Below, in pieces: positions 1 to 64,000 of a stretch of 64,000 bases of DNA; the first letter of the stretch is position 1; each line of letters opens with the position of its first letter. The position numbers and the translations under genes are program-made. The notes under the pieces are model-generated. The model saw only the letters and a program-made list of their open reading frames with translations, was not told where the DNA came from and ran no database searches. This DNA comes from Verrucomicrobiia bacterium (GTDB lineage: Bacteria; Verrucomicrobiota; Verrucomicrobiia; Verrucomicrobiales; Akkermansiaceae): assembly GCA_030431475.1 (NCBI GenBank), contig JAUIJD010000023.1, positions 1-64,000 on the forward strand. The letters are read 5' to 3'.

Positions 1-2
1 GC

Positions 3-470
3 CATGGCGGCGTGGTCCTCGGCTCGGAGTGCTCGGGCCACATCCGCAACGTCTTCGTCGAGAACTGCCGCATGGACAGCCCCCACCTCGACCGCGCGCT
101 CCGTTTCAAGAACAACGCGGTGCGCGGCGGCATCCTCGAGAACGTCTTCATGCGCGACGTCACCATCGGGCGCGTCGGCGAGGCGGTGCTCACCATCGAC
201 CTGCTCTACGAGGAGGGCCCCGAGGGCGAGTATCGGCCGGTCGTCCGCAACGTCCTGATGGAGAACATCACCAGCTCGGCGGCGCCGCGGGTCTTCTTCA
301 TCCGCGGCTTTGAGGGCGCGGTCGTCGAGGACATCACGATCCGCAACAGCCACTTCAGCGGCATCACCGAGACCGAGGTGATCGAGCACGCCGGGGCAAT
401 CACGATGGAGAACGTGACCGTCACCCCGGAAGAACGCAAGCCGAGCGCCAACTCCGTCCCTTCGAAATAG
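3..470 (+). CDS. Glycoside hydrolase family 28 (polygalacturonase-like), C-terminal part; 5' end outside window
   Basis: In-frame HGGVVLGSECSGHIRNVFVENCRMDSPHLDRALRFKNN... typical of the GH28 beta-helix; frame open to the window edge. Confidence 0.8.
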   Translation, partial: HGGVVLGSECSGHIRNVFVENCRMDSPHLDRALRFKNNAVRGGILENVFMRDVTIGRVGEAVLTIDLLYEEGPEGEYRPVVRNVLMENITSSAAPRVFFIRGFEGAVVEDITIRNSHFSGITETEVIEHAGAITMENVTVTPEERKPSANSVPSK

Positions 471-473
471 GCC

Positions 474-2624
474 GTGAGATCCCGCCTCCTTCTGCTGCTC
501 GCGCTCACCCCGCTGCACGCCGAATCCATCGACCGCGAGGCGCTGGTCCGGCGCCACTCGCCGGTGATCCGCGCATTCGACGTCGATGCCCCCGCCTTCG
601 TCGGAAACGGTGGCTTCGGCTTCGGTGCCGACATCACCGGCCTCCAGACCTTTTTCCACGAGCACCACCGCGACGGCGTACCCGTCGAGATGCTGAGCCG
701 CTGGTGCTGGTACTCGGAGCCAAATCCCGAAGGTCACACACTGGACGATGCCTCGGAGCCCTTCCGCCGGGCCGACGGCCGCATCGTCGACTACCCGACC
801 CGTCATTCGTCCGAGGCCGGCCAGTGGCTGCGCCGCAACCCGCGCAACCACCCGCTGGCCCAGCTCGCCTTCGAGCGCCCGGAGGGCGACGCCATTGAAC
901 CCGGCGAAATCCACGATCCCGAGCAGACCCACGACCTGTGGCGGGGCGCCATCGAGAGCCGCTTCACGCTCGATGGCGAGCCGGTCCGCGTCACCACCAC
1001 CTGCCACCCGGACCTCGACCTGCTCGCCGTCCGCATCGACTCCGCCCTGCTCGCCAACGACGGCCTTGCGGTGCGCCTCGCCTTTCCCCGCGGGCACGAC
1101 ATCGACGTCAAAAACACCCCGGCGCTCGACTTTTCGAAACCCGAAACCCACGAGACCGCAATCGCCCGCACCACCGCGCAGCGCGTCGATCTCGTCCGGC
1201 AGCGTGACGCGCTCCGCTACCACGTGGCCCTGTCCTGGAACGAAGGCTCGGAGGTCGAACCCAGCGGCGCCCACAGCTTCCAACTCCGCTCGACGGGTCC
1301 ACGCCTCGAATTCGTCATCGCCTTCGCGTCCGGCGCCCTTCCCGAGCAACTGCCCGGCTTCGAGGCCACCCTCGCCGCCAGCGCGGCCCACTGGCAGCGC
1401 TTCTGGGAAACCGGTGCGGCGGTCGATTTCTCCGGCAGCACCGACCCCCGTGCCTCGAGGATCGAGGAACGCATCATCCTCTCCCGCTATCTCATGGCCA
1501 CGCAGTGCGCCGGCGAGATCCCCCCGCAGGAGAGCGGACTCACCTGCTCGACCTGGTACGGCAAGCACCATACCGAGATGATCTGGTGGCACGCCGCCCA
1601 CTTCGCGCTGTGGGGCCACGACGAGCTGTTGGAACGGAACCTCGCCTGGTATCGCGACCAGCTTCCCGCGGCCCGCGAACTCGCCCGCAGCCGCGGCCTC
1701 CGGGGCGCGCGTTGGCCGAAGATGGTCGGCCCCGACGCCCGCGAAAGCCCGGGTGGCAATCCCCTCATCGTCTGGAACCAACCGCACCCCATCCACCTCG
1801 CCGAACTGCTGCATCGCAGCCGGCCCGGTCCGGAGGTCCTCGAGCGCTATCGCGATCTCGTCCTCGAAACCGCCGACGCCCTGGCGACCATGGTCCACTT
1901 CGACGAAGACCGGCAGCAATACGTCCTCGGACCCCCGCTGTGGATCGCCCAGGAGATCTACGACCGGGCGACCAGCCAGAACCCCTCCTTCGAACTCGCC
2001 TACTGGCGCTGGGCGCTGGAGACGGCGCAGACCTGGCGGGAGCGGCTCGACATGCCGCGGGATCCGAAATGGGACCACATCATCGCCCACCTTTCCCCGC
2101 TGCCCGAAAACGACGGCAAGTACGTCTCGCTCGGGTCCCACCCCGACACCTGGGACGAAATCGACAGCCGGCACGATCATCCCACCATGCTGGCCCCGCT
2201 CGGCGTGCTGCCCGGTGGTCCGATGGTCGATCGTGCCACCATGGACCGCACCCTCGACGCCGTGCTCGCCGACTGGGACTGGGAAACCAAGATCTGGGGC
2301 TGGGACTACCCGATGATCGCCATGACCGCGACCCGCCTCGGCCGGCCCGGGGACGCCGTCGAGATCCTCCTCCGGGACGGCCCCAACAACGTCTATCTCC
2401 CCACCGGCCACTGCCCGCAGCGCAGCGACGAGAAGCTGCCGGCCCATCCACCCCCGGGCGCCCGCAAGCGCGAGATCGCCGCCTACCTGCCGGCCAACGG
2501 CTCCTTTCTCGCCACCGTCGCCCTGATGGTCGCCGGCTGGGACGGCTGCGACACCGAGCACCCGGGCTTTCCCAAGGACGGCCGCTGGACGATTCGCGCC
2601 GAGGGATTGAAGCCGCTTCCCTGA
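474..2624 (+). CDS. Secreted six-hairpin glycosidase / GH65-like hydrolase
   Basis: Long ORF with signal peptide (MRSRLLLLLALTPLHA), GTG start 3 bp after upstream stop; catalytic-domain-like WNQPHPIHLAELL and GWDYPMIAMTATRLG. Confidence 0.6.
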   Translation: MRSRLLLLLALTPLHAESIDREALVRRHSPVIRAFDVDAPAFVGNGGFGFGADITGLQTFFHEHHRDGVPVEMLSRWCWYSEPNPEGHTLDDASEPFRRADGRIVDYPTRHSSEAGQWLRRNPRNHPLAQLAFERPEGDAIEPGEIHDPEQTHDLWRGAIESRFTLDGEPVRVTTTCHPDLDLLAVRIDSALLANDGLAVRLAFPRGHDIDVKNTPALDFSKPETHETAIARTTAQRVDLVRQRDALRYHVALSWNEGSEVEPSGAHSFQLRSTGPRLEFVIAFASGALPEQLPGFEATLAASAAHWQRFWETGAAVDFSGSTDPRASRIEERIILSRYLMATQCAGEIPPQESGLTCSTWYGKHHTEMIWWHAAHFALWGHDELLERNLAWYRDQLPAARELARSRGLRGARWPKMVGPDARESPGGNPLIVWNQPHPIHLAELLHRSRPGPEVLERYRDLVLETADALATMVHFDEDRQQYVLGPPLWIAQEIYDRATSQNPSFELAYWRWALETAQTWRERLDMPRDPKWDHIIAHLSPLPENDGKYVSLGSHPDTWDEIDSRHDHPTMLAPLGVLPGGPMVDRATMDRTLDAVLADWDWETKIWGWDYPMIAMTATRLGRPGDAVEILLRDGPNNVYLPTGHCPQRSDEKLPAHPPPGARKREIAAYLPANGSFLATVALMVAGWDGCDTEHPGFPKDGRWTIRAEGLKPLP

Positions 2625-2681
2625 CCCCTTGCCGCCCGCGGGCTGGCAATCTCCGCGACCCATGTTAGGTAGAGGGTGCCC

Positions 2682-3512
2682 ATGACGCCGCCCGATTGCC
2701 CCGACCAGCCGCAGCCCACGGAGGAACACCAGATCAGCGAGGAGCAGATCCGCGAACAGCTCGCCTTCGAGCTCGAACTTCCCGATCGCTCCCTGCTCAG
2801 CGGCCCCCGCTCCCGGTTGCGCGAGCTGAGCACCCTGGGCCGGGTGGCCTGGGACTTCATCAAGGCCTTCCGCGCGCTCCACTTCGCCGGGCCGGCGGTC
2901 ACCATTTTCGGCTCCGCCCGCACCCAGCCCGGCACCACCTACTACGAGCTCGCCCGCACCATGGGCTCGGAGGTGGCGAAGCTCGGGTTCACCGTCATCA
3001 CCGGCGGCGGTCCCGGCATCATGGAGGCCGGCAACCGCGGCGCCCGCGAGGCCGGCGGACGCTCGATCGGCGTCAACATCGAGCTGCCCTTCGAGCAGCA
3101 TCTCAACCCCTACGTCGACCGCGCCGTCGACATGCACTACTTCTTCACCCGCAAGGTCATCCTGGTGAAGTATTCCTACGCTTTCGTCGTCCTGCCCGGC
3201 GGCGCCGGCACGATGGACGAGATGTTCGAGACGATGACCCTGATGCAGACCGGCAAGATCCGGAACTTCCCCATCATCCTGATGGGCAAGGACTACTGGC
3301 AGCCGCTGATGGATTTCGTCTATCGAATGGCCGAGGCCGGCACCATCAGCCCCGACGACCCGGAGCTGATCTTCTTCACCGACGACCCCGACGAAGCCGT
3401 CGCCCACCTCCAGCGTCATGCCGTCCGTCAGTTCGGCCTGAGAAAGCGGCATCTCCCGAAAGCGAAGGGCATCCTCGGCGAAAGCGGCCTCCCCGCCGCG
3501 TCGGAGACTTGA
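2682..3512 (+). CDS. TIGR00730/LOG-family Rossmann-fold protein
   Basis: GGGPGIMEAGNRGAREAGG and LPGGAGTMDEMFE motifs (LOG/lysine decarboxylase-like family); ATG 2682 (GTG 2676 also possible). Confidence 0.85.
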   Translation: MTPPDCPDQPQPTEEHQISEEQIREQLAFELELPDRSLLSGPRSRLRELSTLGRVAWDFIKAFRALHFAGPAVTIFGSARTQPGTTYYELARTMGSEVAKLGFTVITGGGPGIMEAGNRGAREAGGRSIGVNIELPFEQHLNPYVDRAVDMHYFFTRKVILVKYSYAFVVLPGGAGTMDEMFETMTLMQTGKIRNFPIILMGKDYWQPLMDFVYRMAEAGTISPDDPELIFFTDDPDEAVAHLQRHAVRQFGLRKRHLPKAKGILGESGLPAASET

Positions 3513-3543
3513 TCCGGAGATGGGATGCCCTAGCGTTTGCATC

Positions 3544-3813
3544 GTGCCCGACTCCTTCCACCCGGCGCTGGACCACGCCCGCCGTGCCCGCCCCGCCCCG
3601 CTGCCCCGCGATTTCGCCGATCGCGTGCTGCGCCAGGCCGCCCGGCAGGTCGAGCGGCTCCCGGCCATCGCGAGCCGCTCCGGCATGATGACCACCGCGA
3701 TCGCCGCCGTGACCGCCGCCGCGCTCGTCGCCTGGGCCGCCGACCGGCCCGCGCCTTCCGCAGAGCCGCCCGCGCTCGGCTCCTTCTCCACCCCTCTTCT
3801 CGCGTCCCCGTGA
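3544..3813 (+). CDS. Small single-TM protein, CnrY-like anti-sigma candidate
   Basis: About 89 aa from GTG 3544; short cytoplasmic N-terminus and one TM (MMTTAIAAVTAAALVAWAA); stop overlaps start of the next gene (GTGA). Confidence 0.5.
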   Translation: MPDSFHPALDHARRARPAPLPRDFADRVLRQAARQVERLPAIASRSGMMTTAIAAVTAAALVAWAADRPAPSAEPPALGSFSTPLLASP

Positions 3814-4244
3814 CCCGGCCCGCCGCCCTCGGCCTCTGGGCCCTCGCCACCGTGGCCCTCGCCGCCGCCACCAGCTTCCTCGTCCTCCGCTGGCACGCCC
3901 CGGCCGACGCGGCTCCGCCCGACTTCCACCACTGGATGCACGAGCAACTCGAGCTCACCGCTGCCCAGCACGATGCCCTCGCCCCGGCCGAACAGCGCTT
4001 CGAGGAAAGCCGCCGCAAGCTGGAGGCACGCATCGCGAACGCCGGCCGCGCCCTCGCCACCGCGATCCGCCATGAAAAGCCCGGCTCTCCGGAGATCGAT
4101 GCCGCCCTCCAGCAGCTTCATGCCGCCCAGGCGGAACTCCAGCGCGCCACCCTTCACCACTTCTTCGAAATGAAGGAGCAACTGGACCCCGAACAGTCCG
4201 AGAAGCTCCTCGAATGGACCCATGATCGGCTCATCCATCCCTAG
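3810..4244 (+). CDS. Periplasmic metal-sensor protein, CnrX-like
   Basis: N-terminal TM then HHWMHEQL...QRATLHHFFEMKEQLDPEQ; spacing HxxxH and HxxxM matches CnrX metal ligands as I recall them. Confidence 0.7.
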   Translation: MTRPAALGLWALATVALAAATSFLVLRWHAPADAAPPDFHHWMHEQLELTAAQHDALAPAEQRFEESRRKLEARIANAGRALATAIRHEKPGSPEIDAALQQLHAAQAELQRATLHHFFEMKEQLDPEQSEKLLEWTHDRLIHP

Positions 4245-4812
4245 TCCGGCATCGGTCCCGGCCACCCCGACCCCCGACGAGCTTCGGGAGGCCGCCGACA
4301 TCGCCGCCGCCCGCGGCGGCTGCGACGATGCCTTCCGGGCGCTCGTCGAGCGCCACCAGCACCGCATCCACCGCCTCTGCTTCCACTACCTCGGCAACGA
4401 GGCCGACGCGGTCGAGGCCTGCCAGGATACCTTCGTCCGCGCCCACCGCGCCCTGCCCCGTTTCCAACCCCGGGCGCGACTCTCGACCTGGCTGCACCGG
4501 ATCGCCCTGAACCTCTGCCGCGACCGGATCCGCCGCCGCCGCCCCACGATCGCCCTCGACGACCTGGATTTCCCCTGCGAAGGCGCGTCTCCCGACGAGG
4601 CCGCCATCCGCGAGGCCGACCTCGCCAAGCTCGACCGCGCCCTCGCCACGCTGCCCGCCCGGCTCCGTGACGTGGTCGTGCTGAGCTGTCTCGAAGGCCT
4701 GAGCCACGCCGAGTGCGCCGCCATCCTCAAGTGCGGCGAACGCGCGATCGAGGGCCGGCTCTATCGTGCCCGCCAGCGCCTCGCCGTCTGGTGGGCGAAG
4801 GCTGAGGCTTGA
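4222..4812 (+). CDS. ECF-type RNA polymerase sigma factor (CnrH-like position)
   Basis: Sigma-70 region 2 (ACQDTFVRAHRALPRFQPRARLSTWLHRIALNLCRDRIRRRR) and region 4 (LPARLRDVVVLSCLEGLSHAECAAILKCGERAIEGRLYRARQRL). Confidence 0.9.
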   Translation: MIGSSIPSPASVPATPTPDELREAADIAAARGGCDDAFRALVERHQHRIHRLCFHYLGNEADAVEACQDTFVRAHRALPRFQPRARLSTWLHRIALNLCRDRIRRRRPTIALDDLDFPCEGASPDEAAIREADLAKLDRALATLPARLRDVVVLSCLEGLSHAECAAILKCGERAIEGRLYRARQRLAVWWAKAEA

Positions 4813-4817
4813 GCGCC

Positions 4818-5014
4818 TTTGAAGTGCGGAGGCCTTGTCCGTCGAAGCTTCCGCGAAGTCGGATGCCACCGCTTTTCGGGCGACGTGCGGTGAATCGTGA
4901 AGCAAACGTCCCGCCTGAAGCGAACGAGCGCTTTGCCGGCGTGGCGATGATCTCCGGTTCTGCGATACCGGTCGGGTCGTTCCCAAAGCGGTGGCAAGCC
5001 ACCGCACTCCAAAA
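4818..5014. repeat. Intergenic inverted-repeat element (AGTGCGG..GCCACCGC type)
   Basis: Right end (reverse complement) TTTTGGAGTGCGGTGGCTTGCCACCGCTTT; left end TTTGAAGTGCGGAGGCCTTG...TGCCACCGCTTTT, an imperfect match with an insertion. Confidence 0.6.
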
Positions 5015-5052
5015 AATCCGTGGGATCTCCGGCTCCCCCGCGTTTCATCAGT

Positions 5053-7110
5053 GTGAATCGCTCCACCCTGCTGCTTCTCGCGCTCACCCTCCCGTCCTTC
5101 TCCCAGGAATCCGCCGACTCCGTCCTCGGCTCGCTCGATCCCCTGATCATCACCGGCAAGGCCGAAAACCTCCTCGGTCAGGCCCGAACCGCCTCGAAGG
5201 GCCAGTCCGACCGAGACGAACTCCTGGAGCGCCCCTACCTCCGCCGCGGCGAGCTGCTCGAGGTGGTGCCCGGCCTGATCGCCACCCAGCACTCCGGCGA
5301 CGGCAAGGCGAACCAGTATTTTGTCCGCGGCTACAATCTCGACCACGGCACCGACTTCGGGCTCTTCGTCGATGGCATGCCGGCCAACTACCGCGCCCAC
5401 GGCCACGGCCAGGGATACGCCGACATCAATTTCCTCATCCCCGAGTTCGTCGAGCGCCTCGACTACCAGAAAGGCCCCTTCGACCCCCGGCTCGGCGACC
5501 TCACCACCGCCGGCGCCGCCGAGTTCTCGCTGGTCAACCAGCTCGACCGCGGTTTCGCCCAGTTCACCCTCGGCGAGGACGCCTTCTACCGCACCGTCTT
5601 CGGCCACTCGGTCGAGGCCGGCGGCGGCGTCCTCACCTACGGCGGCGAGGCTCAGTTCTACGACGGCCCCTGGGTGCTCGACGGCGATTCACACCGCTAC
5701 AACGGCATCATCCGCTGGCACACCGGCGACGACGAGAATTTCTTCAACCTCACCTTCCTCGCCTCGCAAGGTGAGTGGACCTCCACCGACCAGGTCCCCG
5801 AACGCGCCATCTCCAGCGGCCTCATCGACCGACTCGGCTTCATCGATCCGACCGTCGGCGGCGACTCGCAGCGCTACTCGCTGTCGATGAACTGGGGCCG
5901 GCGCTGCGACGACGTCGTCTGGCGCGCCAACGCCTACGTCGGCTACTACGACCTCGATCTCTACTCGAACTTCACCTACTTCCTCGACGATCCCGTCAAC
6001 GGCGACCAGTTCCGCCAGTCCGACCAGCGCGTCTTCTTCGGCGGGGAAATCAGCGCCACCTTCGAGGACCGCAGCCTGTTCGGCGCGGAGACCGACTACA
6101 CCCTCGGCTTCCAGACTCGCAACGACCTCATCTGGGATCTCGAGCTCGCCCGCACCGCCAACCGCTTCGACGTCAACCCGATCCGCTCGGACGATGTTTT
6201 CACCGGCAACTACTCCGTCTTCGTCGGCGCGGAAACGGTGTGGAACGACTGGTTCCGCACTCAGGCCGGCCTGCGGGGCGACCTGTTCTACTTCGACGTC
6301 GACAGCGACCTGCCGGTCAACAGCGGCGACGAATGGGACGGCATCGTCGTGCCCAAGCTCAACCTCATCTTCGGACCGTGGAACGACACCGAGTACTACC
6401 TGAACCTCGGCGGCGGCTTCCACTCCAACGACGCTCGCGGCCTCTTCACCACCATCGACCCCAACGACGGCGTCACGCCGGTCCGCCCGGTCGACCCGCT
6501 GGTCCGCACCTGGGGCGCGGAGCTCGGTGCCCGCACCCAGTGGAACGACTGCCTCACCACCACCGCCGCCGTGTGGTGGCTCCACAACGACTCCGAACTG
6601 CTCTACGTCGGCGACGCCGGCAACGTCGAGGCGGGCCCCGACACCACCCGCTACGGCGTCGAGCTCGCCGCCTACTGGCGTCCGACCGACTGGTTCGCCT
6701 TCGACGCCGAGTTCGCCTGGTCCGAGGGCCGCTACGATGACATCTGGTTCCCCGGCGGTCCCTACATCGAGAATCAGGTCCCGATCGTGCTCTCCACCGG
6801 TCTCACCTTCGGCCGCGACACCGGATGGTTCGGCGCCCTGCGGGCCCGCTACTTCTCCGAGCGCCCCCTCACCGCCACCGCCGGGGTCAATGCCGAGGAC
6901 TCGCTGCAGGTCAACGCCCGCCTCGGCTACCGCTGGGAGAACTGCGAGGTCGCGCTCGACTGCCTCAACCTCCTCGACCGCGCCGACAACGACATCGAGT
7001 ACTACTACACCTCGCGGCTCCCCGGCGAACCCGCCGCCGGCATCGACGACGTCCACCTCCACCCGACCGAGCCGCGCACCCTCCGCGCCACCGTCACCTG
7101 GTTCTTCTGA
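5053..7110 (+). CDS. TonB-dependent receptor
   Basis: Signal peptide, plug domain (LEVVPGLIATQHSGDGKANQYFVRGYNLDHGTDFGLFVDGMP), beta-barrel and C-terminal aromatic residue (TVTWFF). Confidence 0.93.
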   Translation: MNRSTLLLLALTLPSFSQESADSVLGSLDPLIITGKAENLLGQARTASKGQSDRDELLERPYLRRGELLEVVPGLIATQHSGDGKANQYFVRGYNLDHGTDFGLFVDGMPANYRAHGHGQGYADINFLIPEFVERLDYQKGPFDPRLGDLTTAGAAEFSLVNQLDRGFAQFTLGEDAFYRTVFGHSVEAGGGVLTYGGEAQFYDGPWVLDGDSHRYNGIIRWHTGDDENFFNLTFLASQGEWTSTDQVPERAISSGLIDRLGFIDPTVGGDSQRYSLSMNWGRRCDDVVWRANAYVGYYDLDLYSNFTYFLDDPVNGDQFRQSDQRVFFGGEISATFEDRSLFGAETDYTLGFQTRNDLIWDLELARTANRFDVNPIRSDDVFTGNYSVFVGAETVWNDWFRTQAGLRGDLFYFDVDSDLPVNSGDEWDGIVVPKLNLIFGPWNDTEYYLNLGGGFHSNDARGLFTTIDPNDGVTPVRPVDPLVRTWGAELGARTQWNDCLTTTAAVWWLHNDSELLYVGDAGNVEAGPDTTRYGVELAAYWRPTDWFAFDAEFAWSEGRYDDIWFPGGPYIENQVPIVLSTGLTFGRDTGWFGALRARYFSERPLTATAGVNAEDSLQVNARLGYRWENCEVALDCLNLLDRADNDIEYYYTSRLPGEPAAGIDDVHLHPTEPRTLRATVTWFF

Positions 7111-7116
7111 AGGTGG

Positions 7117-7159
7117 CTGCGGCATCCTGCCGCAGGCCGTCACGGCGGCTTCCAGCCGC
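7117..7159. repeat. Two short palindromes after the TonB receptor stop
   Basis: CTGCGGCATCCTGCCGCAG and GCGGCTTCCAGCCGC. Confidence 0.5.
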
Positions 7160-7197
7160 TGCTTGACGCCTCCCCCATGCCCGCCTAAACGACCGCC

Positions 7198-7596
7198 GTG
7201 CGTCTCCTGCGCATCATCCTGGTCCTCGGCGCCTTCGTTCATCTGAGCGGTGGTCACTACGGCGTGCTGCAGGGCATCGCCTGGGCGACGATGCTGGTGC
7301 AGTATTCCGCCGCCGACGGCCTCGTCGAGGGCGCCCGCAAGACCTTCGACGGCGACCATCCGTGTGAGATGTGCCGCTCGATCGCCTCCGCGAAACAGCA
7401 GGAATCCCAGCGGGAGCCCTCCCTCCCCGCCACCGGCATCGAGAAGCTTTCCCTGAAGGACCTGCGCCCCCCGGAACCGATCGCACTCCGGCACCCCCGG
7501 GCCCGTGACCACGGAAACGCGTCCTTCATTTCCCCGGATCCGATCGGCGGGCTGGCCGGCGCGCGCCCCCCTCTCCCTCCGCCGCGAGGCGTCTGA
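7198..7596 (+). CDS. Conserved small membrane protein with CxxC motif
   Basis: GTG start; N-terminal hydrophobic segment; DHPCEMCRSIASAKQQE; located between TonB receptor and OMP. Confidence 0.55.
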   Translation: MRLLRIILVLGAFVHLSGGHYGVLQGIAWATMLVQYSAADGLVEGARKTFDGDHPCEMCRSIASAKQQESQREPSLPATGIEKLSLKDLRPPEPIALRHPRARDHGNASFISPDPIGGLAGARPPLPPPRGV

Positions 7597-7843
7597 GGCA
7601 TTCCCATCGGCGCGAACTTGACGCGCACTCCATCCCCGCTCGAGCGGCCATCCCGGCCGTGCTCGTCGTCCGGGGCTGGCTCCGGGACGCGCGACGCCGT
7701 CGCGTCCGTCCCGTCCTCGAGGCCGGTTCCACCCGGCGCCCGATCACTCCGCACGGTCCGCCAACCTGCTCCGTTCCACGGTGCCAGGCCCGCGCCCGTC
7801 CCGCGGCGACGCCGCATTCCCATTCCAACCATTTCCCATTTCA

Positions 7844-8917
7844 ATGAAGACTCTAACAACCATTCTGTTCGCCATCCTCCTCCAGCCCGTGTTCGCCGTC
7901 TGCGAATGCGAACCCTACTGCACCTGCGGCCACGGCCCCGGGGGCCCGATCTCGCTCATGGGCGACCACACCCACGACGCCGGAGAGTGGATGCTCTCCT
8001 ACCGCTACATGTCCATGGACATGGACGGCATGTACCGCGGCTCCGACGCGGTCTCGGCCGGACAGGTCTTCGGCGCCGGCTATGTCGTCAGCCCCCGCCG
8101 CATGACCATGGACATGCACATGCTCGGGCTCATGTATGCCCCGACCGACGACCTCACCCTCATGGCCATGCTCCCCCACACCAGCATGGAGATGAGCCAC
8201 GAGATCGACCCGGCCGCCGGCATGCTGGTCATGCTCAACGGGGGAAGCCGCTACTTCACCACCGAATCGAGCGGCATCGGCGACCTCAAGTTCAGTGCGC
8301 TGATCGATCTCCATGAAGACGGCGCCCATCACCTCCATGGCGGCATCGGCATCAGCCTGCCCACCGGATCGATCGGCGAAAGGGACCTCGTCCCCGGCCC
8401 CGGCGGACGCCTTTCGCGCCAGCTCCCGGCCGCGATGCAGCTCGGCTCGGGCAGCATCGACCTCCTGCCGTCGCTCACCTACCGCTACCACGGCGAAGGC
8501 TGGTCGGCCGGCGTCCAGGCGGCCGGCATCTACCGGACCCAGACCAACTGGCACAACTACCGCCTCGGCCACCGCTTCGATCTCAACACCTGGGTCTCGT
8601 GGGTTCCCCGTGAATGGGTCTCCCTCAGCGGCGGCCTCGCCTACCGCTGGGAGGACGAAATGGCCGGCCTGCAGACCGACCTGCTCCTGCGTCCGCCCTT
8701 CGCCCCGGCCCGGCTCACCGTGCCCACCGCCTTCGCCATGAACTACGGCGGCCAGCGCATCGAGGCCATCGTCGGCGTGAACTTCCTCATCCCCGAAGGC
8801 CCGCTCGAGGGCAACCGCTTCGGCGTCGATGTCCGCCTGCCCCTCTGGCAGGACGTGAACGGCTACCGCCTCGGCACCGACATCACCGTCACCGGCGGCT
8901 GGCGCTACTCGTTCTGA
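7844..8917 (+). CDS. Met/His/Cys-rich outer-membrane transporter-like protein (possibly the phenol MetA-pathway OMP family)
   Basis: Signal peptide, CECEPYCTCGHGPG, HTHDAGEWMLSYRYMSMDMDGMYRG, RRMTMDMHMLGLMYA, barrel-like C-terminus ending in F. Confidence 0.6.
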   Translation: MKTLTTILFAILLQPVFAVCECEPYCTCGHGPGGPISLMGDHTHDAGEWMLSYRYMSMDMDGMYRGSDAVSAGQVFGAGYVVSPRRMTMDMHMLGLMYAPTDDLTLMAMLPHTSMEMSHEIDPAAGMLVMLNGGSRYFTTESSGIGDLKFSALIDLHEDGAHHLHGGIGISLPTGSIGERDLVPGPGGRLSRQLPAAMQLGSGSIDLLPSLTYRYHGEGWSAGVQAAGIYRTQTNWHNYRLGHRFDLNTWVSWVPREWVSLSGGLAYRWEDEMAGLQTDLLLRPPFAPARLTVPTAFAMNYGGQRIEAIVGVNFLIPEGPLEGNRFGVDVRLPLWQDVNGYRLGTDITVTGGWRYSF

Positions 8918-9501
8918 CGCGCCGGCGCCTCTCCCCCGGCAAACTCCGCGAGTCGCCCGGCCAGGGCAGCTCCCGGAGGCGTCGGGGGAATCTTGTCGAG
9001 GTCCTCCAGGTCCCAGCGGAAGATCACCTTGTAGCCGTCCCACTCGGCGTCCGCGCCGGTGTCACGCATCCAGCGCACCGCCGCCACGTTCTCCGGCATG
9101 GTGTAGCCGACGAAGCGCCGCACCCCGGCCTCGCGCGCCTCCACCCACAGGCGGGCCAGCAGCAGCGTGCCCACACCCCGCCGCTGATCCCCGTCGAGCA
9201 CCGTGCAGGAGAACTCCGCCTCATCCGGATCCTCCGTCGAGCGCCACCAGCTCGCCGCCCCGACCCCGGGATAATCCCGTGCCGGATCGAGCACCGCCCA
9301 CACGGCGTGGTTGCCCGGATCCTCCTTCAGCAGGCGCCGGAGCATGCCATCGCCGATCAACTCCCCGCTGCGTACCCAGAAGCGCTGATAGCGCGCATCC
9401 GGCGAGAGCCGCCGATACCCCTCGGCCACCCCCTCGCGATCTTCCGGCCCGAGGTGACGCACCCTCACCGGCGTTCCGTCGTCCAGCGTTGTCTCGATCA
9501 C
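8905..9501 (-). CDS. GNAT-family N-acetyltransferase
   Basis: VRHLGPEDREGVAEGYRRLSPDARYQRFW ... DQRRGVGTLLLARLWVEAREAGVRRFVGYTMPEN. Confidence 0.8.
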   Translation of the reverse strand: MIETTLDDGTPVRVRHLGPEDREGVAEGYRRLSPDARYQRFWVRSGELIGDGMLRRLLKEDPGNHAVWAVLDPARDYPGVGAASWWRSTEDPDEAEFSCTVLDGDQRRGVGTLLLARLWVEAREAGVRRFVGYTMPENVAAVRWMRDTGADAEWDGYKVIFRWDLEDLDKIPPTPPGAALAGRLAEFAGGEAPARQNE

Positions 9502-9547
9502 CCCGAAACGCTATCCCTTCCCCAAGCCTCCCGCAACCCAAGCCCAT

Positions 9548-9571
9548 GGAGCGCCGATCATGAGATCGGCA
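9548..9571. repeat. Mini-palindrome GGAGCGCCGATCATGAGATCGGCA
   Basis: Matches both ends of the 56382-56559 element at 22 of 24 positions. Confidence 0.7.
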
Positions 9572-9623
9572 CCACCCGGTCCGCGCAAGCCCTTCATCCA
9601 CACCCCGCCTCCGCACCACGCCC

Positions 9624-10355
9624 ATGCAGCTCGAAATCTGCCTCGACTCCCTCGACTCGGTCCGGGCCGCCGCCGAAGCCGGGGCCCACCGCATCGAACT
9701 CTGTGCCGCCCTCGTCGAAGGAGGCCTGACCCCCTCGCTCGGCACCCTCAAGCAGGCACGCGAGATCTTCTCCGGCGAGATCGTCATGATGATCCGCCCC
9801 CGCCGCGGCGACTTCGTCTACTCCGAATGCGAGATCACCGCGATGGCCCATGACATCGACGCCGCCCGCGAGCATGGCGCCGACGCCGTGGTGTTCGGCT
9901 GTCTGCGGCCCGACGGGACCATCGATGAGAACGCCTGCGCTCCGCTGCTCGCCGCCTGCGGAGAGCTCCCCGCCGTCTTCCACCGCGCCTTCGATGTCTG
10001 CCACGACCTGCGGACCTCGCTGGAAACCCTCATCGCCCTGGGTTTCGTCCGCGTCCTCACCAGTGGCGGCGAGCCCACCGCCGTCGAAGGGGTCGAGATG
10101 CTCGAAGAGCTCGTCGCCCAGGCGGACGGCCGCATCCAGATCCTTCCCGGCGGTGGCATCACCGCCGACAACGCCGCCTCCATCCTCAACGCCACCGGTG
10201 CCGGCCAGCTCCACCTCACGGGCCGCCGCGATCTCGAGAGCCCCATGATCTTCCGCCGTCCCGAGATCCCCATGGGCGCCGGCGCCGTCCCCGGAGAGTA
10301 CGATCTCCAGACCGCCGACCCCGAGCTCATCCGCCACCTTCTCGATTCCCTCTGA
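9624..10355 (+). CDS. cutC: Copper homeostasis protein CutC
   Basis: LEICLDSLDSVRAAAEAGAHRIELCAALVEGGLTPSLGTLK, MIRPRRGDFVYSECE, FHRAFDV, RVLTSGGEPTAVEG, LPGGGIT. Confidence 0.93.
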   Translation: MQLEICLDSLDSVRAAAEAGAHRIELCAALVEGGLTPSLGTLKQAREIFSGEIVMMIRPRRGDFVYSECEITAMAHDIDAAREHGADAVVFGCLRPDGTIDENACAPLLAACGELPAVFHRAFDVCHDLRTSLETLIALGFVRVLTSGGEPTAVEGVEMLEELVAQADGRIQILPGGGITADNAASILNATGAGQLHLTGRRDLESPMIFRRPEIPMGAGAVPGEYDLQTADPELIRHLLDSL

Positions 10356-10416
10356 TTTCCCCATCCCCTTCATCGCCCCTTCACGGACCTCACGCAGAAA
10401 ACGGGCACCTCCATCC

Positions 10417-10490
10417 GGAGCGCCGGGTTCACCCGGCTTGAACCCCAGCCCACACCATACCGGCGGACCGCGTGGCTCCTGCCGCGCACC
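10417..10490. repeat. Short palindrome GGAGCGCCGGGTTCACCCGGC plus GGACCGCGTGGCTCCTGCCGCGCACC motif
   Basis: Second motif (10465-10490) recurs at 19701 and in diverged form at 41207. Confidence 0.6.
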
Positions 10491-10573
10491 CAAAGCCCCG
10501 GCCCCCTTCGCTTCCTTCGCTTCCTTCTGTAAAACAACCCCGCCCCCTCACTTCCCACCCGAACCTTCCCACC

Positions 10574-11260
10574 ATGCGCATCCTCCTCGTCGAAGACGAA
10601 CCCTCCATCGCCGACACGCTCGTCTATGCCTTGAAGACCGAGCGCTTCGACGTCCGCCACGCCCTCACCGGGGGCGACGCACTCACCGCCCATCGCGACC
10701 GGCCCTTCGACTTCGTCATCCTCGACATCGGACTGCCCGACATGACCGGCCTCGAGGTCTGCAAGCGCCTCCGCGAACGCTCCGCGGTTCCCATCCTCTT
10801 CCTCACCGCCCGCGACGGCGAACTCGACCGCGTGCTCGGCCTTGAGATCGGGGGCGACGACTACGTCACCAAGCCGTTCAGTCCCCGCGAGATCGTCGCC
10901 CGCGTCCGTGCCATCCTGCGCCGCTCGCAAGGAGAGGCACCGTCGAAGGCGCCGCCACCGATCGATCCCGATTCCCCGCTCACCCACGACGAAACGTCCA
11001 TGCGCATCCTCTGTCGGGGCGAGGCCCTCGAACTCACCGCCCACGAGTACAAGCTGCTGCTCGTCTTCATCCGGCAGCCCAACCGCGTCTATACCCGCGA
11101 CCAACTGCTCGACCACGCCTGGGAGGACCCCGGCGCCGTCACCGACCGCACCATCGACGCCCACATCAAGACCATCCGGGCCAAGCTCCGCTCCCTCGCC
11201 CCCGGCACCGAGGAACTCATCCAGACCCGCCGCGGTCTCGGCTACGCCTACGTGCCGTAG
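10574..11260 (+). CDS. creB: OmpR-family response regulator, CreB-like
   Basis: MRILLVEDEPSIADTLVYALKTERFDVRHA receiver domain, winged-helix C-terminus RTIDAHIKTIRAKL; adjacent CreC-like kinase. Confidence 0.85.
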   Translation: MRILLVEDEPSIADTLVYALKTERFDVRHALTGGDALTAHRDRPFDFVILDIGLPDMTGLEVCKRLRERSAVPILFLTARDGELDRVLGLEIGGDDYVTKPFSPREIVARVRAILRRSQGEAPSKAPPPIDPDSPLTHDETSMRILCRGEALELTAHEYKLLLVFIRQPNRVYTRDQLLDHAWEDPGAVTDRTIDAHIKTIRAKLRSLAPGTEELIQTRRGLGYAYVP

Positions 11261-11271
11261 ACGCGCCTGCG

Positions 11272-11352
11272 GCGCGAAGTTCCAAGTGCAAAATTCCAAG
11301 GACCAACCAAGAGACAAAGGACCGAGCGGAGCACTTGGAACTTGGAACTTCT
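11272..11352. repeat. Inverted repeat between creB and creC
   Basis: GCGCGAAGTTCCAAGTGC ... GCACTTGGAACTTGGAACTTC. Confidence 0.6.
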
Positions 11353-11371
11353 TACCTGGAACTTCGAGCGC

Positions 11372-12787
11372 ATGCGACTGACCCGCCTCACCCTCATCGC
11401 CATCGCGCTGGTCATCGGCGCGGGCTTCTACTTCCTGCTGCGCCAGCAGCTCGAGGCGGTCGAACCCCGGACCTATCAGGCCACCGAGGAGTCGATGATC
11501 GACACCGCCCACCTGCTCGCCTCGATGATCGGCCAGGATCTCGACCCCGGCCCCCTCGCCGAGGCCTTCGATGCCGCCCACACCCGCGCCTTCGAAGCCC
11601 GAATCTTCGAGCACCTCAAGACGGATGTCGGCATCGACTGCTACCTCACCGACGCCGAGGGCTTCGTCGTCTTCGACTCCGACCGGGGGCGCCGGGTCGG
11701 CGAGGACCTCTCCACCATGCGCAACATCGTGCTCACCCTGCGGGGTGAATACGGCGCGCGCAGTAGCCGCACGAATCCGGAGGACCCGCTCACCTCGATC
11801 CTCCACGTCTCGGCGCCGATCGGCGACCCCGGGCAGCCGTCGGGCGTCCTCACCGTCACCAAGCCCCAGGCCGACGTCCTGCCCATCGTCCGTCGTCGCC
11901 GCACCGAGATCTGGTGGGGCACCGGCCTCATCGGCGGTGGCATCCTGTGCTTCGTCACCGCCGTCTTCATCTGGCAGTACCGGCCGATCAGCCGGCTCAC
12001 CGACTACGCCCACGCCATCGAGCAGGGCAAACGCCCGCCCCTGCCGCCGCTCGGGGCCGGACGCGAGGTCAACACCCTCGCCCGGGCGCTCGAATCGATG
12101 CGCGAGTCGCTCGAGGGCCGGAAGTACGCCGAACGCTACGTCCAGAACCTCACCCACGAGATGAAGAGTCCGCTGGCCGCCATCCGCGGGGCGGCGGAGC
12201 TGCTCGACGAGGACATGCCCGAGGAGGACCGCCGCCGGTTCATGGACAACATCCGCGCCGAGACGCTGCGCGCCGACCGCCTGCTCAACCGCCTGCTGGA
12301 GCTTTCCGCCCTCGAGGGCCGCTCCGGTCTCGAAGGGGCCTCCGACATCGATCTTCGCGAGGTCGCCGCCCGCGCGCTCGACCAGGCCCGCCCGATGGCC
12401 GAACTGGCCGGCATCGAGCTCGACGCCGATCTGCCCGACCACCCCGTCCCGCTCCGCGGCGACGCCTTCATCCTCCGCGCCGCCATCACCAATCTTCTCG
12501 AGAACGCGATCGACTTCTCACCGGGCGGCGAGTCCGTGAGAATCCGGTTGTCGGTCGATGAGGCCGTCATCCTCACCGTCGAGGACCGCGGCCCCGGCAT
12601 CCCCGACTACGCCCGCGAGAAGATCTTCGAGCGCTTCTTCTCCCTGCGCCAGCTCAAGGCCGGCCGCAAGGGCACCGGACTCGGCCTCACCCTCGTCAAG
12701 GAAGCCGCCGAACTCCACGGCGGCACCATCGCCCTCGACCCGGCCGAGCCCACGGGCACCCGCGCGACGCTGACGCTCCCCGGGTGA
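11372..12787 (+). CDS. creC: Sensor histidine kinase, CreC-like
   Basis: Two TMs, H-box LTHEMKSPLAAIRGAAELLDE, ATPase motifs and EKIFERFFSLRQLKAGRKGTGLGLTLVKEAAELHGG. Confidence 0.85.
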   Translation: MRLTRLTLIAIALVIGAGFYFLLRQQLEAVEPRTYQATEESMIDTAHLLASMIGQDLDPGPLAEAFDAAHTRAFEARIFEHLKTDVGIDCYLTDAEGFVVFDSDRGRRVGEDLSTMRNIVLTLRGEYGARSSRTNPEDPLTSILHVSAPIGDPGQPSGVLTVTKPQADVLPIVRRRRTEIWWGTGLIGGGILCFVTAVFIWQYRPISRLTDYAHAIEQGKRPPLPPLGAGREVNTLARALESMRESLEGRKYAERYVQNLTHEMKSPLAAIRGAAELLDEDMPEEDRRRFMDNIRAETLRADRLLNRLLELSALEGRSGLEGASDIDLREVAARALDQARPMAELAGIELDADLPDHPVPLRGDAFILRAAITNLLENAIDFSPGGESVRIRLSVDEAVILTVEDRGPGIPDYAREKIFERFFSLRQLKAGRKGTGLGLTLVKEAAELHGGTIALDPAEPTGTRATLTLPG

Positions 12788-12864
12788 TCCGGCCGCGTCG
12801 GTCTCCCTGGCCGCGGGGGGGGGGGCGCCGTTTACTGAAGCGTGGCGAAGCCACCATCTCTCCA

Positions 12865-13797
12865 TCAGGGGGCACGCACAACCTCTTTGACGCCCAAGTC
12901 CTTGAAGAGATTCCGCCTCGGATCGAACTCAAGATTCCTCTCGTTCGGGGTGGGGTTAAAATAGTACGCGAAAGAAACCACTCCGAAGAACTTGGGTGAA
13001 TTTTTGTGTGAGTCGTGCCAACCTGTCTCAACTGGAGAAAACTGGAAATCCTCAACAATCTTACCATAGTTCGCGGACACCAGACGACCGCCTTCCATCT
13101 TTACACGACTTCTGAAGAAGTAGCCAAGATCCTCATCACGATGCTCATTGTGGTATGACTCTTCCCTTCTAGAAAATGTACCTATATAGCCATCAACTGG
13201 CGCCACGTGCGGCAACTTCATTAGCGATCGCTTGAGATACCCCCTCTTCACAATATGTAAACCTCCCCCATCGGGGAAACGCATCTCAATGGTTCCTTTG
13301 CCATCACGTTCTGCAGTCTTCTGAGTATCACACCTCAGCCATACGTCGACTACGCGCCCCTTCCCATTAGGCGCCACCCAATCTCCCGATTCAAAATCGT
13401 AGCCGAGCCATTCCCGGTTCTTCGGAAAACCGATATACGCTCGCATCGCATAAAGAGGGATTGGGTCTCTCACCTCTCTCAAGACGAACTCTAAATCATG
13501 GCTCTCATTACGATCCAATCGTCCCGACTTGGATGCATAATACCCCTTTTTCTCAAGCAATACATGCATCCTAAGACTCGCCTGACCCAGCGCCTCAAAC
13601 TCACCATCGGAATCTGTCAGCCCGATTTTTCGCTGCGTATCGCCCCCAGAGTAACCCAGAAACGTAACCGTCGTCTGTACGCCCTCAATCGGAAGACCGT
13701 CTTCACCTCTCACAGCAACTTTCACCGAACGCTCCTCCCCACAACAAGACAGACAAAGCATAATCGCAGGAGACGCAAATCTAAATATACTATTCAT
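12865..13797 (-). CDS. Secreted lipoprotein of unknown function
   Basis: Signal peptide with lipobox-like CLSCCG; 5 nt downstream of the 1352-aa CDS; visibly AT-richer than flanks. Confidence 0.65.
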   Translation of the reverse strand: MNSIFRFASPAIMLCLSCCGEERSVKVAVRGEDGLPIEGVQTTVTFLGYSGGDTQRKIGLTDSDGEFEALGQASLRMHVLLEKKGYYASKSGRLDRNESHDLEFVLREVRDPIPLYAMRAYIGFPKNREWLGYDFESGDWVAPNGKGRVVDVWLRCDTQKTAERDGKGTIEMRFPDGGGLHIVKRGYLKRSLMKLPHVAPVDGYIGTFSRREESYHNEHRDEDLGYFFRSRVKMEGGRLVSANYGKIVEDFQFSPVETGWHDSHKNSPKFFGVVSFAYYFNPTPNERNLEFDPRRNLFKDLGVKEVVRAP

Positions 13798-13802
13798 TTT
13801 GA

Positions 13803-16800
13803 CTACTCTTGATCCAACCCCCCTAAAGAGATGATCTCTTGATACATTGGATAAACAAAGTGAAACGAAACATCCTTAAAGTCACTATGCATCCAATCCG
13901 ATGGATTTTGAGAATTCTCATCCTCAGGCCAAGACCCGAACCCGTCTGGACTCTTGAGTTCTTGAGGCATGTTGTAGTTGGCCAGATCTCCCAACCTACT
14001 CAGGGAATTCGCCGCAATCGCATACGATGTTGCCGGAATGCCCGTCGCCAGCAGCTTGTAGCGCATCTCGATATCCCCGGCAATGACTTCGCCCAGCAAG
14101 GGGTCGTAGAGCCCATCATACAGGAACCTCTGATGAAAAGGCTGGCTTTTCAAGAGGTCATCCGGGATCAGGGCTGCCTCTGAGGGCAAGAGCTTCCTCG
14201 TGTATCGCAAGGTCGATTCCACAAGATGGATATCCCACGCGTAGTAGGTGCCATCAAGCTCTTCCGGATCACTTTCCCAAAAGAACTTCCATTTTTCCAG
14301 AAAGTTGAATTCCCAGCCTCCGTTGAGATCATGAAAACCCGGTGCCGTTACCGGATGCTCGCCCCCTTTTGCCATTTCCTGCTGAACCCAGGCATGACGC
14401 GCGCCCTCCAACGCCGCATCCCACAGATTCTCCCAATGGCCGAACGCCTCCGTCTCGTCGGGGTTCTCCACCACCTCGTCGCTCGGAGAGTAGAAGTTGT
14501 AGGCCACGTCAATCAGCGCCGGCTTGTTGAACAGATCTTTCCAGGTCAACTCATTCCGCGGATCATCCGGATCACCCGCAAACAACGTGTGCCAGTTTGC
14601 CGCAAGCAGGCGGCGCTGACTCCCTCCTGCATAGTCATAGTACTTCTTCCACTCGTCTTCCGTCATGTTCCGGGCCATGTCGGGTGCGCCACTTGAGTTG
14701 CTTGTCTGAGTGGCATCGTAGGCCTCGAGGGGCATGGCTCCATTGATGATGCAGTATTGGTCGACTTCCAACCCGTGGTTCGCGACCGCGTTCCCGACGA
14801 CGGAGTTCCCCAGGCTGTGGGCGAGAATCGTAAGGTTTGCCCCTTGAGTGAAGGCGAACTCATCCTTCAGGATCATTCCGGTGACAAGCCCGTTGTGGAC
14901 CGCAGCATGATAGTCCGGAGGAAGCAGTGCAGATCCGCCGGGATTGGGTGGATTTCCATGCCAGGAAACCGCCACGTATCGCGCCCGGCTTCCCAGCTGG
15001 TGGAATCGCTTGAAGATGTTCGATTGCGACCCCCGTGCGCTGTGGGCACCGACATTGTAGCCGTGGACATAGGCGACATAGCGCCCATTGGTGAGGTCAT
15101 CGGGATACTCGGGCGGCTCATCGGTCTGCGTGTTGATGCCGTCGGCGCCACCCGTGAAGGACCTCAGGTTCAAATGGCGGTACATGTCCTCAACATCCAC
15201 GATGTGAACCGGAAATTCCAGTTGCAGCATGACACGGTCATCACTTAGCCGCTGAACCTGAAGAATCAGCGGCTCCCTCGACTTGAACGCCCCTTCCATG
15301 ACGAGGATCCCCTCCCCCATGGACGCCTTGGTGACCATGATCTGGGTCAACTCCATCCCGACCAGGGAGGCCAGATACAGGCGCCGGGCGGATAGATTCT
15401 TCCCGGAACTCACGACCTTGATGTGTCGATTCGGGAACTGGGCGCCGCTTCCATCGAGAACGCAGTCAGGCATCTCATAGAAATTCAACGCCTGCTCCTC
15501 ATGCCGGATACGGTATCTGAAGGATCGATCAGGAAAGATGTCCGTGAGATCGCCGAGATCCAGATGCAATGGGAAGAAGTCGATCAGGTCACGAATCCCG
15601 TCAACCGCCACATCCTTGCAGTCGCGAACGTCGGGGAACTGCCTCGGGATGTCCTGGCTGTTCTCTCCCCTGCCGTCGGTCTGAACATCGTTGTCGTCGT
15701 TGATCCACCATCGCCATGGATTGTCCTCGTTGACCCGACCCCAGTCCTCGCTGGTGATCTTTCCATCCCGGTTCCAGTCCGGGACCATCTCGGCTCGCAC
15801 CGCCATCACCGGCTCGAATCCCTCGTCACTGATGGTGTGGCCGAGCAGACGCGCTGGCGCGCCCTGGTCCTCCTCCTCCCCGGAAAAGAAGCGGCTTGGA
15901 TCGAACGCTTCGCCCGGTTGCATTCCGTCGACGACGTAATCGAAGTCCATCTTCGCCCATTCCAGGTCTCCATGTTCGTCCTCCAGTTTCCGCCACAAGC
16001 GCACTCCCTCGCCGGTCGACGGGTTTGACTGATCCCACTCGGAGCCTGCAACCACTCCGTGTCTCGAGATTCCCCTGGCGCTTCCCTGCGCATCGACCGG
16101 GATGCTCTCGACTCGTCCACCCGACCGGCCCACCCAGAATACGGTCGGCTTCTGGCCGGTTTCAGGGACCTCGGACCGATAGGCAACGCCCATGGGAGCA
16201 TGGGGAGAGTAGCTCGGCAGCACCAACCCCTCGGGGAGTGCCTCGAACCACGGTCCATGACCTTCCGGTCCGGAGGCTTGATAGCCGCTCATGGTGATGG
16301 GTTCGCGAACACGGAGGATCGCCCCCATATCATCGGTGACTTCGTAATGGCTGAAGTCCCATTGGTTGCCGCCCCCCTGTTTGATGCCCTCGGCATAAAT
16401 CTGCCCCTGCGCCGCCGTGACACTCGGAGTCGATGACGCGGATCGCCAGCACACAATGTCCTCATTCGCAAACATCCAGACATTGTACTCCTCCGTCGTT
16501 CCGTCGAGATAGACGCTCCGAATCATGGCGTCCACGAGGGTCGAGACCTCCCCGTAGACCACCCCCTGCTCGGTGATGCCCACCCCCCGCCGTGATTGCT
16601 CGACGATGGACCAGGACAGCAGTTCGTCTCCCTCGGGCAAGGAGGCACGCAGGCGGGCCTCAACCTGCGATTCAGGTAGCATGGCCAAGGGTTGCGCCGA
16701 GCCGACCCAGTTTCCGGTTTGCGGATCGAGCGTTCGCACAGTCGAGCTTCCGTCATACGATACCGGATCACTCAACAGGTGACCCGACCAGGTAAGTCGG

Positions 16801-17861
16801 CGCGCCGGCGCATCGAGAAGCAATCGTTCACCCTGGTTCCACAGCCAACTGGCTCCGAGGTCATCGCTCCACACCACCTGGCCACTCGCCGATAGTCCCT
16901 TGAAGTCGACACGAGGTCCCACATTGCCTTGGTCGAGTCGCACCAGCACGTAGCGTGAGTTCTCGAATCGCCGCCGTGTATCCGGATCCGCGAGCTCCTG
17001 CCCTCCACTCTCCGTTGCACGCGGATCGGTGAAAGCGAGATGTTCACGGTAGTCACTCGCCCCATCCCCATCCGTGTCGGCCAAGGATGCCTCCGTTCCG
17101 CTGGTTCCGAACTCATACCAATCCGGGAGTCCATCCTGATCGGAGTCGATTTCGCGTCGCACAAGGCGACAGAAGCGCTGCCTTCCGGAGGCCAGCCCAG
17201 ACGGAGGTGGGGACGGCACCGGTCCCGTCGATCCGCCGTTCTCCGCAACCTCGAGATTGAGCTGGGCAAGCGAGGCGGTGAAGGCATCGACCACTGCCTG
17301 ATCCTCCGGCCCCAACGCCGGGAGCGCAACGGGTGGCTCCAAGGGGGATCGGTCACTCCGGATCAGGAGCTGCAGTCCATCACGCTGGCACGTCACCAAC
17401 GGGCTTCCCTCCCAGTCCTCGGTCATCTCCCCGGACACTGCCCAGGTGATGGCATGGCTCCCATCGACCCGCGAGCGCCACATCAACACGGTGCCTCCCT
17501 CCGTCGAGGGTTCTGCCCTCAGGGACACCACAGGGATGGACGGCACGGGGCCCGGGGCCGCCTCATCAGGAGACGGCGCCATCTCGAACAGCGAGAGCTG
17601 CAACTCGTGCCCCAGGCCATAGAGGACGGTTTCCTCCGTCCAATGTTCAAGGTCCTCGGTCGTTTCCAGGCTGTAGAGCATCCCCGGCATGGTTGGGAAA
17701 CGCAGCGTCATCCACTTGGCACCCTCTGCCGACTCATGCTCTTCAGTGCGCCAGTCGAGTTCACCAGAGGCATCAAAGGCAATGTCCTGCCCCAAACCGA
17801 CCGTCGCACCGCTGAACAAAGCCGCATGGAGGACGAGAACAGGGGGGAGATGAGACTTCAC
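13803..17861 (-). CDS. Large secreted protein with Ca-binding (DxDxDG) repeats and an alpha/beta-hydrolase (lipase-like) domain
   Basis: Signal peptide; DSDQDGLPDWYE...DTDGDGASDYRE; YVAYVHGYNVG...LTILAHSLGNSVVGNAVANHG nucleophile elbow. Confidence 0.7.
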   Translation of the reverse strand: MKSHLPPVLVLHAALFSGATVGLGQDIAFDASGELDWRTEEHESAEGAKWMTLRFPTMPGMLYSLETTEDLEHWTEETVLYGLGHELQLSLFEMAPSPDEAAPGPVPSIPVVSLRAEPSTEGGTVLMWRSRVDGSHAITWAVSGEMTEDWEGSPLVTCQRDGLQLLIRSDRSPLEPPVALPALGPEDQAVVDAFTASLAQLNLEVAENGGSTGPVPSPPPSGLASGRQRFCRLVRREIDSDQDGLPDWYEFGTSGTEASLADTDGDGASDYREHLAFTDPRATESGGQELADPDTRRRFENSRYVLVRLDQGNVGPRVDFKGLSASGQVVWSDDLGASWLWNQGERLLLDAPARRLTWSGHLLSDPVSYDGSSTVRTLDPQTGNWVGSAQPLAMLPESQVEARLRASLPEGDELLSWSIVEQSRRGVGITEQGVVYGEVSTLVDAMIRSVYLDGTTEEYNVWMFANEDIVCWRSASSTPSVTAAQGQIYAEGIKQGGGNQWDFSHYEVTDDMGAILRVREPITMSGYQASGPEGHGPWFEALPEGLVLPSYSPHAPMGVAYRSEVPETGQKPTVFWVGRSGGRVESIPVDAQGSARGISRHGVVAGSEWDQSNPSTGEGVRLWRKLEDEHGDLEWAKMDFDYVVDGMQPGEAFDPSRFFSGEEEDQGAPARLLGHTISDEGFEPVMAVRAEMVPDWNRDGKITSEDWGRVNEDNPWRWWINDDNDVQTDGRGENSQDIPRQFPDVRDCKDVAVDGIRDLIDFFPLHLDLGDLTDIFPDRSFRYRIRHEEQALNFYEMPDCVLDGSGAQFPNRHIKVVSSGKNLSARRLYLASLVGMELTQIMVTKASMGEGILVMEGAFKSREPLILQVQRLSDDRVMLQLEFPVHIVDVEDMYRHLNLRSFTGGADGINTQTDEPPEYPDDLTNGRYVAYVHGYNVGAHSARGSQSNIFKRFHQLGSRARYVAVSWHGNPPNPGGSALLPPDYHAAVHNGLVTGMILKDEFAFTQGANLTILAHSLGNSVVGNAVANHGLEVDQYCIINGAMPLEAYDATQTSNSSGAPDMARNMTEDEWKKYYDYAGGSQRRLLAANWHTLFAGDPDDPRNELTWKDLFNKPALIDVAYNFYSPSDEVVENPDETEAFGHWENLWDAALEGARHAWVQQEMAKGGEHPVTAPGFHDLNGGWEFNFLEKWKFFWESDPEELDGTYYAWDIHLVESTLRYTRKLLPSEAALIPDDLLKSQPFHQRFLYDGLYDPLLGEVIAGDIEMRYKLLATGIPATSYAIAANSLSRLGDLANYNMPQELKSPDGFGSWPEDENSQNPSDWMHSDFKDVSFHFVYPMYQEIISLGGLDQE

Positions 17862-18127
17862 AACGCTGGGGGGACTCGTTTCGAAGGACCGCGAGCGATC
17901 TTCCCGAACAGACGAAGGTCAGGCTAACAGCTCCGTTTCCGCCCGACAAACTCAAAACGATCCGGAAACACCACGCACCCGATCCTCCCTCCCCTGTCGA
18001 TGGACCGACGCCTGCAGAGCGGGGGCGAGTTCCCTCACTTCAACCCGCCCTTCATCCGAACTCCCGACCCATTTCCCGGGCGCTTCATCCTTTCCTCACG
18101 CGAACCGCCATTCATCGGGCGCATCCA

Positions 18128-18895
18128 ATGCGCGATCTTCTCGACCCTCCGATCCAGACGCTCACCCGCGCAGCCGCCGGTGATCTCGGTCGTGCCGCGT
18201 GGGTGACCGCCGCCGGATTCGCGCTCTATGGTTTCACCGTCGGCTTCTGGCGGTCACCGGTCATGGGTTGCTACGTCGCGCTCAAGATGCCGCTGCTGAT
18301 CGCCGCCACCCTCGGCTGCAACGGACTGCTCAACGGCATGCTCGGCCTGCTGCTCGGCAGCGAACTCGGATTCCGTCAGTCGCTCCAGGCCCTGCTCGGC
18401 GCCTTCTCCATCAGCGCCCTGGTGCTCGGATCGATCGCCCCGGTCACCTTCTTCCTCGCCCTCAACGCGCCGCCGCCCGACTCGCCGCAGGCCGGGGCCG
18501 CGCACGCCGGCTACCTGCTTTCGCACACCAGCCTCATCGCCATCGCCGGCTGCATCGGGGTGCTGCGCCTGCGCCGGCTGCTGGAAAGACACTGCCGCAC
18601 CCGCCACATCGCCCTCGCCACGCTCGGTGCCTGGATCGCCGGCAATGCCTTCATCGGTGCCCAGTTCTCCTGGATCTTCCGCCCCTTCTTCGGTTCGCCG
18701 GCCCTCGAGGTCGCCTTTCTCCGCGACCACCCGATGCGTGGCAGCTTCTACGAGGCCGTGTGGGCTTCGATGAAGCGTGTGCTCGGCGGCATCGACCCCG
18801 ACCTCTTGTCCTCCCTCTCCTTCTTCATCGCTCTCGCCGCGCTCATCTTCTGGGCGCTTCTCCGGATCCACCGCAAACGCATACCCCAACCATGA
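18128..18895 (+). CDS. Multi-pass membrane protein of unknown function
   Basis: Hydrophobic 255-aa ORF; stop overlaps the start of the next gene (ATGA). Confidence 0.65.
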   Translation: MRDLLDPPIQTLTRAAAGDLGRAAWVTAAGFALYGFTVGFWRSPVMGCYVALKMPLLIAATLGCNGLLNGMLGLLLGSELGFRQSLQALLGAFSISALVLGSIAPVTFFLALNAPPPDSPQAGAAHAGYLLSHTSLIAIAGCIGVLRLRRLLERHCRTRHIALATLGAWIAGNAFIGAQFSWIFRPFFGSPALEVAFLRDHPMRGSFYEAVWASMKRVLGGIDPDLLSSLSFFIALAALIFWALLRIHRKRIPQP

Positions 18896-19623
18896 CCGAC
18901 CAACCGAACCCCGATGCCACGCCTCCATCGCCGCCGCCGATGACCCCGAAGCCCGAACCCCTCCCCGAGCCGAAGGGCCTCAAGGACCTCTTCGAGGCGC
19001 TGCTTCGGCGACCCTCCGACCTCGCCGCCCATCCCGGCATCGAGAAGCCCGTGACCCTCGGCCGCCTCGCCGCCATGGCCTTCGGCGCCATCCTCGTCTT
19101 CGGCTTCGTCCTCGGCACCTTCGCCTACCACGAGCAGCTCTGGGCCGCCCCGCTCAAGCTCGGTGTCGGGCTCCTCTTCGCCGGACTCATCTGCTTCCCC
19201 AGCTTCTACATCTTCTCCTGCCTCGCCGGATCAACCGCCTCGGCCGGCCGCCTCGCCGCCATCCTCGGCGCCACCCTCGCCCTGGCCGGACTGCTGCTGC
19301 TCGGCTTCGCCCCGGCCGTCTGGATCTTCACCCAGGGCACCCGCTCCTTCGGATTCATGGGAGCGCTGTCCATCGGCTCGTGGCTGGTCGCGCTGGTGTT
19401 CGCGTTCCGCTTCGCCTCGACCGCCCTCAAGGTCCAGGGTGCCCGCCAGAGCGGCCCCATCGCCATCTGGTGCATCATCTTCCTCCTCGTCACCCTCCAG
19501 CTCACGACCTCCCTGCGACCCATCCTGGGACGCTCCGACCGGTTTCTCACCGACGAGAAGAAGTTCTTCATCCAGCACTGGAGTGAAACCGCGGGTCAAT
19601 CGCTGCCCGACGCCAAGCCATGA
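18892..19623 (+). CDS. Multi-pass membrane protein of unknown function
   Basis: Pro-rich N-terminus then several TMs; ATGA overlaps at both ends. Confidence 0.65.
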   Translation: MTDQPNPDATPPSPPPMTPKPEPLPEPKGLKDLFEALLRRPSDLAAHPGIEKPVTLGRLAAMAFGAILVFGFVLGTFAYHEQLWAAPLKLGVGLLFAGLICFPSFYIFSCLAGSTASAGRLAAILGATLALAGLLLLGFAPAVWIFTQGTRSFGFMGALSIGSWLVALVFAFRFASTALKVQGARQSGPIAIWCIIFLLVTLQLTTSLRPILGRSDRFLTDEKKFFIQHWSETAGQSLPDAKP

Positions 19624-19694
19624 AGGACGAAGGCCCGGAAGCCCGCCCCCCCGAGGATGATCTCTTCGAGGCCCTTCGCGAAGAGCTTCTCTGA
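19620..19694 (+). CDS. Candidate 24-aa small protein MKDEGPEARPPEDDLFEALREELL
   Basis: ATG overlaps preceding TGA (ATGA); in-frame stop at 19692. Confidence 0.35.
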   Translation: MKDEGPEARPPEDDLFEALREELL

Positions 19695-19700
19695 TTCACA

Positions 19701-19727
19701 GGACCGCGTGGCTCCCGCCGCGCATCC
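19701..19727. repeat. GGACCGCGTGGCTCCCGCCGCGCATCC repeat copy
   Basis: 24 of 26 positions identical to the copy at 10465-10490. Confidence 0.6.
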
Positions 19728-19773
19728 GCCACCGGAGACAGGTTTCTTGTGGAGCTTTCCACAGCTGATCCCT

Positions 19774-20145
19774 ATGACTTCCTTCATCATGGAAAAAGTG
19801 GATATCGATGTGTCCCAGATCGCCTTCTGGATTCACAGCGTCTGGATGGACTACGAAACCGTCTCGCGGGCCGACGTCGTGCATGCTCAGATGGTTCTCA
19901 ACAATGATCAGGGACTCACGATCGGCCACGCATTCTTTTGGGGACCGGGGAAGGATCCGATACCCGATTCCGTGATCGAACTCCCGTCGCCCGGCGAGTC
20001 CGGGAGCCTTGTCCTCCATCTCCCCGTCGCCGACTACGAGAAGGTTCAAAGGCTCTTCATCTACAAGCAACCCGTGGCCGTTCGGGTCGCCGACAATGGT
20101 CGGTGGTCCTTCTGGAGCGGGATTCCCCATGTGCCATCCGAATAG
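19774..20145 (+). CDS. Hypothetical protein
   Basis: Open ORF MTSFIMEKVDIDVSQIAFWIHSVWMDYETVSRAD... Confidence 0.5.
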   Translation: MTSFIMEKVDIDVSQIAFWIHSVWMDYETVSRADVVHAQMVLNNDQGLTIGHAFFWGPGKDPIPDSVIELPSPGESGSLVLHLPVADYEKVQRLFIYKQPVAVRVADNGRWSFWSGIPHVPSE

Positions 20146-20202
20146 CCGATTCTTTCCCCGCGTGCCTTCGGAAGGAGTTTTTCAAGACCCCAGCGTCGGC
20201 TC

Positions 20203-20445
20203 CTACTCGACCTCGCCGGACGTCACCGTTCGTTCGTGGTAGTGAAAACCGTCACCGCTTCTGCTGCTGTAATCAAAGGGGATATGGATGGTTTCGGCGT
20301 AGCCGACCGCCTGCCGGATGCCGGCCTTGATCGTGTGCTGGTTGTCTTCGGCTTCAACGACCGCGATCGGGATGCCTCGGCTTGGAGTAGAAGACGTTGG
20401 TCGAGCGTTGGGGTTTGCCGCGAAGGCGTAGCGCTCCCGCGACGA
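20203..20445 (-). pseudogene. Fragment of a type I restriction enzyme R subunit (HsdR N-terminal nuclease region)
   Basis: Manual translation: RGIPIAVVEAEDNQHTIKAGIRQAVGYAETIHIPFDYSSRSGDGFHYHERTVTSGEVE*; no start codon or remaining domains. Confidence 0.6.
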
Positions 20446-21318
20446 TCACCCGCCCGCTTGCCTCAGTGCCGCCGCCAGCTCTCCCGTCGAGGCGTAGCAG
20501 ACCCCGCGATGGTTCATGAAGGTCGAGTCCGACCGGTTCAGATCGAGAGGCCGACCGTCGAAGTCGCGCGCGTGAAGCCCCGCTTCCTCGAAGAGACATG
20601 CCGTCGCCGCGAAGTCCCACAGCGACCCGCCCCCCTGCTTCATCTTCGGCTTCTTGAAGTAGCAGGCCGGTCCCTCGGTGAGCACATGACAGGCGTTCAG
20701 CACCCCTCCCGCCCCCTCGATCACTTCCACGCCCGGATACCCTTCGCATGACGCCACCGTCTCGACCTCGCCAATCAGCGCGTCGCGATCCGGGTGCATG
20801 GGAAAGGTGCAGTCGCAGAAGAACTTGAGCGCCCCTTCCTTCCGGAGCGACGGACGAAAGGCCTCGCCGTTGATCTCGACACCCCCTCCCGTCACCGCGC
20901 GGTAGAGCTTGCCCTCCACCGGGTCGAAGACGACGCCAACCATCGCCCGCCCGTCCCGCCCTACCAGCGCGATCGAGACCGAGTAGCCCGGGATCCCCCG
21001 CGTGAAGGGCAGCGTGCCGTCGAGGGGATCGATGCACCAGAAGTGGTCCTTCTCGAATCGCCGCCGGTCGTCCTCGCGCTCCTCGGTGAGCACCGCCAGG
21101 TCGTATCGCCCGAGCGTCGGCTCGAGGATGCGGAGAATCAGCTCCTCGCTGCGTTCATCCACCTCGGTGACCACCTGGGACGCCAGGCCAGTGCCGGCAT
21201 CCTTCTCACGCACCACCACCTCGCGGTCGCGATAGCCGGCGATCAGCGCTCCGGCTTCGGTGGCGGCCCGGCACGCTTCGTCGGCCAGCGCACGCAGATC
21301 TTCGTCGGTCAGTTTCAT
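20446..21318 (-). CDS. Inositol monophosphatase / 3'(2'),5'-bisphosphate nucleotidase family
   Basis: DxxDGT signature [42 protein letters not shown]; start ATG at 21318. Confidence 0.85.
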
Positions 21319-22309
21319 GAATCTCGTTCCTTCTCCATCCCGGCGAGCACCTCCCGGGCAAGCCGTTCGCTGTAGTCGTGAATCTTCCAGTGCCCGGGAC
21401 TCCACCCTTTCAGGAAACGGTGGAAGTCCGTCCACGCGACGGGAAACAGCACCCGCCACTCGGCCTCGAGGCGATCGGCATCGACATCGGTCCCCCGCGT
21501 TTCGAGCGCGTCGCGCAGCACGCCGAAGTAGAAATCGAGCAGCTCCGGGGTCCGAGCCTCGCACTCGGCGTCGCCGAAGCAACTGCCGATGAAGTAGGCC
21601 ACATCCTTCATCCCACAGCCTCGCCCGACGTACTGGAAATCGACCGCCGCCACCGACGCGCCGTCCGTTGAAAAGCAGAAATTCGCCAGCTTCGCATCGC
21701 CATGCACCAGGGTTTGGAAAGATGCCGCCCGCAATCTTGCATCGATCGCATCCGCCGCCGTCCACAGTGCCGGATCCTCGTTCGCGAGCCGTGCCATTTC
21801 ATCCGGCCGCGTCTCCAGGTGCCAGTAGGTCCCGCACTCCCACAGGCCCTCGCCGGCGTCCCCGAGAAAGGTCGCGTGCAAATTCGCCAGCCACCGCAGA
21901 CAACTCCGCAACCGACGTCCGTGACCCGGACCCGACGCTCCGGAAAGCCCGCGACGTCGAGATCCTCGAGCAGGAAGAGCAGCTCGTCGCCCTTCCGATC
22001 CATCGCCAGGCAGCGCGGCACCCGGCAGGCCGGACCGCAGCGTCGGGCGTAGTCCCGATACCACTCCGATTCGATCCGGTAGGAGTTCAGCTTGCGCTGG
22101 TGCGACCGATCGGTGTTCCAACCCCGCGGATGCTCCGCATCCCCCGGCGGCGAGATGTGCTTCACGATCAGACTCGGCGCGCCACCGCCGTCCAGTTCAT
22201 AGCGCAGGATCCGGCCGTAGCCGCTCCACAGCTCCTGCACCACGCCGGCCTCCCGGCACCGGGTCGCCCCCGTCGCCTCGGTGATCCGTTTCTCAAGCTC
22301 GAATGCCAT
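21315..22309 (-). pseudogene. Aminoglycoside phosphotransferase / ecdysteroid-kinase-like gene split by a frameshift
   Basis: N-terminal part ([39 protein letters not shown]...[25 protein letters not shown]) and C-terminal part ([15 protein letters not shown]...[17 protein letters not shown]...[21 protein letters not shown]) lie in two different minus frames meeting around 21890-21930. Confidence 0.7.
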
Positions 22310-22612
22310 GGGGCGCCGGAACCTCTCCGAAAAGCCCCGCAGCGTCCAGTGGCGAAAGCGATGGCCGCTCCCGGGGCGATCGAGCGAGGGCAAGGATCAT
22401 GCGGAACGCCGGGAGTGGGGAAGCATGATGGACAGAATGAATGGAATCTTCCTTCCGGTTTCCGGCATCTCGCAGGACGATCCGCGCACCGTCGGACCGC
22501 CAGCATGGAAATCTCATCATGGTCATCCCTTGGATCCTCTCCATCGAGCAACCGATCTCTCCCTGGCTTGATCACCCTGTGGCCGCTCCCGGCCCGCCCG
22601 GGCAGAGCCCCC

Positions 22613-22909
22613 TCAATCCGTCTCGATCTCCAGCTCCTTGAGCAGCAGGAAATCCAACTCCTGCTCCGTGGGCGTCACGCACTCCGACATGCCGAACTTC
22701 ACGATCTGCGCGCCCTGCTTCGTCGTCCCGATCGCCAGGTAGAGTTCCGGCACCTTCGGCAGCCCCTGGTAGCGGACCGCCACCACCTTGCCGAAGAAGC
22801 GACCGTCCCCGCCCTCGCTCGTCATCATCTCCATCGAGTCCGCCGTGAAGCCGTCGAACCGGGAACGAATGGCCTCGTGGATGTAGTGCTGGATCGCTTC
22901 CGTCGTCAT
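22613..22909 (-). CDS. Hypothetical protein
   Basis: Start MTTEAIQHYIHEAIRSRFDGFTADSMEMM...; 98 aa. Confidence 0.55.
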   Translation of the reverse strand: MTTEAIQHYIHEAIRSRFDGFTADSMEMMTSEGGDGRFFGKVVAVRYQGLPKVPELYLAIGTTKQGAQIVKFGMSECVTPTEQELDFLLLKELEIETD

Positions 22910-23018
22910 GGTCCCGACCCTCCCCCGGTCCGCTCTTCGTGACGAGCGCCGATCTCCCTCCGATGCGCCCTTCGCCGGAGCCCCCCCTCGTGGCCCGGTC
23001 CGGCGGACGCCCGGATCT

Positions 23019-23816
23019 TCACTCGCCGACCCGCTCCTCGATCCGGAACAACGCGGCGTCGCTGGCCGCCAACGCATCGTCCCACTCGACGACCATCGGC
23101 CGGCCGGTTCCCGGCCGGGTCTCGATGACCGACCATTCCCCCGCTCCCGCCCGACGTTGAAGCCGATACGTCATCCCAAGCACCGATGAGACCGAGGCCC
23201 GCACCCGCTTCGGCTCCGGAAAGTCGAACTCCACGGACGGTGGTGGCGAGGCGAACGGCGCTCCCGTCGCCGCAAGACCGAGGATCAGCGGGGCCTCCCC
23301 GCCCGCGAACGAACCGAAGTCCCGATAGTGGATGCGCACCGCTTCCGCACCATTCGAGGCGAAGGCCGCTGTCGCATCGACCACCAGTCCGATCAGGTGC
23401 ACCGGCTCGTCGTCGACGCCTGCCGTTCCATAGCTCCAGCTTCCCACGACCGGCTCCGCCGCGGAGAGGACCACGCCTCCCGAGACGGCGACGGGGTCCC
23501 TCCGCAGCGTCGACCCCGGCGGGTGAAACAGCGGCTCGAAAACCTGGGTCGATGCAAGAACCTCGAGACTCGACCCGCCTTCGGCGAAGACGCCGACAAA
23601 GCCCTGATCGGCCAAGGTGGGGACCTCCTCGGTCGGATCGACCCGGATCCCGACCGTCACGCTCCATTCGCCGCCCCACTCCGTGAACCAGAGCCCCGAC
23701 AACTCGGGTTCACCGTCGCCATCGACATCCAGCGAGAAGGCCTCGCCGGCGGATGTCGGCACGTCGACCAAGTCGCCGCAGGCCAACCCCGCTGCCGCCG
23801 CCCAGAGGCATCCCAT
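23019..23816 (-). CDS. Secreted hypothetical protein
   Basis: MGCLWAAAAGLACGDLVDVPTSAGEAFSLDVDGDGEPELSGLWFTEWGGEW... Confidence 0.5.
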   Translation of the reverse strand: MGCLWAAAAGLACGDLVDVPTSAGEAFSLDVDGDGEPELSGLWFTEWGGEWSVTVGIRVDPTEEVPTLADQGFVGVFAEGGSSLEVLASTQVFEPLFHPPGSTLRRDPVAVSGGVVLSAAEPVVGSWSYGTAGVDDEPVHLIGLVVDATAAFASNGAEAVRIHYRDFGSFAGGEAPLILGLAATGAPFASPPPSVEFDFPEPKRVRASVSSVLGMTYRLQRRAGAGEWSVIETRPGTGRPMVVEWDDALAASDAALFRIEERVGE

Positions 23817-23954
23817 CCTTCCGCTCACACGGGGAGGTTGGCAGCCCGGGGCCGCCACGACAAGCGATCACCGGATCCGTGAGGCGACTCCGGCCGACAT
23901 CCATTTCTCGTTTCGCTTGGCAAGAATCGCCTCCCTGTTCTAAGCCCCCGAGCG

Positions 23955-24353
23955 ATGCTCTCCCAGGAACCCATGGAATGGCCGGATGAAGTCGAAGTGC
24001 TCGTCGATCGCCTCGAGAATGAATCGGCCGGGCGCGACCTGACCCGTGAGGAACGCGCGCTCATGGACGTCTACGAGACCGTCCCGGTGCTGGAGAGCGA
24101 GGACTGCCTGCACGAGTTCTGGCAAAGCGGCGTCGACCACCAGCGGGTGATCAATTCCTTCGATCTCGTCGGCGCCGGGGGCATCGTCGACCCCCTCAAC
24201 GCCAGCCAGTGGTGCGCCACCCGCCCCGAGGACCGCAACGACTACAGCGAGACCGAGGCCGAATACCTCGCCACCATCGAGGAGGACCTCCCCGCCGGGA
24301 TGGACGAGCTCGTCGATCTCGTCCTCGCCTTCATCGAGGAGGAGCTGGAATAG
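23955..24353 (+). CDS. Acidic hypothetical protein
   Basis: ORF rich in D/E: MLSQEPMEWPDEVEVLVDRLENESAGRDLTREERALMDVYETVPVLESEDCLHEFW. Confidence 0.6.
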   Translation: MLSQEPMEWPDEVEVLVDRLENESAGRDLTREERALMDVYETVPVLESEDCLHEFWQSGVDHQRVINSFDLVGAGGIVDPLNASQWCATRPEDRNDYSETEAEYLATIEEDLPAGMDELVDLVLAFIEEELE

Positions 24354-24357
24354 AGGG

Positions 24358-24553
24358 CATGGCGCTTTCTCAATCGTGTCTTCGAGGGGAGACGGCCGGA
24401 TGACAGGGCGGTCGAAGGTCTGAAGCTCCAAGGTCAAACGTCCCTTTGCTCAAACGATCTCGCAACACCGCAGCGGGTGGATTGCTCGGACGTTCGACTT
24501 TGAGACCTTGGACCTTCCGACCGAAGCAGTCGTCGAAGAAGCGCCATTCGTTC
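24358..24553. repeat. MITE-like imperfect inverted-repeat element
   Basis: Left arm ATGGCGCTTTCT...GGTCGAAGGTCTGAAGCTCCAAGGTCAAACGTCC; right arm reverse complement ATGGCGCTTCT...GGTCGGAAGGTCCAAGGTCTCAAAGTCGAACGTCC. Confidence 0.6.
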
Positions 24554-24593
24554 TCGTGGAGTCTCCGTTGCGGCACCCCTTGTCCGGACCGGC

Positions 24594-25229
24594 TCACCCG
24601 GGAAGCGTTCCTCCTTCCACGGCCTCCGCCAGATCACAGAGGAAGTCGACCACCTCCTCGGCCTGACGCCGCGTCGCCTCGTCGGCGATCAGGCCCAGCT
24701 TCGCATAGGCGATGGTTCCATCCCCGATGTAGAGCGTCGCCTTCGACTTCCGCAGGTGCTCCGCCAACCGAACCCGCCGCTCCGCGGTCAGCACCGCCTC
24801 CAGGATCCGGGAATGATCCGCGCGGACATCCACGGCCTGATCAAAGGCCTCGTCACCGCTCATCCAGCGCGCCAGCCCACCGGCCCGCTGGCCGAAGCTG
24901 CGAAGCAGTCCCTTCGGCGTCATCTGCGCCCTCAGGGTCCGGTCCCTGAGTTCCAGCTTCACCAGGCTCTCGATCTGCCGTGATCCCTTCAGCCCCTTCC
25001 CCGGTGCCGAGAACGAGAGCTCGCGTCCGCGATAGCGACCATACAGCGACGGATCCGTGCGGATGAAGCCGCCCATCTTCGGCGGCGGCTGGTCGATCTC
25101 CAGACCGAACCGCCCGGCCAACCGGCGGTGCTGGTTCGCGATCCGCGCCGAAGAGACTTTGAGGATGACCCAGAAGATCCCGAGGCACAGGGCGAGCGGG
25201 ACCAGCAGGCGAAGAATCTCGGCTCCCAT
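24594..25229 (-). CDS. Hypothetical protein with N-terminal TM
   Basis: MGAEILRLLVPLALCLGIFWVILKVSSARIANQHRRLAGRFGLEIDQPPPKMGGFIRTD... Confidence 0.6.
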   Translation of the reverse strand: MGAEILRLLVPLALCLGIFWVILKVSSARIANQHRRLAGRFGLEIDQPPPKMGGFIRTDPSLYGRYRGRELSFSAPGKGLKGSRQIESLVKLELRDRTLRAQMTPKGLLRSFGQRAGGLARWMSGDEAFDQAVDVRADHSRILEAVLTAERRVRLAEHLRKSKATLYIGDGTIAYAKLGLIADEATRRQAEEVVDFLCDLAEAVEGGTLPG

Positions 25230-25337
25230 GCCCCGAACCAACCGGCCCGCCCGCCCGAGGGCGAGTTCTTTCTCACCGTTCCCGAATGCCGCCCTTTCCC
25301 GCTGGCGGCGGCCCCGGGGGTCTGTTTCCCTTTGCCC

Positions 25338-26894
25338 ATGTTCCTCGGGCTCGATTCCTCCACCCAATCGCTCTCCGCCCTCGTCATCGACCCGGCGTCC
25401 GGTTCGGTCGTCGCCGAAGAGTCGGTGAACTTCGGAGCCGACCTGCCGGCCTACGACAGCCCCAGCGGCTTCATCCCCGGCGGCACCAACGGTGAGGTCC
25501 ACGCCGACCCGCGGATGTGGATCGAGGCGCTCGACCTCCTGTTCTCCCGCCTCGCGGAAAAGGCGGACCTCTCGACGATCGAGGCCGTCGCCTGCTCGGG
25601 CCAGCAGCACGGGTCGGTGTATCTCGACGCTTCCTTCGCCGACCGCCTCGCCACGCTCGATCCCGCCACGCCGCTCGTCGATCAGCTGGCCCCGGCCCTG
25701 ACCCGGGACACCTCGCCGATCTGGATGGACACTTCCACGGGAGACGAATGCCGGAGAATCGCCGACGCCCTGGGCGGCGACGCGGAGGTCTGCCGTCGCA
25801 GCGGATCGGTCGCCACCGAGCGCTTCACCGGCCCGCAGATCCGGCGCTTCTTCAAGCACGATGGCGAGGCCTACGGCCGCACCGCCGTCATCCATCTCGT
25901 CTCGTCCTTCATCGGCTCCATCCTCGCGGGCAGGAACATCGCCATCGACCATGGCGACGGCGCCGGCATGAACCTGCTCGACTTGAAGTCGCTCGACTGG
26001 GACGACGCGCTTCTCGAGGCCACCGCGCCCGGCCTCCGGGCGAAACTCCCGGCCACCGGGGCGTCGGCCACCGTCGCCGGCGGGATCAGCGGCTACTTCC
26101 CTTCGAAATACGGCATCTCTGGTAGTTGCCAGGTGGTTCTCTCGACCGGCGACAACCCCTCGTCCCTGGTGGGCATGGGCGCCACCCGCCCCGGCACCTT
26201 CGTCATCTCTCTGGGCACCAGCGACACCTTCTTCGCGGCGATGTCCGAGCCGGTGACCGACCCGAACGGCTTCGGTCACGTCTTCGGCAATCCGGCGGGC
26301 GGCTTCATGTCGCTGATCTGCTTCCGCAACGGTTCGTTGGCGCGCGAGGCGCTGCGCGATGCCCTCGGACTCGGCTGGGACGACTTCGACCGCGGAGCGC
26401 TCGCGCAAACCCCCGCCGGCAACGAGGGCAGGGTCATGCTCCCCTTCTTCGGCCCCGAGATCACGCCGCGGCACGACTTCGAGGGCCCGGTGCGGAACTT
26501 CCCGGACGACGCCCCCGCGCCGGTTCAGGTCCGCGCGCTGCTCGAGGGCCAGTTCCTCAACATGAAGCTCCACTCCCAGTGGCTCGGCGAATCGCCCGAA
26601 CTGATCCGGCTGACCGGCGGCGCCTCGCAGAACGACGGCATCGCCGGCCTGATCGCCGACATCTTCCAGGCGCCGGTCGAGCGTTTCGCCGTCGCCAACG
26701 GCGCCGCCCTCGGCGCGGCGATCCGGGCGGCGCACGCCTGCGGCCACGATCTCGAGCCGCTCACGACCGCCTTCTGCCAGCCGGCCCCCGACTCAAGGAT
26801 CGATCCCGATGCCGGCCTTGCCTCCGTCTACGAGTCGGCACTGTCACGCTACAAAACCCTGCTCACGTCCACCACCGGCGCGCCCGTCGCTTGA
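25338..26894 (+). CDS. xylB: FGGY-family carbohydrate kinase, xylulokinase-like
   Basis: FLGLDSSTQSLSALVID, ACSGQQHGSVYLD, PIWMDTSTGDECRRI, SLGTSDTFFA, LTGGASQNDGIAGLIADIFQAPVERF. Confidence 0.88.
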   Translation: MFLGLDSSTQSLSALVIDPASGSVVAEESVNFGADLPAYDSPSGFIPGGTNGEVHADPRMWIEALDLLFSRLAEKADLSTIEAVACSGQQHGSVYLDASFADRLATLDPATPLVDQLAPALTRDTSPIWMDTSTGDECRRIADALGGDAEVCRRSGSVATERFTGPQIRRFFKHDGEAYGRTAVIHLVSSFIGSILAGRNIAIDHGDGAGMNLLDLKSLDWDDALLEATAPGLRAKLPATGASATVAGGISGYFPSKYGISGSCQVVLSTGDNPSSLVGMGATRPGTFVISLGTSDTFFAAMSEPVTDPNGFGHVFGNPAGGFMSLICFRNGSLAREALRDALGLGWDDFDRGALAQTPAGNEGRVMLPFFGPEITPRHDFEGPVRNFPDDAPAPVQVRALLEGQFLNMKLHSQWLGESPELIRLTGGASQNDGIAGLIADIFQAPVERFAVANGAALGAAIRAAHACGHDLEPLTTAFCQPAPDSRIDPDAGLASVYESALSRYKTLLTSTTGAPVA

Positions 26895-26935
26895 CCTGTC
26901 CCCTCTCCTCTCTTTCCCTGCCTCAAACGAATGCC

Positions 26936-28489
26936 ATGAAACCCCTCCGCACCTTCTTCTGCCTCACCGCCCTGGCCATCGCCGCCGAAGGCGCCGTGAC
27001 CCTTGCCCCCGACTCGCCCGCCCTCTCGGTCGACGATTCCAGCTCTCCCGCCTCCGAGGCCATCGGCCTGTACCGGCAGGGGCGCACCACGGCCGGGGTC
27101 GAGGCCGCCCGTCCCCTGGCCGAGGCCGGCGACCCGGATGCGTTGTTCCTGCTCGGATTCGCCTCGGAGTCCGGCAACGGCACGACCCGCTCGCGCGAGA
27201 ACGCCCTCGAATTCTACCGCCGGGCCGCGGAGAAGGGTCACCTCGAGGCCAATGCCCGCCGCGCCCTGATCCTGCTCAACTCGGACAACGCCGACGATCG
27301 CGACGCCGCGCGCAAGGCGCTCGAGTCCGCGGTGGAGAAGGATCCTGCCAATGCCGGGCGCATGCTCGGTGAGGCGTGGCTGCGCGGCCTGCTGAGCGAG
27401 GAGCCCGACCCGGCCAAGGCGATCGAGTGGTGGACCACATCCTCCGACGCCGGGGACACCACCTCGCTGGTCCTTCTCGCCCGCCTCCACGACGGCCAGT
27501 TCGGTTTCCCCGACATCAAGGACGAGGAGAAGGCGATCGGCTTCTACCGCAAGGCCGCCGGCCTCGGCGAGGCGGCCGCCTTCCTTCCCCTCGGCTCGAG
27601 ATTGCTCAACGGCTCGGAAGAAGTGCGCGACGAGAAGGAAGGACGCCGCTGGCTCGACAAGGCGATCGAGAACGAGCAGATCACCGCCTACCTGGCGCTC
27701 GGAGACTACGAGGAGAACATCGGCGAGGATCTTGCGGCGGCGGTGGATGCCTACACCAAGGGCGCCGATGCCGGACAACCCGAGTGCATGCTGCGGTTGG
27801 CGAGAATCCACTACGGCGGCGACCTCGGGGAGGCGGACAAGGAAAAGGGTCTCGAGTGGCTCAACAAGGCCGCCGAGGCCGGACATCCGCAGGCTCACTA
27901 CGAACTCGCCGGCCTGCTTTCGCAGGAAGAGGAGCCCGATCGCCTGAAGGTCTACGGGCATCTCGTCGGTGCGGCGGATGGCGGCATCGCGGCGGCCCAG
28001 AACGAGCTCGGGCTGCTCTACCTCGCCGGAGGACTCGGCGCGTCCGATGCCCCGGCGGCGGCCTCGTGGTTCACCAAGGCGGCGAAAGCCGGCCACCCGG
28101 CCGCCCGTTTCAATCTCGCCACGCTCTTCGAGCGCGGGATCGGCGTCGATGCCAACATCAACAACGCCGGCGAACTCTACAGCCTCGCGATGGGACAGGG
28201 CCACGCCGAGGCCACCACCGCGCTGGCGAGGCTCTACGGCGCCGGGATCGGCACCGACCCGAATCCCGTGCGCGCCTGGGCCCTCGCCACCCTTGCCGTC
28301 GAGCGGGGAGACGAGAAGGCCAAGGATATCCTCGGGGAACTGTCCTCCTCGCTCACGCCCGAACTTCTGGGCGAAGCGAAGAAGGAACTGGAATCGCTGA
28401 AGAACGGTGGCAGCTCGACGGAAGCCGCCTCCGGGGACTCCGGCGAGGAGGCGCCGGTCGAGGAAGAGGCGGACGGGGGCGACGAATAG
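26936..28489 (+). CDS. Secreted Sel1-repeat (tetratricopeptide-like) protein
   Basis: Repeated Sel1 motifs (EKGLEWLNKAAEAGHPQAHYELAGLL, AASWFTKAAKAGHPAARFNLATLFERG); acidic C-terminal tail. Confidence 0.85.
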   Translation: MKPLRTFFCLTALAIAAEGAVTLAPDSPALSVDDSSSPASEAIGLYRQGRTTAGVEAARPLAEAGDPDALFLLGFASESGNGTTRSRENALEFYRRAAEKGHLEANARRALILLNSDNADDRDAARKALESAVEKDPANAGRMLGEAWLRGLLSEEPDPAKAIEWWTTSSDAGDTTSLVLLARLHDGQFGFPDIKDEEKAIGFYRKAAGLGEAAAFLPLGSRLLNGSEEVRDEKEGRRWLDKAIENEQITAYLALGDYEENIGEDLAAAVDAYTKGADAGQPECMLRLARIHYGGDLGEADKEKGLEWLNKAAEAGHPQAHYELAGLLSQEEEPDRLKVYGHLVGAADGGIAAAQNELGLLYLAGGLGASDAPAAASWFTKAAKAGHPAARFNLATLFERGIGVDANINNAGELYSLAMGQGHAEATTALARLYGAGIGTDPNPVRAWALATLAVERGDEKAKDILGELSSSLTPELLGEAKKELESLKNGGSSTEAASGDSGEEAPVEEEADGGDE

Positions 28490-28510
28490 TCCCCCCGGCC
28501 TCCGCCGGCC

Positions 28511-30304
28511 TCAGCTCAGCTGCGTCTCGACCAGCAGCCGATAGGTGCCCTCGTGGGTCATCAGCTCGTCGTGCGTGCCCTGCTCGACCACCTGCCCATG
28601 GTTCACCACCAGGATGCGGTCGGCGTGGCGGACGGTCGAAAGCCGGTGCGCGATCACCAGGCTCGTCCGGCCTTCCATCAGGCGCTCCAGCGCTTCGTTG
28701 ACCAGGCGTTCGCTTTCGGCATCGAGCGCCGAAGTCGCCTCGTCGAGCAGGAGGATCCGCGGGTCCGCGAGAATCGCCCGGGCGATGGCGATCCGCTGCC
28801 GCTGCCCCCCGGAGAGCTTCACGCCCCGCGGGCCGACCACGGTGTCGTAGCCTTCGGACAAGGCTTCGATGAACTCGTGGGCGTTGGCTTCCTTCGCGGC
28901 GCGCTCGATGTCCCCGGCGGAGGCATCCGGCCGCCCGTAGCCGATGTTCTCCCGGATCGTCCCGCCGAAAAGCAGCACCTCCTGGGGCACCACCGCGATC
29001 CTTCGACGCAGCGAGGCGAGATCGAGCGAGGCGGCATCACGGCCGTCGAAAAGCACCCGGCCCGACTCCGGTCGGTAGTAGCCGAGCACCATCGAGAAAA
29101 TCGTCGATTTGCCCGCGCCCGACGGGCCGACCAGCGCGATTCTCGAACCCGTGGCGATCTCGAAGTCCACCCCATCGAGCACCTTGCGCTCGGGACGTGA
29201 GGGATAGCGGAAGCTCACACCGGAAAAGGCGAGCCCGCCGCCCAATGACTCCACTATTTCTCCCCCCTCGGTCTCGGAACGCTCGCCCATGATCTCGCGC
29301 AGGCGCTCGGTCGCGCCGGTCATCGCCTGCACCTGGGAGACGATTTCGGGCATCGACCCGAGCGAGGCGCCGACGAAAACGCTGAAAAGGACGAAGCCGC
29401 TGAACTGCTCGTGCGTCAGGTCGCCGGCAACCATCATCCGGACCCCCAGCCAGGTGACGCCGGCAATGGTGCCGAACATCACGAAGATCACGAAGGCGAG
29501 GAAGCTGGCCCGGGCGAACGCGCCCCGGAGGGTGACATGATAGAAGCGGCCCAGCGCGTCGCTGTAGCGTTCGCCTTCGAAGTTCTCGTTGGTGAAGGCC
29601 TTGACCTCGGTGATCGACTGGACGCTTTCCTCGATCACCGTACCGGCCTCCGCGAGGGCGTCCTGGGCGTCCTTCGAGTAGCCCCTCACCCGGCGTCCGG
29701 CGATCGCCACCGCCAGCACCACGAAGGGCACGCTGCCGAGCATCGCCAGCGACAGCTTCCACGACATGACGAAGACCAGCATCAGGGAGCCGGTCAGCAC
29801 CACCACCTGGCGGGCGGCCTGCGGGAGCGTGGTCATGAGCGTTTCGCGCACCGTGGCGAGATCCGCCGCCACGCGGGTGCTCAGCGCCCCCGAGCGATGC
29901 TCCTGGAAAAACGGAAGCGGCAGTCGCAGCAGGCGGGCGAAGAGATCCTTGCGAAGATCGTTCAGCGCCGCCTCGCCCGAGCGGATGAACCCCTGGACCC
30001 GGAAGAATCCGATGAGTGCCTGCAGTGCCAGCGCCCCGAGCAACCACAGGATGGTGCGATTCGCCGACTGCAGGATCTCCTCCCTCGGAACGCCCTCGCG
30101 CAGATCGTCGACGGTCCCGCCGAAGAGTTCCTTCATGAACCAGGGGAAGGCGAGGGCCAGGCCGGCCGAGGCGAAGAGGGCCAGCAGCGACGGGATGAAC
30201 ACCCGGCGGTGCGGGCGCAGGTAGGACAGCACCCAGCGCAGGCCTTCCGTGGAAAAACGTGAGCCCTTCGCCTTGTCGCTTCCCGTTTCCGTGTCGCTCG
30301 CCAT
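28511..30304 (-). CDS. ABC transporter, fused permease/ATP-binding protein
   Basis: Walker A GPSGAGKST, signature LSGGQRQRIAIARAIL, Walker B ILLLDEATSALD. Confidence 0.95.
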   Translation of the reverse strand: MASDTETGSDKAKGSRFSTEGLRWVLSYLRPHRRVFIPSLLALFASAGLALAFPWFMKELFGGTVDDLREGVPREEILQSANRTILWLLGALALQALIGFFRVQGFIRSGEAALNDLRKDLFARLLRLPLPFFQEHRSGALSTRVAADLATVRETLMTTLPQAARQVVVLTGSLMLVFVMSWKLSLAMLGSVPFVVLAVAIAGRRVRGYSKDAQDALAEAGTVIEESVQSITEVKAFTNENFEGERYSDALGRFYHVTLRGAFARASFLAFVIFVMFGTIAGVTWLGVRMMVAGDLTHEQFSGFVLFSVFVGASLGSMPEIVSQVQAMTGATERLREIMGERSETEGGEIVESLGGGLAFSGVSFRYPSRPERKVLDGVDFEIATGSRIALVGPSGAGKSTIFSMVLGYYRPESGRVLFDGRDAASLDLASLRRRIAVVPQEVLLFGGTIRENIGYGRPDASAGDIERAAKEANAHEFIEALSEGYDTVVGPRGVKLSGGQRQRIAIARAILADPRILLLDEATSALDAESERLVNEALERLMEGRTSLVIAHRLSTVRHADRILVVNHGQVVEQGTHDELMTHEGTYRLLVETQLS

Positions 30305-30480
30305 CCGCGCGATGGGAGACCATCACCCGCCCGCCCGCAAGAAGTTCCAAAAGAGAAGTGCCGGGACCGGGGGACGGCGCTTCCTCCGGACTTCTGCGAA
30401 GGAAATGCGGCGCATCTCGGTCACCGGCAGCGATCCCGGGGCGGGACGGATTCGCCCCGACGATGACAAGGGCGCCACCG

Positions 30481-31506
30481 CTACTCCAGCGGGATGGTGA
30501 AGATCCCGGTTTCGCCGCCCTGGCGGTAGCTGGAAATGAACACCCGGGGCACGCCCTCGCCGTCGAGAAGAACCGCCGGACGCTCCATTCGATCCGCCTT
30601 GAACACGCTCCCGTCGGCCGCCTTGAAGCCCTTCGGAGAAAACTCGTAGTGCGCGGCCTTCCCCCAGCCCAGGCCGTCCTCGGAGGTGATCATGCCGAAG
30701 TGGGTGTGGGCGTGGAAAATCGCGTAGTAGCGCTCGCGGGTGGCATCGTACCACACCGAGGCATCCTCGGTGTCGAAGTCACGGATCGCCAGCTTCGGCT
30801 GGATCGTCCACGGGCCCTTCGGATCTTCCGCCAACGCGATGCCCTGCACGCGCGGCGAGCGACCGACCTTCTTCCGGTCACCCTTGATCATCATCAGGAA
30901 GCCGCCGCCGGGGCGTTCGACCACCGCCGGGTTGACGGTGATCTTGAAAACCGGCTCGGCGGGCTCGATGCAGGGCTGATCGAAACGCTTCCACGGACCA
31001 TCGAGCGTGTCGGCCACCGCCACTCCGCAGCGCTGGTTGTTTCGCAGCGGCATCCAGTTCGGATGTCCGTAGCCACCCTTCGCCGTCGCCACGAGCTCCT
31101 CCCCGGTCAGATCGAGATGGGTGCCGATGTAGTAGAGGTAGTAGTGATCCCCGAACTTCTTCACCTTCGGGTTGTGGGCGGTGATGGCATCCCAGTGCCC
31201 CTCTCCCCTTCCCCGGAGCACCGTCTTTTCATAGGTCCAGGGGCCTGCCGGCGAGTCCGACACCGCCATCGCGATCTCCGAGTGGGTCAGCCAGCTCGTG
31301 AACCCGATCGACTTCGGAAAGCGGGAGTAGAACAGCCGGTAGCGGCCGTCCTCATCGCGGATGACCGAGCCCCCCCAGTTGAACCACTCCTCCGAGACGA
31401 AGCGGTTCTCCGGCTCGAAGGGCCGAAGCTCCGCCCGGTAGGTATCGGTGGATCCCCCGGCCTGAAGGACCAGGGCGGAGAGAGTGAGCAGGCATCGCAT
31501 TTTCAT
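30481..31506 (-). CDS. Secreted five-bladed beta-propeller glycoside hydrolase family protein
   Basis: WNWGGSVIRDEDGRYRLFYSRFP, SEIAMAVSDSPAGPWTYEKTVL, DASVWYDATRERYYAIFHAH. Confidence 0.7.
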   Translation of the reverse strand: MKMRCLLTLSALVLQAGGSTDTYRAELRPFEPENRFVSEEWFNWGGSVIRDEDGRYRLFYSRFPKSIGFTSWLTHSEIAMAVSDSPAGPWTYEKTVLRGRGEGHWDAITAHNPKVKKFGDHYYLYYIGTHLDLTGEELVATAKGGYGHPNWMPLRNNQRCGVAVADTLDGPWKRFDQPCIEPAEPVFKITVNPAVVERPGGGFLMMIKGDRKKVGRSPRVQGIALAEDPKGPWTIQPKLAIRDFDTEDASVWYDATRERYYAIFHAHTHFGMITSEDGLGWGKAAHYEFSPKGFKAADGSVFKADRMERPAVLLDGEGVPRVFISSYRQGGETGIFTIPLE

Positions 31507-31525
31507 GATTTGAAGGGGTGGGAGA

Positions 31526-33787
31526 TCAATCGACGAGCACGCCGAACTCCGCGGCACCGGCGTAGGGTTTGCCCTGCGCACCGGCGGTGGAAATCAGCCG
31601 GATGTGGCGGGCCTCGTGCGGCTCGGAAAAGCGGAAGTTCCGCTGCGAGGGGTCGTTGAGCAGATTGCCGAACTCGAAATCCCCGACCTTCGTCCACCCG
31701 GTGCCATCCACGCTCACCTCGATCCGGCCGCGCTCGATCATGCTGTCGGGCACCCGCCGGTCCTGACGCGGGAGGTAGGTGATTCCGGTCAGCTTGAACG
31801 ATCGCCCGAGGTCCACTTCCAGCCCGTGCGGATGGTCCGGTGCCGGCGCCGACCACCGGCTGTGCCAGAACGTGGCGGGGTCGCCATCGATGGCCATCGC
31901 GGCGCCGAACTTCGCGCTCTCCTCACTGGTTGCGGTGACCTTCCATCCCTTCTTGGCGGGGCCGAACCGGAAGCCCGCCACCGGGCCTTCGGCCTCGGCG
32001 GAGAAAGCCCGCGCCTTCACCAACCCGCCGTCCGCCAGGGGAATCGGCGATCCGTAGGCCGGCGACCGCCGGTCCGGGTCGGAGCCGTCGAGAGTGTAGC
32101 GGATCTCGAGACCGGTCGTCCTGAAGCCTCCGCCCTTGCCACGGAACGAAGGCTCATCGAGCGAAAGGGACACGGTCCCGTCGGCATCGGCCGATGCCTT
32201 CACCGGCAAGGGCGGCTGGCGGTAGAAATGCGCCGAGACCTCGGCGATGCCCGGCTCGGCACGACTCTCCAGCACGCGCAGACGCAGCTTGTCGGTCGTC
32301 ACCGCCGGGAATCGAAGGATGCGCTTGTGACCGACGTTGGTCGCCGCCGCGACCTCCCGCCACTCCCCGTCGATCCACGCATCCAGTGCGTGACGTTCGA
32401 TGCGCTCTCCGTGCCGGGTGATCGATTCCCGGACGACGAAACGGTTCACCAGCGTGGCCTCCGGCAGCTCCACCACCACTTCGCCGGTCCGTCCGGAAAG
32501 CATCCGGCCGGTCCCCGCATCCCCGTCCTCAAGCTCGGGGGCCACGCCGCCCTTCGAAAGGCTGCTGCCGTAGGTTTCACGAATCCGGCGACCGACCTCG
32601 ATCAGGCACTTGCGATCCTCTTCGGAAAACCGCCCGTCCCGGTTCGGAGGCACGTTGAGCATGAACACCGAGTTCCCTCCGGTGGCCCGTTCGTAGATGT
32701 CGAACACGTCGTCGGGCGTGCGCACCTGCTGCTCGTCATCATTGCGCCAGAACCAGCCGTTCCGGATCGAGGTATTGGTCTCGGCCGGCCGGTAGTAGAG
32801 ATACTTCGCATCCATCAATTTGGCGCGGGAACCGATGTCCTGCGGCGTGTTGTCATTCCACTCGGACTCGTCCGGATGCACCGGCAGCGGCACCACGTTC
32901 CATTCGGATTCCCGGGTGCCCCCGGCCTCGTTGCCGCACCAACGGACATCCGGACCCTTGCCGAAGATGACCGCCTCGGGCGCCAAAGTACGAATCAGCT
33001 CGTACCAGGCCCCGTAGGTGTAGGTCTGCCCGCCCTTGCGCTTCGGATGCGCGCCGTCGAACCAGACCTCGCACACCGGACCATACTCGGTGAGCATCTC
33101 GTAGAGCTGGTTGAGCATGTAGCGGTTGTAGTCGTCGCACTCGAATTCGAAGACCGGAGCCCCGTCCGGCCGGTCGCCCCGGACCCTGGTCGGATCGCTC
33201 TTGAACGATGCGGGATCGGTCGGGATCACGGAGGCCCGATAACGGCTGCCGTTGCCGTAGAGGCCGACCTTCGACTCGATCTGATAGAGATCCGCGGGCG
33301 AGAGATAGACGCCGAATCCCAACCCGTGCTTCCGGCACGACTCGGAGAGCATCCGCGCGATGTCGCCCTGTCCGTTCCGGTAGGGCGAGTTCCGGATCGT
33401 CTGGTGGTCCTCGTAGCGGGACGGCCACAGGACGTAGCCATCGTGGTGCTTGAAGGTCATGACCACGACCTCGATTCCCGCGGCCTTCATCGTTTCGCAC
33501 CATTGATCGGTGTCCACCTCCTCCGGCGCGAAGGTCGCGGGATCCTCCATTCCGTTGCCCCATTCCTTGCCCGTGAAGGTGTTCGGCCCGAAGTGGATGA
33601 AGCCGATGAACTCGCGATCGAGATACGCCGCCTGACGCGCGGTCGGCACCACATGCGCGGCCTTCTCGAGGATCGTCTCGGGAGAGTCGGAAGGCTCGAT
33701 CTTGTGCAGGTTCGAGAGCTCGACCCCGGCCAGGCTCGAACCCAGAAGGACCCCGATCGAGGCCAGCAGAATCACTTTCATCATCAC
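31526..33787 (-). CDS. Alpha-L-fucosidase (GH29) with C-terminal F5/8-type C domain
   Basis: FIHFGPNTFTGKEWGNG, VVVMTFKHHDGYVLWPSRYEDHQTIRNSPYRNGQGDIA, VWFDGAHPKR. Confidence 0.92.
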   Translation of the reverse strand: MMMKVILLASIGVLLGSSLAGVELSNLHKIEPSDSPETILEKAAHVVPTARQAAYLDREFIGFIHFGPNTFTGKEWGNGMEDPATFAPEEVDTDQWCETMKAAGIEVVVMTFKHHDGYVLWPSRYEDHQTIRNSPYRNGQGDIARMLSESCRKHGLGFGVYLSPADLYQIESKVGLYGNGSRYRASVIPTDPASFKSDPTRVRGDRPDGAPVFEFECDDYNRYMLNQLYEMLTEYGPVCEVWFDGAHPKRKGGQTYTYGAWYELIRTLAPEAVIFGKGPDVRWCGNEAGGTRESEWNVVPLPVHPDESEWNDNTPQDIGSRAKLMDAKYLYYRPAETNTSIRNGWFWRNDDEQQVRTPDDVFDIYERATGGNSVFMLNVPPNRDGRFSEEDRKCLIEVGRRIRETYGSSLSKGGVAPELEDGDAGTGRMLSGRTGEVVVELPEATLVNRFVVRESITRHGERIERHALDAWIDGEWREVAAATNVGHKRILRFPAVTTDKLRLRVLESRAEPGIAEVSAHFYRQPPLPVKASADADGTVSLSLDEPSFRGKGGGFRTTGLEIRYTLDGSDPDRRSPAYGSPIPLADGGLVKARAFSAEAEGPVAGFRFGPAKKGWKVTATSEESAKFGAAMAIDGDPATFWHSRWSAPAPDHPHGLEVDLGRSFKLTGITYLPRQDRRVPDSMIERGRIEVSVDGTGWTKVGDFEFGNLLNDPSQRNFRFSEPHEARHIRLISTAGAQGKPYAGAAEFGVLVD

Positions 33788-33839
33788 GACGAGAGCTTTA
33801 CGCCCACATCGCGAGAAATCCTACGAAAATCCCCCGGAT

Positions 33840-34793
33840 TCAGCGACGCCTCCGCCCCACCAGGATGCCGCCGAGCAGGAGGAGCCAGGTGACACCCGGT
33901 TCGGGCACCAGCACGACGCCGATCTCGTCGTTGAGGTCCGAGGCGAAGCTCGCCACATCGGTGTAGAACGAGCCCTGTTCGTCGGACGGGTCGGTGAAGG
34001 CCGACGTCCCGATCGTGCTGACCGACCAGGCGACCCCTCCGAGCAACCACTCGCCCCCGTCTTCAAAGAAGGCCCCGCTCCCCGAGTCATAGAGCGTCAG
34101 CGAGCCCTCGTTCGAACTGGTCCACTCGCTCGTCCCCGGCATGTCGAAATCGCTGAACCAGTAGACGTTGTCCTGGATCGCATCCATGTCGGAGGGGTTC
34201 TCGTACACCTGGGGGGCGGTATCGACATGATTGGTGCCCCAACGGAGGAAGCGTCCACCGTCCCCCCACGTGTATCCCATGCCGTTGCCCTCGGCCACGG
34301 TGATCGAATCGTTGTCCATCGGCCCGGTGGCCGCCGCTTCCTCGCGCTGGAGTCCCCAGCCGATCATCACCACCTCGGTGGAGATCGTCGGGGCGGTGGA
34401 TGCCAGCGGCACCGCCGCCAGCGACGGCACCAGGTCCGTCGTCTCGTGGTGGTAGCGGATCAGCTTCAGGTCCGACTGGCTGATGCCGATCTGCGCCCCC
34501 TGCTGGATGTAGGTCTGGCCCTGGATGGTGAGCGAACTTCCCGCCGTCGTCGCCGTGACGTGCTTGGCGCTCAACACCCAGATGTCGTTCGTGCCCGAAT
34601 CGTAGCCGAGATAGATCCCGCTGGAGTCGGAATACCGGATGACATTGTCGTAGAAGGGAAACGCCTGCCCCAAGGCCGCATCGAGCTGGGCGCCCGTCGT
34701 GTTGTTGGCGTTGCCCGGGCCGCCGTTGGCACCCGCCACGATGATTGCGGACGCCGGAGAGGCCAGCAGGGCGACGGCAAGGACGATTCTCAT
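33840..34793 (-). CDS. PEP-CTERM protein with trypsin-like serine protease fold
   Basis: C-terminus VPEPGVTWLLLLGGILVGRRRR; SAKH and DSGSGAFF suggest catalytic His and Ser regions. Confidence 0.75.
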   Translation of the reverse strand: MRIVLAVALLASPASAIIVAGANGGPGNANNTTGAQLDAALGQAFPFYDNVIRYSDSSGIYLGYDSGTNDIWVLSAKHVTATTAGSSLTIQGQTYIQQGAQIGISQSDLKLIRYHHETTDLVPSLAAVPLASTAPTISTEVVMIGWGLQREEAAATGPMDNDSITVAEGNGMGYTWGDGGRFLRWGTNHVDTAPQVYENPSDMDAIQDNVYWFSDFDMPGTSEWTSSNEGSLTLYDSGSGAFFEDGGEWLLGGVAWSVSTIGTSAFTDPSDEQGSFYTDVASFASDLNDEIGVVLVPEPGVTWLLLLGGILVGRRRR

Positions 34794-34804
34794 GACCCGG
34801 AACC

Positions 34805-35992
34805 CTAGCGGCACGACTCGTCCCGGCAAGCTTCCGCTGCCTGGCAGCGCGCCCACGCATCGGCCTCGATGACCACCTCAAGCGAGGAGGCCCCGGCAAG
34901 CACGTGTCGATCCATGACCCGCTCGACGACCCTCCAGATCCCGGGGAAGGAGATCTGTCGGTCGACAAAGGCATCGACCGCCACCTCGTTGGCCGCATTG
35001 AAGACCGCTGGAAGCGTGCCACCCTCGAGGCCGGCCCGGCGGGCGAGTCCCGGCGCCGGGAAGTCGTCGTGGCGGGGGGGCTCGAAGTCGAGCTTGGCGA
35101 GCTCGGTGAAATCGAGGGGTTCCAGCCCCCCGCGCACCCGCTCCGGCCAGGTCAGGGCATACTGGATGGGGAAGCACATGTCCGTCCGGCTGAGCTGGGC
35201 CAGCACCGATCCGTCGATGAACTCGACCATGGAGTGGATGATGCTCTGAGGGTGGACGACCACATCGATGCGGTCCATGCCGATCCCGAACAACCAGCGC
35301 GCCTCGATCATCTCGAGACCCTTGTTGAACAGGGTCGCCGAATCGATGGTGATCTTGCGCCCCATGTCCCAGGTCGGGTGATTCAGCGCCTGCTCGACGC
35401 TCACTCCCTCCAGCTCGTCGCCGGGCGTCCGGCGAAACGGGCCGCCGGAGGCCGTGAGAATCAGGCGGGACACCTCGGCGTCTCCGCCGCGGTGACCGTC
35501 GAGGCATTGGAAGATCGCGTTGTGCTCGCTGTCGACCGGCAGCAGCCGGACCCCGTGCCGCTCGGCCGCCGCGGTCACCACCTCCCCCGCCATCACCAGG
35601 ATTTCCTTCGAGGCCACCGCCAGGTCCTTGCCGGACTCGATCGCGGCGAGCGCCGGATGCAGTCCGGCGGTGCCGACGATGGCGACCAGCACGACATCCG
35701 CCTCGGCCAGCGTCGCGAGCTCCACCAGGCCCTCGTCGCCGACGTGGACCTCGATCCCCTCCGGCAGCCGCTGCCGGAGCTCCGCCTCCTTCGAAGGATC
35801 GGCCACCGCCACATGGCGCACACCGGTTTCCCGGGCCTGGGCCGCGAGCCGCTCGACGTTGCCGTTCGCCGACAGGCCGACGAGCTCGATGCGTTCGGGC
35901 AACTGCCTCGCCACCTCGAGCGTCGAGCACCCGATCGATCCGGTGGCCCCGAGCAGCACCACCCGCTTCCGCTTCAGCCCGTCGTCGCCCAT
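34805..35992 (-). CDS. dxr: 1-deoxy-D-xylulose-5-phosphate reductoisomerase
   Basis: LLGATGSIGCSTLEVAR, LASKEILVMAGE, PVDSEHNAIFQCL, LTASGGPFR, HPTWDMGRKITIDSATLFNKGLE. Confidence 0.96.
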   Translation of the reverse strand: MGDDGLKRKRVVLLGATGSIGCSTLEVARQLPERIELVGLSANGNVERLAAQARETGVRHVAVADPSKEAELRQRLPEGIEVHVGDEGLVELATLAEADVVLVAIVGTAGLHPALAAIESGKDLAVASKEILVMAGEVVTAAAERHGVRLLPVDSEHNAIFQCLDGHRGGDAEVSRLILTASGGPFRRTPGDELEGVSVEQALNHPTWDMGRKITIDSATLFNKGLEMIEARWLFGIGMDRIDVVVHPQSIIHSMVEFIDGSVLAQLSRTDMCFPIQYALTWPERVRGGLEPLDFTELAKLDFEPPRHDDFPAPGLARRAGLEGGTLPAVFNAANEVAVDAFVDRQISFPGIWRVVERVMDRHVLAGASSLEVVIEADAWARCQAAEACRDESCR

Positions 35993-36882
35993 GTCACGTA
36001 GAAGAAGAGAAGCGGCAGGGTGAAGCAAAGCGAGTCGATCAGGTCGAGTGCGCCGCCGATGCCGGGCAGCACCTGCCCGGAATCCTTCACCGCGAGGCTC
36101 CGCTTGAGGATGCTTTCGGCGAGGTCGCCGACGACGGCGACGAGCGAGAGCGCGATGCTCATGCCGATCACCACCGGCCACCCCCCGAGCAGGTGGAGCC
36201 CGGATGAGAAGTTCGGCATGTCCTCGCGAAAGAGCGTGTAGAGGCCGCAGCCGGCGAGCAGTGCGAACACGATCGCGCCGCCGAACCCCTGCCAGGTTTT
36301 CCCCGGACTCACGTGCGGGATCATCTTGTGGCGTCCGATCGCCGAGCCGACGATGTAGGCGCCCATGTCGGTGAACTTGGTCACCGCGATGCCCCACAGC
36401 AACACCATCGCCCCCGGAACTTCGCCCGGACCCGGAACGGCGAACACGAGCCGCGCGGCGAAGTTGAAGAGGAAAGCGATGTAGATGAAGCCAAAGAAGT
36501 TCATCGCCACGCCGGTCATCGACGCCAGCCCCTCGATCGGCCGGCGAAGCTGGAGCGCGAACGCCCCGGCGACCGCGGCGAAGACCGCCAGTCCGTCGAA
36601 CCAGACCGGCACCCCGTCGCCGAGCAAAAAGACGTAGAGCCCGACGGAGTAAGCGAGAGCGAGCAGGATCCCGTATCCGGGGAACCCTTTCACGCCCCCG
36701 TCCCGCAGCATGCGGAAGAACTCGATCGTCGCCAGCATGACCAGCAGACCGATCAGTGCGACGTAGGCCCAGCCCAGGCGGCTGACGAATCCGGCCGTCA
36801 CCACCCCCCACAGCCCGAGCGTGCTGGCGGTGCGTTTGGCGAAGGTCAGCGCCTTCGAGTCTTTGCCGGATTTCTGGCTCAT
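35974..36882 (-). CDS. cdsA: Phosphatidate cytidylyltransferase
   Basis: Multi-TM protein with TDMGAYIVGSAIGRHKMIPHVSPGKTWQGFGGAIVFAL and DLIDSLCFTLPL; overlaps dxr start by 19 nt. Confidence 0.92.
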   Translation of the reverse strand: MSQKSGKDSKALTFAKRTASTLGLWGVVTAGFVSRLGWAYVALIGLLVMLATIEFFRMLRDGGVKGFPGYGILLALAYSVGLYVFLLGDGVPVWFDGLAVFAAVAGAFALQLRRPIEGLASMTGVAMNFFGFIYIAFLFNFAARLVFAVPGPGEVPGAMVLLWGIAVTKFTDMGAYIVGSAIGRHKMIPHVSPGKTWQGFGGAIVFALLAGCGLYTLFREDMPNFSSGLHLLGGWPVVIGMSIALSLVAVVGDLAESILKRSLAVKDSGQVLPGIGGALDLIDSLCFTLPLLFFYVTWATTG

Positions 36883-37022
36883 CGGGGATGCGTGCGGGCA
36901 TCCAACCGGGCCGTGCCCCGACTGGCAAACCATTCCGCCCCGCAACCTTCGGCGCACCCCGGGGTTTCCTGCATCAGAACCGGCAAATCACCGATTCAAT
37001 CCACAACCAAACAACCAACGAC

Positions 37023-37559
37023 ATGAAGACCAGGATCGTACCCACCGCCCTCGTTCTCGCCCTCGCGGGAACCCTGACCGCCGCCGCGCAGGACGGCGAC
37101 AGGCCTCAACGCGAGCGCCGCGGCGCACCGCCCGAGGTGATCGAGAAGTTCGACAAGGACGGCGACGGCCAACTCAACGAGGAAGAACGCAAGGCCGCCA
37201 TGGAAGAGCGCCGCGCCCGCATGGAAGAACGCCGCAAGAAGATGCTCGCCGAATTCGACAAGGACGGTGACGGCAAACTCAACGAGGAGGAACGCAAGGC
37301 CGCCCGCGAGGCGATGGAAGCCAAGCGCGAGGAACTCCTCGAGAAGTACGACGCCGACAAGGACGGCCGCCTGAGCCCGGAAGAGCGCAAGGCGGCGATC
37401 GACGCCGGCGAGGACATTCCGCGACGCCCGATGCGTCCGGGTGCCCGCGGGCAGCGCGGTGAAGGTCGGCCCGGCCCGGGTGGACCCGGCCGTGGCCAGG
37501 GAGGTCCCGGTCCGCAAGGCCGCCCCGGTCCCGGAGGCCCCGGCGCACCGGACGCCTGA
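37023..37559 (+). CDS. Secreted EF-hand protein with Gly/Pro-rich collagen-like tail
   Basis: Signal peptide; three EF loops DKDGDGQLNEEERKAA / DKDGDGKLNEEERKAA / DADKDGRLSPEERKAA; PGPGGPGRGQGGPGPQGRPGPGGPGAP tail. Confidence 0.8.
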   Translation: MKTRIVPTALVLALAGTLTAAAQDGDRPQRERRGAPPEVIEKFDKDGDGQLNEEERKAAMEERRARMEERRKKMLAEFDKDGDGKLNEEERKAAREAMEAKREELLEKYDADKDGRLSPEERKAAIDAGEDIPRRPMRPGARGQRGEGRPGPGGPGRGQGGPGPQGRPGPGGPGAPDA

Positions 37560-37586
37560 TCCGATCGCACTCCACCCATGAATTCC

Positions 37587-37618
37587 ACGGCCCGGGGCTT
37601 CGGCTCCGGGCCGTTTTT
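37587..37618 (+). terminator. Rho-independent terminator
   Basis: ACGGCCCGG-ggcttcggct-CCGGGCCGT followed by TTTT, between convergent genes. Confidence 0.85.
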
Positions 37619-39333
37619 CATGGCCCCAGGTCCTGTTCGATCGACTTCAGCTCGAGATAGAGCCGGTCCCATTGCTCCTGGCGCGGGGCCAGGGTCGCCT
37701 GACGCTCCGCAAGCTGCCGGCGGACCCCGATGAGCCCGTTGGCGTAGCCGTCGAACAAGCTCCGCACCGCTTCCCCGTAGTCCCCCCGCATCGCGGTTTC
37801 GAAACGTCCCACGGCGTCCCTCAGGCGCGACCGGGTTTGCCCCACGATCCTCATGCGGGTGACCCACGCCACGAGGAGAAAAACGATCCCCATCCCGATG
37901 GCTCCCATCGCGAGACCCAGACCCCAGCGGTCGAGCCCGAGCGCCCCGCACGTCCCGGCCGCCGTGAGCAGCAGCAGGATCAGCACCGCGACGAACTTCA
38001 GGCGACGGTTCCGGGAGCGCAGCGGCGCGTCCAGCGATGCCCGCACCCGCAGCTGACCGAGCACCTCGGTCACCGCCTTGCTGACGTTCTCCACAAAGCC
38101 GGCCTTCGCCGTCTCGCGGTCTTCGTCGAGAATGTCCGCCAGACCCGGATCGAGGCCCATCCGCTCGACCACCCGTGGTCTCACCTCGCCCCAGTGCCCC
38201 CCGCATTCGGAAAGCAGGCGCTCGACATCCGCCGCGGCGAAATCGCGGATCGCCTCACCCAGGCCGTCGGCCAGGCAGCCCTCCGCCCGCGCCGCGGCCG
38301 AGTCGCCGAAAAACAAGCGCCACACCGTGGGACCGACCCCGAGCAGCGAACCCAAGCGGCGGCCGAGACGGGCCACCTCGTTCTCGTAGCGCCCCCGCGC
38401 CCCGGCCAGGGTCTTCGGGGAGTTCTCCAGCACGAGGTCCCGGAGCTGCCGCGCCTCCCGCTCGAGCCCGGCGAGGAACCACCCGTCGTCATCCATACCG
38501 CGACGCTGGCGATCGAAGGCGGTCTCGATGTCCCTCAGGCGGCCCGACGCCTCCTGCGCGGTCCGGTCGATCAGATACCTTCGCTCCGCCGACTCGCACA
38601 CGGTGGCCGTGAGAAACTCCTCGAAGGAACCGAAGCGACTCGCCGACCACGACTTCCGCGAGTTCCGGGGGTCTAGCTTCGCCTCCAACGCCAGCCCCGC
38701 CGCCACCGCGACGATGGGCAGCTCGCGGCCGACCTTCTTCAGGCAGAGGTCGCGCATGTGGCCGTCGATGACCTTCAGGTCCTCCGGCGACTTCCGGTCG
38801 GCCTGCTGCACCACCAGCACCGTCCTATCCAGTCCCCGGTCGGAGATCGACGACACCAGGTCCCAGGTCGCCGCCGTCCAGGTGTTGCCTGAGGGAAACA
38901 CCACCAGCAGCACATCGGCTTCCTCGAACCGAGGCAGGGCGTCGAAGACCGAATCGCGCCAGCCCGAGTTCGTCCCGGGGGTGTCGATCAGCTCGAAACG
39001 GCGGAGGAACGGCAGCGGCCGGCCGACCTTCATCCAGCCGTCCGCACTCTCCTCCTCCGAGTCCTTCGGCGCGTGGTGGTAGCAGATCGTCCGCTGCGTC
39101 GTCGGCAACGGCGCGGCCTCGCACAGTTCGGAGCCGACCAGCGCGTTGAGCAGGGTCGACTTGCCGGCGTTCACCTCCCCGAGCACGACCACCCGGATCG
39201 GCCGCGCCAGGCGGTCGCGGGCACTCTCGCCGTCGACATGGGGCTCCACCCCACTCGTGGCCGCCAGCTCCTCGATTCGGGCGAAGCAACCGATCAGCCG
39301 GTCCCGCGCACCGAAATATCGCTCACCGACCAT
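37618..39333 (-). CDS. Dynamin-family GTPase
   Basis: P-loop VVLGEVNAGKSTLLNALVG, G2/G3 PTTQRTICYH and LIDTPGTNSGWRDS, VQQADRKS; C-terminal TM pair. Confidence 0.85.
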   Translation of the reverse strand: MVGERYFGARDRLIGCFARIEELAATSGVEPHVDGESARDRLARPIRVVVLGEVNAGKSTLLNALVGSELCEAAPLPTTQRTICYHHAPKDSEEESADGWMKVGRPLPFLRRFELIDTPGTNSGWRDSVFDALPRFEEADVLLVVFPSGNTWTAATWDLVSSISDRGLDRTVLVVQQADRKSPEDLKVIDGHMRDLCLKKVGRELPIVAVAAGLALEAKLDPRNSRKSWSASRFGSFEEFLTATVCESAERRYLIDRTAQEASGRLRDIETAFDRQRRGMDDDGWFLAGLEREARQLRDLVLENSPKTLAGARGRYENEVARLGRRLGSLLGVGPTVWRLFFGDSAAARAEGCLADGLGEAIRDFAAADVERLLSECGGHWGEVRPRVVERMGLDPGLADILDEDRETAKAGFVENVSKAVTEVLGQLRVRASLDAPLRSRNRRLKFVAVLILLLLTAAGTCGALGLDRWGLGLAMGAIGMGIVFLLVAWVTRMRIVGQTRSRLRDAVGRFETAMRGDYGEAVRSLFDGYANGLIGVRRQLAERQATLAPRQEQWDRLYLELKSIEQDLGP

Positions 39334-39358
39334 TCCCGCCGCACCCGGTCTCGGAACA

Positions 39359-40237
39359 TCAGGGAGCCTCGGTCGTCACCGATGCCTGCGCCGGGCCCTC
39401 GGCCTTCGGCTTCATGGCCAGCAGTTGCGAGACGGTGATGAACTTGTAGCCCTTGCGCAGCAACCCGTCCAGGGTCGCGGGCATCGCATCGACCGTCGGG
39501 GCGTGCAGGTCGTGGGCGAGGATGATGGCACCGGGCGTGGCGCCGGAGAGAATCCGCGAGGTCACCACCGACGGCCCCGGACGTTGCCAGTCGCGCGGAT
39601 CGACCGACCACATGATGGTCGGATAGTTGTACTCGGAGTGGATCCATGCCCGCTGCTTCTGCAGCAAGGCGCCGTACGGAGGACGAAGGGTGCGGGGCTG
39701 CACGCCGGTCGCCTTGGCGATCGAGGCCCGGCACTTGTTCAACTCGGTCCGCACCGAGTCATTGCTCATCTTGGTGAGATTGCCGTGCGTGTAGGTGTGG
39801 TTGCCGATCTCATGACCCTCCGCGACGATGCGCCGGGTGATCTCGGGGTACATGTCGACGTTCCGACCGATCACGTAGAAAGTCGCCTTGATGTTGCGCT
39901 CGCGCAGCATGTCGAGCAGCCGCGGCGTGTTCTTCGGATGCGGGCCGTCGTCGAAGGTCATGGCCACGAAGGGCTGGCCGACGGACACGCGCGAGAAGGT
40001 CACCCCGGCGTCCTTGCCGAAACTCGACGGGAGGCTCATGTCCGGGTTGCGCGGCACCGGTCCCTTGCGGTTCGGGGCGCGATAGGCCTGGTTGGCCTCG
40101 CTCTTGACCGGCTTCACCTCGTCGGCCGTCACCTCCGGATCGGTGCTCTTGCAGCTGCCGAGGGACATTCCGAGGAAGGTGAGGCAGGCAATGTGGAGGG
40201 CGGCTTTCATGAGAAGGTTCGACAGCGGGCGATTCAT
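39359..40237 (-). CDS. Polysaccharide deacetylase family lipoprotein
   Basis: Lipobox SLGSCKS; NodB motifs AMTFDDGPHPKNTPRLLD, GNHTYTHGNL, RTLRPPYGAL. Confidence 0.92.
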   Translation of the reverse strand: MNRPLSNLLMKAALHIACLTFLGMSLGSCKSTDPEVTADEVKPVKSEANQAYRAPNRKGPVPRNPDMSLPSSFGKDAGVTFSRVSVGQPFVAMTFDDGPHPKNTPRLLDMLRERNIKATFYVIGRNVDMYPEITRRIVAEGHEIGNHTYTHGNLTKMSNDSVRTELNKCRASIAKATGVQPRTLRPPYGALLQKQRAWIHSEYNYPTIMWSVDPRDWQRPGPSVVTSRILSGATPGAIILAHDLHAPTVDAMPATLDGLLRKGYKFITVSQLLAMKPKAEGPAQASVTTEAP

Positions 40238-40300
40238 TTCTTGGACGCCGAGTATGCCCCGTCCGCCGAAAATGTCACGTCCGCATTTTTTGCTTTTTCG

Positions 40301-41161
40301 TCACCCGAATCGCTCAAGCAACGGCCACAGGCTGCGCGTCGTGTTTTCCGGCCACATCCGCCGTTCGGTCATGATCGCCCCGTCGAGCGACCGGTGCTCG
40401 GGCCACACGGGATCCTCGGGAATCTCCGCCACCGCCCGGGCCAGCACTTTCCTGGCGAGGGCGACGTTGGCGGTCAGGTGCCCCATCACCGCCTCGGCGC
40501 TCACCGCCGCCTCGTCGGTCTTCCAGCAGTCGTAGTCGGTGATCATCGCCATCGTCGCAGCGGCAATCTCGGCTTCGCGGGCGAGCTTGATCTCCGGCAG
40601 GTTCGTCATCCCGATCACGTCGAACCCGAGCTGCCGGTTCGCCTCGCTCTCCGCCCGGGTCGAGAAGGCCGGGCCGTCCATGTTCACGTAGGTGCCGCGG
40701 TCGTGGACCGTCCCGCCCTCGGCCTCGACCGCCGCCCGCAGGATCACCCGCAGGGCCGCGCTGACCGGCTCGCCGAAGGACACGTGGCCCGCGATGCCGC
40801 GGCCGAAGAAGGTGTGTTCCTCCCGCCGGCTGGTGCGGTCGAAGAACTGGTCCGGGAGCAGCACGTCGCGCGGCGCGTATTCTTCACGCAGGCTTCCCAC
40901 GGCGGTCACGCAGATGAGGAACCTCACATCGAGGCTTCGCAAGGCCCACAGATTCGCGCGATGGTTGATCTCATGAGGCAGCAAACGGTGTCCCCGACCG
41001 TGTCGCGGCAGGAACCACACCTGCCGCCCCGCGAGTTCGCCACCGACCACCACGTCGGACGGATCGCCGAACGGCGTCTCCACCCGTCTCTCCTCCGCCT
41101 TCTCGAAGCCTTCGATTTCGTAAAGCCCACTTCCACCGATGATGCCGATCGCTGCTGACAT
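40301..41161 (-). CDS. mtnP: S-methyl-5'-thioadenosine phosphorylase
   Basis: IGIIGGSGLYEIEGF, FLPRHGRGHRLLPHEINHRANLWALRSL, NMDGPAFSTRAES, IGMTNLPEIKLAREAEI. Confidence 0.94.
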   Translation of the reverse strand: MSAAIGIIGGSGLYEIEGFEKAEERRVETPFGDPSDVVVGGELAGRQVWFLPRHGRGHRLLPHEINHRANLWALRSLDVRFLICVTAVGSLREEYAPRDVLLPDQFFDRTSRREEHTFFGRGIAGHVSFGEPVSAALRVILRAAVEAEGGTVHDRGTYVNMDGPAFSTRAESEANRQLGFDVIGMTNLPEIKLAREAEIAAATMAMITDYDCWKTDEAAVSAEAVMGHLTANVALARKVLARAVAEIPEDPVWPEHRSLDGAIMTERRMWPENTTRSLWPLLERFG

Positions 41162-41981
41162 GGCCGTAGCCCTAACCAAGCCCGTCCACGCCGTCGAGCG
41201 TCCAAAGGACCGCACGGCTCCCACCGCACCTCCACTGACCTCGCTCCTGCTTGCGCTGGTCTCGATGCTTCTCGTTCCGTCCTGCCGCGGCCAGGATCGC
41301 GCCGACATGGAGAAGGCCGTCGACAGCTCGCTTCCCGGTCCCGAACGCGCCGCCGCGGCGGCCGCCCGGGTCGAGCCGCTGCTGCAGCCCGACCTCGCCC
41401 GGCACAAGCTCCGCCACGGCGATCCCGTGTATCTCCGCGCCTTCAAGGAAGAGAAGAAGCTGGAGCTCTGGATGAAACCGCGCGACTCGCGGAACTTCGT
41501 CCTTTTCCGCACCTATCCGATCGCCGCCACCTCGGGACGCCCGGGGCCGAAGCTCGCCGAGGGCGACCGCCAGGTTCCCGAGGGCTTCTACCACTTCGCC
41601 CGGCGCGGACTGAAGCCCGACTCCCGCTACCATCTCGCGATCAACATCGGCTACCCGAACGCCTACGACCGCCACCACGGGCGCACCGGCTCCTTCATCA
41701 TGATCCACGGCAGCCGGGTTTCGATCGGCTGCCTCGCCATGACCGATCCGAAGATCGAGGAAATCTACACCCTCTGCGACGCCGCCCTGGAAGAAGGGCA
41801 GCGCTTCATCCGGGTCCACCTGTTTCCCTTCCGAATGACCGATGCGCGCATGAGGGCCGCGTCCAACCACCGGTGGATCGACTTCTGGCGCAATCTCAAG
41901 GAGGGCTACGACGCCTTCGAAGAAGGACAGCAACCTCCCGAAATCCACGTTCGCGGCGGGCGCTACGCCGTCGATTCCTGA
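41160..41981 (+). CDS. L,D-transpeptidase family protein (YafK-like)
   Basis: Signal/lipobox LTSLLLALVSMLLVPSCRG; YkuD-like FIMIHGSRVSIGCLAMTDPKIEEIYTL; start uncertain. Confidence 0.8.
   Translation: MAVALTKPVHAVERPKDRTAPTAPPLTSLLLALVSMLLVPSCRGQDRADMEKAVDSSLPGPERAAAAAARVEPLLQPDLARHKLRHGDPVYLRAFKEEKKLELWMKPRDSRNFVLFRTYPIAATSGRPGPKLAEGDRQVPEGFYHFARRGLKPDSRYHLAINIGYPNAYDRHHGRTGSFIMIHGSRVSIGCLAMTDPKIEEIYTLCDAALEEGQRFIRVHLFPFRMTDARMRAASNHRWIDFWRNLKEGYDAFEEGQQPPEIHVRGGRYAVDS
41207..41233. repeat. Diverged copy of the GGACCGC repeat: GGACCGCACGGCTCCCACCGCACCTCC
   Basis: Same pattern as copies at 10465 and 19701; lies in the N-terminal part of the L,D-transpeptidase ORF. Confidence 0.45.
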
Positions 41982-41994
41982 GGCGAACCGGCGC

Positions 41995-42660
41995 TCACCG
42001 ATCGACGCCGATCGCCGGGCTCTCGCCTGCGAAGACCGCCTCCACCGAGGGACGCAGCAGGACGATGAAGCCGAACACCCCGAGGGCGGTGCCCAGCGGA
42101 AAGGCCATCGTATTCACGCCGGAGAGAATCAGGATGAACAGGCGGTTCCGGCGCGCCGACAGCCAGCGGGCCGCGAAGAAATTCAAGGTCGCCACCACCA
42201 GGAAGGCCAGCGACATCGCCACGCCGACCGCGAAGAAGAACCAGCCGAACATCTTCTGCTCCGCCGCCCCCGAACTTCCCGACGGGGTCGGGGCGGAGGC
42301 GGCAGTGGACGACGGAGTCGAGGGAGCCGTCACGGGGGGCGCGGGCGTGGCGGCGGGGGCCGCGGGCGTGGTGGCGGGGGCCGCACTGGAGGCGGGACTG
42401 CCGGAGGCCGCGGGAGCGGAGGTGACCACCACGGGCGGGGAACTCGACGGGGTGGACGGAAGGGAAACCATGATCAGCCCCATCGCCACGTAGATCAGCG
42501 GCCACAGCGTTGCCACCGCGACGAGCCCGGCGTAGACGTAGTGGAAGATCGAGAGCAGCTTGATGTGCTCCGCATCCCGCTGCGCCTGGTACTCCGGGCC
42601 ACCCATGGGCGGTTGCGGAGCCGGCGGTTGCGCGGGAGCGGGCGGGACGGGTGGATTCAC
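41995..42660 (-). CDS. Multi-TM membrane protein with Ala/Pro/Ser/Thr low-complexity linker
   Basis: GTG start VNPPVPPAPAQPPAPQPPMGGPEYQ; two TM pairs separated by an A/P/S/T-rich segment. Confidence 0.65.
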   Translation of the reverse strand: MNPPVPPAPAQPPAPQPPMGGPEYQAQRDAEHIKLLSIFHYVYAGLVAVATLWPLIYVAMGLIMVSLPSTPSSSPPVVVTSAPAASGSPASSAAPATTPAAPAATPAPPVTAPSTPSSTAASAPTPSGSSGAAEQKMFGWFFFAVGVAMSLAFLVVATLNFFAARWLSARRNRLFILILSGVNTMAFPLGTALGVFGFIVLLRPSVEAVFAGESPAIGVDR

Positions 42661-42738
42661 AGCCGCACCCAAACAGGAAACCCCCTCCCCCTCCAGCCTT
42701 GTCTCGGCACCGAATCGCGGATAACCCTCGCCCCGCAA

Positions 42739-42812
42739 GCGCCCGTAGCTCAGTTGGATAGAGCACCCGCCTTCTAAGCGGATGGTCGCTGGTTCGAATC
42801 CAGCCGGGCGTG
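42739..42812 (+). tRNA. tRNA-Arg (anticodon UCU)
   Basis: Cloverleaf GCGCCCG TA GCTC AGTTGGATA GAGC A CCCGC CTTCTAA GCGGA TGGTC GCTGG TTCGAAT CCAGC CGGGCGT G; 3' CCA not encoded. Confidence 0.93.
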
Positions 42813-42922
42813 CGTTCACGCAGTGAACAAACGGCCGTCCACCACCTCGCCTGCGGCGGCAGGCGCACTCCGGGATGGCGTGATCCCGCGACCGCGGGAG
42901 AGGACCATCCAGCCGGGCGTGC
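42813..42922 (+). repeat. Spacer ending in an exact duplicate of the tRNA 3' end
   Basis: ATCCAGCCGGGCGTGC at 42798-42813 and again at 42907-42922; GTTCACGCAGTGAAC hairpin directly after the tRNA. Confidence 0.8.
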
Positions 42923-43084
42923 TTCGTTCTCCCTCGAAAAGGAGATCTCCCGGCACCAACCGGGCGGACCGAGCCCTCTCCGCCCCACCCCGCACTCAAG
43001 CTTTGAGACCGCGGCGTTCTGGACTACGGTCGTCCGTCCTTCCTTGCGGCACTGCCGAAACCCATCCCCGAACGCCGACGCCCC

Positions 43085-44383
43085 ATGATGACACGCCCGC
43101 TCTCCATTCTGCCCATCGCCACTCTCATCGCCACCGCCGTCGCCGAACCGCCGGCCACCTCCGTTCCACTGGACGACGGTTGGGCCCGAAACTCGGTCAA
43201 TGCGGTCGTGTTCCGCACCAGCGTGATGTCCCACGGCGACACCCAGTATGCCTCCTACTACGATGCCGAAGGCCACATGATGCTGGCAAAACGGCAGCAC
43301 GGCTCCCGCGACTGGGAAATACGACGCACCCAGTACCGGGGAAACGTCCGGGATGCCCACAACTCGATCTCGATCGGCGTCGACGGCAAGGGCGTGCTGC
43401 ATGTCGCCTGGGACCACCACGACCACCCGCTGCGATACGCGAAAGGCGTGAAACCGGGGAGCCTCGAACTCACCGACAAGCTGCCCATGACCGGCAAGCA
43501 TGAGTCGAAGGTCACCTATCCGCAGTTCTACCGCCTGCCCGACGGCGACCTGCTGTTCCTCTATCGCGACGGCGCCTCCGGGCGAGGCGACGCGATGCTC
43601 AACCGCTACGATGTCGGGAATGAGCGATGGGAACCCGTGCAGCACCCGCTCGTTTCGGGCGAAGGCCGGCGCAATCCCTACCTCAACACCCTCGCGATCG
43701 ACGACCTCGGGGGCATCCACCTCTCATGGGTGTGGCGGGAGTCCCCCGACGTCGCCTCCAACCACGACCTCTGCTTCGCCTACTCCCGCGACGGCGGCAA
43801 AACCTGGGTGAACACGCGCAACGAAGCCTACGAGCTTCCCATCGTCGAGAAGACGGCCGAGGTCGCCTGGGAGATTCCGCAGGGTCGGGAGTTGATCAAC
43901 CAGACCTCGATGGCCGCCGGCCCGGACAACCGCCCGGTGATCGCCACCTACTGGCGGGACGACGGGTCGCGGGTGCCGCAGTTCCGGGTCGTCTGGTTCG
44001 ATGGGACGCGCTGGAAATCGAGCCAGGTCGGCCAGCGGAAGGAGGCCTTCAGCCTGAGCGGCGGCGGCACCAAGCGCATCCCCATTTCACGCCCGCAGGT
44101 GGCCGTCGGCGACGATGGCGCCGTCCACGTCGTCTTCCGCGACGAGGAACGGGGGGCGGTGGTCACGGCGGCGACCTCATCCGACCCGCAGCGCTACCGA
44201 TGGAAGCTCGTGGATCTCACCGAGGATTCGGTCGGCGCCTGGGAGCCCACCTTCGACGCCGTCCGCTGGGCCGCCGACGGCCAGCTCGACCTCTTCGTCC
44301 AGCGCGTCGGTCAGGGCGACGGCGAAGGCATCGAGGCGATCCCGCCCCAACCGGTGAAGGTCCTCGAGTGGAAGCCGGACTGA
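43085..44383 (+). CDS. Secreted BNR-repeat protein (possible polysaccharide lyase/sialidase-like propeller)
   Basis: Signal peptide; SISIGVDGKGVLHVAWDHHDHPLRYAKG, CFAYSRDGGKTW, RPQVAVGDDGAVHVVFRD. Confidence 0.8.
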   Translation: MMTRPLSILPIATLIATAVAEPPATSVPLDDGWARNSVNAVVFRTSVMSHGDTQYASYYDAEGHMMLAKRQHGSRDWEIRRTQYRGNVRDAHNSISIGVDGKGVLHVAWDHHDHPLRYAKGVKPGSLELTDKLPMTGKHESKVTYPQFYRLPDGDLLFLYRDGASGRGDAMLNRYDVGNERWEPVQHPLVSGEGRRNPYLNTLAIDDLGGIHLSWVWRESPDVASNHDLCFAYSRDGGKTWVNTRNEAYELPIVEKTAEVAWEIPQGRELINQTSMAAGPDNRPVIATYWRDDGSRVPQFRVVWFDGTRWKSSQVGQRKEAFSLSGGGTKRIPISRPQVAVGDDGAVHVVFRDEERGAVVTAATSSDPQRYRWKLVDLTEDSVGAWEPTFDAVRWAADGQLDLFVQRVGQGDGEGIEAIPPQPVKVLEWKPD

Positions 44384-44512
44384 GCCGGGTCTCGTGCCGG
44401 CGCCCGGCAGGAATCTGCGCACTGGCGTTCGGCGTTCGATTCTGACCTCATGGCCTCCAGCGGAGGGCAGGTGGCAAGGAGCCGTCGCCCCCCGAACCTC
44501 CCCACTTCCCGC

Positions 44513-45658
44513 ATGCGTTTTCCCCACGGTCATCTCGCCTACTGCACCAACATTCATCCGGCCGAATCGTGGGAGGAGACCCGGACCGTCCTCGAGCGGC
44601 ACACCCTCGGCGTCCGGGACCGGGTCGTCGGTGCCTCCACACCTTTCGCCATCGGGCTCCGGCTTTCGGCCCGAGCCACCCGGGAACTGCTGCAGGGCGA
44701 CCACCTCCGACGCTTCCGGGAATGGCTCGACGAGACCCACACCTACGTTTTCACCATCAACGGCTTCCCTTACGGCGACTTCCACGGGACCCGGGTGAAG
44801 GAGAAGGTCTACCTGCCCGACTGGACCTCGCCCGACCGGGTGAACTACACCAAGAACCTCTTCACCATCATCTCCGAGCTGGCGCCGGAAAAGGTCGAGG
44901 GCTCGGTCTCGACCCTGCCGGGATCGTTCAAGGCCTTCGGCGCCGATGAGTCCATCATCCGCGCCCACCTGCTCGAGACCGCCCGCTACATCGACGCCCT
45001 CGCCGAGGTGTCCGGCACCGACCTCCACCTGGGTCTTGAGCCCGAACCGCTCGGGCATTTCGAGAACACCGAGGAAACCCTGCGATTCTTCGACCGGCTG
45101 CTCGACGACGCGGACGACCACGAACTGGTCAAGCGCCGCATCGGCGTCAACTACGACTGCTGCCACTTCGCCCTCGAGTATGAGGACGGACGGAGTTCCC
45201 TCGCCGTGCTCCGGCGGGAAGGGATCCGGATTTCCAAAATCCACCTGTCCGCGGCCCTCGCGCTCGATCCGCGGGAGTTCGACGCCGTCGAGGTGGCCGG
45301 CCGTTTCGACGAACCCACCTACCTTCACCAGGTGATCGAGCGCCGGCCCGACGGACGCATCATCCGCCACACCGACTTGCCCGACGCGGTCGCGGCGCAC
45401 GCCCTCGACGATCCGGCCGAGCAATGGCGGATCCACTTCCACATCCCGCTCGACCATCAGCCAGAGCCGCCGTTGAAGTCGACCCGCCTCCAGGTCGAGG
45501 AGGTGCTGCGTCTGTGCGACGAGGATCCGGGGATCTGCTCCCACTTCGAGATCGAGACCTACACCTGGGGCGTGCTTCCCGATGAAATGAAGCGCCCCGT
45601 CGAAGACCAGATCGCCGCCGAGTATCGCTGGGTGCTCGATCAATGCGGCGATTCCTGA
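44513..45658 (+). CDS. eboE: Metabolite traffic protein EboE (TIM-barrel)
   Basis: AYCTNIHPAESWEET, RLSARATRELL, FTINGFPYGDFHGTRVKEKVYLPDW, LEPEPLGHFENTEET, NYDCCHFALEYE, HFEIETYTWGVLP. Confidence 0.75.
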   Translation: MRFPHGHLAYCTNIHPAESWEETRTVLERHTLGVRDRVVGASTPFAIGLRLSARATRELLQGDHLRRFREWLDETHTYVFTINGFPYGDFHGTRVKEKVYLPDWTSPDRVNYTKNLFTIISELAPEKVEGSVSTLPGSFKAFGADESIIRAHLLETARYIDALAEVSGTDLHLGLEPEPLGHFENTEETLRFFDRLLDDADDHELVKRRIGVNYDCCHFALEYEDGRSSLAVLRREGIRISKIHLSAALALDPREFDAVEVAGRFDEPTYLHQVIERRPDGRIIRHTDLPDAVAAHALDDPAEQWRIHFHIPLDHQPEPPLKSTRLQVEEVLRLCDEDPGICSHFEIETYTWGVLPDEMKRPVEDQIAAEYRWVLDQCGDS

Positions 45659-45703
45659 TCCAACGAATCCGCAATCCCCCGATCCTCAATCCGCAATTCT
45701 CCC

Positions 45704-46693
45704 GTGATCCGCCCACTCCTTGCCACCCTGCGGGTCGCCAATGCGCCGAGCGTGATCTGCAACGTGGTCATCGGCTACCTGCTCGGCCGCTACTACTGGG
45801 GCGACGCGCAGGCGATCGGACCGGTGCTCCTGTGGCTGAGCCTTTCCGCGCTTCTTCTCTACTTCGCGGGAAATCTCGCCAACGACTGGTTCGACCGCGA
45901 TTGGGACAAGGCGCATCGTCCCGAACGCGCCCTGCCGCAGGGCTTGTTCCGGAGTGCCACCTACCTCGAGGCGGCGGTGGTCAGCGCGGTGCTCGGCATC
46001 GCCCTCGCCTTCGTCGTCGCGGGCCGGTCCGGCATCACGGCCCTGGTGATCGCCGCCCTCATCGCCATCTACACGGCGATTCACAAGAGGACCGCCTGGG
46101 GTGTCCTCCCGATGGGGCTGTGCCGCGCGGGACTCTACGTGATGGGTTTCCTGGCCGCCTGGCCGACCGATCTTGGTGAGATCCCCGACGATTACGACTT
46201 CGGCGGCATCTACTACAAGATGGACCCCTCGATCATCTATCAGGACATTGGAAAGGGGATCCTCTTCATCGCAACCCACGCCCTCGGGCTCTTCGGCTAC
46301 ATCGCCGGACTTTCCCTCGCCGCCCGTTGCGAAAGCCAGGATCATCCGCCGACCGCCAACGTCGTGCTCTCACGCGCCCTGCTCCTGCTTCCGCTGGCCG
46401 CCCTTTCCTCGTGGTGGATCCCGTGGTTCCGCCTGCCCGGATCGCTGGCACTCATCCCCTTTGCGGTCTGGATCGCGCTTTCGCTTCTCGTCTTCCGCCA
46501 ACCCGTGCCACGTTTCGTCTCGGCCCTGCTGGCCGGCATCCCGCTCGTCGACCTGATCGCCGCGGTTCCGGTCGGCACCACCTTCGTCCTGCCGGGGGAG
46601 GCCGCGCCCCCCGCCGCCTGGGTCGCCTTCCTGCTCCCGCCTCTGGCATTCCTCACCGCGCAGCTGCTCCAGAAATTCAGTCCGGCGACCTGA
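45704..46693 (+). CDS. eboC: UbiA-family prenyltransferase, EboC-like
   Basis: LRVANAPSVICNVVIGYLLG, GNLANDWFDRDWDKAHRPERALPQG, AIHKRTAWGVLPMGLCRAGLYVMGF; follows EboE-like gene. Confidence 0.75.
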   Translation: MIRPLLATLRVANAPSVICNVVIGYLLGRYYWGDAQAIGPVLLWLSLSALLLYFAGNLANDWFDRDWDKAHRPERALPQGLFRSATYLEAAVVSAVLGIALAFVVAGRSGITALVIAALIAIYTAIHKRTAWGVLPMGLCRAGLYVMGFLAAWPTDLGEIPDDYDFGGIYYKMDPSIIYQDIGKGILFIATHALGLFGYIAGLSLAARCESQDHPPTANVVLSRALLLLPLAALSSWWIPWFRLPGSLALIPFAVWIALSLLVFRQPVPRFVSALLAGIPLVDLIAAVPVGTTFVLPGEAAPPAAWVAFLLPPLAFLTAQLLQKFSPAT

Positions 46694-46697
46694 TTCC

Positions 46698-46761
46698 GGA
46701 GAATCGACGTTTCTGTCGATCATCCCTCCCGCTTGCAGATCGACAGGAATGTCGATTCTCC
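46698..46761. repeat. Inverted repeat between convergent genes
   Basis: GGAGAATCGACGTTTCTGTCGAT ... ATCGACAGGAATGTCGATTCTCC, 23-bp arms with 2 mismatches. Confidence 0.75.
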
Positions 46762-46766
46762 AAAAG

Positions 46767-47783
46767 TCACCGCCACATCTCGCAGCCGTGGGCGGCGAAT
46801 CCCGCCCCGAAGGCCGTCAGCCACCACCGCGAATCACCGTTGGGTGCCGCGAGAGCCTTCTCCAGTGCAAACAGCACCGATGGGCTGCTCATGTTGCCGC
46901 ATTCGGCCAGCACTTCGCGGGTCTCGGCAAGTCGGTGTGGCAGCACCCCCTCCAGCGACTCGATCACATCCCGGCCCCCGGAGTGGGCGAGGACCCGGTC
47001 GGGGGCTTGCTCGAGCGACTGATAGAGTTCCCGCACCGCCTCGGCGGCGAGACCGGGAACCGCCCGGTCGAGCTGGTTGCGCAACTTCCCGCCGGCGTTC
47101 ACGAAGCGGATCTTCTCGCGCTGCTCGGGCCGGTGGACGGTCGAGAAATTCCCGGCCCGCCATTTGCCATCCTCCGCATCCCCCGACCACACCGCCGCCG
47201 CTGCGCCGTCTCCGAAGAGACAGAGCGAGATCAGCACTCCTGGATCGTCGTCGGCGAAGAAGGCCGCCGAGCAGACCTCAACCGCCACGGTCGCGACCCT
47301 GAGTCCCGAGGCCACCAGGCCCTCGGCCCCCCGCAGCATCGGAATCGCCGCCCCGCAGCCGAGGCCGACCAGGTCCTGCAGGTAGGCATCGGCACGCAGA
47401 CCGAGCAACTCCGCCACGTGACTGGTGATGCCCGGACACAGGTAACCGGTGCAGGTGCAGATCAGCAGTGCGTCGAGATCACCGGGCGTCAGGGACGCCT
47501 TCTCCAGCGCCGGCGCCAGCGCGGCCGCGGCGAGCCGCGGTGCCTCCCGTTCGAAGAACTCGTTCAACTCCTGGGGACCCCGTCCGATGACCGGCGCGAT
47601 CTCCGGCAGACAGAAGTGCCGGGCCCCGATGCCCGACGCCCCGTTTGCCAGTACCTTCTCCAACAAAACCGCCGAACCCGGCCGCAGTTCCTCGAGAAGC
47701 CCCGCTTCCCGCAGGGCCTGCAGGCACTCGGGTTGGGTATAACGATGGGCCGGCAGAGCCGTGGCGATGGATTCCAGATACAT
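46767..47783 (-). CDS. Type III polyketide synthase (chalcone/stilbene synthase family)
   Basis: Cys region [20 protein letters not shown], His region [15 protein letters not shown], Asn region [16 protein letters not shown]. Confidence 0.9.
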
Positions 47784-47786
47784 GAT

Positions 47787-48803
47787 CTAACGAACGAGGG
47801 ATAGCAGTGGTCGGAACGGCAGAAACCCGCGCGTGGCGAACCACTCCAGCACCTGCTGACCGCGACCGTGGAGCAGGATTCGGTGGATCGCCATCGCATT
47901 CGACAAGCGCCGCCGGAAGCGCCGCCTCGCATGGCCGCGAACGACCGAAACCACCTCGGACCAGTCGCATCCCCCGTCACTCCACCGCTGCAGCGGCTCG
48001 AGCGCCATCTCCGCCGACTCCAGCGCCATGCTCATGCCGTTTCCCGTAAAAGGAGGAATCATCCCCGCCGCATCGCCGATCGCGCACAACCCCGGAATCT
48101 CCGCCTGCCATCCGAGCCTGAATCCCGCGACGCCGAGAAACGAAGATTCATCCCTCGCCGCCATCCTCATGCGCTCCGCCAGCCGCTCGTTGCCGCCCCG
48201 CCGGAGATATTCCAACAACAGGTCGCTGCCCTCGCCGCACAACGAGCGCTCCACGCGGAACAAGCCGCAGGCGTTGACCCGTCCGTCCCCGACCGGTGTC
48301 AGCCCGAGATAGCCGTTCCCGCCGAGATGCATCTCCAGCCCACGGCTCATCGGAAAATCCTCGAGGTGAAGTTTCAGGCCAATCCACGGACCCTTGCGGG
48401 GCAACCGCCCCCCGGCCCACACCACGCCGGGTTCGGGATCCCGGGATCGCCTCGATCCCTCCCGAACCTGCCCTCCCTTTCGCCGCAAGCGCGACGCGAG
48501 CCGCTCATCGAGGCGGTGACGGGAGATCCCGAGCGCCGGCACCGGCAGTTCGTCCTCGAGAATCTTCCGGCCGGCACGGTACCACACCACCGAACGATGC
48601 CGCTCGGCTTCCGCCAGATCCTCCGCGAGATCCAGCGCCTCGAGCGTGCCCGGGCCGACCCCGGAGATGAACTCGCCGCAGACGCGGTGCCGGGGATACT
48701 TCGCCGCCTCGTGGAGCGTCACCGGCACCTCCCGTTGACGCAGTCCGAGACCGAGTGCCAGGCCTGCGAGCCCTCCTCCGGCGATGGTGATTTCGCGCTT
48801 CAA
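47787..48803 (-). CDS. NAD(P)/FAD-dependent oxidoreductase (geranylgeranyl reductase-like)
   Basis: ITIAGGGLAGLALGLGLRQREVPVTLHEA, CGEFISGVGPGTLEALD, LCAIGDAAGMIPPFTGNGMSMALESAEMA. Confidence 0.88.
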   Translation of the reverse strand: MKREITIAGGGLAGLALGLGLRQREVPVTLHEAAKYPRHRVCGEFISGVGPGTLEALDLAEDLAEAERHRSVVWYRAGRKILEDELPVPALGISRHRLDERLASRLRRKGGQVREGSRRSRDPEPGVVWAGGRLPRKGPWIGLKLHLEDFPMSRGLEMHLGGNGYLGLTPVGDGRVNACGLFRVERSLCGEGSDLLLEYLRRGGNERLAERMRMAARDESSFLGVAGFRLGWQAEIPGLCAIGDAAGMIPPFTGNGMSMALESAEMALEPLQRWSDGGCDWSEVVSVVRGHARRRFRRRLSNAMAIHRILLHGRGQQVLEWFATRGFLPFRPLLSLVR

Positions 48804-48815
48804 GGCCGCATCCTA

Positions 48816-49472
48816 TCACCGGCCGCCGCTTGCGCCACCTCGATCGTCGAGGCGCACCGCCGACCACCTCAACCCACCCCGGAAATCGATCGACTCCGAG
48901 ATCCGCCAGCGGTCGGGATCCAGCCCCAGACGCTCGCCGAGCTCACCCCGGACAAATCCGGCGCGGATGCTGACCGGCATGTCGTGGCGGGTCACCCGGC
49001 TCACAAAGGGAAGCATCAATCCACCGAGTCCCAGCGCCAGCCGGGACCGCCACGGCTCCACCACCACCACGCCGCCGAAGCGCACCATCCGCGCCCCCAG
49101 CCGCCGGAGCGCCTCTCCTTCGAAGTGATGCAGGAAAAGGTTGGCCACCAGCACCCCGCCCTCGGACTCGTCCTCGAACACGTCCCCGCGTTGCCAAGAC
49201 ACCTGCTCCGGCAAGCCCTCGGGCCGGGCCACCCGGTCGACCCCGGTCGCGGGCCCGAACCCGGCGAGCCGGCACAGCAGGTCCCCGGAGCCGGCACCCC
49301 ATTCGACGATCCCGGATGCCGCCAGGCGGCCCAGGGACTTCACCCGCCGCCGGATCCAGCGCTCGTTGCCCATCAATGCGTTGATCCGCCTCAGATCGAC
49401 CCGGCTCGCCCTCGCCGCCGGGTCCTCCGGCGGCAGCTCATCGAGAATCTCCGGCTCCACCACCCGCTGCAT
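48816..49472 (-). CDS. Class I SAM-dependent methyltransferase
   Basis: IVEWGAGSGDLLCRLAGFGPATGVDRV, LVANLFLHHFEGEALRRLGARM; tightly packed with oxidoreductase. Confidence 0.8.
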   Translation of the reverse strand: MQRVVEPEILDELPPEDPAARASRVDLRRINALMGNERWIRRRVKSLGRLAASGIVEWGAGSGDLLCRLAGFGPATGVDRVARPEGLPEQVSWQRGDVFEDESEGGVLVANLFLHHFEGEALRRLGARMVRFGGVVVVEPWRSRLALGLGGLMLPFVSRVTRHDMPVSIRAGFVRGELGERLGLDPDRWRISESIDFRGGLRWSAVRLDDRGGASGGR

Positions 49473-49519
49473 GCCACCACCTTCGGTCGCCGGCCCGGTC
49501 GCGCAAGCCCGCTCGACGA

Positions 49520-49984
49520 TCAACCCTCGCCCGGGGGGAAGATGACCGCCACGCGCTCGATCCCGCGCCCCGTGAACTCCTTCCAGTAGTTCTTCTCGAT
49601 CTCCGAGGTGCGACTCCGCCGATCGTCCTCGCTGAGCTTCTCCCACGCCTCTTTCCCGATGGACCGCTGCAGATCGCGATCGGCGAGCCGGATCACCAGC
49701 TCCTCCCAGAAGTTCTCGTTACGGAACTCGTCGTAGCATTCGGAAAAGAAGGCCTCGTCGGCGAATTCCCGGCTGACCACGTGCCGCTGCCGCTCCTCAT
49801 CCCAGGTGATCGCCTCGCCGAAGCCGGCGACCTTCGCCTTGCCCAGAATCTTGTCCTCCAGCGCCTCGAATGCCGCCACACCCTGGTCGGAACCCGGACG
49901 ACGGTTCCAGCTGGCGACGTTCGCCGCCAGCGAGAGCATCTCGATCAGCGTCGCCAGTTCATCCTCGGTAAAGCGCAGGTGCAC
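49520..49984 (-). CDS. Hypothetical protein
   Basis: MHLRFTEDELATLIEMLSLAANVASWNRRPGSDQGVAAFEALEDKILG... Confidence 0.65.
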   Translation of the reverse strand: MHLRFTEDELATLIEMLSLAANVASWNRRPGSDQGVAAFEALEDKILGKAKVAGFGEAITWDEERQRHVVSREFADEAFFSECYDEFRNENFWEELVIRLADRDLQRSIGKEAWEKLSEDDRRSRTSEIEKNYWKEFTGRGIERVAVIFPPGEG

Positions 49985-50006
49985 GGCGAAGTCGGGAATA
50001 TGGCGA

Positions 50007-50183
50007 GCGACTTTTCAAGTCGCGAAATGGGGAGAGCGGGTTTGAAACCCGCCGCATCCACCCCGCAAGCACCCCGTCGGCCCCGCCGCGAGCACGACAC
50101 CCGCGCAGCCGTCCTGCGTGATGGGGCCGGGGTTGATGCGGCCGGGGTTGAGGCAGCGACTTTCAAAGTCGCTCTCCCCATTT
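50007..50183. repeat. Composite palindromic element abutting the clpB stop
   Basis: GCGACTTTTCAAGTCGC; AAATGGGGAGAGCGGGTTTGAAACCCGC; opposite end (reverse complement) AAATGGGGAGAGCGACTTTGAAAGTCGCTGCC. Confidence 0.75.
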
Positions 50184-50184
50184 C

Positions 50185-52758
<2,574 letters not shown>

Positions 52759-52934
52759 GATGGTAGTTATTCTGGAGTGTATTGGAGCAGGCAAGCGAGC
52801 GCCAACCGCTCCTTGCCGGTTTCTGCGCTTTGGATGCCATAGCAGGCACTTTATTCAAACTTTTTGTGCATTCTCTTGTTTATGTTCTGAAGACTCTCCG
52901 GCTTGGGTGTCACCGAAAGTGGGCCGCACGCGGT

Positions 52935-53007
52935 GTGGCCGGGCCTTCCAGGCCCGTAGCCGGGTTTCTGTCCGGGTCTTGGCGACGGGGCTGGAAGCCC
53001 CGGCCAC
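52935..53007. repeat. Inverted repeat between clpB and deoB
   Basis: GTGGCCGGGCCTTCCAGGCCCG ... ACGGGGCTGGAAGCCCCGGCCAC. Confidence 0.7.
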
Positions 53008-53101
53008 GGCAGGGGCCTCCGCCGCGCCGCATGACAGTGCCACCGGCTTCATGGGTGACCTTCCAGCTCGCCCTGCGGCCTCCGGCATGGACAATCCCCT
53101 C

Positions 53102-54256
53102 ATGACCCGCGCCCTGTGCATCGTCCTCGACTCGGTCGGATGCGGCCACGCGCCCGACGCCGCGGAATTCGGCGACGCCGGCGCCGACACCCTCGGGCAC
53201 CTGTTCGAGCGCGTGCCGGGATTCGCCCTGCCGGCTCTTTCCAGCCTCGGGCTTCACGAGATCCTCCGGGAGCTGCACGTCGAGTTTCCCCTGCCTTCTC
53301 CGCTGCTGCTCGAGGGGGCGGCCCATGCCCACCTCACCGAGCGCTCACCGGGAAAGGACACGACCACCGGCCACTGGGAACTGATGGGCGCCCCGCTGGA
53401 ATCCGCGCTCCGGACCTTCGAGCGTTTCCCCGACGATCTGGTCGCCGGACTGGAAACCCTCGCCGGCACCTCGTTCCTCGGCAACGAGGCCGCCTCCGGC
53501 ACCGAGATCATCGCCCGGCTGGGCGAGGAGCACGTCCGCACCGGCAAGCCGATTCTCTACACCAGCGCCGACTCCGTGCTGCAGATCGCCGCCCACGAGG
53601 ACCCGGACATCTTCGGGCTGGAGCGTCTCCTGAAGCTTTGCCACGACGCCCGCCGACTGCTGGATGAACGCAAGATCCGCATCGGCCGCGTCATCGCCAG
53701 GCCCTTCGTCGGTGCCTCTCCGGAGGACTTCGAACGCACGCCCAACCGCCACGACGAATCGCTCACCCCGCCGCCGACCGTTCTCAACCGCCTTCAGGAC
53801 TCGGGCGTCGAGACCCTCGGCGTCGGCAAGATTTCCGACATCTTCGCCGGCTCCGGCATCCGCGAGTCCCACCCGACGAAGTCCAACACCGACGGCATGG
53901 CGACCATCGAGCGCCTGTGGGCGGAGAAACGCGAGACGCCCCATCTGGTCTTCGCCAACCTCGTCGACTTCGACATGCTCTACGGACACCGGCGCGATCC
54001 CGGGGGCTACGCGACCGCACTGATCGAGTTCGACCGCTGGCTGGGGGGCTTTCTTGCCCGATTCGACGCGCCCGACCTGCTCCTGATCACGGCCGACCAC
54101 GGCAACGACCCCTACCATCACGGCACCGACCACACCCGCGAGCGGGTGCCCCTCCTCACCCTCAACGCCCCGGCGAACGAAGTCACCGACGGCGACTTCG
54201 GCCTCGTCGCCCGACTTCTCGCCCGGCATTTCGAGGATCGCCGGGAGCGACGATGA
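53102..54256 (+). CDS. deoB: Phosphopentomutase
   Basis: CIVLDSVGCGHAPDAAEFGDAGADTLGHL, SPGKDTTTGHWELMG, LYTSADSVLQIAAHE, ITADHGNDPYHHGTDHTRERVPLL. Confidence 0.95.
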   Translation: MTRALCIVLDSVGCGHAPDAAEFGDAGADTLGHLFERVPGFALPALSSLGLHEILRELHVEFPLPSPLLLEGAAHAHLTERSPGKDTTTGHWELMGAPLESALRTFERFPDDLVAGLETLAGTSFLGNEAASGTEIIARLGEEHVRTGKPILYTSADSVLQIAAHEDPDIFGLERLLKLCHDARRLLDERKIRIGRVIARPFVGASPEDFERTPNRHDESLTPPPTVLNRLQDSGVETLGVGKISDIFAGSGIRESHPTKSNTDGMATIERLWAEKRETPHLVFANLVDFDMLYGHRRDPGGYATALIEFDRWLGGFLARFDAPDLLLITADHGNDPYHHGTDHTRERVPLLTLNAPANEVTDGDFGLVARLLARHFEDRRERR

Positions 54257-54340
54257 CAAGATCGGGACGCCGCCCACCGAATGCCTGTCCTTCAGGATGC
54301 CCCTCCACATCTGATACCGCGAGAACACCCCACCGGCCCC

Positions 54341-55579
54341 ATGAAGCCCCACATCCCCACCCTCATCAGTCGCAAGCGCGACGGCGAAGCCCTTCATCCC
54401 GACGAGATCCGGGCGCTGGTCGACGGCTACGTCGCGGGCGACGTGCCCGACTACCAGATGTCGGCCTTCGCCATGGCCGTTTTCTTCAAGGGCATGACCG
54501 CCGCCGAGACCGCGGCCCTCACGCGCTCGATGCTCGAGAGCGGCGATGTCTTCCAGCACCCGGCCGGGCCGCCGATCGTCGACAAGCACTCCACCGGCGG
54601 GATCGGCGACAAGGTCTCGCTCATCCTCGCGCCCCTGGTCGCGGCTGCCGGATGCCGCGTCCCCATGGTCTCGGGACGCGGGCTCGGCATCACCGGCGGC
54701 ACCCTCGACAAGCTTGAGTCCATCCCGGGGTTCGGCGTGAACGTCGACCTCGACCAGGCCGCCGCGCAGATCGCGGACCTGGGCGTGGTGATGATGGGGC
54801 AGACCGAACGCTTCTGCCCGGCCGACAAGAAGCTCTACGCCCTTCGCGACGTCACCGGCACGGTGGCTTCCATCCCGCTCATCACGGCTTCGATCATGTC
54901 CAAGAAGCTCGCCGAATCCCTCGACCGTCTGGTGCTGGACGTGAAGTACGGCAGCGGAGCCTTCATGAAGACCGAGAAAGACGCCCGCACCCTCGCCGAT
55001 GCCATGATCGCCGTCGGCCAGGAGATGGGAGTCGAGGTTCACGCACTTCTCAATCCGATGTCCGAGCCGCTGGGCCGGGCGGTGGGCAACGCCCTCGAGG
55101 TGATCGAATCGATCGAGTGCCTCGAAGGCGGCGGCCCCGCCGACCTCCGTTCGCTCGTGCTCGACCTCGCCGAGGTGATCGTCGACATCGACCGGCCCGC
55201 GCTCGAGAAGCTACTCGACGATGGCACGGCCAGGGAACGCTTCGACGGGCTGGTGGCCGCCCAGGGCGGCGACCCGGCCGCCCTCCCGAAACTCGGCGAG
55301 ATTCATGCCGCGCCGGTCGTCTGCGAGGTCCTCGCCGAAGACACCGGCACCATCGCCTCGGCCGATGCCGGACTGCTCGGTCAGGCGGCCCTGCAGCTCG
55401 GTGCCGGACGGGCCCGGGCCACCGACGGGGTCGACCCCCGGGTCGGCTTCGACCGCCTGGTGAAGGTCGGCGAACCGATTCATCAGGGCGAGCCGCTCCT
55501 CCGCATTCATGCCGCCGGCAAGGTCGATGCCGAGATGGCGGAAGCCCTCGTCGACCAGGCCATCCGGATCGAGGCATGA
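54341..55579 (+). CDS. deoA: Thymidine / pyrimidine-nucleoside phosphorylase
   Basis: DKHSTGGIGDKVSLILAPLVAA, SGRGLGITGGTLDKLESIPG, LDVKYGSGAFMK. Confidence 0.95.
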   Translation: MKPHIPTLISRKRDGEALHPDEIRALVDGYVAGDVPDYQMSAFAMAVFFKGMTAAETAALTRSMLESGDVFQHPAGPPIVDKHSTGGIGDKVSLILAPLVAAAGCRVPMVSGRGLGITGGTLDKLESIPGFGVNVDLDQAAAQIADLGVVMMGQTERFCPADKKLYALRDVTGTVASIPLITASIMSKKLAESLDRLVLDVKYGSGAFMKTEKDARTLADAMIAVGQEMGVEVHALLNPMSEPLGRAVGNALEVIESIECLEGGGPADLRSLVLDLAEVIVDIDRPALEKLLDDGTARERFDGLVAAQGGDPAALPKLGEIHAAPVVCEVLAEDTGTIASADAGLLGQAALQLGAGRARATDGVDPRVGFDRLVKVGEPIHQGEPLLRIHAAGKVDAEMAEALVDQAIRIEA

Positions 55580-56379
55580 GCCGCCGCACCGTCCATCCCG
55601 CCGTCCGCATCGGTGCCGCGCTGCTGCTCGGGGTGCCGATCGTCTTCGTCATCGTCAACAGCCTCCGCTCGCAGCGCGCTCCCACTTCCCCGCGGATGGA
55701 GGAAATGCGCGAGATCGCCGAGATCGACGCCGAACGGAAAGCCCAGAAACGCGATGCCGAACTGGTCCGCCGCCTGATCGAGGAAGATCTCGACGAGCGG
55801 CGATTCCGGTTCGGCACGGTCATGTTCGCGGCCTCGGGCAAGCGGGTCCTGCCCCTCGATCCGGATCGGGCCGCCCACCGGCGCGTCCTCGACGCCATCG
55901 ACGACTCCCTCGCCCGCGCCACCGAGATCCTCGGGCGGGAAGACTCGCCGGTGAGGGAGCACCGGCGCATCAACGAGGTCTCCCGACACTTCGAGGACGC
56001 CCTCCGGCTCGATCTCAATGCCGCTGACGGCCTGAGCTGCGACATTCCCACGACGCGGGATGGCGATCGCCAGCGCAGCGGCTACCCCGACCTGCGCGTG
56101 GTCGACGAGGCCACCGGCACCGTCTTCTACCTCGACCCGAAGCTCGTCGAGAACGGCTCGTGGGACAGCAGCTTCCGCACCTTCTACTTCGAGCCGAAGG
56201 ACGAGAACCTCAAGATCAACGACGACGCCGTGCACCTGCTGGTCGGCATCGGCCACGACGGCAACAACCGGGCCTGGAGCTTCGGCCCGTGGAAGCTCGT
56301 CGACCTGTCCACCCTCACGCTGCGCCTCAAGCCGGAGTTCCAGGCCTCCAACCGGGATCTCTACCCGGCGGCGCCGTAG
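55576..56379 (+). CDS. Membrane-anchored protein of unknown function; possible PD-(D/E)xK nuclease-like core
   Basis: ATGA overlap with deoA; one TM; GYPDLRVVDEATGTVFYLDPKLVENG. Confidence 0.6.
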   Translation: MSRRTVHPAVRIGAALLLGVPIVFVIVNSLRSQRAPTSPRMEEMREIAEIDAERKAQKRDAELVRRLIEEDLDERRFRFGTVMFAASGKRVLPLDPDRAAHRRVLDAIDDSLARATEILGREDSPVREHRRINEVSRHFEDALRLDLNAADGLSCDIPTTRDGDRQRSGYPDLRVVDEATGTVFYLDPKLVENGSWDSSFRTFYFEPKDENLKINDDAVHLLVGIGHDGNNRAWSFGPWKLVDLSTLTLRLKPEFQASNRDLYPAAP

Positions 56380-56381
56380 GC

Positions 56382-56559
56382 GGAGCGCCGATTATGAAAT
56401 CGGCAGGCTGATGGACAGAAATCAGGGAAGCCAATGCGCCGCCCGACAGCATCGACAGCAGACGCATTCGCTTGCGTCGAGGCTTGCCCCGACAGGATGC
56501 CTTCGCCGGCGCTTTCGTGCATCCTCTCACGGGTATGCCGATTTCATCATCGGCGCTCC
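56382..56559. repeat. Inverted-repeat element with GGAGCGCCGAT..ATCGGCA ends
   Basis: 24-bp ends GGAGCGCCGATTATGAAATCGGCA and (reverse complement) GGAGCGCCGATGATGAAATCGGCA. Confidence 0.8.
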
Positions 56560-56566
56560 AGTCCCA

Positions 56567-58057
56567 TCAATAGCGCCGCCACGCCGCCGGCACGAAAAGC
56601 ACCAGGATGGCGAACAGTTCGAGCCTGCCGAGGATCATCAACCCGGAAAGAAACACCAGGGTCGGTTCCCGCAGGAACGAAAAGTTGTCGGTGGGACCGA
56701 GCTCGCCGAATCCCGGTCCGATGTTCGAAAGGGTCGCCAGCACCGCCGCCAGGCACGTCTCGAGCTTGATGCCGTGCCCGGCCTCGAAGATCCCGACGAC
56801 CACCGATCCGAGCGCGATGATGAGCAGGTAAAGGGCCACGAAAGAGGTGGTGCGGGCGCGGGCCTCGCCATCGATGGGATTGCCGTTGACCACCAAGCGG
56901 AAGACCTGGTTCGGACGGAAGGCGCGGATGATCTCGTGGGCCGACGATTTCAGGAAGACCACCAGGCGGCTGATCTTCATGCCCCCGGCCGTTGATCCCG
57001 AGCAGCCCCCGATCACCATCAGGATGGCCAGAAGCGCCTGGCACCAGGCCGGCCAGAGTTCGTAGTCGGCGGTGCCGAAGCCGGTGGTCGAGGCGATCGA
57101 AACCACCACGAACCAGCCCTCCCGGAGCGCCCCGGCGAAACCGGTCGAGTAGCGCGCGTCGAGCGCAAGCCCGGCGGCGATGCCCACCGCCACCACGGCG
57201 CAGATCCCGACGAACCACCGGGCGTCGTCCTCATCCTTCAGGCGTCCCCAGCGGCGATTCATGATCACCGCATAGATCAGGAAATTCAGGCTGCACACGA
57301 CCATGAACAGGCTCACCCACAGCTCGATCGCCCAGCCGTTCCCCCAGTCGGAATAGTAACCGAGGCTCGCGTTGTGGGGACTGAAACCACCGGTCGAGAC
57401 GGTGGTCATCGCATGCGACACCGCGTTGTACCAGCTCAGCCCGAAGGCCTTCAGCCCCAGCAGGCAGAGCAGGCTGATGCCCAGGTAGATCCTGAGCAGG
57501 GTCATCGCCGTGTCACGGATCCGCGCCGTCGAGGCCTCCCCGGCCTGGAAGGACGACTCGTTGCGGAACAGGGACTTCGAGCCGACCCCCAGATACGACA
57601 GCACCGCGACGAACAGCACCAGGATCCCGATGCCCCCGAGCCACTGCGTCACGGCCCGCCACAGCAGCAGGCCGCGGGGCCAGGTGCCGAGGTCGCCGAT
57701 CACCGTCGAGCCGGTGGTGGTGAAACCGGAGGCCGATTCGAAGATCGCCTGCGGCCAGCTCAAGTACGGCGGACACAGGACATAGGGCAGCGAGCCGAAC
57801 GCGGCCGCCAGGACCCACCCGAGGCCGACGATCACCACCCCTTCGCGACGCGGGATGCGGTCGATCTTTCCGAGCCCGGCGAGCATCAGGATCCCGCCGG
57901 CCAGCACGGTGATGCCGGCGGCGGTGAACAGCGCGGCGACGGCTTCACCCTCGGCGGCCACGCCATCCAGCTTGGAGAACAGCGCACAGACCGACATCGA
58001 AACGCTGAGCAGCAGCAACAGCAGACCGAGGACTTTCGACAGGATCCGGAAGTTCAT
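56567..58057 (-). CDS. trkH: TrkH-family potassium uptake protein
   Basis: Multi-TM with SASGFTTTGSTV, GGIGILVLFVAVL, SHAMTTVSTGGFSPHNAS, IGGCSGSTAGGMKISR. Confidence 0.93.
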   Translation of the reverse strand: MNFRILSKVLGLLLLLLSVSMSVCALFSKLDGVAAEGEAVAALFTAAGITVLAGGILMLAGLGKIDRIPRREGVVIVGLGWVLAAAFGSLPYVLCPPYLSWPQAIFESASGFTTTGSTVIGDLGTWPRGLLLWRAVTQWLGGIGILVLFVAVLSYLGVGSKSLFRNESSFQAGEASTARIRDTAMTLLRIYLGISLLCLLGLKAFGLSWYNAVSHAMTTVSTGGFSPHNASLGYYSDWGNGWAIELWVSLFMVVCSLNFLIYAVIMNRRWGRLKDEDDARWFVGICAVVAVGIAAGLALDARYSTGFAGALREGWFVVVSIASTTGFGTADYELWPAWCQALLAILMVIGGCSGSTAGGMKISRLVVFLKSSAHEIIRAFRPNQVFRLVVNGNPIDGEARARTTSFVALYLLIIALGSVVVGIFEAGHGIKLETCLAAVLATLSNIGPGFGELGPTDNFSFLREPTLVFLSGLMILGRLELFAILVLFVPAAWRRY

Positions 58058-58077
58058 GCACGGAGGAGGAGCGGGCG

Positions 58078-59424
58078 TCAGGCGAGCAGTTTCACGAAGG
58101 CCTTGCGCGCCTTGGGCGAGACCACGGCGTAGATGTGGTCGCCGGCCTGCAGGACGTCGTCGGGCCCCGGCACGTCGGCATGGGTCGCATGCAGCAGTCC
58201 GACCAGCACGCAGCCTTCCGGCCACTCGACCTCCTTGACCATGTGACCCGCGGCGATCGATCCCTTGTTCACCCGCATCTCGAGGATCTCCGCACCCGAC
58301 AGGCGCTTGACCAGATGGAAGCGGTCCGAGGTGATGAAGCGCTCGATCTCCCGCCGCGTCGCATCGCGGGGGCTGACGGCGGCCTGGATCCCGAAATGCT
58401 TGCCCGACGAGCTGATCGCCTCGGCGTAGTCGGCACGGTGAATGAGGGTGAGGCAGGTCCGGGCCCCGAGCGTGTGCGCCTGCAGGCAGGTCATCACGTT
58501 GTCCTCGTCGCTGCTGCTGGTGGCGACGAAGAAATCGACGCCGTCGATCTGCTCCTCGCGCAGCTCGGCCACCACGGTGGCATCGGCCTGGATGACGGTC
58601 GTGTTCGAGAGCCGGTCGACCAGGCCGCGGCAGATCTCCTCGTCCTTCTCGAAGATCCGCACCTTGCAGTGGAAGCTCTCCAGCATCTGGGCCAGCGAGA
58701 ATCCGTATTCGCCGCCCCCGAAGATCACCACCCGCAGCGACTCGCGATCATCCTTCTTCTTCTGCAGGCGCTCGGCGAGCGCCTTCAGCTTCCGCGGTTC
58801 CCCGAAGATCGTGACCACGTCGCCGGCCTCGATCCCGGACTCCGCGGTCGGCACGAAATGGTCCGATCCCCGCGTGACCATCGCGATCCGGGTGCGCTCG
58901 GGCGCCTTCAGGTCCGCCAGCGTCCGCCCCACCGCGTCGGATTTCGGGTCGACCCGCACCTGCTGGAGTTCGATCCGCCCGCGGGCGATCTCCTCCACCA
59001 CGAGCGAATCCGGATTGCGGATGAACTTCGCCAGTTCGATCGCCGCCAGGCGCTCCGAGGAAAACAGGTGGTCCACGCCGAAGGTGCCCTTGAAGTCGAA
59101 CAACCACTCTTCCCGCTGAAGACTCGGATGGACGCGGCAGACGACCTGCTCCACCCCCATCTGCTTGGCCATGGACGAGCTGACCAGGTTGGCGGTGTTC
59201 GAACTGGTCAGGGCCAGGAACAACTCGCACTCGCCGACGTTGGCCTCGGCCAGCGCCTCGACGCTGGTGCCGTCGGACCCGACGACCTTGGCATCGATGC
59301 TCTGCTCGAGCTCCGCCGCCAGACGGGGATCCGATTCGATCACCGAAATGCTGTGCGACTCCTTCGAGAGCGAAGTGGCCAGGTGACGGCCGATCTCCCC
59401 GGCGCCGACGATGATGATGTTCAT
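58078..59424 (-). CDS. trkA: Trk system potassium transporter TrkA (two RCK_N/RCK_C pairs)
   Basis: MNIIIVGAGEIGRHLATSLSKESHSISVIESD and VVIFGGGEYGFSLAQMLE Rossmann domains; adjacent to trkH. Confidence 0.93.
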   Translation of the reverse strand: MNIIIVGAGEIGRHLATSLSKESHSISVIESDPRLAAELEQSIDAKVVGSDGTSVEALAEANVGECELFLALTSSNTANLVSSSMAKQMGVEQVVCRVHPSLQREEWLFDFKGTFGVDHLFSSERLAAIELAKFIRNPDSLVVEEIARGRIELQQVRVDPKSDAVGRTLADLKAPERTRIAMVTRGSDHFVPTAESGIEAGDVVTIFGEPRKLKALAERLQKKKDDRESLRVVIFGGGEYGFSLAQMLESFHCKVRIFEKDEEICRGLVDRLSNTTVIQADATVVAELREEQIDGVDFFVATSSSDEDNVMTCLQAHTLGARTCLTLIHRADYAEAISSSGKHFGIQAAVSPRDATRREIERFITSDRFHLVKRLSGAEILEMRVNKGSIAAGHMVKEVEWPEGCVLVGLLHATHADVPGPDDVLQAGDHIYAVVSPKARKAFVKLLA

Positions 59425-59613
59425 GTCAGATCAGTCGCGAACCCACGCCTCGGCGCCGCCCGCAACGTCATCACAACAGCACCGCCGCCTGCTTCTCCAG
59501 CCGAAAATCCGGGCCCGGGGACCCGCGACGAGGCGCTGCCCCCGATCTCGCGGGCCGGCCCCGGGAACACATTGCCCGGAGGTCGGGATGCCGACGCCGC
59601 GGCATCGATGCGC

Positions 59614-60243
59614 TCACCAATCGACGTTCTGGCCGCGGGTGTCGATGTGCGTGAAGGAGTAATACCTTCCGACACCTCCACGGAAATGGCCCCGCGAACG
59701 GAGACTGCGGGCAACCGACGCCACCGAGGAGGCGCGAACCGGGAACTTCACGTCGAGCGCAACATTCGCCTGGTGCCAGGACCCGCGTTTCGCGCCGGCA
59801 CAGCGGGCGTTGTAGGAAGGGCTGCGGTAGGCCGAGACGACTTCCTTCACCGGATGACCGACCGATGCCGCGACGCGGTCGAGCGCCTTGAGCGTCGGTG
59901 CCATGTTGCGCCACATGGACTTGGGCGGAAGCGAGTTCCACACGCTGCCGCGGCGCTTGGCATGCGCCTCGATGAGCTGCATCGGGGTCACGTGCTTCAG
60001 TCCCAACTTGGCGATGTAGTTCGCGTAAGACTGGAGATTTCCTCCCTGGCGGCGGACCCATTCGGCGGGAAGCCGGGAGTAGTCGAGGGTCGCCTCTTTC
60101 TTCCGGCCGAACCAGAAAGCCGAGGCGGGGGTGGTGGAGAGAGCCAGCGAGAGGCCGCCGACGCCGAGCACTCCGAGAGCGCGGCGGCGGTTGCAGGCAT
60201 CGAGAACGGAGATCGGGCGGTTCAGGTCTTTTGGGTCTGACAT
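59614..60243 (-). CDS. DUF882/YcbK-like peptidase M15 family protein with Tat-like signal
   Basis: CNRRRALGVLGVGGLSLALS; SAYRSPSYNARCAGAKRGSWHQANVALDVKF; YYSFTHIDTRG. Confidence 0.75.
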   Translation of the reverse strand: MSDPKDLNRPISVLDACNRRRALGVLGVGGLSLALSTTPASAFWFGRKKEATLDYSRLPAEWVRRQGGNLQSYANYIAKLGLKHVTPMQLIEAHAKRRGSVWNSLPPKSMWRNMAPTLKALDRVAASVGHPVKEVVSAYRSPSYNARCAGAKRGSWHQANVALDVKFPVRASSVASVARSLRSRGHFRGGVGRYYSFTHIDTRGQNVDW

Positions 60244-60444
60244 GGGCGACGAGTCGGGGTCGGTCAGCAAGCAGGCTGCGTGCCGAAGACGGTGGCCTTC
60301 CCGGGGGAGATCCGGAAAAGTTGGCGCGGAGCCAACCTTACATCTCACTGGACCTCAAGCACATTCGCTAACAGATGCGACCGGCCGCCCGATTCCCCCG
60401 GATTCCGCATTTTCATCCCATCCGCGCCGTTCATCCTCCCCCTC

Positions 60445-61986
60445 ATGCGCTCGATCGTCATCTGGACCGTCGTGGTCGCGTCGGCGCTGGTCATCGGACT
60501 CGTCCCGTCGCTGGCGCCGGTCGGGCGCTTCTGGCCGGCCGCCGCCGCGCTGGGCGTGATCGTGGCGACGCGCAAGGCCGCCGCCGGCCTCGGGGCCGGG
60601 GTCGTCGCCGGCTCCCTGATCCTGGCCGGGGGACGACCGCTCGAGGCGCTGCGGCTCGGGATCGGCGAGCATCTCTTCCCCCAGTTCGAAGGCTCCTGGC
60701 ACATCGGAGCCCTCCTGTTCACCCTGCTGCTCGGCGCCTTCGCCGGCCTGCTCGAGTCTTCGGGAGGCTTCGAAACCCTGCTGAGACGCCTGCTCCGGGG
60801 CTCGCGAGCCCCCGAACGGCGCGTGCTGGGGTCCGTCTACGCCATGGGACTGCTGTGCTTCTTCGACGGACTCGCCAACAGCATGCTCACCGGACGCATC
60901 GCCCGCGATGCGATCGACCGCACCGGCATCTCCCGCGAGAAGCTCGCCTGGGTGGTCGATTCGACCAGCTCCCCCGTCGCCTGCGTCGCCTTCATTTCGA
61001 CCTGGATCGCCACCCAGTTGACGCTGATCCGCGACAGCCTGCCGGACCAGAACGCCTACGGCCTCTACTTCCGCTCCATCCCCGGCAATCCCTACTGCCT
61101 GCTCACGCTGCTGCTGGTCCCGCTCGCGATCTCCCTCCGCTGGGAGCCGCGCCTGATGCGTCGCTACCGTCCGGTCCGGCCGGAAAGTCCCGACGCCCGG
61201 CGCCACGCCAGCGATGTCTGGCGGGTGATCGTTCCACTGCTCGCGCTCGCCCTCGGCATCGCGCTCTCGTTCCAGCTCTGGTCCGGCAATGCGGTGCGGC
61301 TTTTCTCCCTCGATGCCTGGCGGGAAGCCGCCTCCGGCAGCGCCGGTCCGGTGGCGCTGGTCGCCGGAGCCCTCGGTGGCCTGTTCGCCGCCTGGCTCTG
61401 CTACCCGCGGGATGCCCCGGAACCCGCCGCCAAGGCCGCTCTCGAAGGCGCCGCCGGACTGCTGCCCGCCCTGGTCATTCTCGTCCTCGCGTGGTCGCTC
61501 GGCAGCGTCTTCGAGGCTCTCGGTGCTGCCAGCGCCCTGAAGGACCTCCTCGGAAGCGCGGTCCGTCCTTCCTGGCTGCCGCTCGCGGTCTTCCTCACCG
61601 CCTCGCTCACCGCCTTCGTCACCGGTTCCTCGTGGGGAACCATGGCCCTCGTGATGCCCCTCGCCCTCGGCGTGCTGCACGACGGAACCTCACCCGACCT
61701 CGTCATCGCCACCGCCCCGGCGGTCATCGGGGCGGTCTTCGGCGGGGCGGTGTTCGGCGACCACGCCAGCCCCTTCTCCGACACCTCCATCGTCAGCGCC
61801 CTCGCCTCCGGCTGCGAACCGACCGACCACATCCTGTCCCAGCTCCCCTACGCCCTCACGGCGGCCACCGCTGCCGTCGCCGCCTACCTCCTCATCGCCT
61901 TCGACCTCCCGGCCGCCGCCGCCACCGCGATCGGTGCCGCCGGGCTGGTCGCCTTCGTCCTCCAACTCTCCCGCCGCCGCGGCTGA
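60445..61986 (+). CDS. Na+/H+ antiporter NhaC family protein
   Basis: Multi-TM; FFDGLANSMLTGRIARDAIDRTGISREKLAWVVDSTSSPVACV; FVTGSSWGTMALVMPLALGV; GDHASPFSDTSIVSALASGCEPTDHILSQLPYAL. Confidence 0.85.
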   Translation: MRSIVIWTVVVASALVIGLVPSLAPVGRFWPAAAALGVIVATRKAAAGLGAGVVAGSLILAGGRPLEALRLGIGEHLFPQFEGSWHIGALLFTLLLGAFAGLLESSGGFETLLRRLLRGSRAPERRVLGSVYAMGLLCFFDGLANSMLTGRIARDAIDRTGISREKLAWVVDSTSSPVACVAFISTWIATQLTLIRDSLPDQNAYGLYFRSIPGNPYCLLTLLLVPLAISLRWEPRLMRRYRPVRPESPDARRHASDVWRVIVPLLALALGIALSFQLWSGNAVRLFSLDAWREAASGSAGPVALVAGALGGLFAAWLCYPRDAPEPAAKAALEGAAGLLPALVILVLAWSLGSVFEALGAASALKDLLGSAVRPSWLPLAVFLTASLTAFVTGSSWGTMALVMPLALGVLHDGTSPDLVIATAPAVIGAVFGGAVFGDHASPFSDTSIVSALASGCEPTDHILSQLPYALTAATAAVAAYLLIAFDLPAAAATAIGAAGLVAFVLQLSRRRG

Positions 61987-62038
61987 CTCGCATCTGGACA
62001 GCCCCGTCCCCCGCCTCCAAGCTCCGCGCATTCCGGCC

Positions 62039-63127
62039 ATGCGGATTTCGGATCGATACATCGGACTCAACATCCTGTCCGGCACCGCCTTCGCCATCGT
62101 GCTTCTCAGCGCGCTGCTCGTGCTCGGCAACCTGTTCAAGGAGATCCGCCCGTTGCTGGTCGAGGTCGGCGCCCCGGTGTCGGTGCTGTGGGACTTCATC
62201 CTCGGCATCCTCCCGGTCTCGCTCATCTATACCGTCCCCTGGGCCTTCCTCTCGGCCGTCCTGCTCGTCTTCGGCCGCCTCTCCTCGGACAACGAACTGA
62301 ACGCCTTCCGCGCCGCCGGCGTCGGCCTGACCCGCCTGGCCGCCCCGGTCGTCGTCCTCGGCGCCGCCCTTTCGGCGATCTGCCTGTGGCTCAACCTCAA
62401 GGTCGCGCCGGAGGCCAAGCGCGGGGTCGAGGACATCGTCACCAACACCATCATCCAGGATCCCCGGTCGCTGCTCCGCGCCGGGGTCGACCAGAGCCGC
62501 ATCCGCAACGTCAAGGTCGACTCCGAATGGAGCGAGGGCGACGTCTTCCACAACTTCCACATCTTCGTCATGGACGAGAGCGAGGACAGCGGGCTCGGCG
62601 GCGCCTACATCCACGCCGACAGCGCCAAGACGGTGATCGACGAGGAGAAGAAGCAGATCCGCCTCAAGCTCACCGGCGCCTATTCCGACGGTCCGGCCGG
62701 CGGCGGCAAGGAGTTCACGATGCTCTCCGAGGAGCTCGAGTGGATGGTGGTCGACTACTCCGACGACAAGCGTCGCAAGCCCAAGCCGAGCGCGATGACC
62801 AATTCGCAGATCGACTGGTTCCTCGACTCGCGGCCCGACCTGCCCGGGAAGTACCGCGCCCGCTACCGGGCCGAGCAGCAGCGCCGCTACACCTCCTCCT
62901 TCGCTTGCCTCGCCTTCGCCCTGGTCGGGGTCCCGCTCGGCATCAAGGCCCGTCGGCGCGACACCTCCTCGGGACTGGTGATCAGCCTCGCCATCGGGGC
63001 GCTCTACTTCCTCGCCGGCTCGCTGATGGAGAGCTCGAAGGAGGACGGACAGTGGATCCTGTGGCTCCCCAACCTGGCCTGCCTCGCCCTCGGCATCTTT
63101 CTTTTCCGCCGCGCCCGGTTTCGTTAG
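62039..63127 (+). CDS. LptF/LptG family permease
   Basis: MRISDRYIGLNILSGTAFAIVLLSALLVLGNLFKEI; Lpt permease topology with C-terminal TMs. Confidence 0.88.
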   Translation: MRISDRYIGLNILSGTAFAIVLLSALLVLGNLFKEIRPLLVEVGAPVSVLWDFILGILPVSLIYTVPWAFLSAVLLVFGRLSSDNELNAFRAAGVGLTRLAAPVVVLGAALSAICLWLNLKVAPEAKRGVEDIVTNTIIQDPRSLLRAGVDQSRIRNVKVDSEWSEGDVFHNFHIFVMDESEDSGLGGAYIHADSAKTVIDEEKKQIRLKLTGAYSDGPAGGGKEFTMLSEELEWMVVDYSDDKRRKPKPSAMTNSQIDWFLDSRPDLPGKYRARYRAEQQRRYTSSFACLAFALVGVPLGIKARRRDTSSGLVISLAIGALYFLAGSLMESSKEDGQWILWLPNLACLALGIFLFRRARFR

Positions 63128-63136
63128 ACTGACCTC

Positions 63137-64000
63137 ATGTCCGCGACCTCCCCGAGCCGCTTCTGGCGCCGCATCCGCGGCTTCTTCGGCGAGGGTGGCG
63201 TCGATCTCGCGGCCATCGTCGGCCCCATCCGCCGCTACAACCGGGCGAAATTCCGCGCCGACATCGCGGCCGCGCCCAATACCGCGCTGCTCGCCGTCCC
63301 CCAGGGGATCGCCTACGCGGCCATCGCGGAGCTGCCCATCTCCTTCGGCATCATCTGCTCGGCGGTCGCCTCCATCGTGGCGCCGGTCTTCGCCGGCTCC
63401 CGCCACACCATCCTCGGCCCGACCAACGCGACCGCCTTCATGCTGTTCAGCTTCTTCGCCGCCGAGCGCACGCTCGCCGCGCGCGAAACCGAGCTGGTGC
63501 CGCTGCTGGTCCTGATGGTCGGCGTCTTCTGCCTCGTCGGCGGGTTCCTCAAGGTCGCCGACCTCCTCCAGTACGTCTCGCGCTCGGTGCTCGTCGGCTA
63601 CGTCACCGGCGCCGCGGTGCTGATCATGGCCAACCAGCTCAAGCACGTGCTGGGCATCGCGCCGGAGGTGAATGCCGCCTCGCCGAGCAACTTCGTCAAC
63701 CTCGTGCTCGCCCTCGGCGAGAACGTCGGCCGAACCCGCTGGCAACCGCTGGCGATCGCCGCCGCGACCTTCGCCGCCTATCAGGCGATGCTGAAATGGA
63801 AGCCCCGGTGGCCGGTCTTCTCCATCATCCTGATCCTCGGCTCGTCCATCTTCGGGCCGCTGATCCACGCCGGCGGCATCTGGGCCGGCATCCCCACCTT
63901 CACCACCTTCACCTTCGGCGACCTCGTCCCCAGCATGCCCCAGTTCGGCTCGAGCCGCATCTTCGACGACATCGGAGCGCTGACGGGCGTCGCCTTCGCC
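63137..64000 (+). CDS. SulP-family inorganic anion transporter, truncated by window end
   Basis: RADIAAAPNTALLAVPQGIAYAAIAELPISFGIICSAVASIVAPVFAGSRHTILGPTNATA; frame open to window end (absent from ORF track because no stop). Confidence 0.88.
   Translation, partial: MSATSPSRFWRRIRGFFGEGGVDLAAIVGPIRRYNRAKFRADIAAAPNTALLAVPQGIAYAAIAELPISFGIICSAVASIVAPVFAGSRHTILGPTNATAFMLFSFFAAERTLAARETELVPLLVLMVGVFCLVGGFLKVADLLQYVSRSVLVGYVTGAAVLIMANQLKHVLGIAPEVNAASPSNFVNLVLALGENVGRTRWQPLAIAAATFAAYQAMLKWKPRWPVFSIILILGSSIFGPLIHAGGIWAGIPTFTTFTFGDLVPSMPQFGSSRIFDDIGALTGVAFA

Follow-up and report, generated by a model that had tools for sequence, protein, structure and literature searches.

The CnrYXH relay is the textbook example of metal sensing in the periplasm in the service of resistance. 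The closest described systems are cnrYXH-cnrCBA of Cupriavidus metallidurans pMOL28 and ncc. The output of cnr is the CnrCBA efflux pump, and a CnrH-type promoter stands before cnrY. Metal binding by CnrX releases CnrH (PMC7689651), and CnrH transcripts begin 24/25 nt upstream of cnrY/cnrC (PMC9045368). Proteobacteria have putative nickel/cobalt TonB receptors, namely a NikR/HoxN-linked family (C. necator pHG1, Afipia pHCG3 and others) and the type of Daro_1684 and META2_0097 (PMC2773004). These are tied to NikR or riboswitch control, and YXH adjoins none of the plasmid loci examined. In the open-access literature we found no published case in which a sigma factor of the CnrH type controls TonB or import.

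The locus described here lies in a window (the whole stretch of DNA analysed) of 64,000 nucleotides from contig JAUIJD010000023.1 of a Verrucomicrobiia bacterium. In one Verrucomicrobiota genus, a YXH relay stands before, and very probably switches on, a predicted nickel/cobalt receptor. The co-occurrence of the two, together with a CnrH-type element before the receptor, suggests that a CnrYXH relay has been rewired from efflux to import. The features are as follows.

3544–3813, + strand: Y, putative anti-sigma factor, GTG start, 89 aa, one transmembrane segment
3810–4244, + strand: X, periplasmic sensor with an N-terminal membrane anchor, GTG start, 144 aa plus stop
4222–4812, + strand: H, ECF sigma factor, CnrH-like, ATG start, 196 aa
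5019–5046, + strand: predicted H-dependent promoter, CGTGGGAT (about -35), N14, CGTTTC (-10)
5053–7110, + strand: TonB-dependent outer-membrane receptor, GTG start, predicted nickel/cobalt family
7198–7596, + strand: small CxxC protein, first gene of the CxxC-OMP pair, judged outside the system
7847–8917, + strand: Met/His-rich outer-membrane protein (OMP), second gene of the pair, judged outside the system

The first three genes share with cnr their order, overlaps and sizes. An earlier note, made from the sequence alone, had read them as overlapping genes in cnrY-cnrX-cnrH order, and both the open reading frames and 12 copies across the genus bear this out; such recurrence is not chance. The Y/X overlap is GTGA; in the genus loci examined, the stop codon of Y overlaps the start of X. 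The X and H frames overlap by 23 nt. Where the cnr operon continues into the RND genes cnrCBA, these are absent and a TonB receptor follows, again as the note had it.

Sequence, ligands and fold all identify X as a CnrX. It matches PF13801 (Metal_resist, E=6e-17) in Pfam and, among PDB sequences, CnrX (3zg1, E=2.4e-15; 2y39, E=3.7e-15) and NccX (4clv, E=1.6e-13). The top Foldseek matches of its AF2 model (pLDDT 92) are Ni-CnrX, with a TMt of 0.84 and an rmsd of 2.1. The sequence and structure comparison proposed in the earlier note thus returned CnrX by both routes. The note's sensor of 145 aa is a real frame, although that length counts the stop codon. Its proposal that HHWMH and HFFEM keep the spacing of the CnrX Ni/Co ligands also holds, as these motifs align with CnrX H42/H46 and H119/M123, and E63 is kept as well. 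The ligands in X are H40, H44, E61, H117 and M121, and all five are invariant across 22 X homologs. With X alone as query, the genome contigs yielded one locus (E54); a plasmid search with X gave no match, whereas the same search with CnrX itself finds many.

H is assigned by sequence. It carries PF04542 (E=3e-20) and PF08281 (E=2e-14), is 35% identical to CnrH (E=3e-24) and matches CnrH in the PDB (4cxf, E=2.6e-19), although its nearest structures there are not CnrH, as SigE and SigW score higher. The TonB-linked H proteins form a single clade (support 99/98) on a long branch, and the sigma factors of other verrucomicrobial and Sphingomonas YXH loci lie outside it.

Y is CnrY-like in position, size and topology only. 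The 89-aa, single-TM protein of the earlier note was recovered as described, and it fits a CnrY-type (class II) anti-sigma factor in size, single TM segment and overlap. It has no match in Pfam or the PDB, and cannot be aligned with CnrY overall; the resemblance is confined to the C-terminal 16 aa and is non-significant (E=0.43). Y is intact in 11 of the 12 genus loci, where R13, P17, LP20-21 and F24 of the cytoplasmic part are invariant, together with a PP..F tail.

Sigma factor and receptor are distributed together: both are present in 12 of 18 genus genomes and both are absent from the other six. Upstream of the receptor, TCCGTGGGAT-N13-TCGTTTCA lies immediately 5′ of the start codon in all genus receptors except one extra copy; the same element with the same spacing precedes 12 TonB genes. 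The spacing is constant in 11 aligned loci, in which the two blocks hold 1.25 and 1.45 bits per column and the spacer 0.29. The element matches the two CnrH promoters of pMOL28, which read GGGA-N14/15-CGTA, with a -10 of CGTTTC here and CGTATA in cnr. The core GGGA-N14-16-CGT(A/T) is also present upstream of the two cnr genes of pMOL28, upstream of the two YXH-linked genes of Sphingomonas, and in four other verrucomicrobial YXH loci; by chance it is expected about 0.017 times per 160-nt upstream region. Because cnr transcription starts 7 nt after CGTATA (PMC9045368), the same distance here places the predicted start at 5053, exactly where the GTG start codon begins.

The earlier note had suggested looking for a promoter shared by Y and the receptor. 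A CnrH-type element does stand before 5053, but comparison of the upstream regions revealed none common to both genes, and it is absent upstream of Y in all 12 genus loci, where cnr has its promoter before cnrY. This would therefore be a variant CnrYXH module, whose YXH operon, unlike cnr, is not expected to be self-amplifying.

The receptor has a Plug domain beginning at residue 52 (Pfam, E=3e-11), and its AF2 model (pLDDT 86.6) shows plug plus barrel with no extra N-terminal domain. It has no match among PDB sequences; the model resembles TonB receptors generally (PqqU/YncD, FecA, OprC), a likeness that does not fix the substrate. It is 39-45% identical to the plasmid receptors over at least 92% of its length and shares with the proteobacterial receptors conserved His residues (H80, H98, H118, H457 and H670). 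Of 12 contexts of these relatives, eight include genes for NikR, HoxN, [NiFe] hydrogenase or cobalamin, and in the remaining four no nickel/cobalt gene was found within 6 kb. By this kinship the receptor is a predicted importer of nickel or cobalt, which lends support to the earlier note's import role with evidence that the note did not have. Nickel may be favoured over cobalt, because CobN is rare (1 of 18 genus genomes) and urease or [NiFe] hydrogenase is common among receptor-bearing genomes (10 of 12), although the presence of urease or hydrogenase in three of six genomes without the receptor weakens this inference from enzyme content. No B12 riboswitch or other RNA was detected before the receptor, the only Rfam hit in the window being a tRNA at 42739.

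We consider it probable that the locus is a CnrYXH-type trans-envelope relay controlling metal import. Y would hold H at the inner membrane until periplasmic X, on binding Ni(II) or Co(II) through its five ligands, altered the Y-H contact. Released H would then take RNA polymerase to the single promoter at 5019-5046, and the receptor could be transcribed from its own start codon as a leaderless mRNA. If X behaves like CnrX, periplasmic metal would turn the receptor on, which amounts to substrate-induced import. Several observations sit awkwardly with this reading: Y lacks a significant CnrY match, four of the twelve receptor contexts have no nickel/cobalt gene nearby, this genome has no NicO permease, and for nickel it is odd to induce an importer once the metal has reached the periplasm.

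The sign of the response could be the opposite, with metal-bound X tightening the Y-H lock and metal-free X freeing H, such that the receptor is made under Ni/Co scarcity. Import genes are normally on under scarcity, and homologs of the receptor lie beside NikR or have NikR boxes and so are probably nickel-repressed. The genus TonB loci that were scanned contain no NikR box other than an unrelated site in L042, so that the module may replace NikR, and the long branch of the TonB-linked sigma clade is compatible with changed behaviour. No member with an inverted response is known to us. All CnrX ligands are kept, including the signalling Met123, and metal binding to CnrX releases CnrH (PMC7689651). 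We regard the reversed sign as possible though distinctly less likely than induction by metal.

That the relay has no detectable genomic target other than a metal importer, whether by substrate-induced import of free metal without receptor signalling or by a reversed CnrX response, appears rather likely. If true, either reading is a new use of CnrYXH, and a reversed CnrX would mean that the sign had changed while the metal site had not. With the module wired to a nickel/cobalt receptor in most genomes of the genus, it would be reusable for acquisition, and nickel/cobalt uptake across the outer membrane would gain a further control circuit beside NikR and the B12 riboswitch. Such a turn from resistance to import raises the question of whether the response was reversed too, and offers a clean natural test of what sets the direction of signalling, X itself or the contact among Y, X and H. 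The one-gene regulon would be simple, and the promoter rule GGGA-N15-CGT may help to locate genes controlled by such sigma factors in different phyla.

It is also conceivable, though improbable, that the relay senses copper and the receptor imports a copper complex, nickel/cobalt having been wrongly inferred from distant relatives. CnrX can bind copper (3epv), a CusF-like gene lies 3′ of the receptor in one relative (L128), and the YXH genes of a Sphingomonas plasmid and of one verrucomicrobial locus (L047) adjoin copper genes; given near-identical sensor sites beside such genes, the X ligands alone do not fix the metal. Against copper stand the eight nickel- or cobalt-linked receptor contexts, the HupE/UreJ permease next to the receptor in another locus (L121) and the absence of any copper-receptor TonB model among the NCBIfam hits. 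Six other Verrucomicrobiota loci (L045, L047, L049 and L052-L054) and Sphingomonas plasmids (L208) share the YXH module and its ligands, several with the promoter core, and their outputs are TolC/CusB/RND or CopA/CopB, i.e. resistance. Because such YXH-RND and YXH-copper loci occur in Verrucomicrobiota, the earlier note's emphasis on a different phylum, although correct, is less striking.

The element could instead be another regulator's operator or an ordinary promoter, with YXH merely a travelling neighbour. Two genus genomes (G388 and G396) have YXH and TonB apart, with no TonB adjoining YXH. However, both genomes retain YXH, and the detached receptor keeps the element. Its spacing, core and start distance match CnrH promoters, and the exact element occurs once in the 4.7-Mb genome, before TonB. 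No such element was detected at TonB genes in genera that lack YXH, and other exact matches in the genus appear chance-like: where inspected, none lies at the required distance from a suitable gene start. We therefore find this explanation as doubtful as copper.

A wider regulon, in which YXH drives the receptor, the CxxC protein and the Met/His-rich OMP together, had been proposed in the earlier note and now seems very improbable. The genes are consecutive on the same strand, and in other families small proteins resembling the CxxC protein lie close to the receptor. Neither the CxxC protein nor the OMP matches Pfam or NCBIfam. However, the OMP occurs in 42 of 376 Verrucomicrobiota genomes, largely independently of YXH-TonB. 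The pair is also found where YXH-TonB is lacking; in one genome (G278) it is located elsewhere, it is missing from the genus's other YXH loci, and no element precedes either gene. A sister genome (G320, locus L136) has LOG-CxxC-OMP between the same flanks, with no gene between LOG and CxxC and no YXH-TonB, which indicates that the note drew the locus too wide. We judge the CxxC-OMP genes to be a separate conserved pair.

Like FecIRA, the locus combines an ECF sigma factor and a membrane anti-sigma factor, here adjacent to a TonB receptor that they would control, probably by substrate; signalling of that kind by the receptor itself is nevertheless refuted on its defining domain and exceedingly unlikely, since the receptor has no STN domain (Pfam, AF2 model), no FecR-type family was found by Pfam in Y, X or the neighbours scanned, and the signal would come from a separate, free periplasmic sensor of the CnrX type.

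At the head of the operon, an alternative in-frame ATG at 3520 would lengthen Y by 8 aa (ORF calls), and a weak hexamer resembling TAG(C/G)CT recurs by eye 7-9 nt upstream of the Y start.

The earlier note had proposed three overlapping genes with the order and sizes of Cupriavidus cnrYXH, followed by outer-membrane genes, and all three ORFs (Y, X and H) were confirmed, overlapping, on the + strand.

Genes at 3544-8917
3544-3813, + strand, Y, overlaps X
3810-4244, + strand, X, overlaps Y and H
4222-4812, + strand, H, overlaps X
5053-7110, TonB receptor, downstream of H
7198-7596, CxxC protein, after the TonB receptor
7847-8917, Met/His-rich outer-membrane protein (OMP), after the CxxC protein

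X contains the Pfam domain Metal_resist (E=6e-17) and matches in sequence the structures of CnrX (3zg1, E=2.4e-15; 2y39, E=3.7e-15) and NccX (4clv, E=1.6e-13). In the alignment, the CnrX ligands H42, H46, E63, H119 and M123 correspond to H40, H44, E61, H117 and M121 of X, and all five are invariant in 22/22 aligned homologs across TonB-, RND- and copper-linked loci. Met123 of CnrX is required for signalling (PMC7689651). The closest PDB match to the AlphaFold model of X (pLDDT 92.2) is Ni-bound CnrX, with a TM score of 0.83-0.84 over the CnrX chain and an rmsd of about 2. Thus the CnrX fold and metal site, whose lack had been named as evidence against this identity, are both found, and sequence and predicted structure identify X as a CnrX.

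H is an ECF sigma factor in which both region 2 and region 4 were detected. It is 35% identical to CnrH (E=3e-24), although the SigE and SigW structures outscore CnrH as matches. The TonB-linked sigma factors form a single clade (support 99/98) on a long branch. A family search with Y returned no match; ten aligned copies from the genus (18 genomes) keep R13, P17, LP20-21, F24 and a PP..F tail, and a C-terminal 16-residue resemblance to CnrY (E=0.43) is suggestive only. Its position and size, its one TM segment and the overlap of the reading frames make Y a putative anti-sigma factor.

X homologs occur in 32/388 sampled Verrucomicrobiota genomes. Outside the genus, YXH loci adjoin TolC, CusB or RND genes, or multicopper oxidase and CopB, and their output is ordinary resistance. 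Twelve YXH copies are readable within the genus; TonB directly follows H in nine, once with an extra ORF in between, and G391 supplies a tenth case, where a contig edge leaves just the end of H ahead of TonB. G388 and G396 carry YXH apart from TonB. By genome, YXH and TonB are both present in 12/18 and both absent in 6/18. A further YXH copy in G308, with a stop codon inside Y and a TonB gene truncated close to where it begins, is a decaying second copy of the module; a separate full-length receptor lies ~130 kb away.

The H-TonB intergenic DNA is poorly conserved apart from a single block ahead of the TonB start, TTTTYCCRTGGGAT-N13-TCGTTYCA-N4/5-GTG. Its spacing is constant in 11 aligned loci, where the information content is 1.25 and 1.45 bits per column in its two blocks, 0.29 in the spacer and 0.24 upstream; G388 provides a twelfth locus. 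The pattern CGTGGGAT-N12-18-CGTTTC has a single exact occurrence in the 4.7-Mb genome that includes the window, at 5019-5046. The pMOL28 cnr promoters read GGGA-N14-CGTA before cnrY and GGGA-N15-CGTA before cnrC, and transcription begins 24 nt before cnrY and 25 nt before cnrC (PMC9045368), 7 nt after CGTATA. In the window, 7 nt past CGTTTC is position 5053, the first base of the TonB GTG start codon. The TonB genes of G388 and G396 retain the element although moved away from YXH; it is absent from receptors of genera lacking YXH and from the extra receptor copy of G308.

The promoter core, whose chance is about 0.017 per 160-nt region, also precedes Y or follows H in several verrucomicrobial resistance loci and in the copper-linked locus of Sphingomonas. 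None of the 12 genus loci has it before Y. Of the promoter proposed to be shared by 3544 and 5053, then, the CnrH-type element stands before 5053 and none is found before Y. By eye, a weak TAG(C/G)CT-like hexamer recurs in genus loci, 7-9 nt ahead of the Y start (about 3531-3536 in the window), which suggests that YXH may have a leaderless promoter of another kind, possibly a housekeeping one. On the Sphingomonas sp. R1 plasmid pR1b, YXH with a CnrX-like sensor has copC/copD on one side and copA/copB-type genes on the other, and GGGA-N15-CGTA elements both precede Y and follow H; judging from this locus, the module is swapped between metals.

At 39-45% identity, the receptor aligns with proteobacterial plasmid receptors over no less than 92% of its length, among the matches listed. 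Twelve such plasmid contexts were read. NikR is nearby in five (Afipia, Methylomagnum, Paraburkholderia, Polymorphobacter, Novosphingobium), HoxN in three (C. necator pHG1, Paraburkholderia, Bradyrhizobium), additionally [NiFe] hydrogenase genes in three, and cobalamin biosynthesis genes in one; four have none of these within 6 kb. We judge linkage in 8/12 to be far above expectation, such genes being so rare. A HupE/UreJ permease adjoins the receptor of a verrucomicrobial relative (L121), and the literature already predicts receptors of this type to be nickel/cobalt importers (Rodionov and Schauer, cited by PMC2773004; also PMC7689651). The source genome has a [NiFe] hydrogenase gene, while urease, NicO and CobN were sought there and not found; nickel is therefore preferred over cobalt as the presumed substrate. 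Neither domain search nor predicted structure revealed an STN domain in the receptor.

In the best supported reading, periplasmic X would bind Ni(II)/Co(II), metal-bound X would cause Y to release H, and H would direct synthesis of a leaderless mRNA from the receptor gene. Nickel normally switches nickel importers off. The genus would have either presence-induced import, which a lack of self-amplification by YXH may keep in check, or a reversed lock. The system resembles CnrYXH in gene order, X fold, ligands, sigma type and promoter core. It differs in lacking, before Y, the promoter core that autoregulation would use, and is not a cnr resistance determinant because no efflux genes follow YXH. 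We would class it as a CnrYXH variant whose output is of a new kind; our search of the open literature found no description of a TonB receptor under the control of a CnrH-type sigma factor.

The CxxC and OMP genes, which had been counted in this locus, are judged to fall outside it. They form a conserved two-gene unit in many Verrucomicrobiota (7198-8917 in the window; L136, L137, L139, L143, L145, L149), with invariant CxxC-protein residues W29, M32, C56, C59 and PP128-129, no Pfam or NCBIfam match and, in the window, no promoter core before either gene. The pair lies on a different contig from YXH-TonB in G278. G320 lacks YXH and TonB and has the order LOG-CxxC-OMP, later followed by the same response regulator as in the window; only a short intergenic stretch separates LOG from CxxC in an otherwise similar neighbourhood. 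The YXH-TonB unit therefore either entered an older neighbourhood or was lost from one; what flanks it varies between genomes.

A relative, Verrucomicrobiaceae bacterium E54, has an X ~60% and a receptor 88% identical to those of the window, which places the window in the Verrucomicrobiota. A MISL RNA (RF03079; L059, 7626-8518) lies directly upstream of its YXH operon. In other families, small membrane proteins lie close to the predicted nickel/cobalt TonB receptor (L120, L121, L123, L124, L127, L128, L130), and some of them are clear relatives of the CxxC protein; this suggests an uncharacterised receptor-associated protein.
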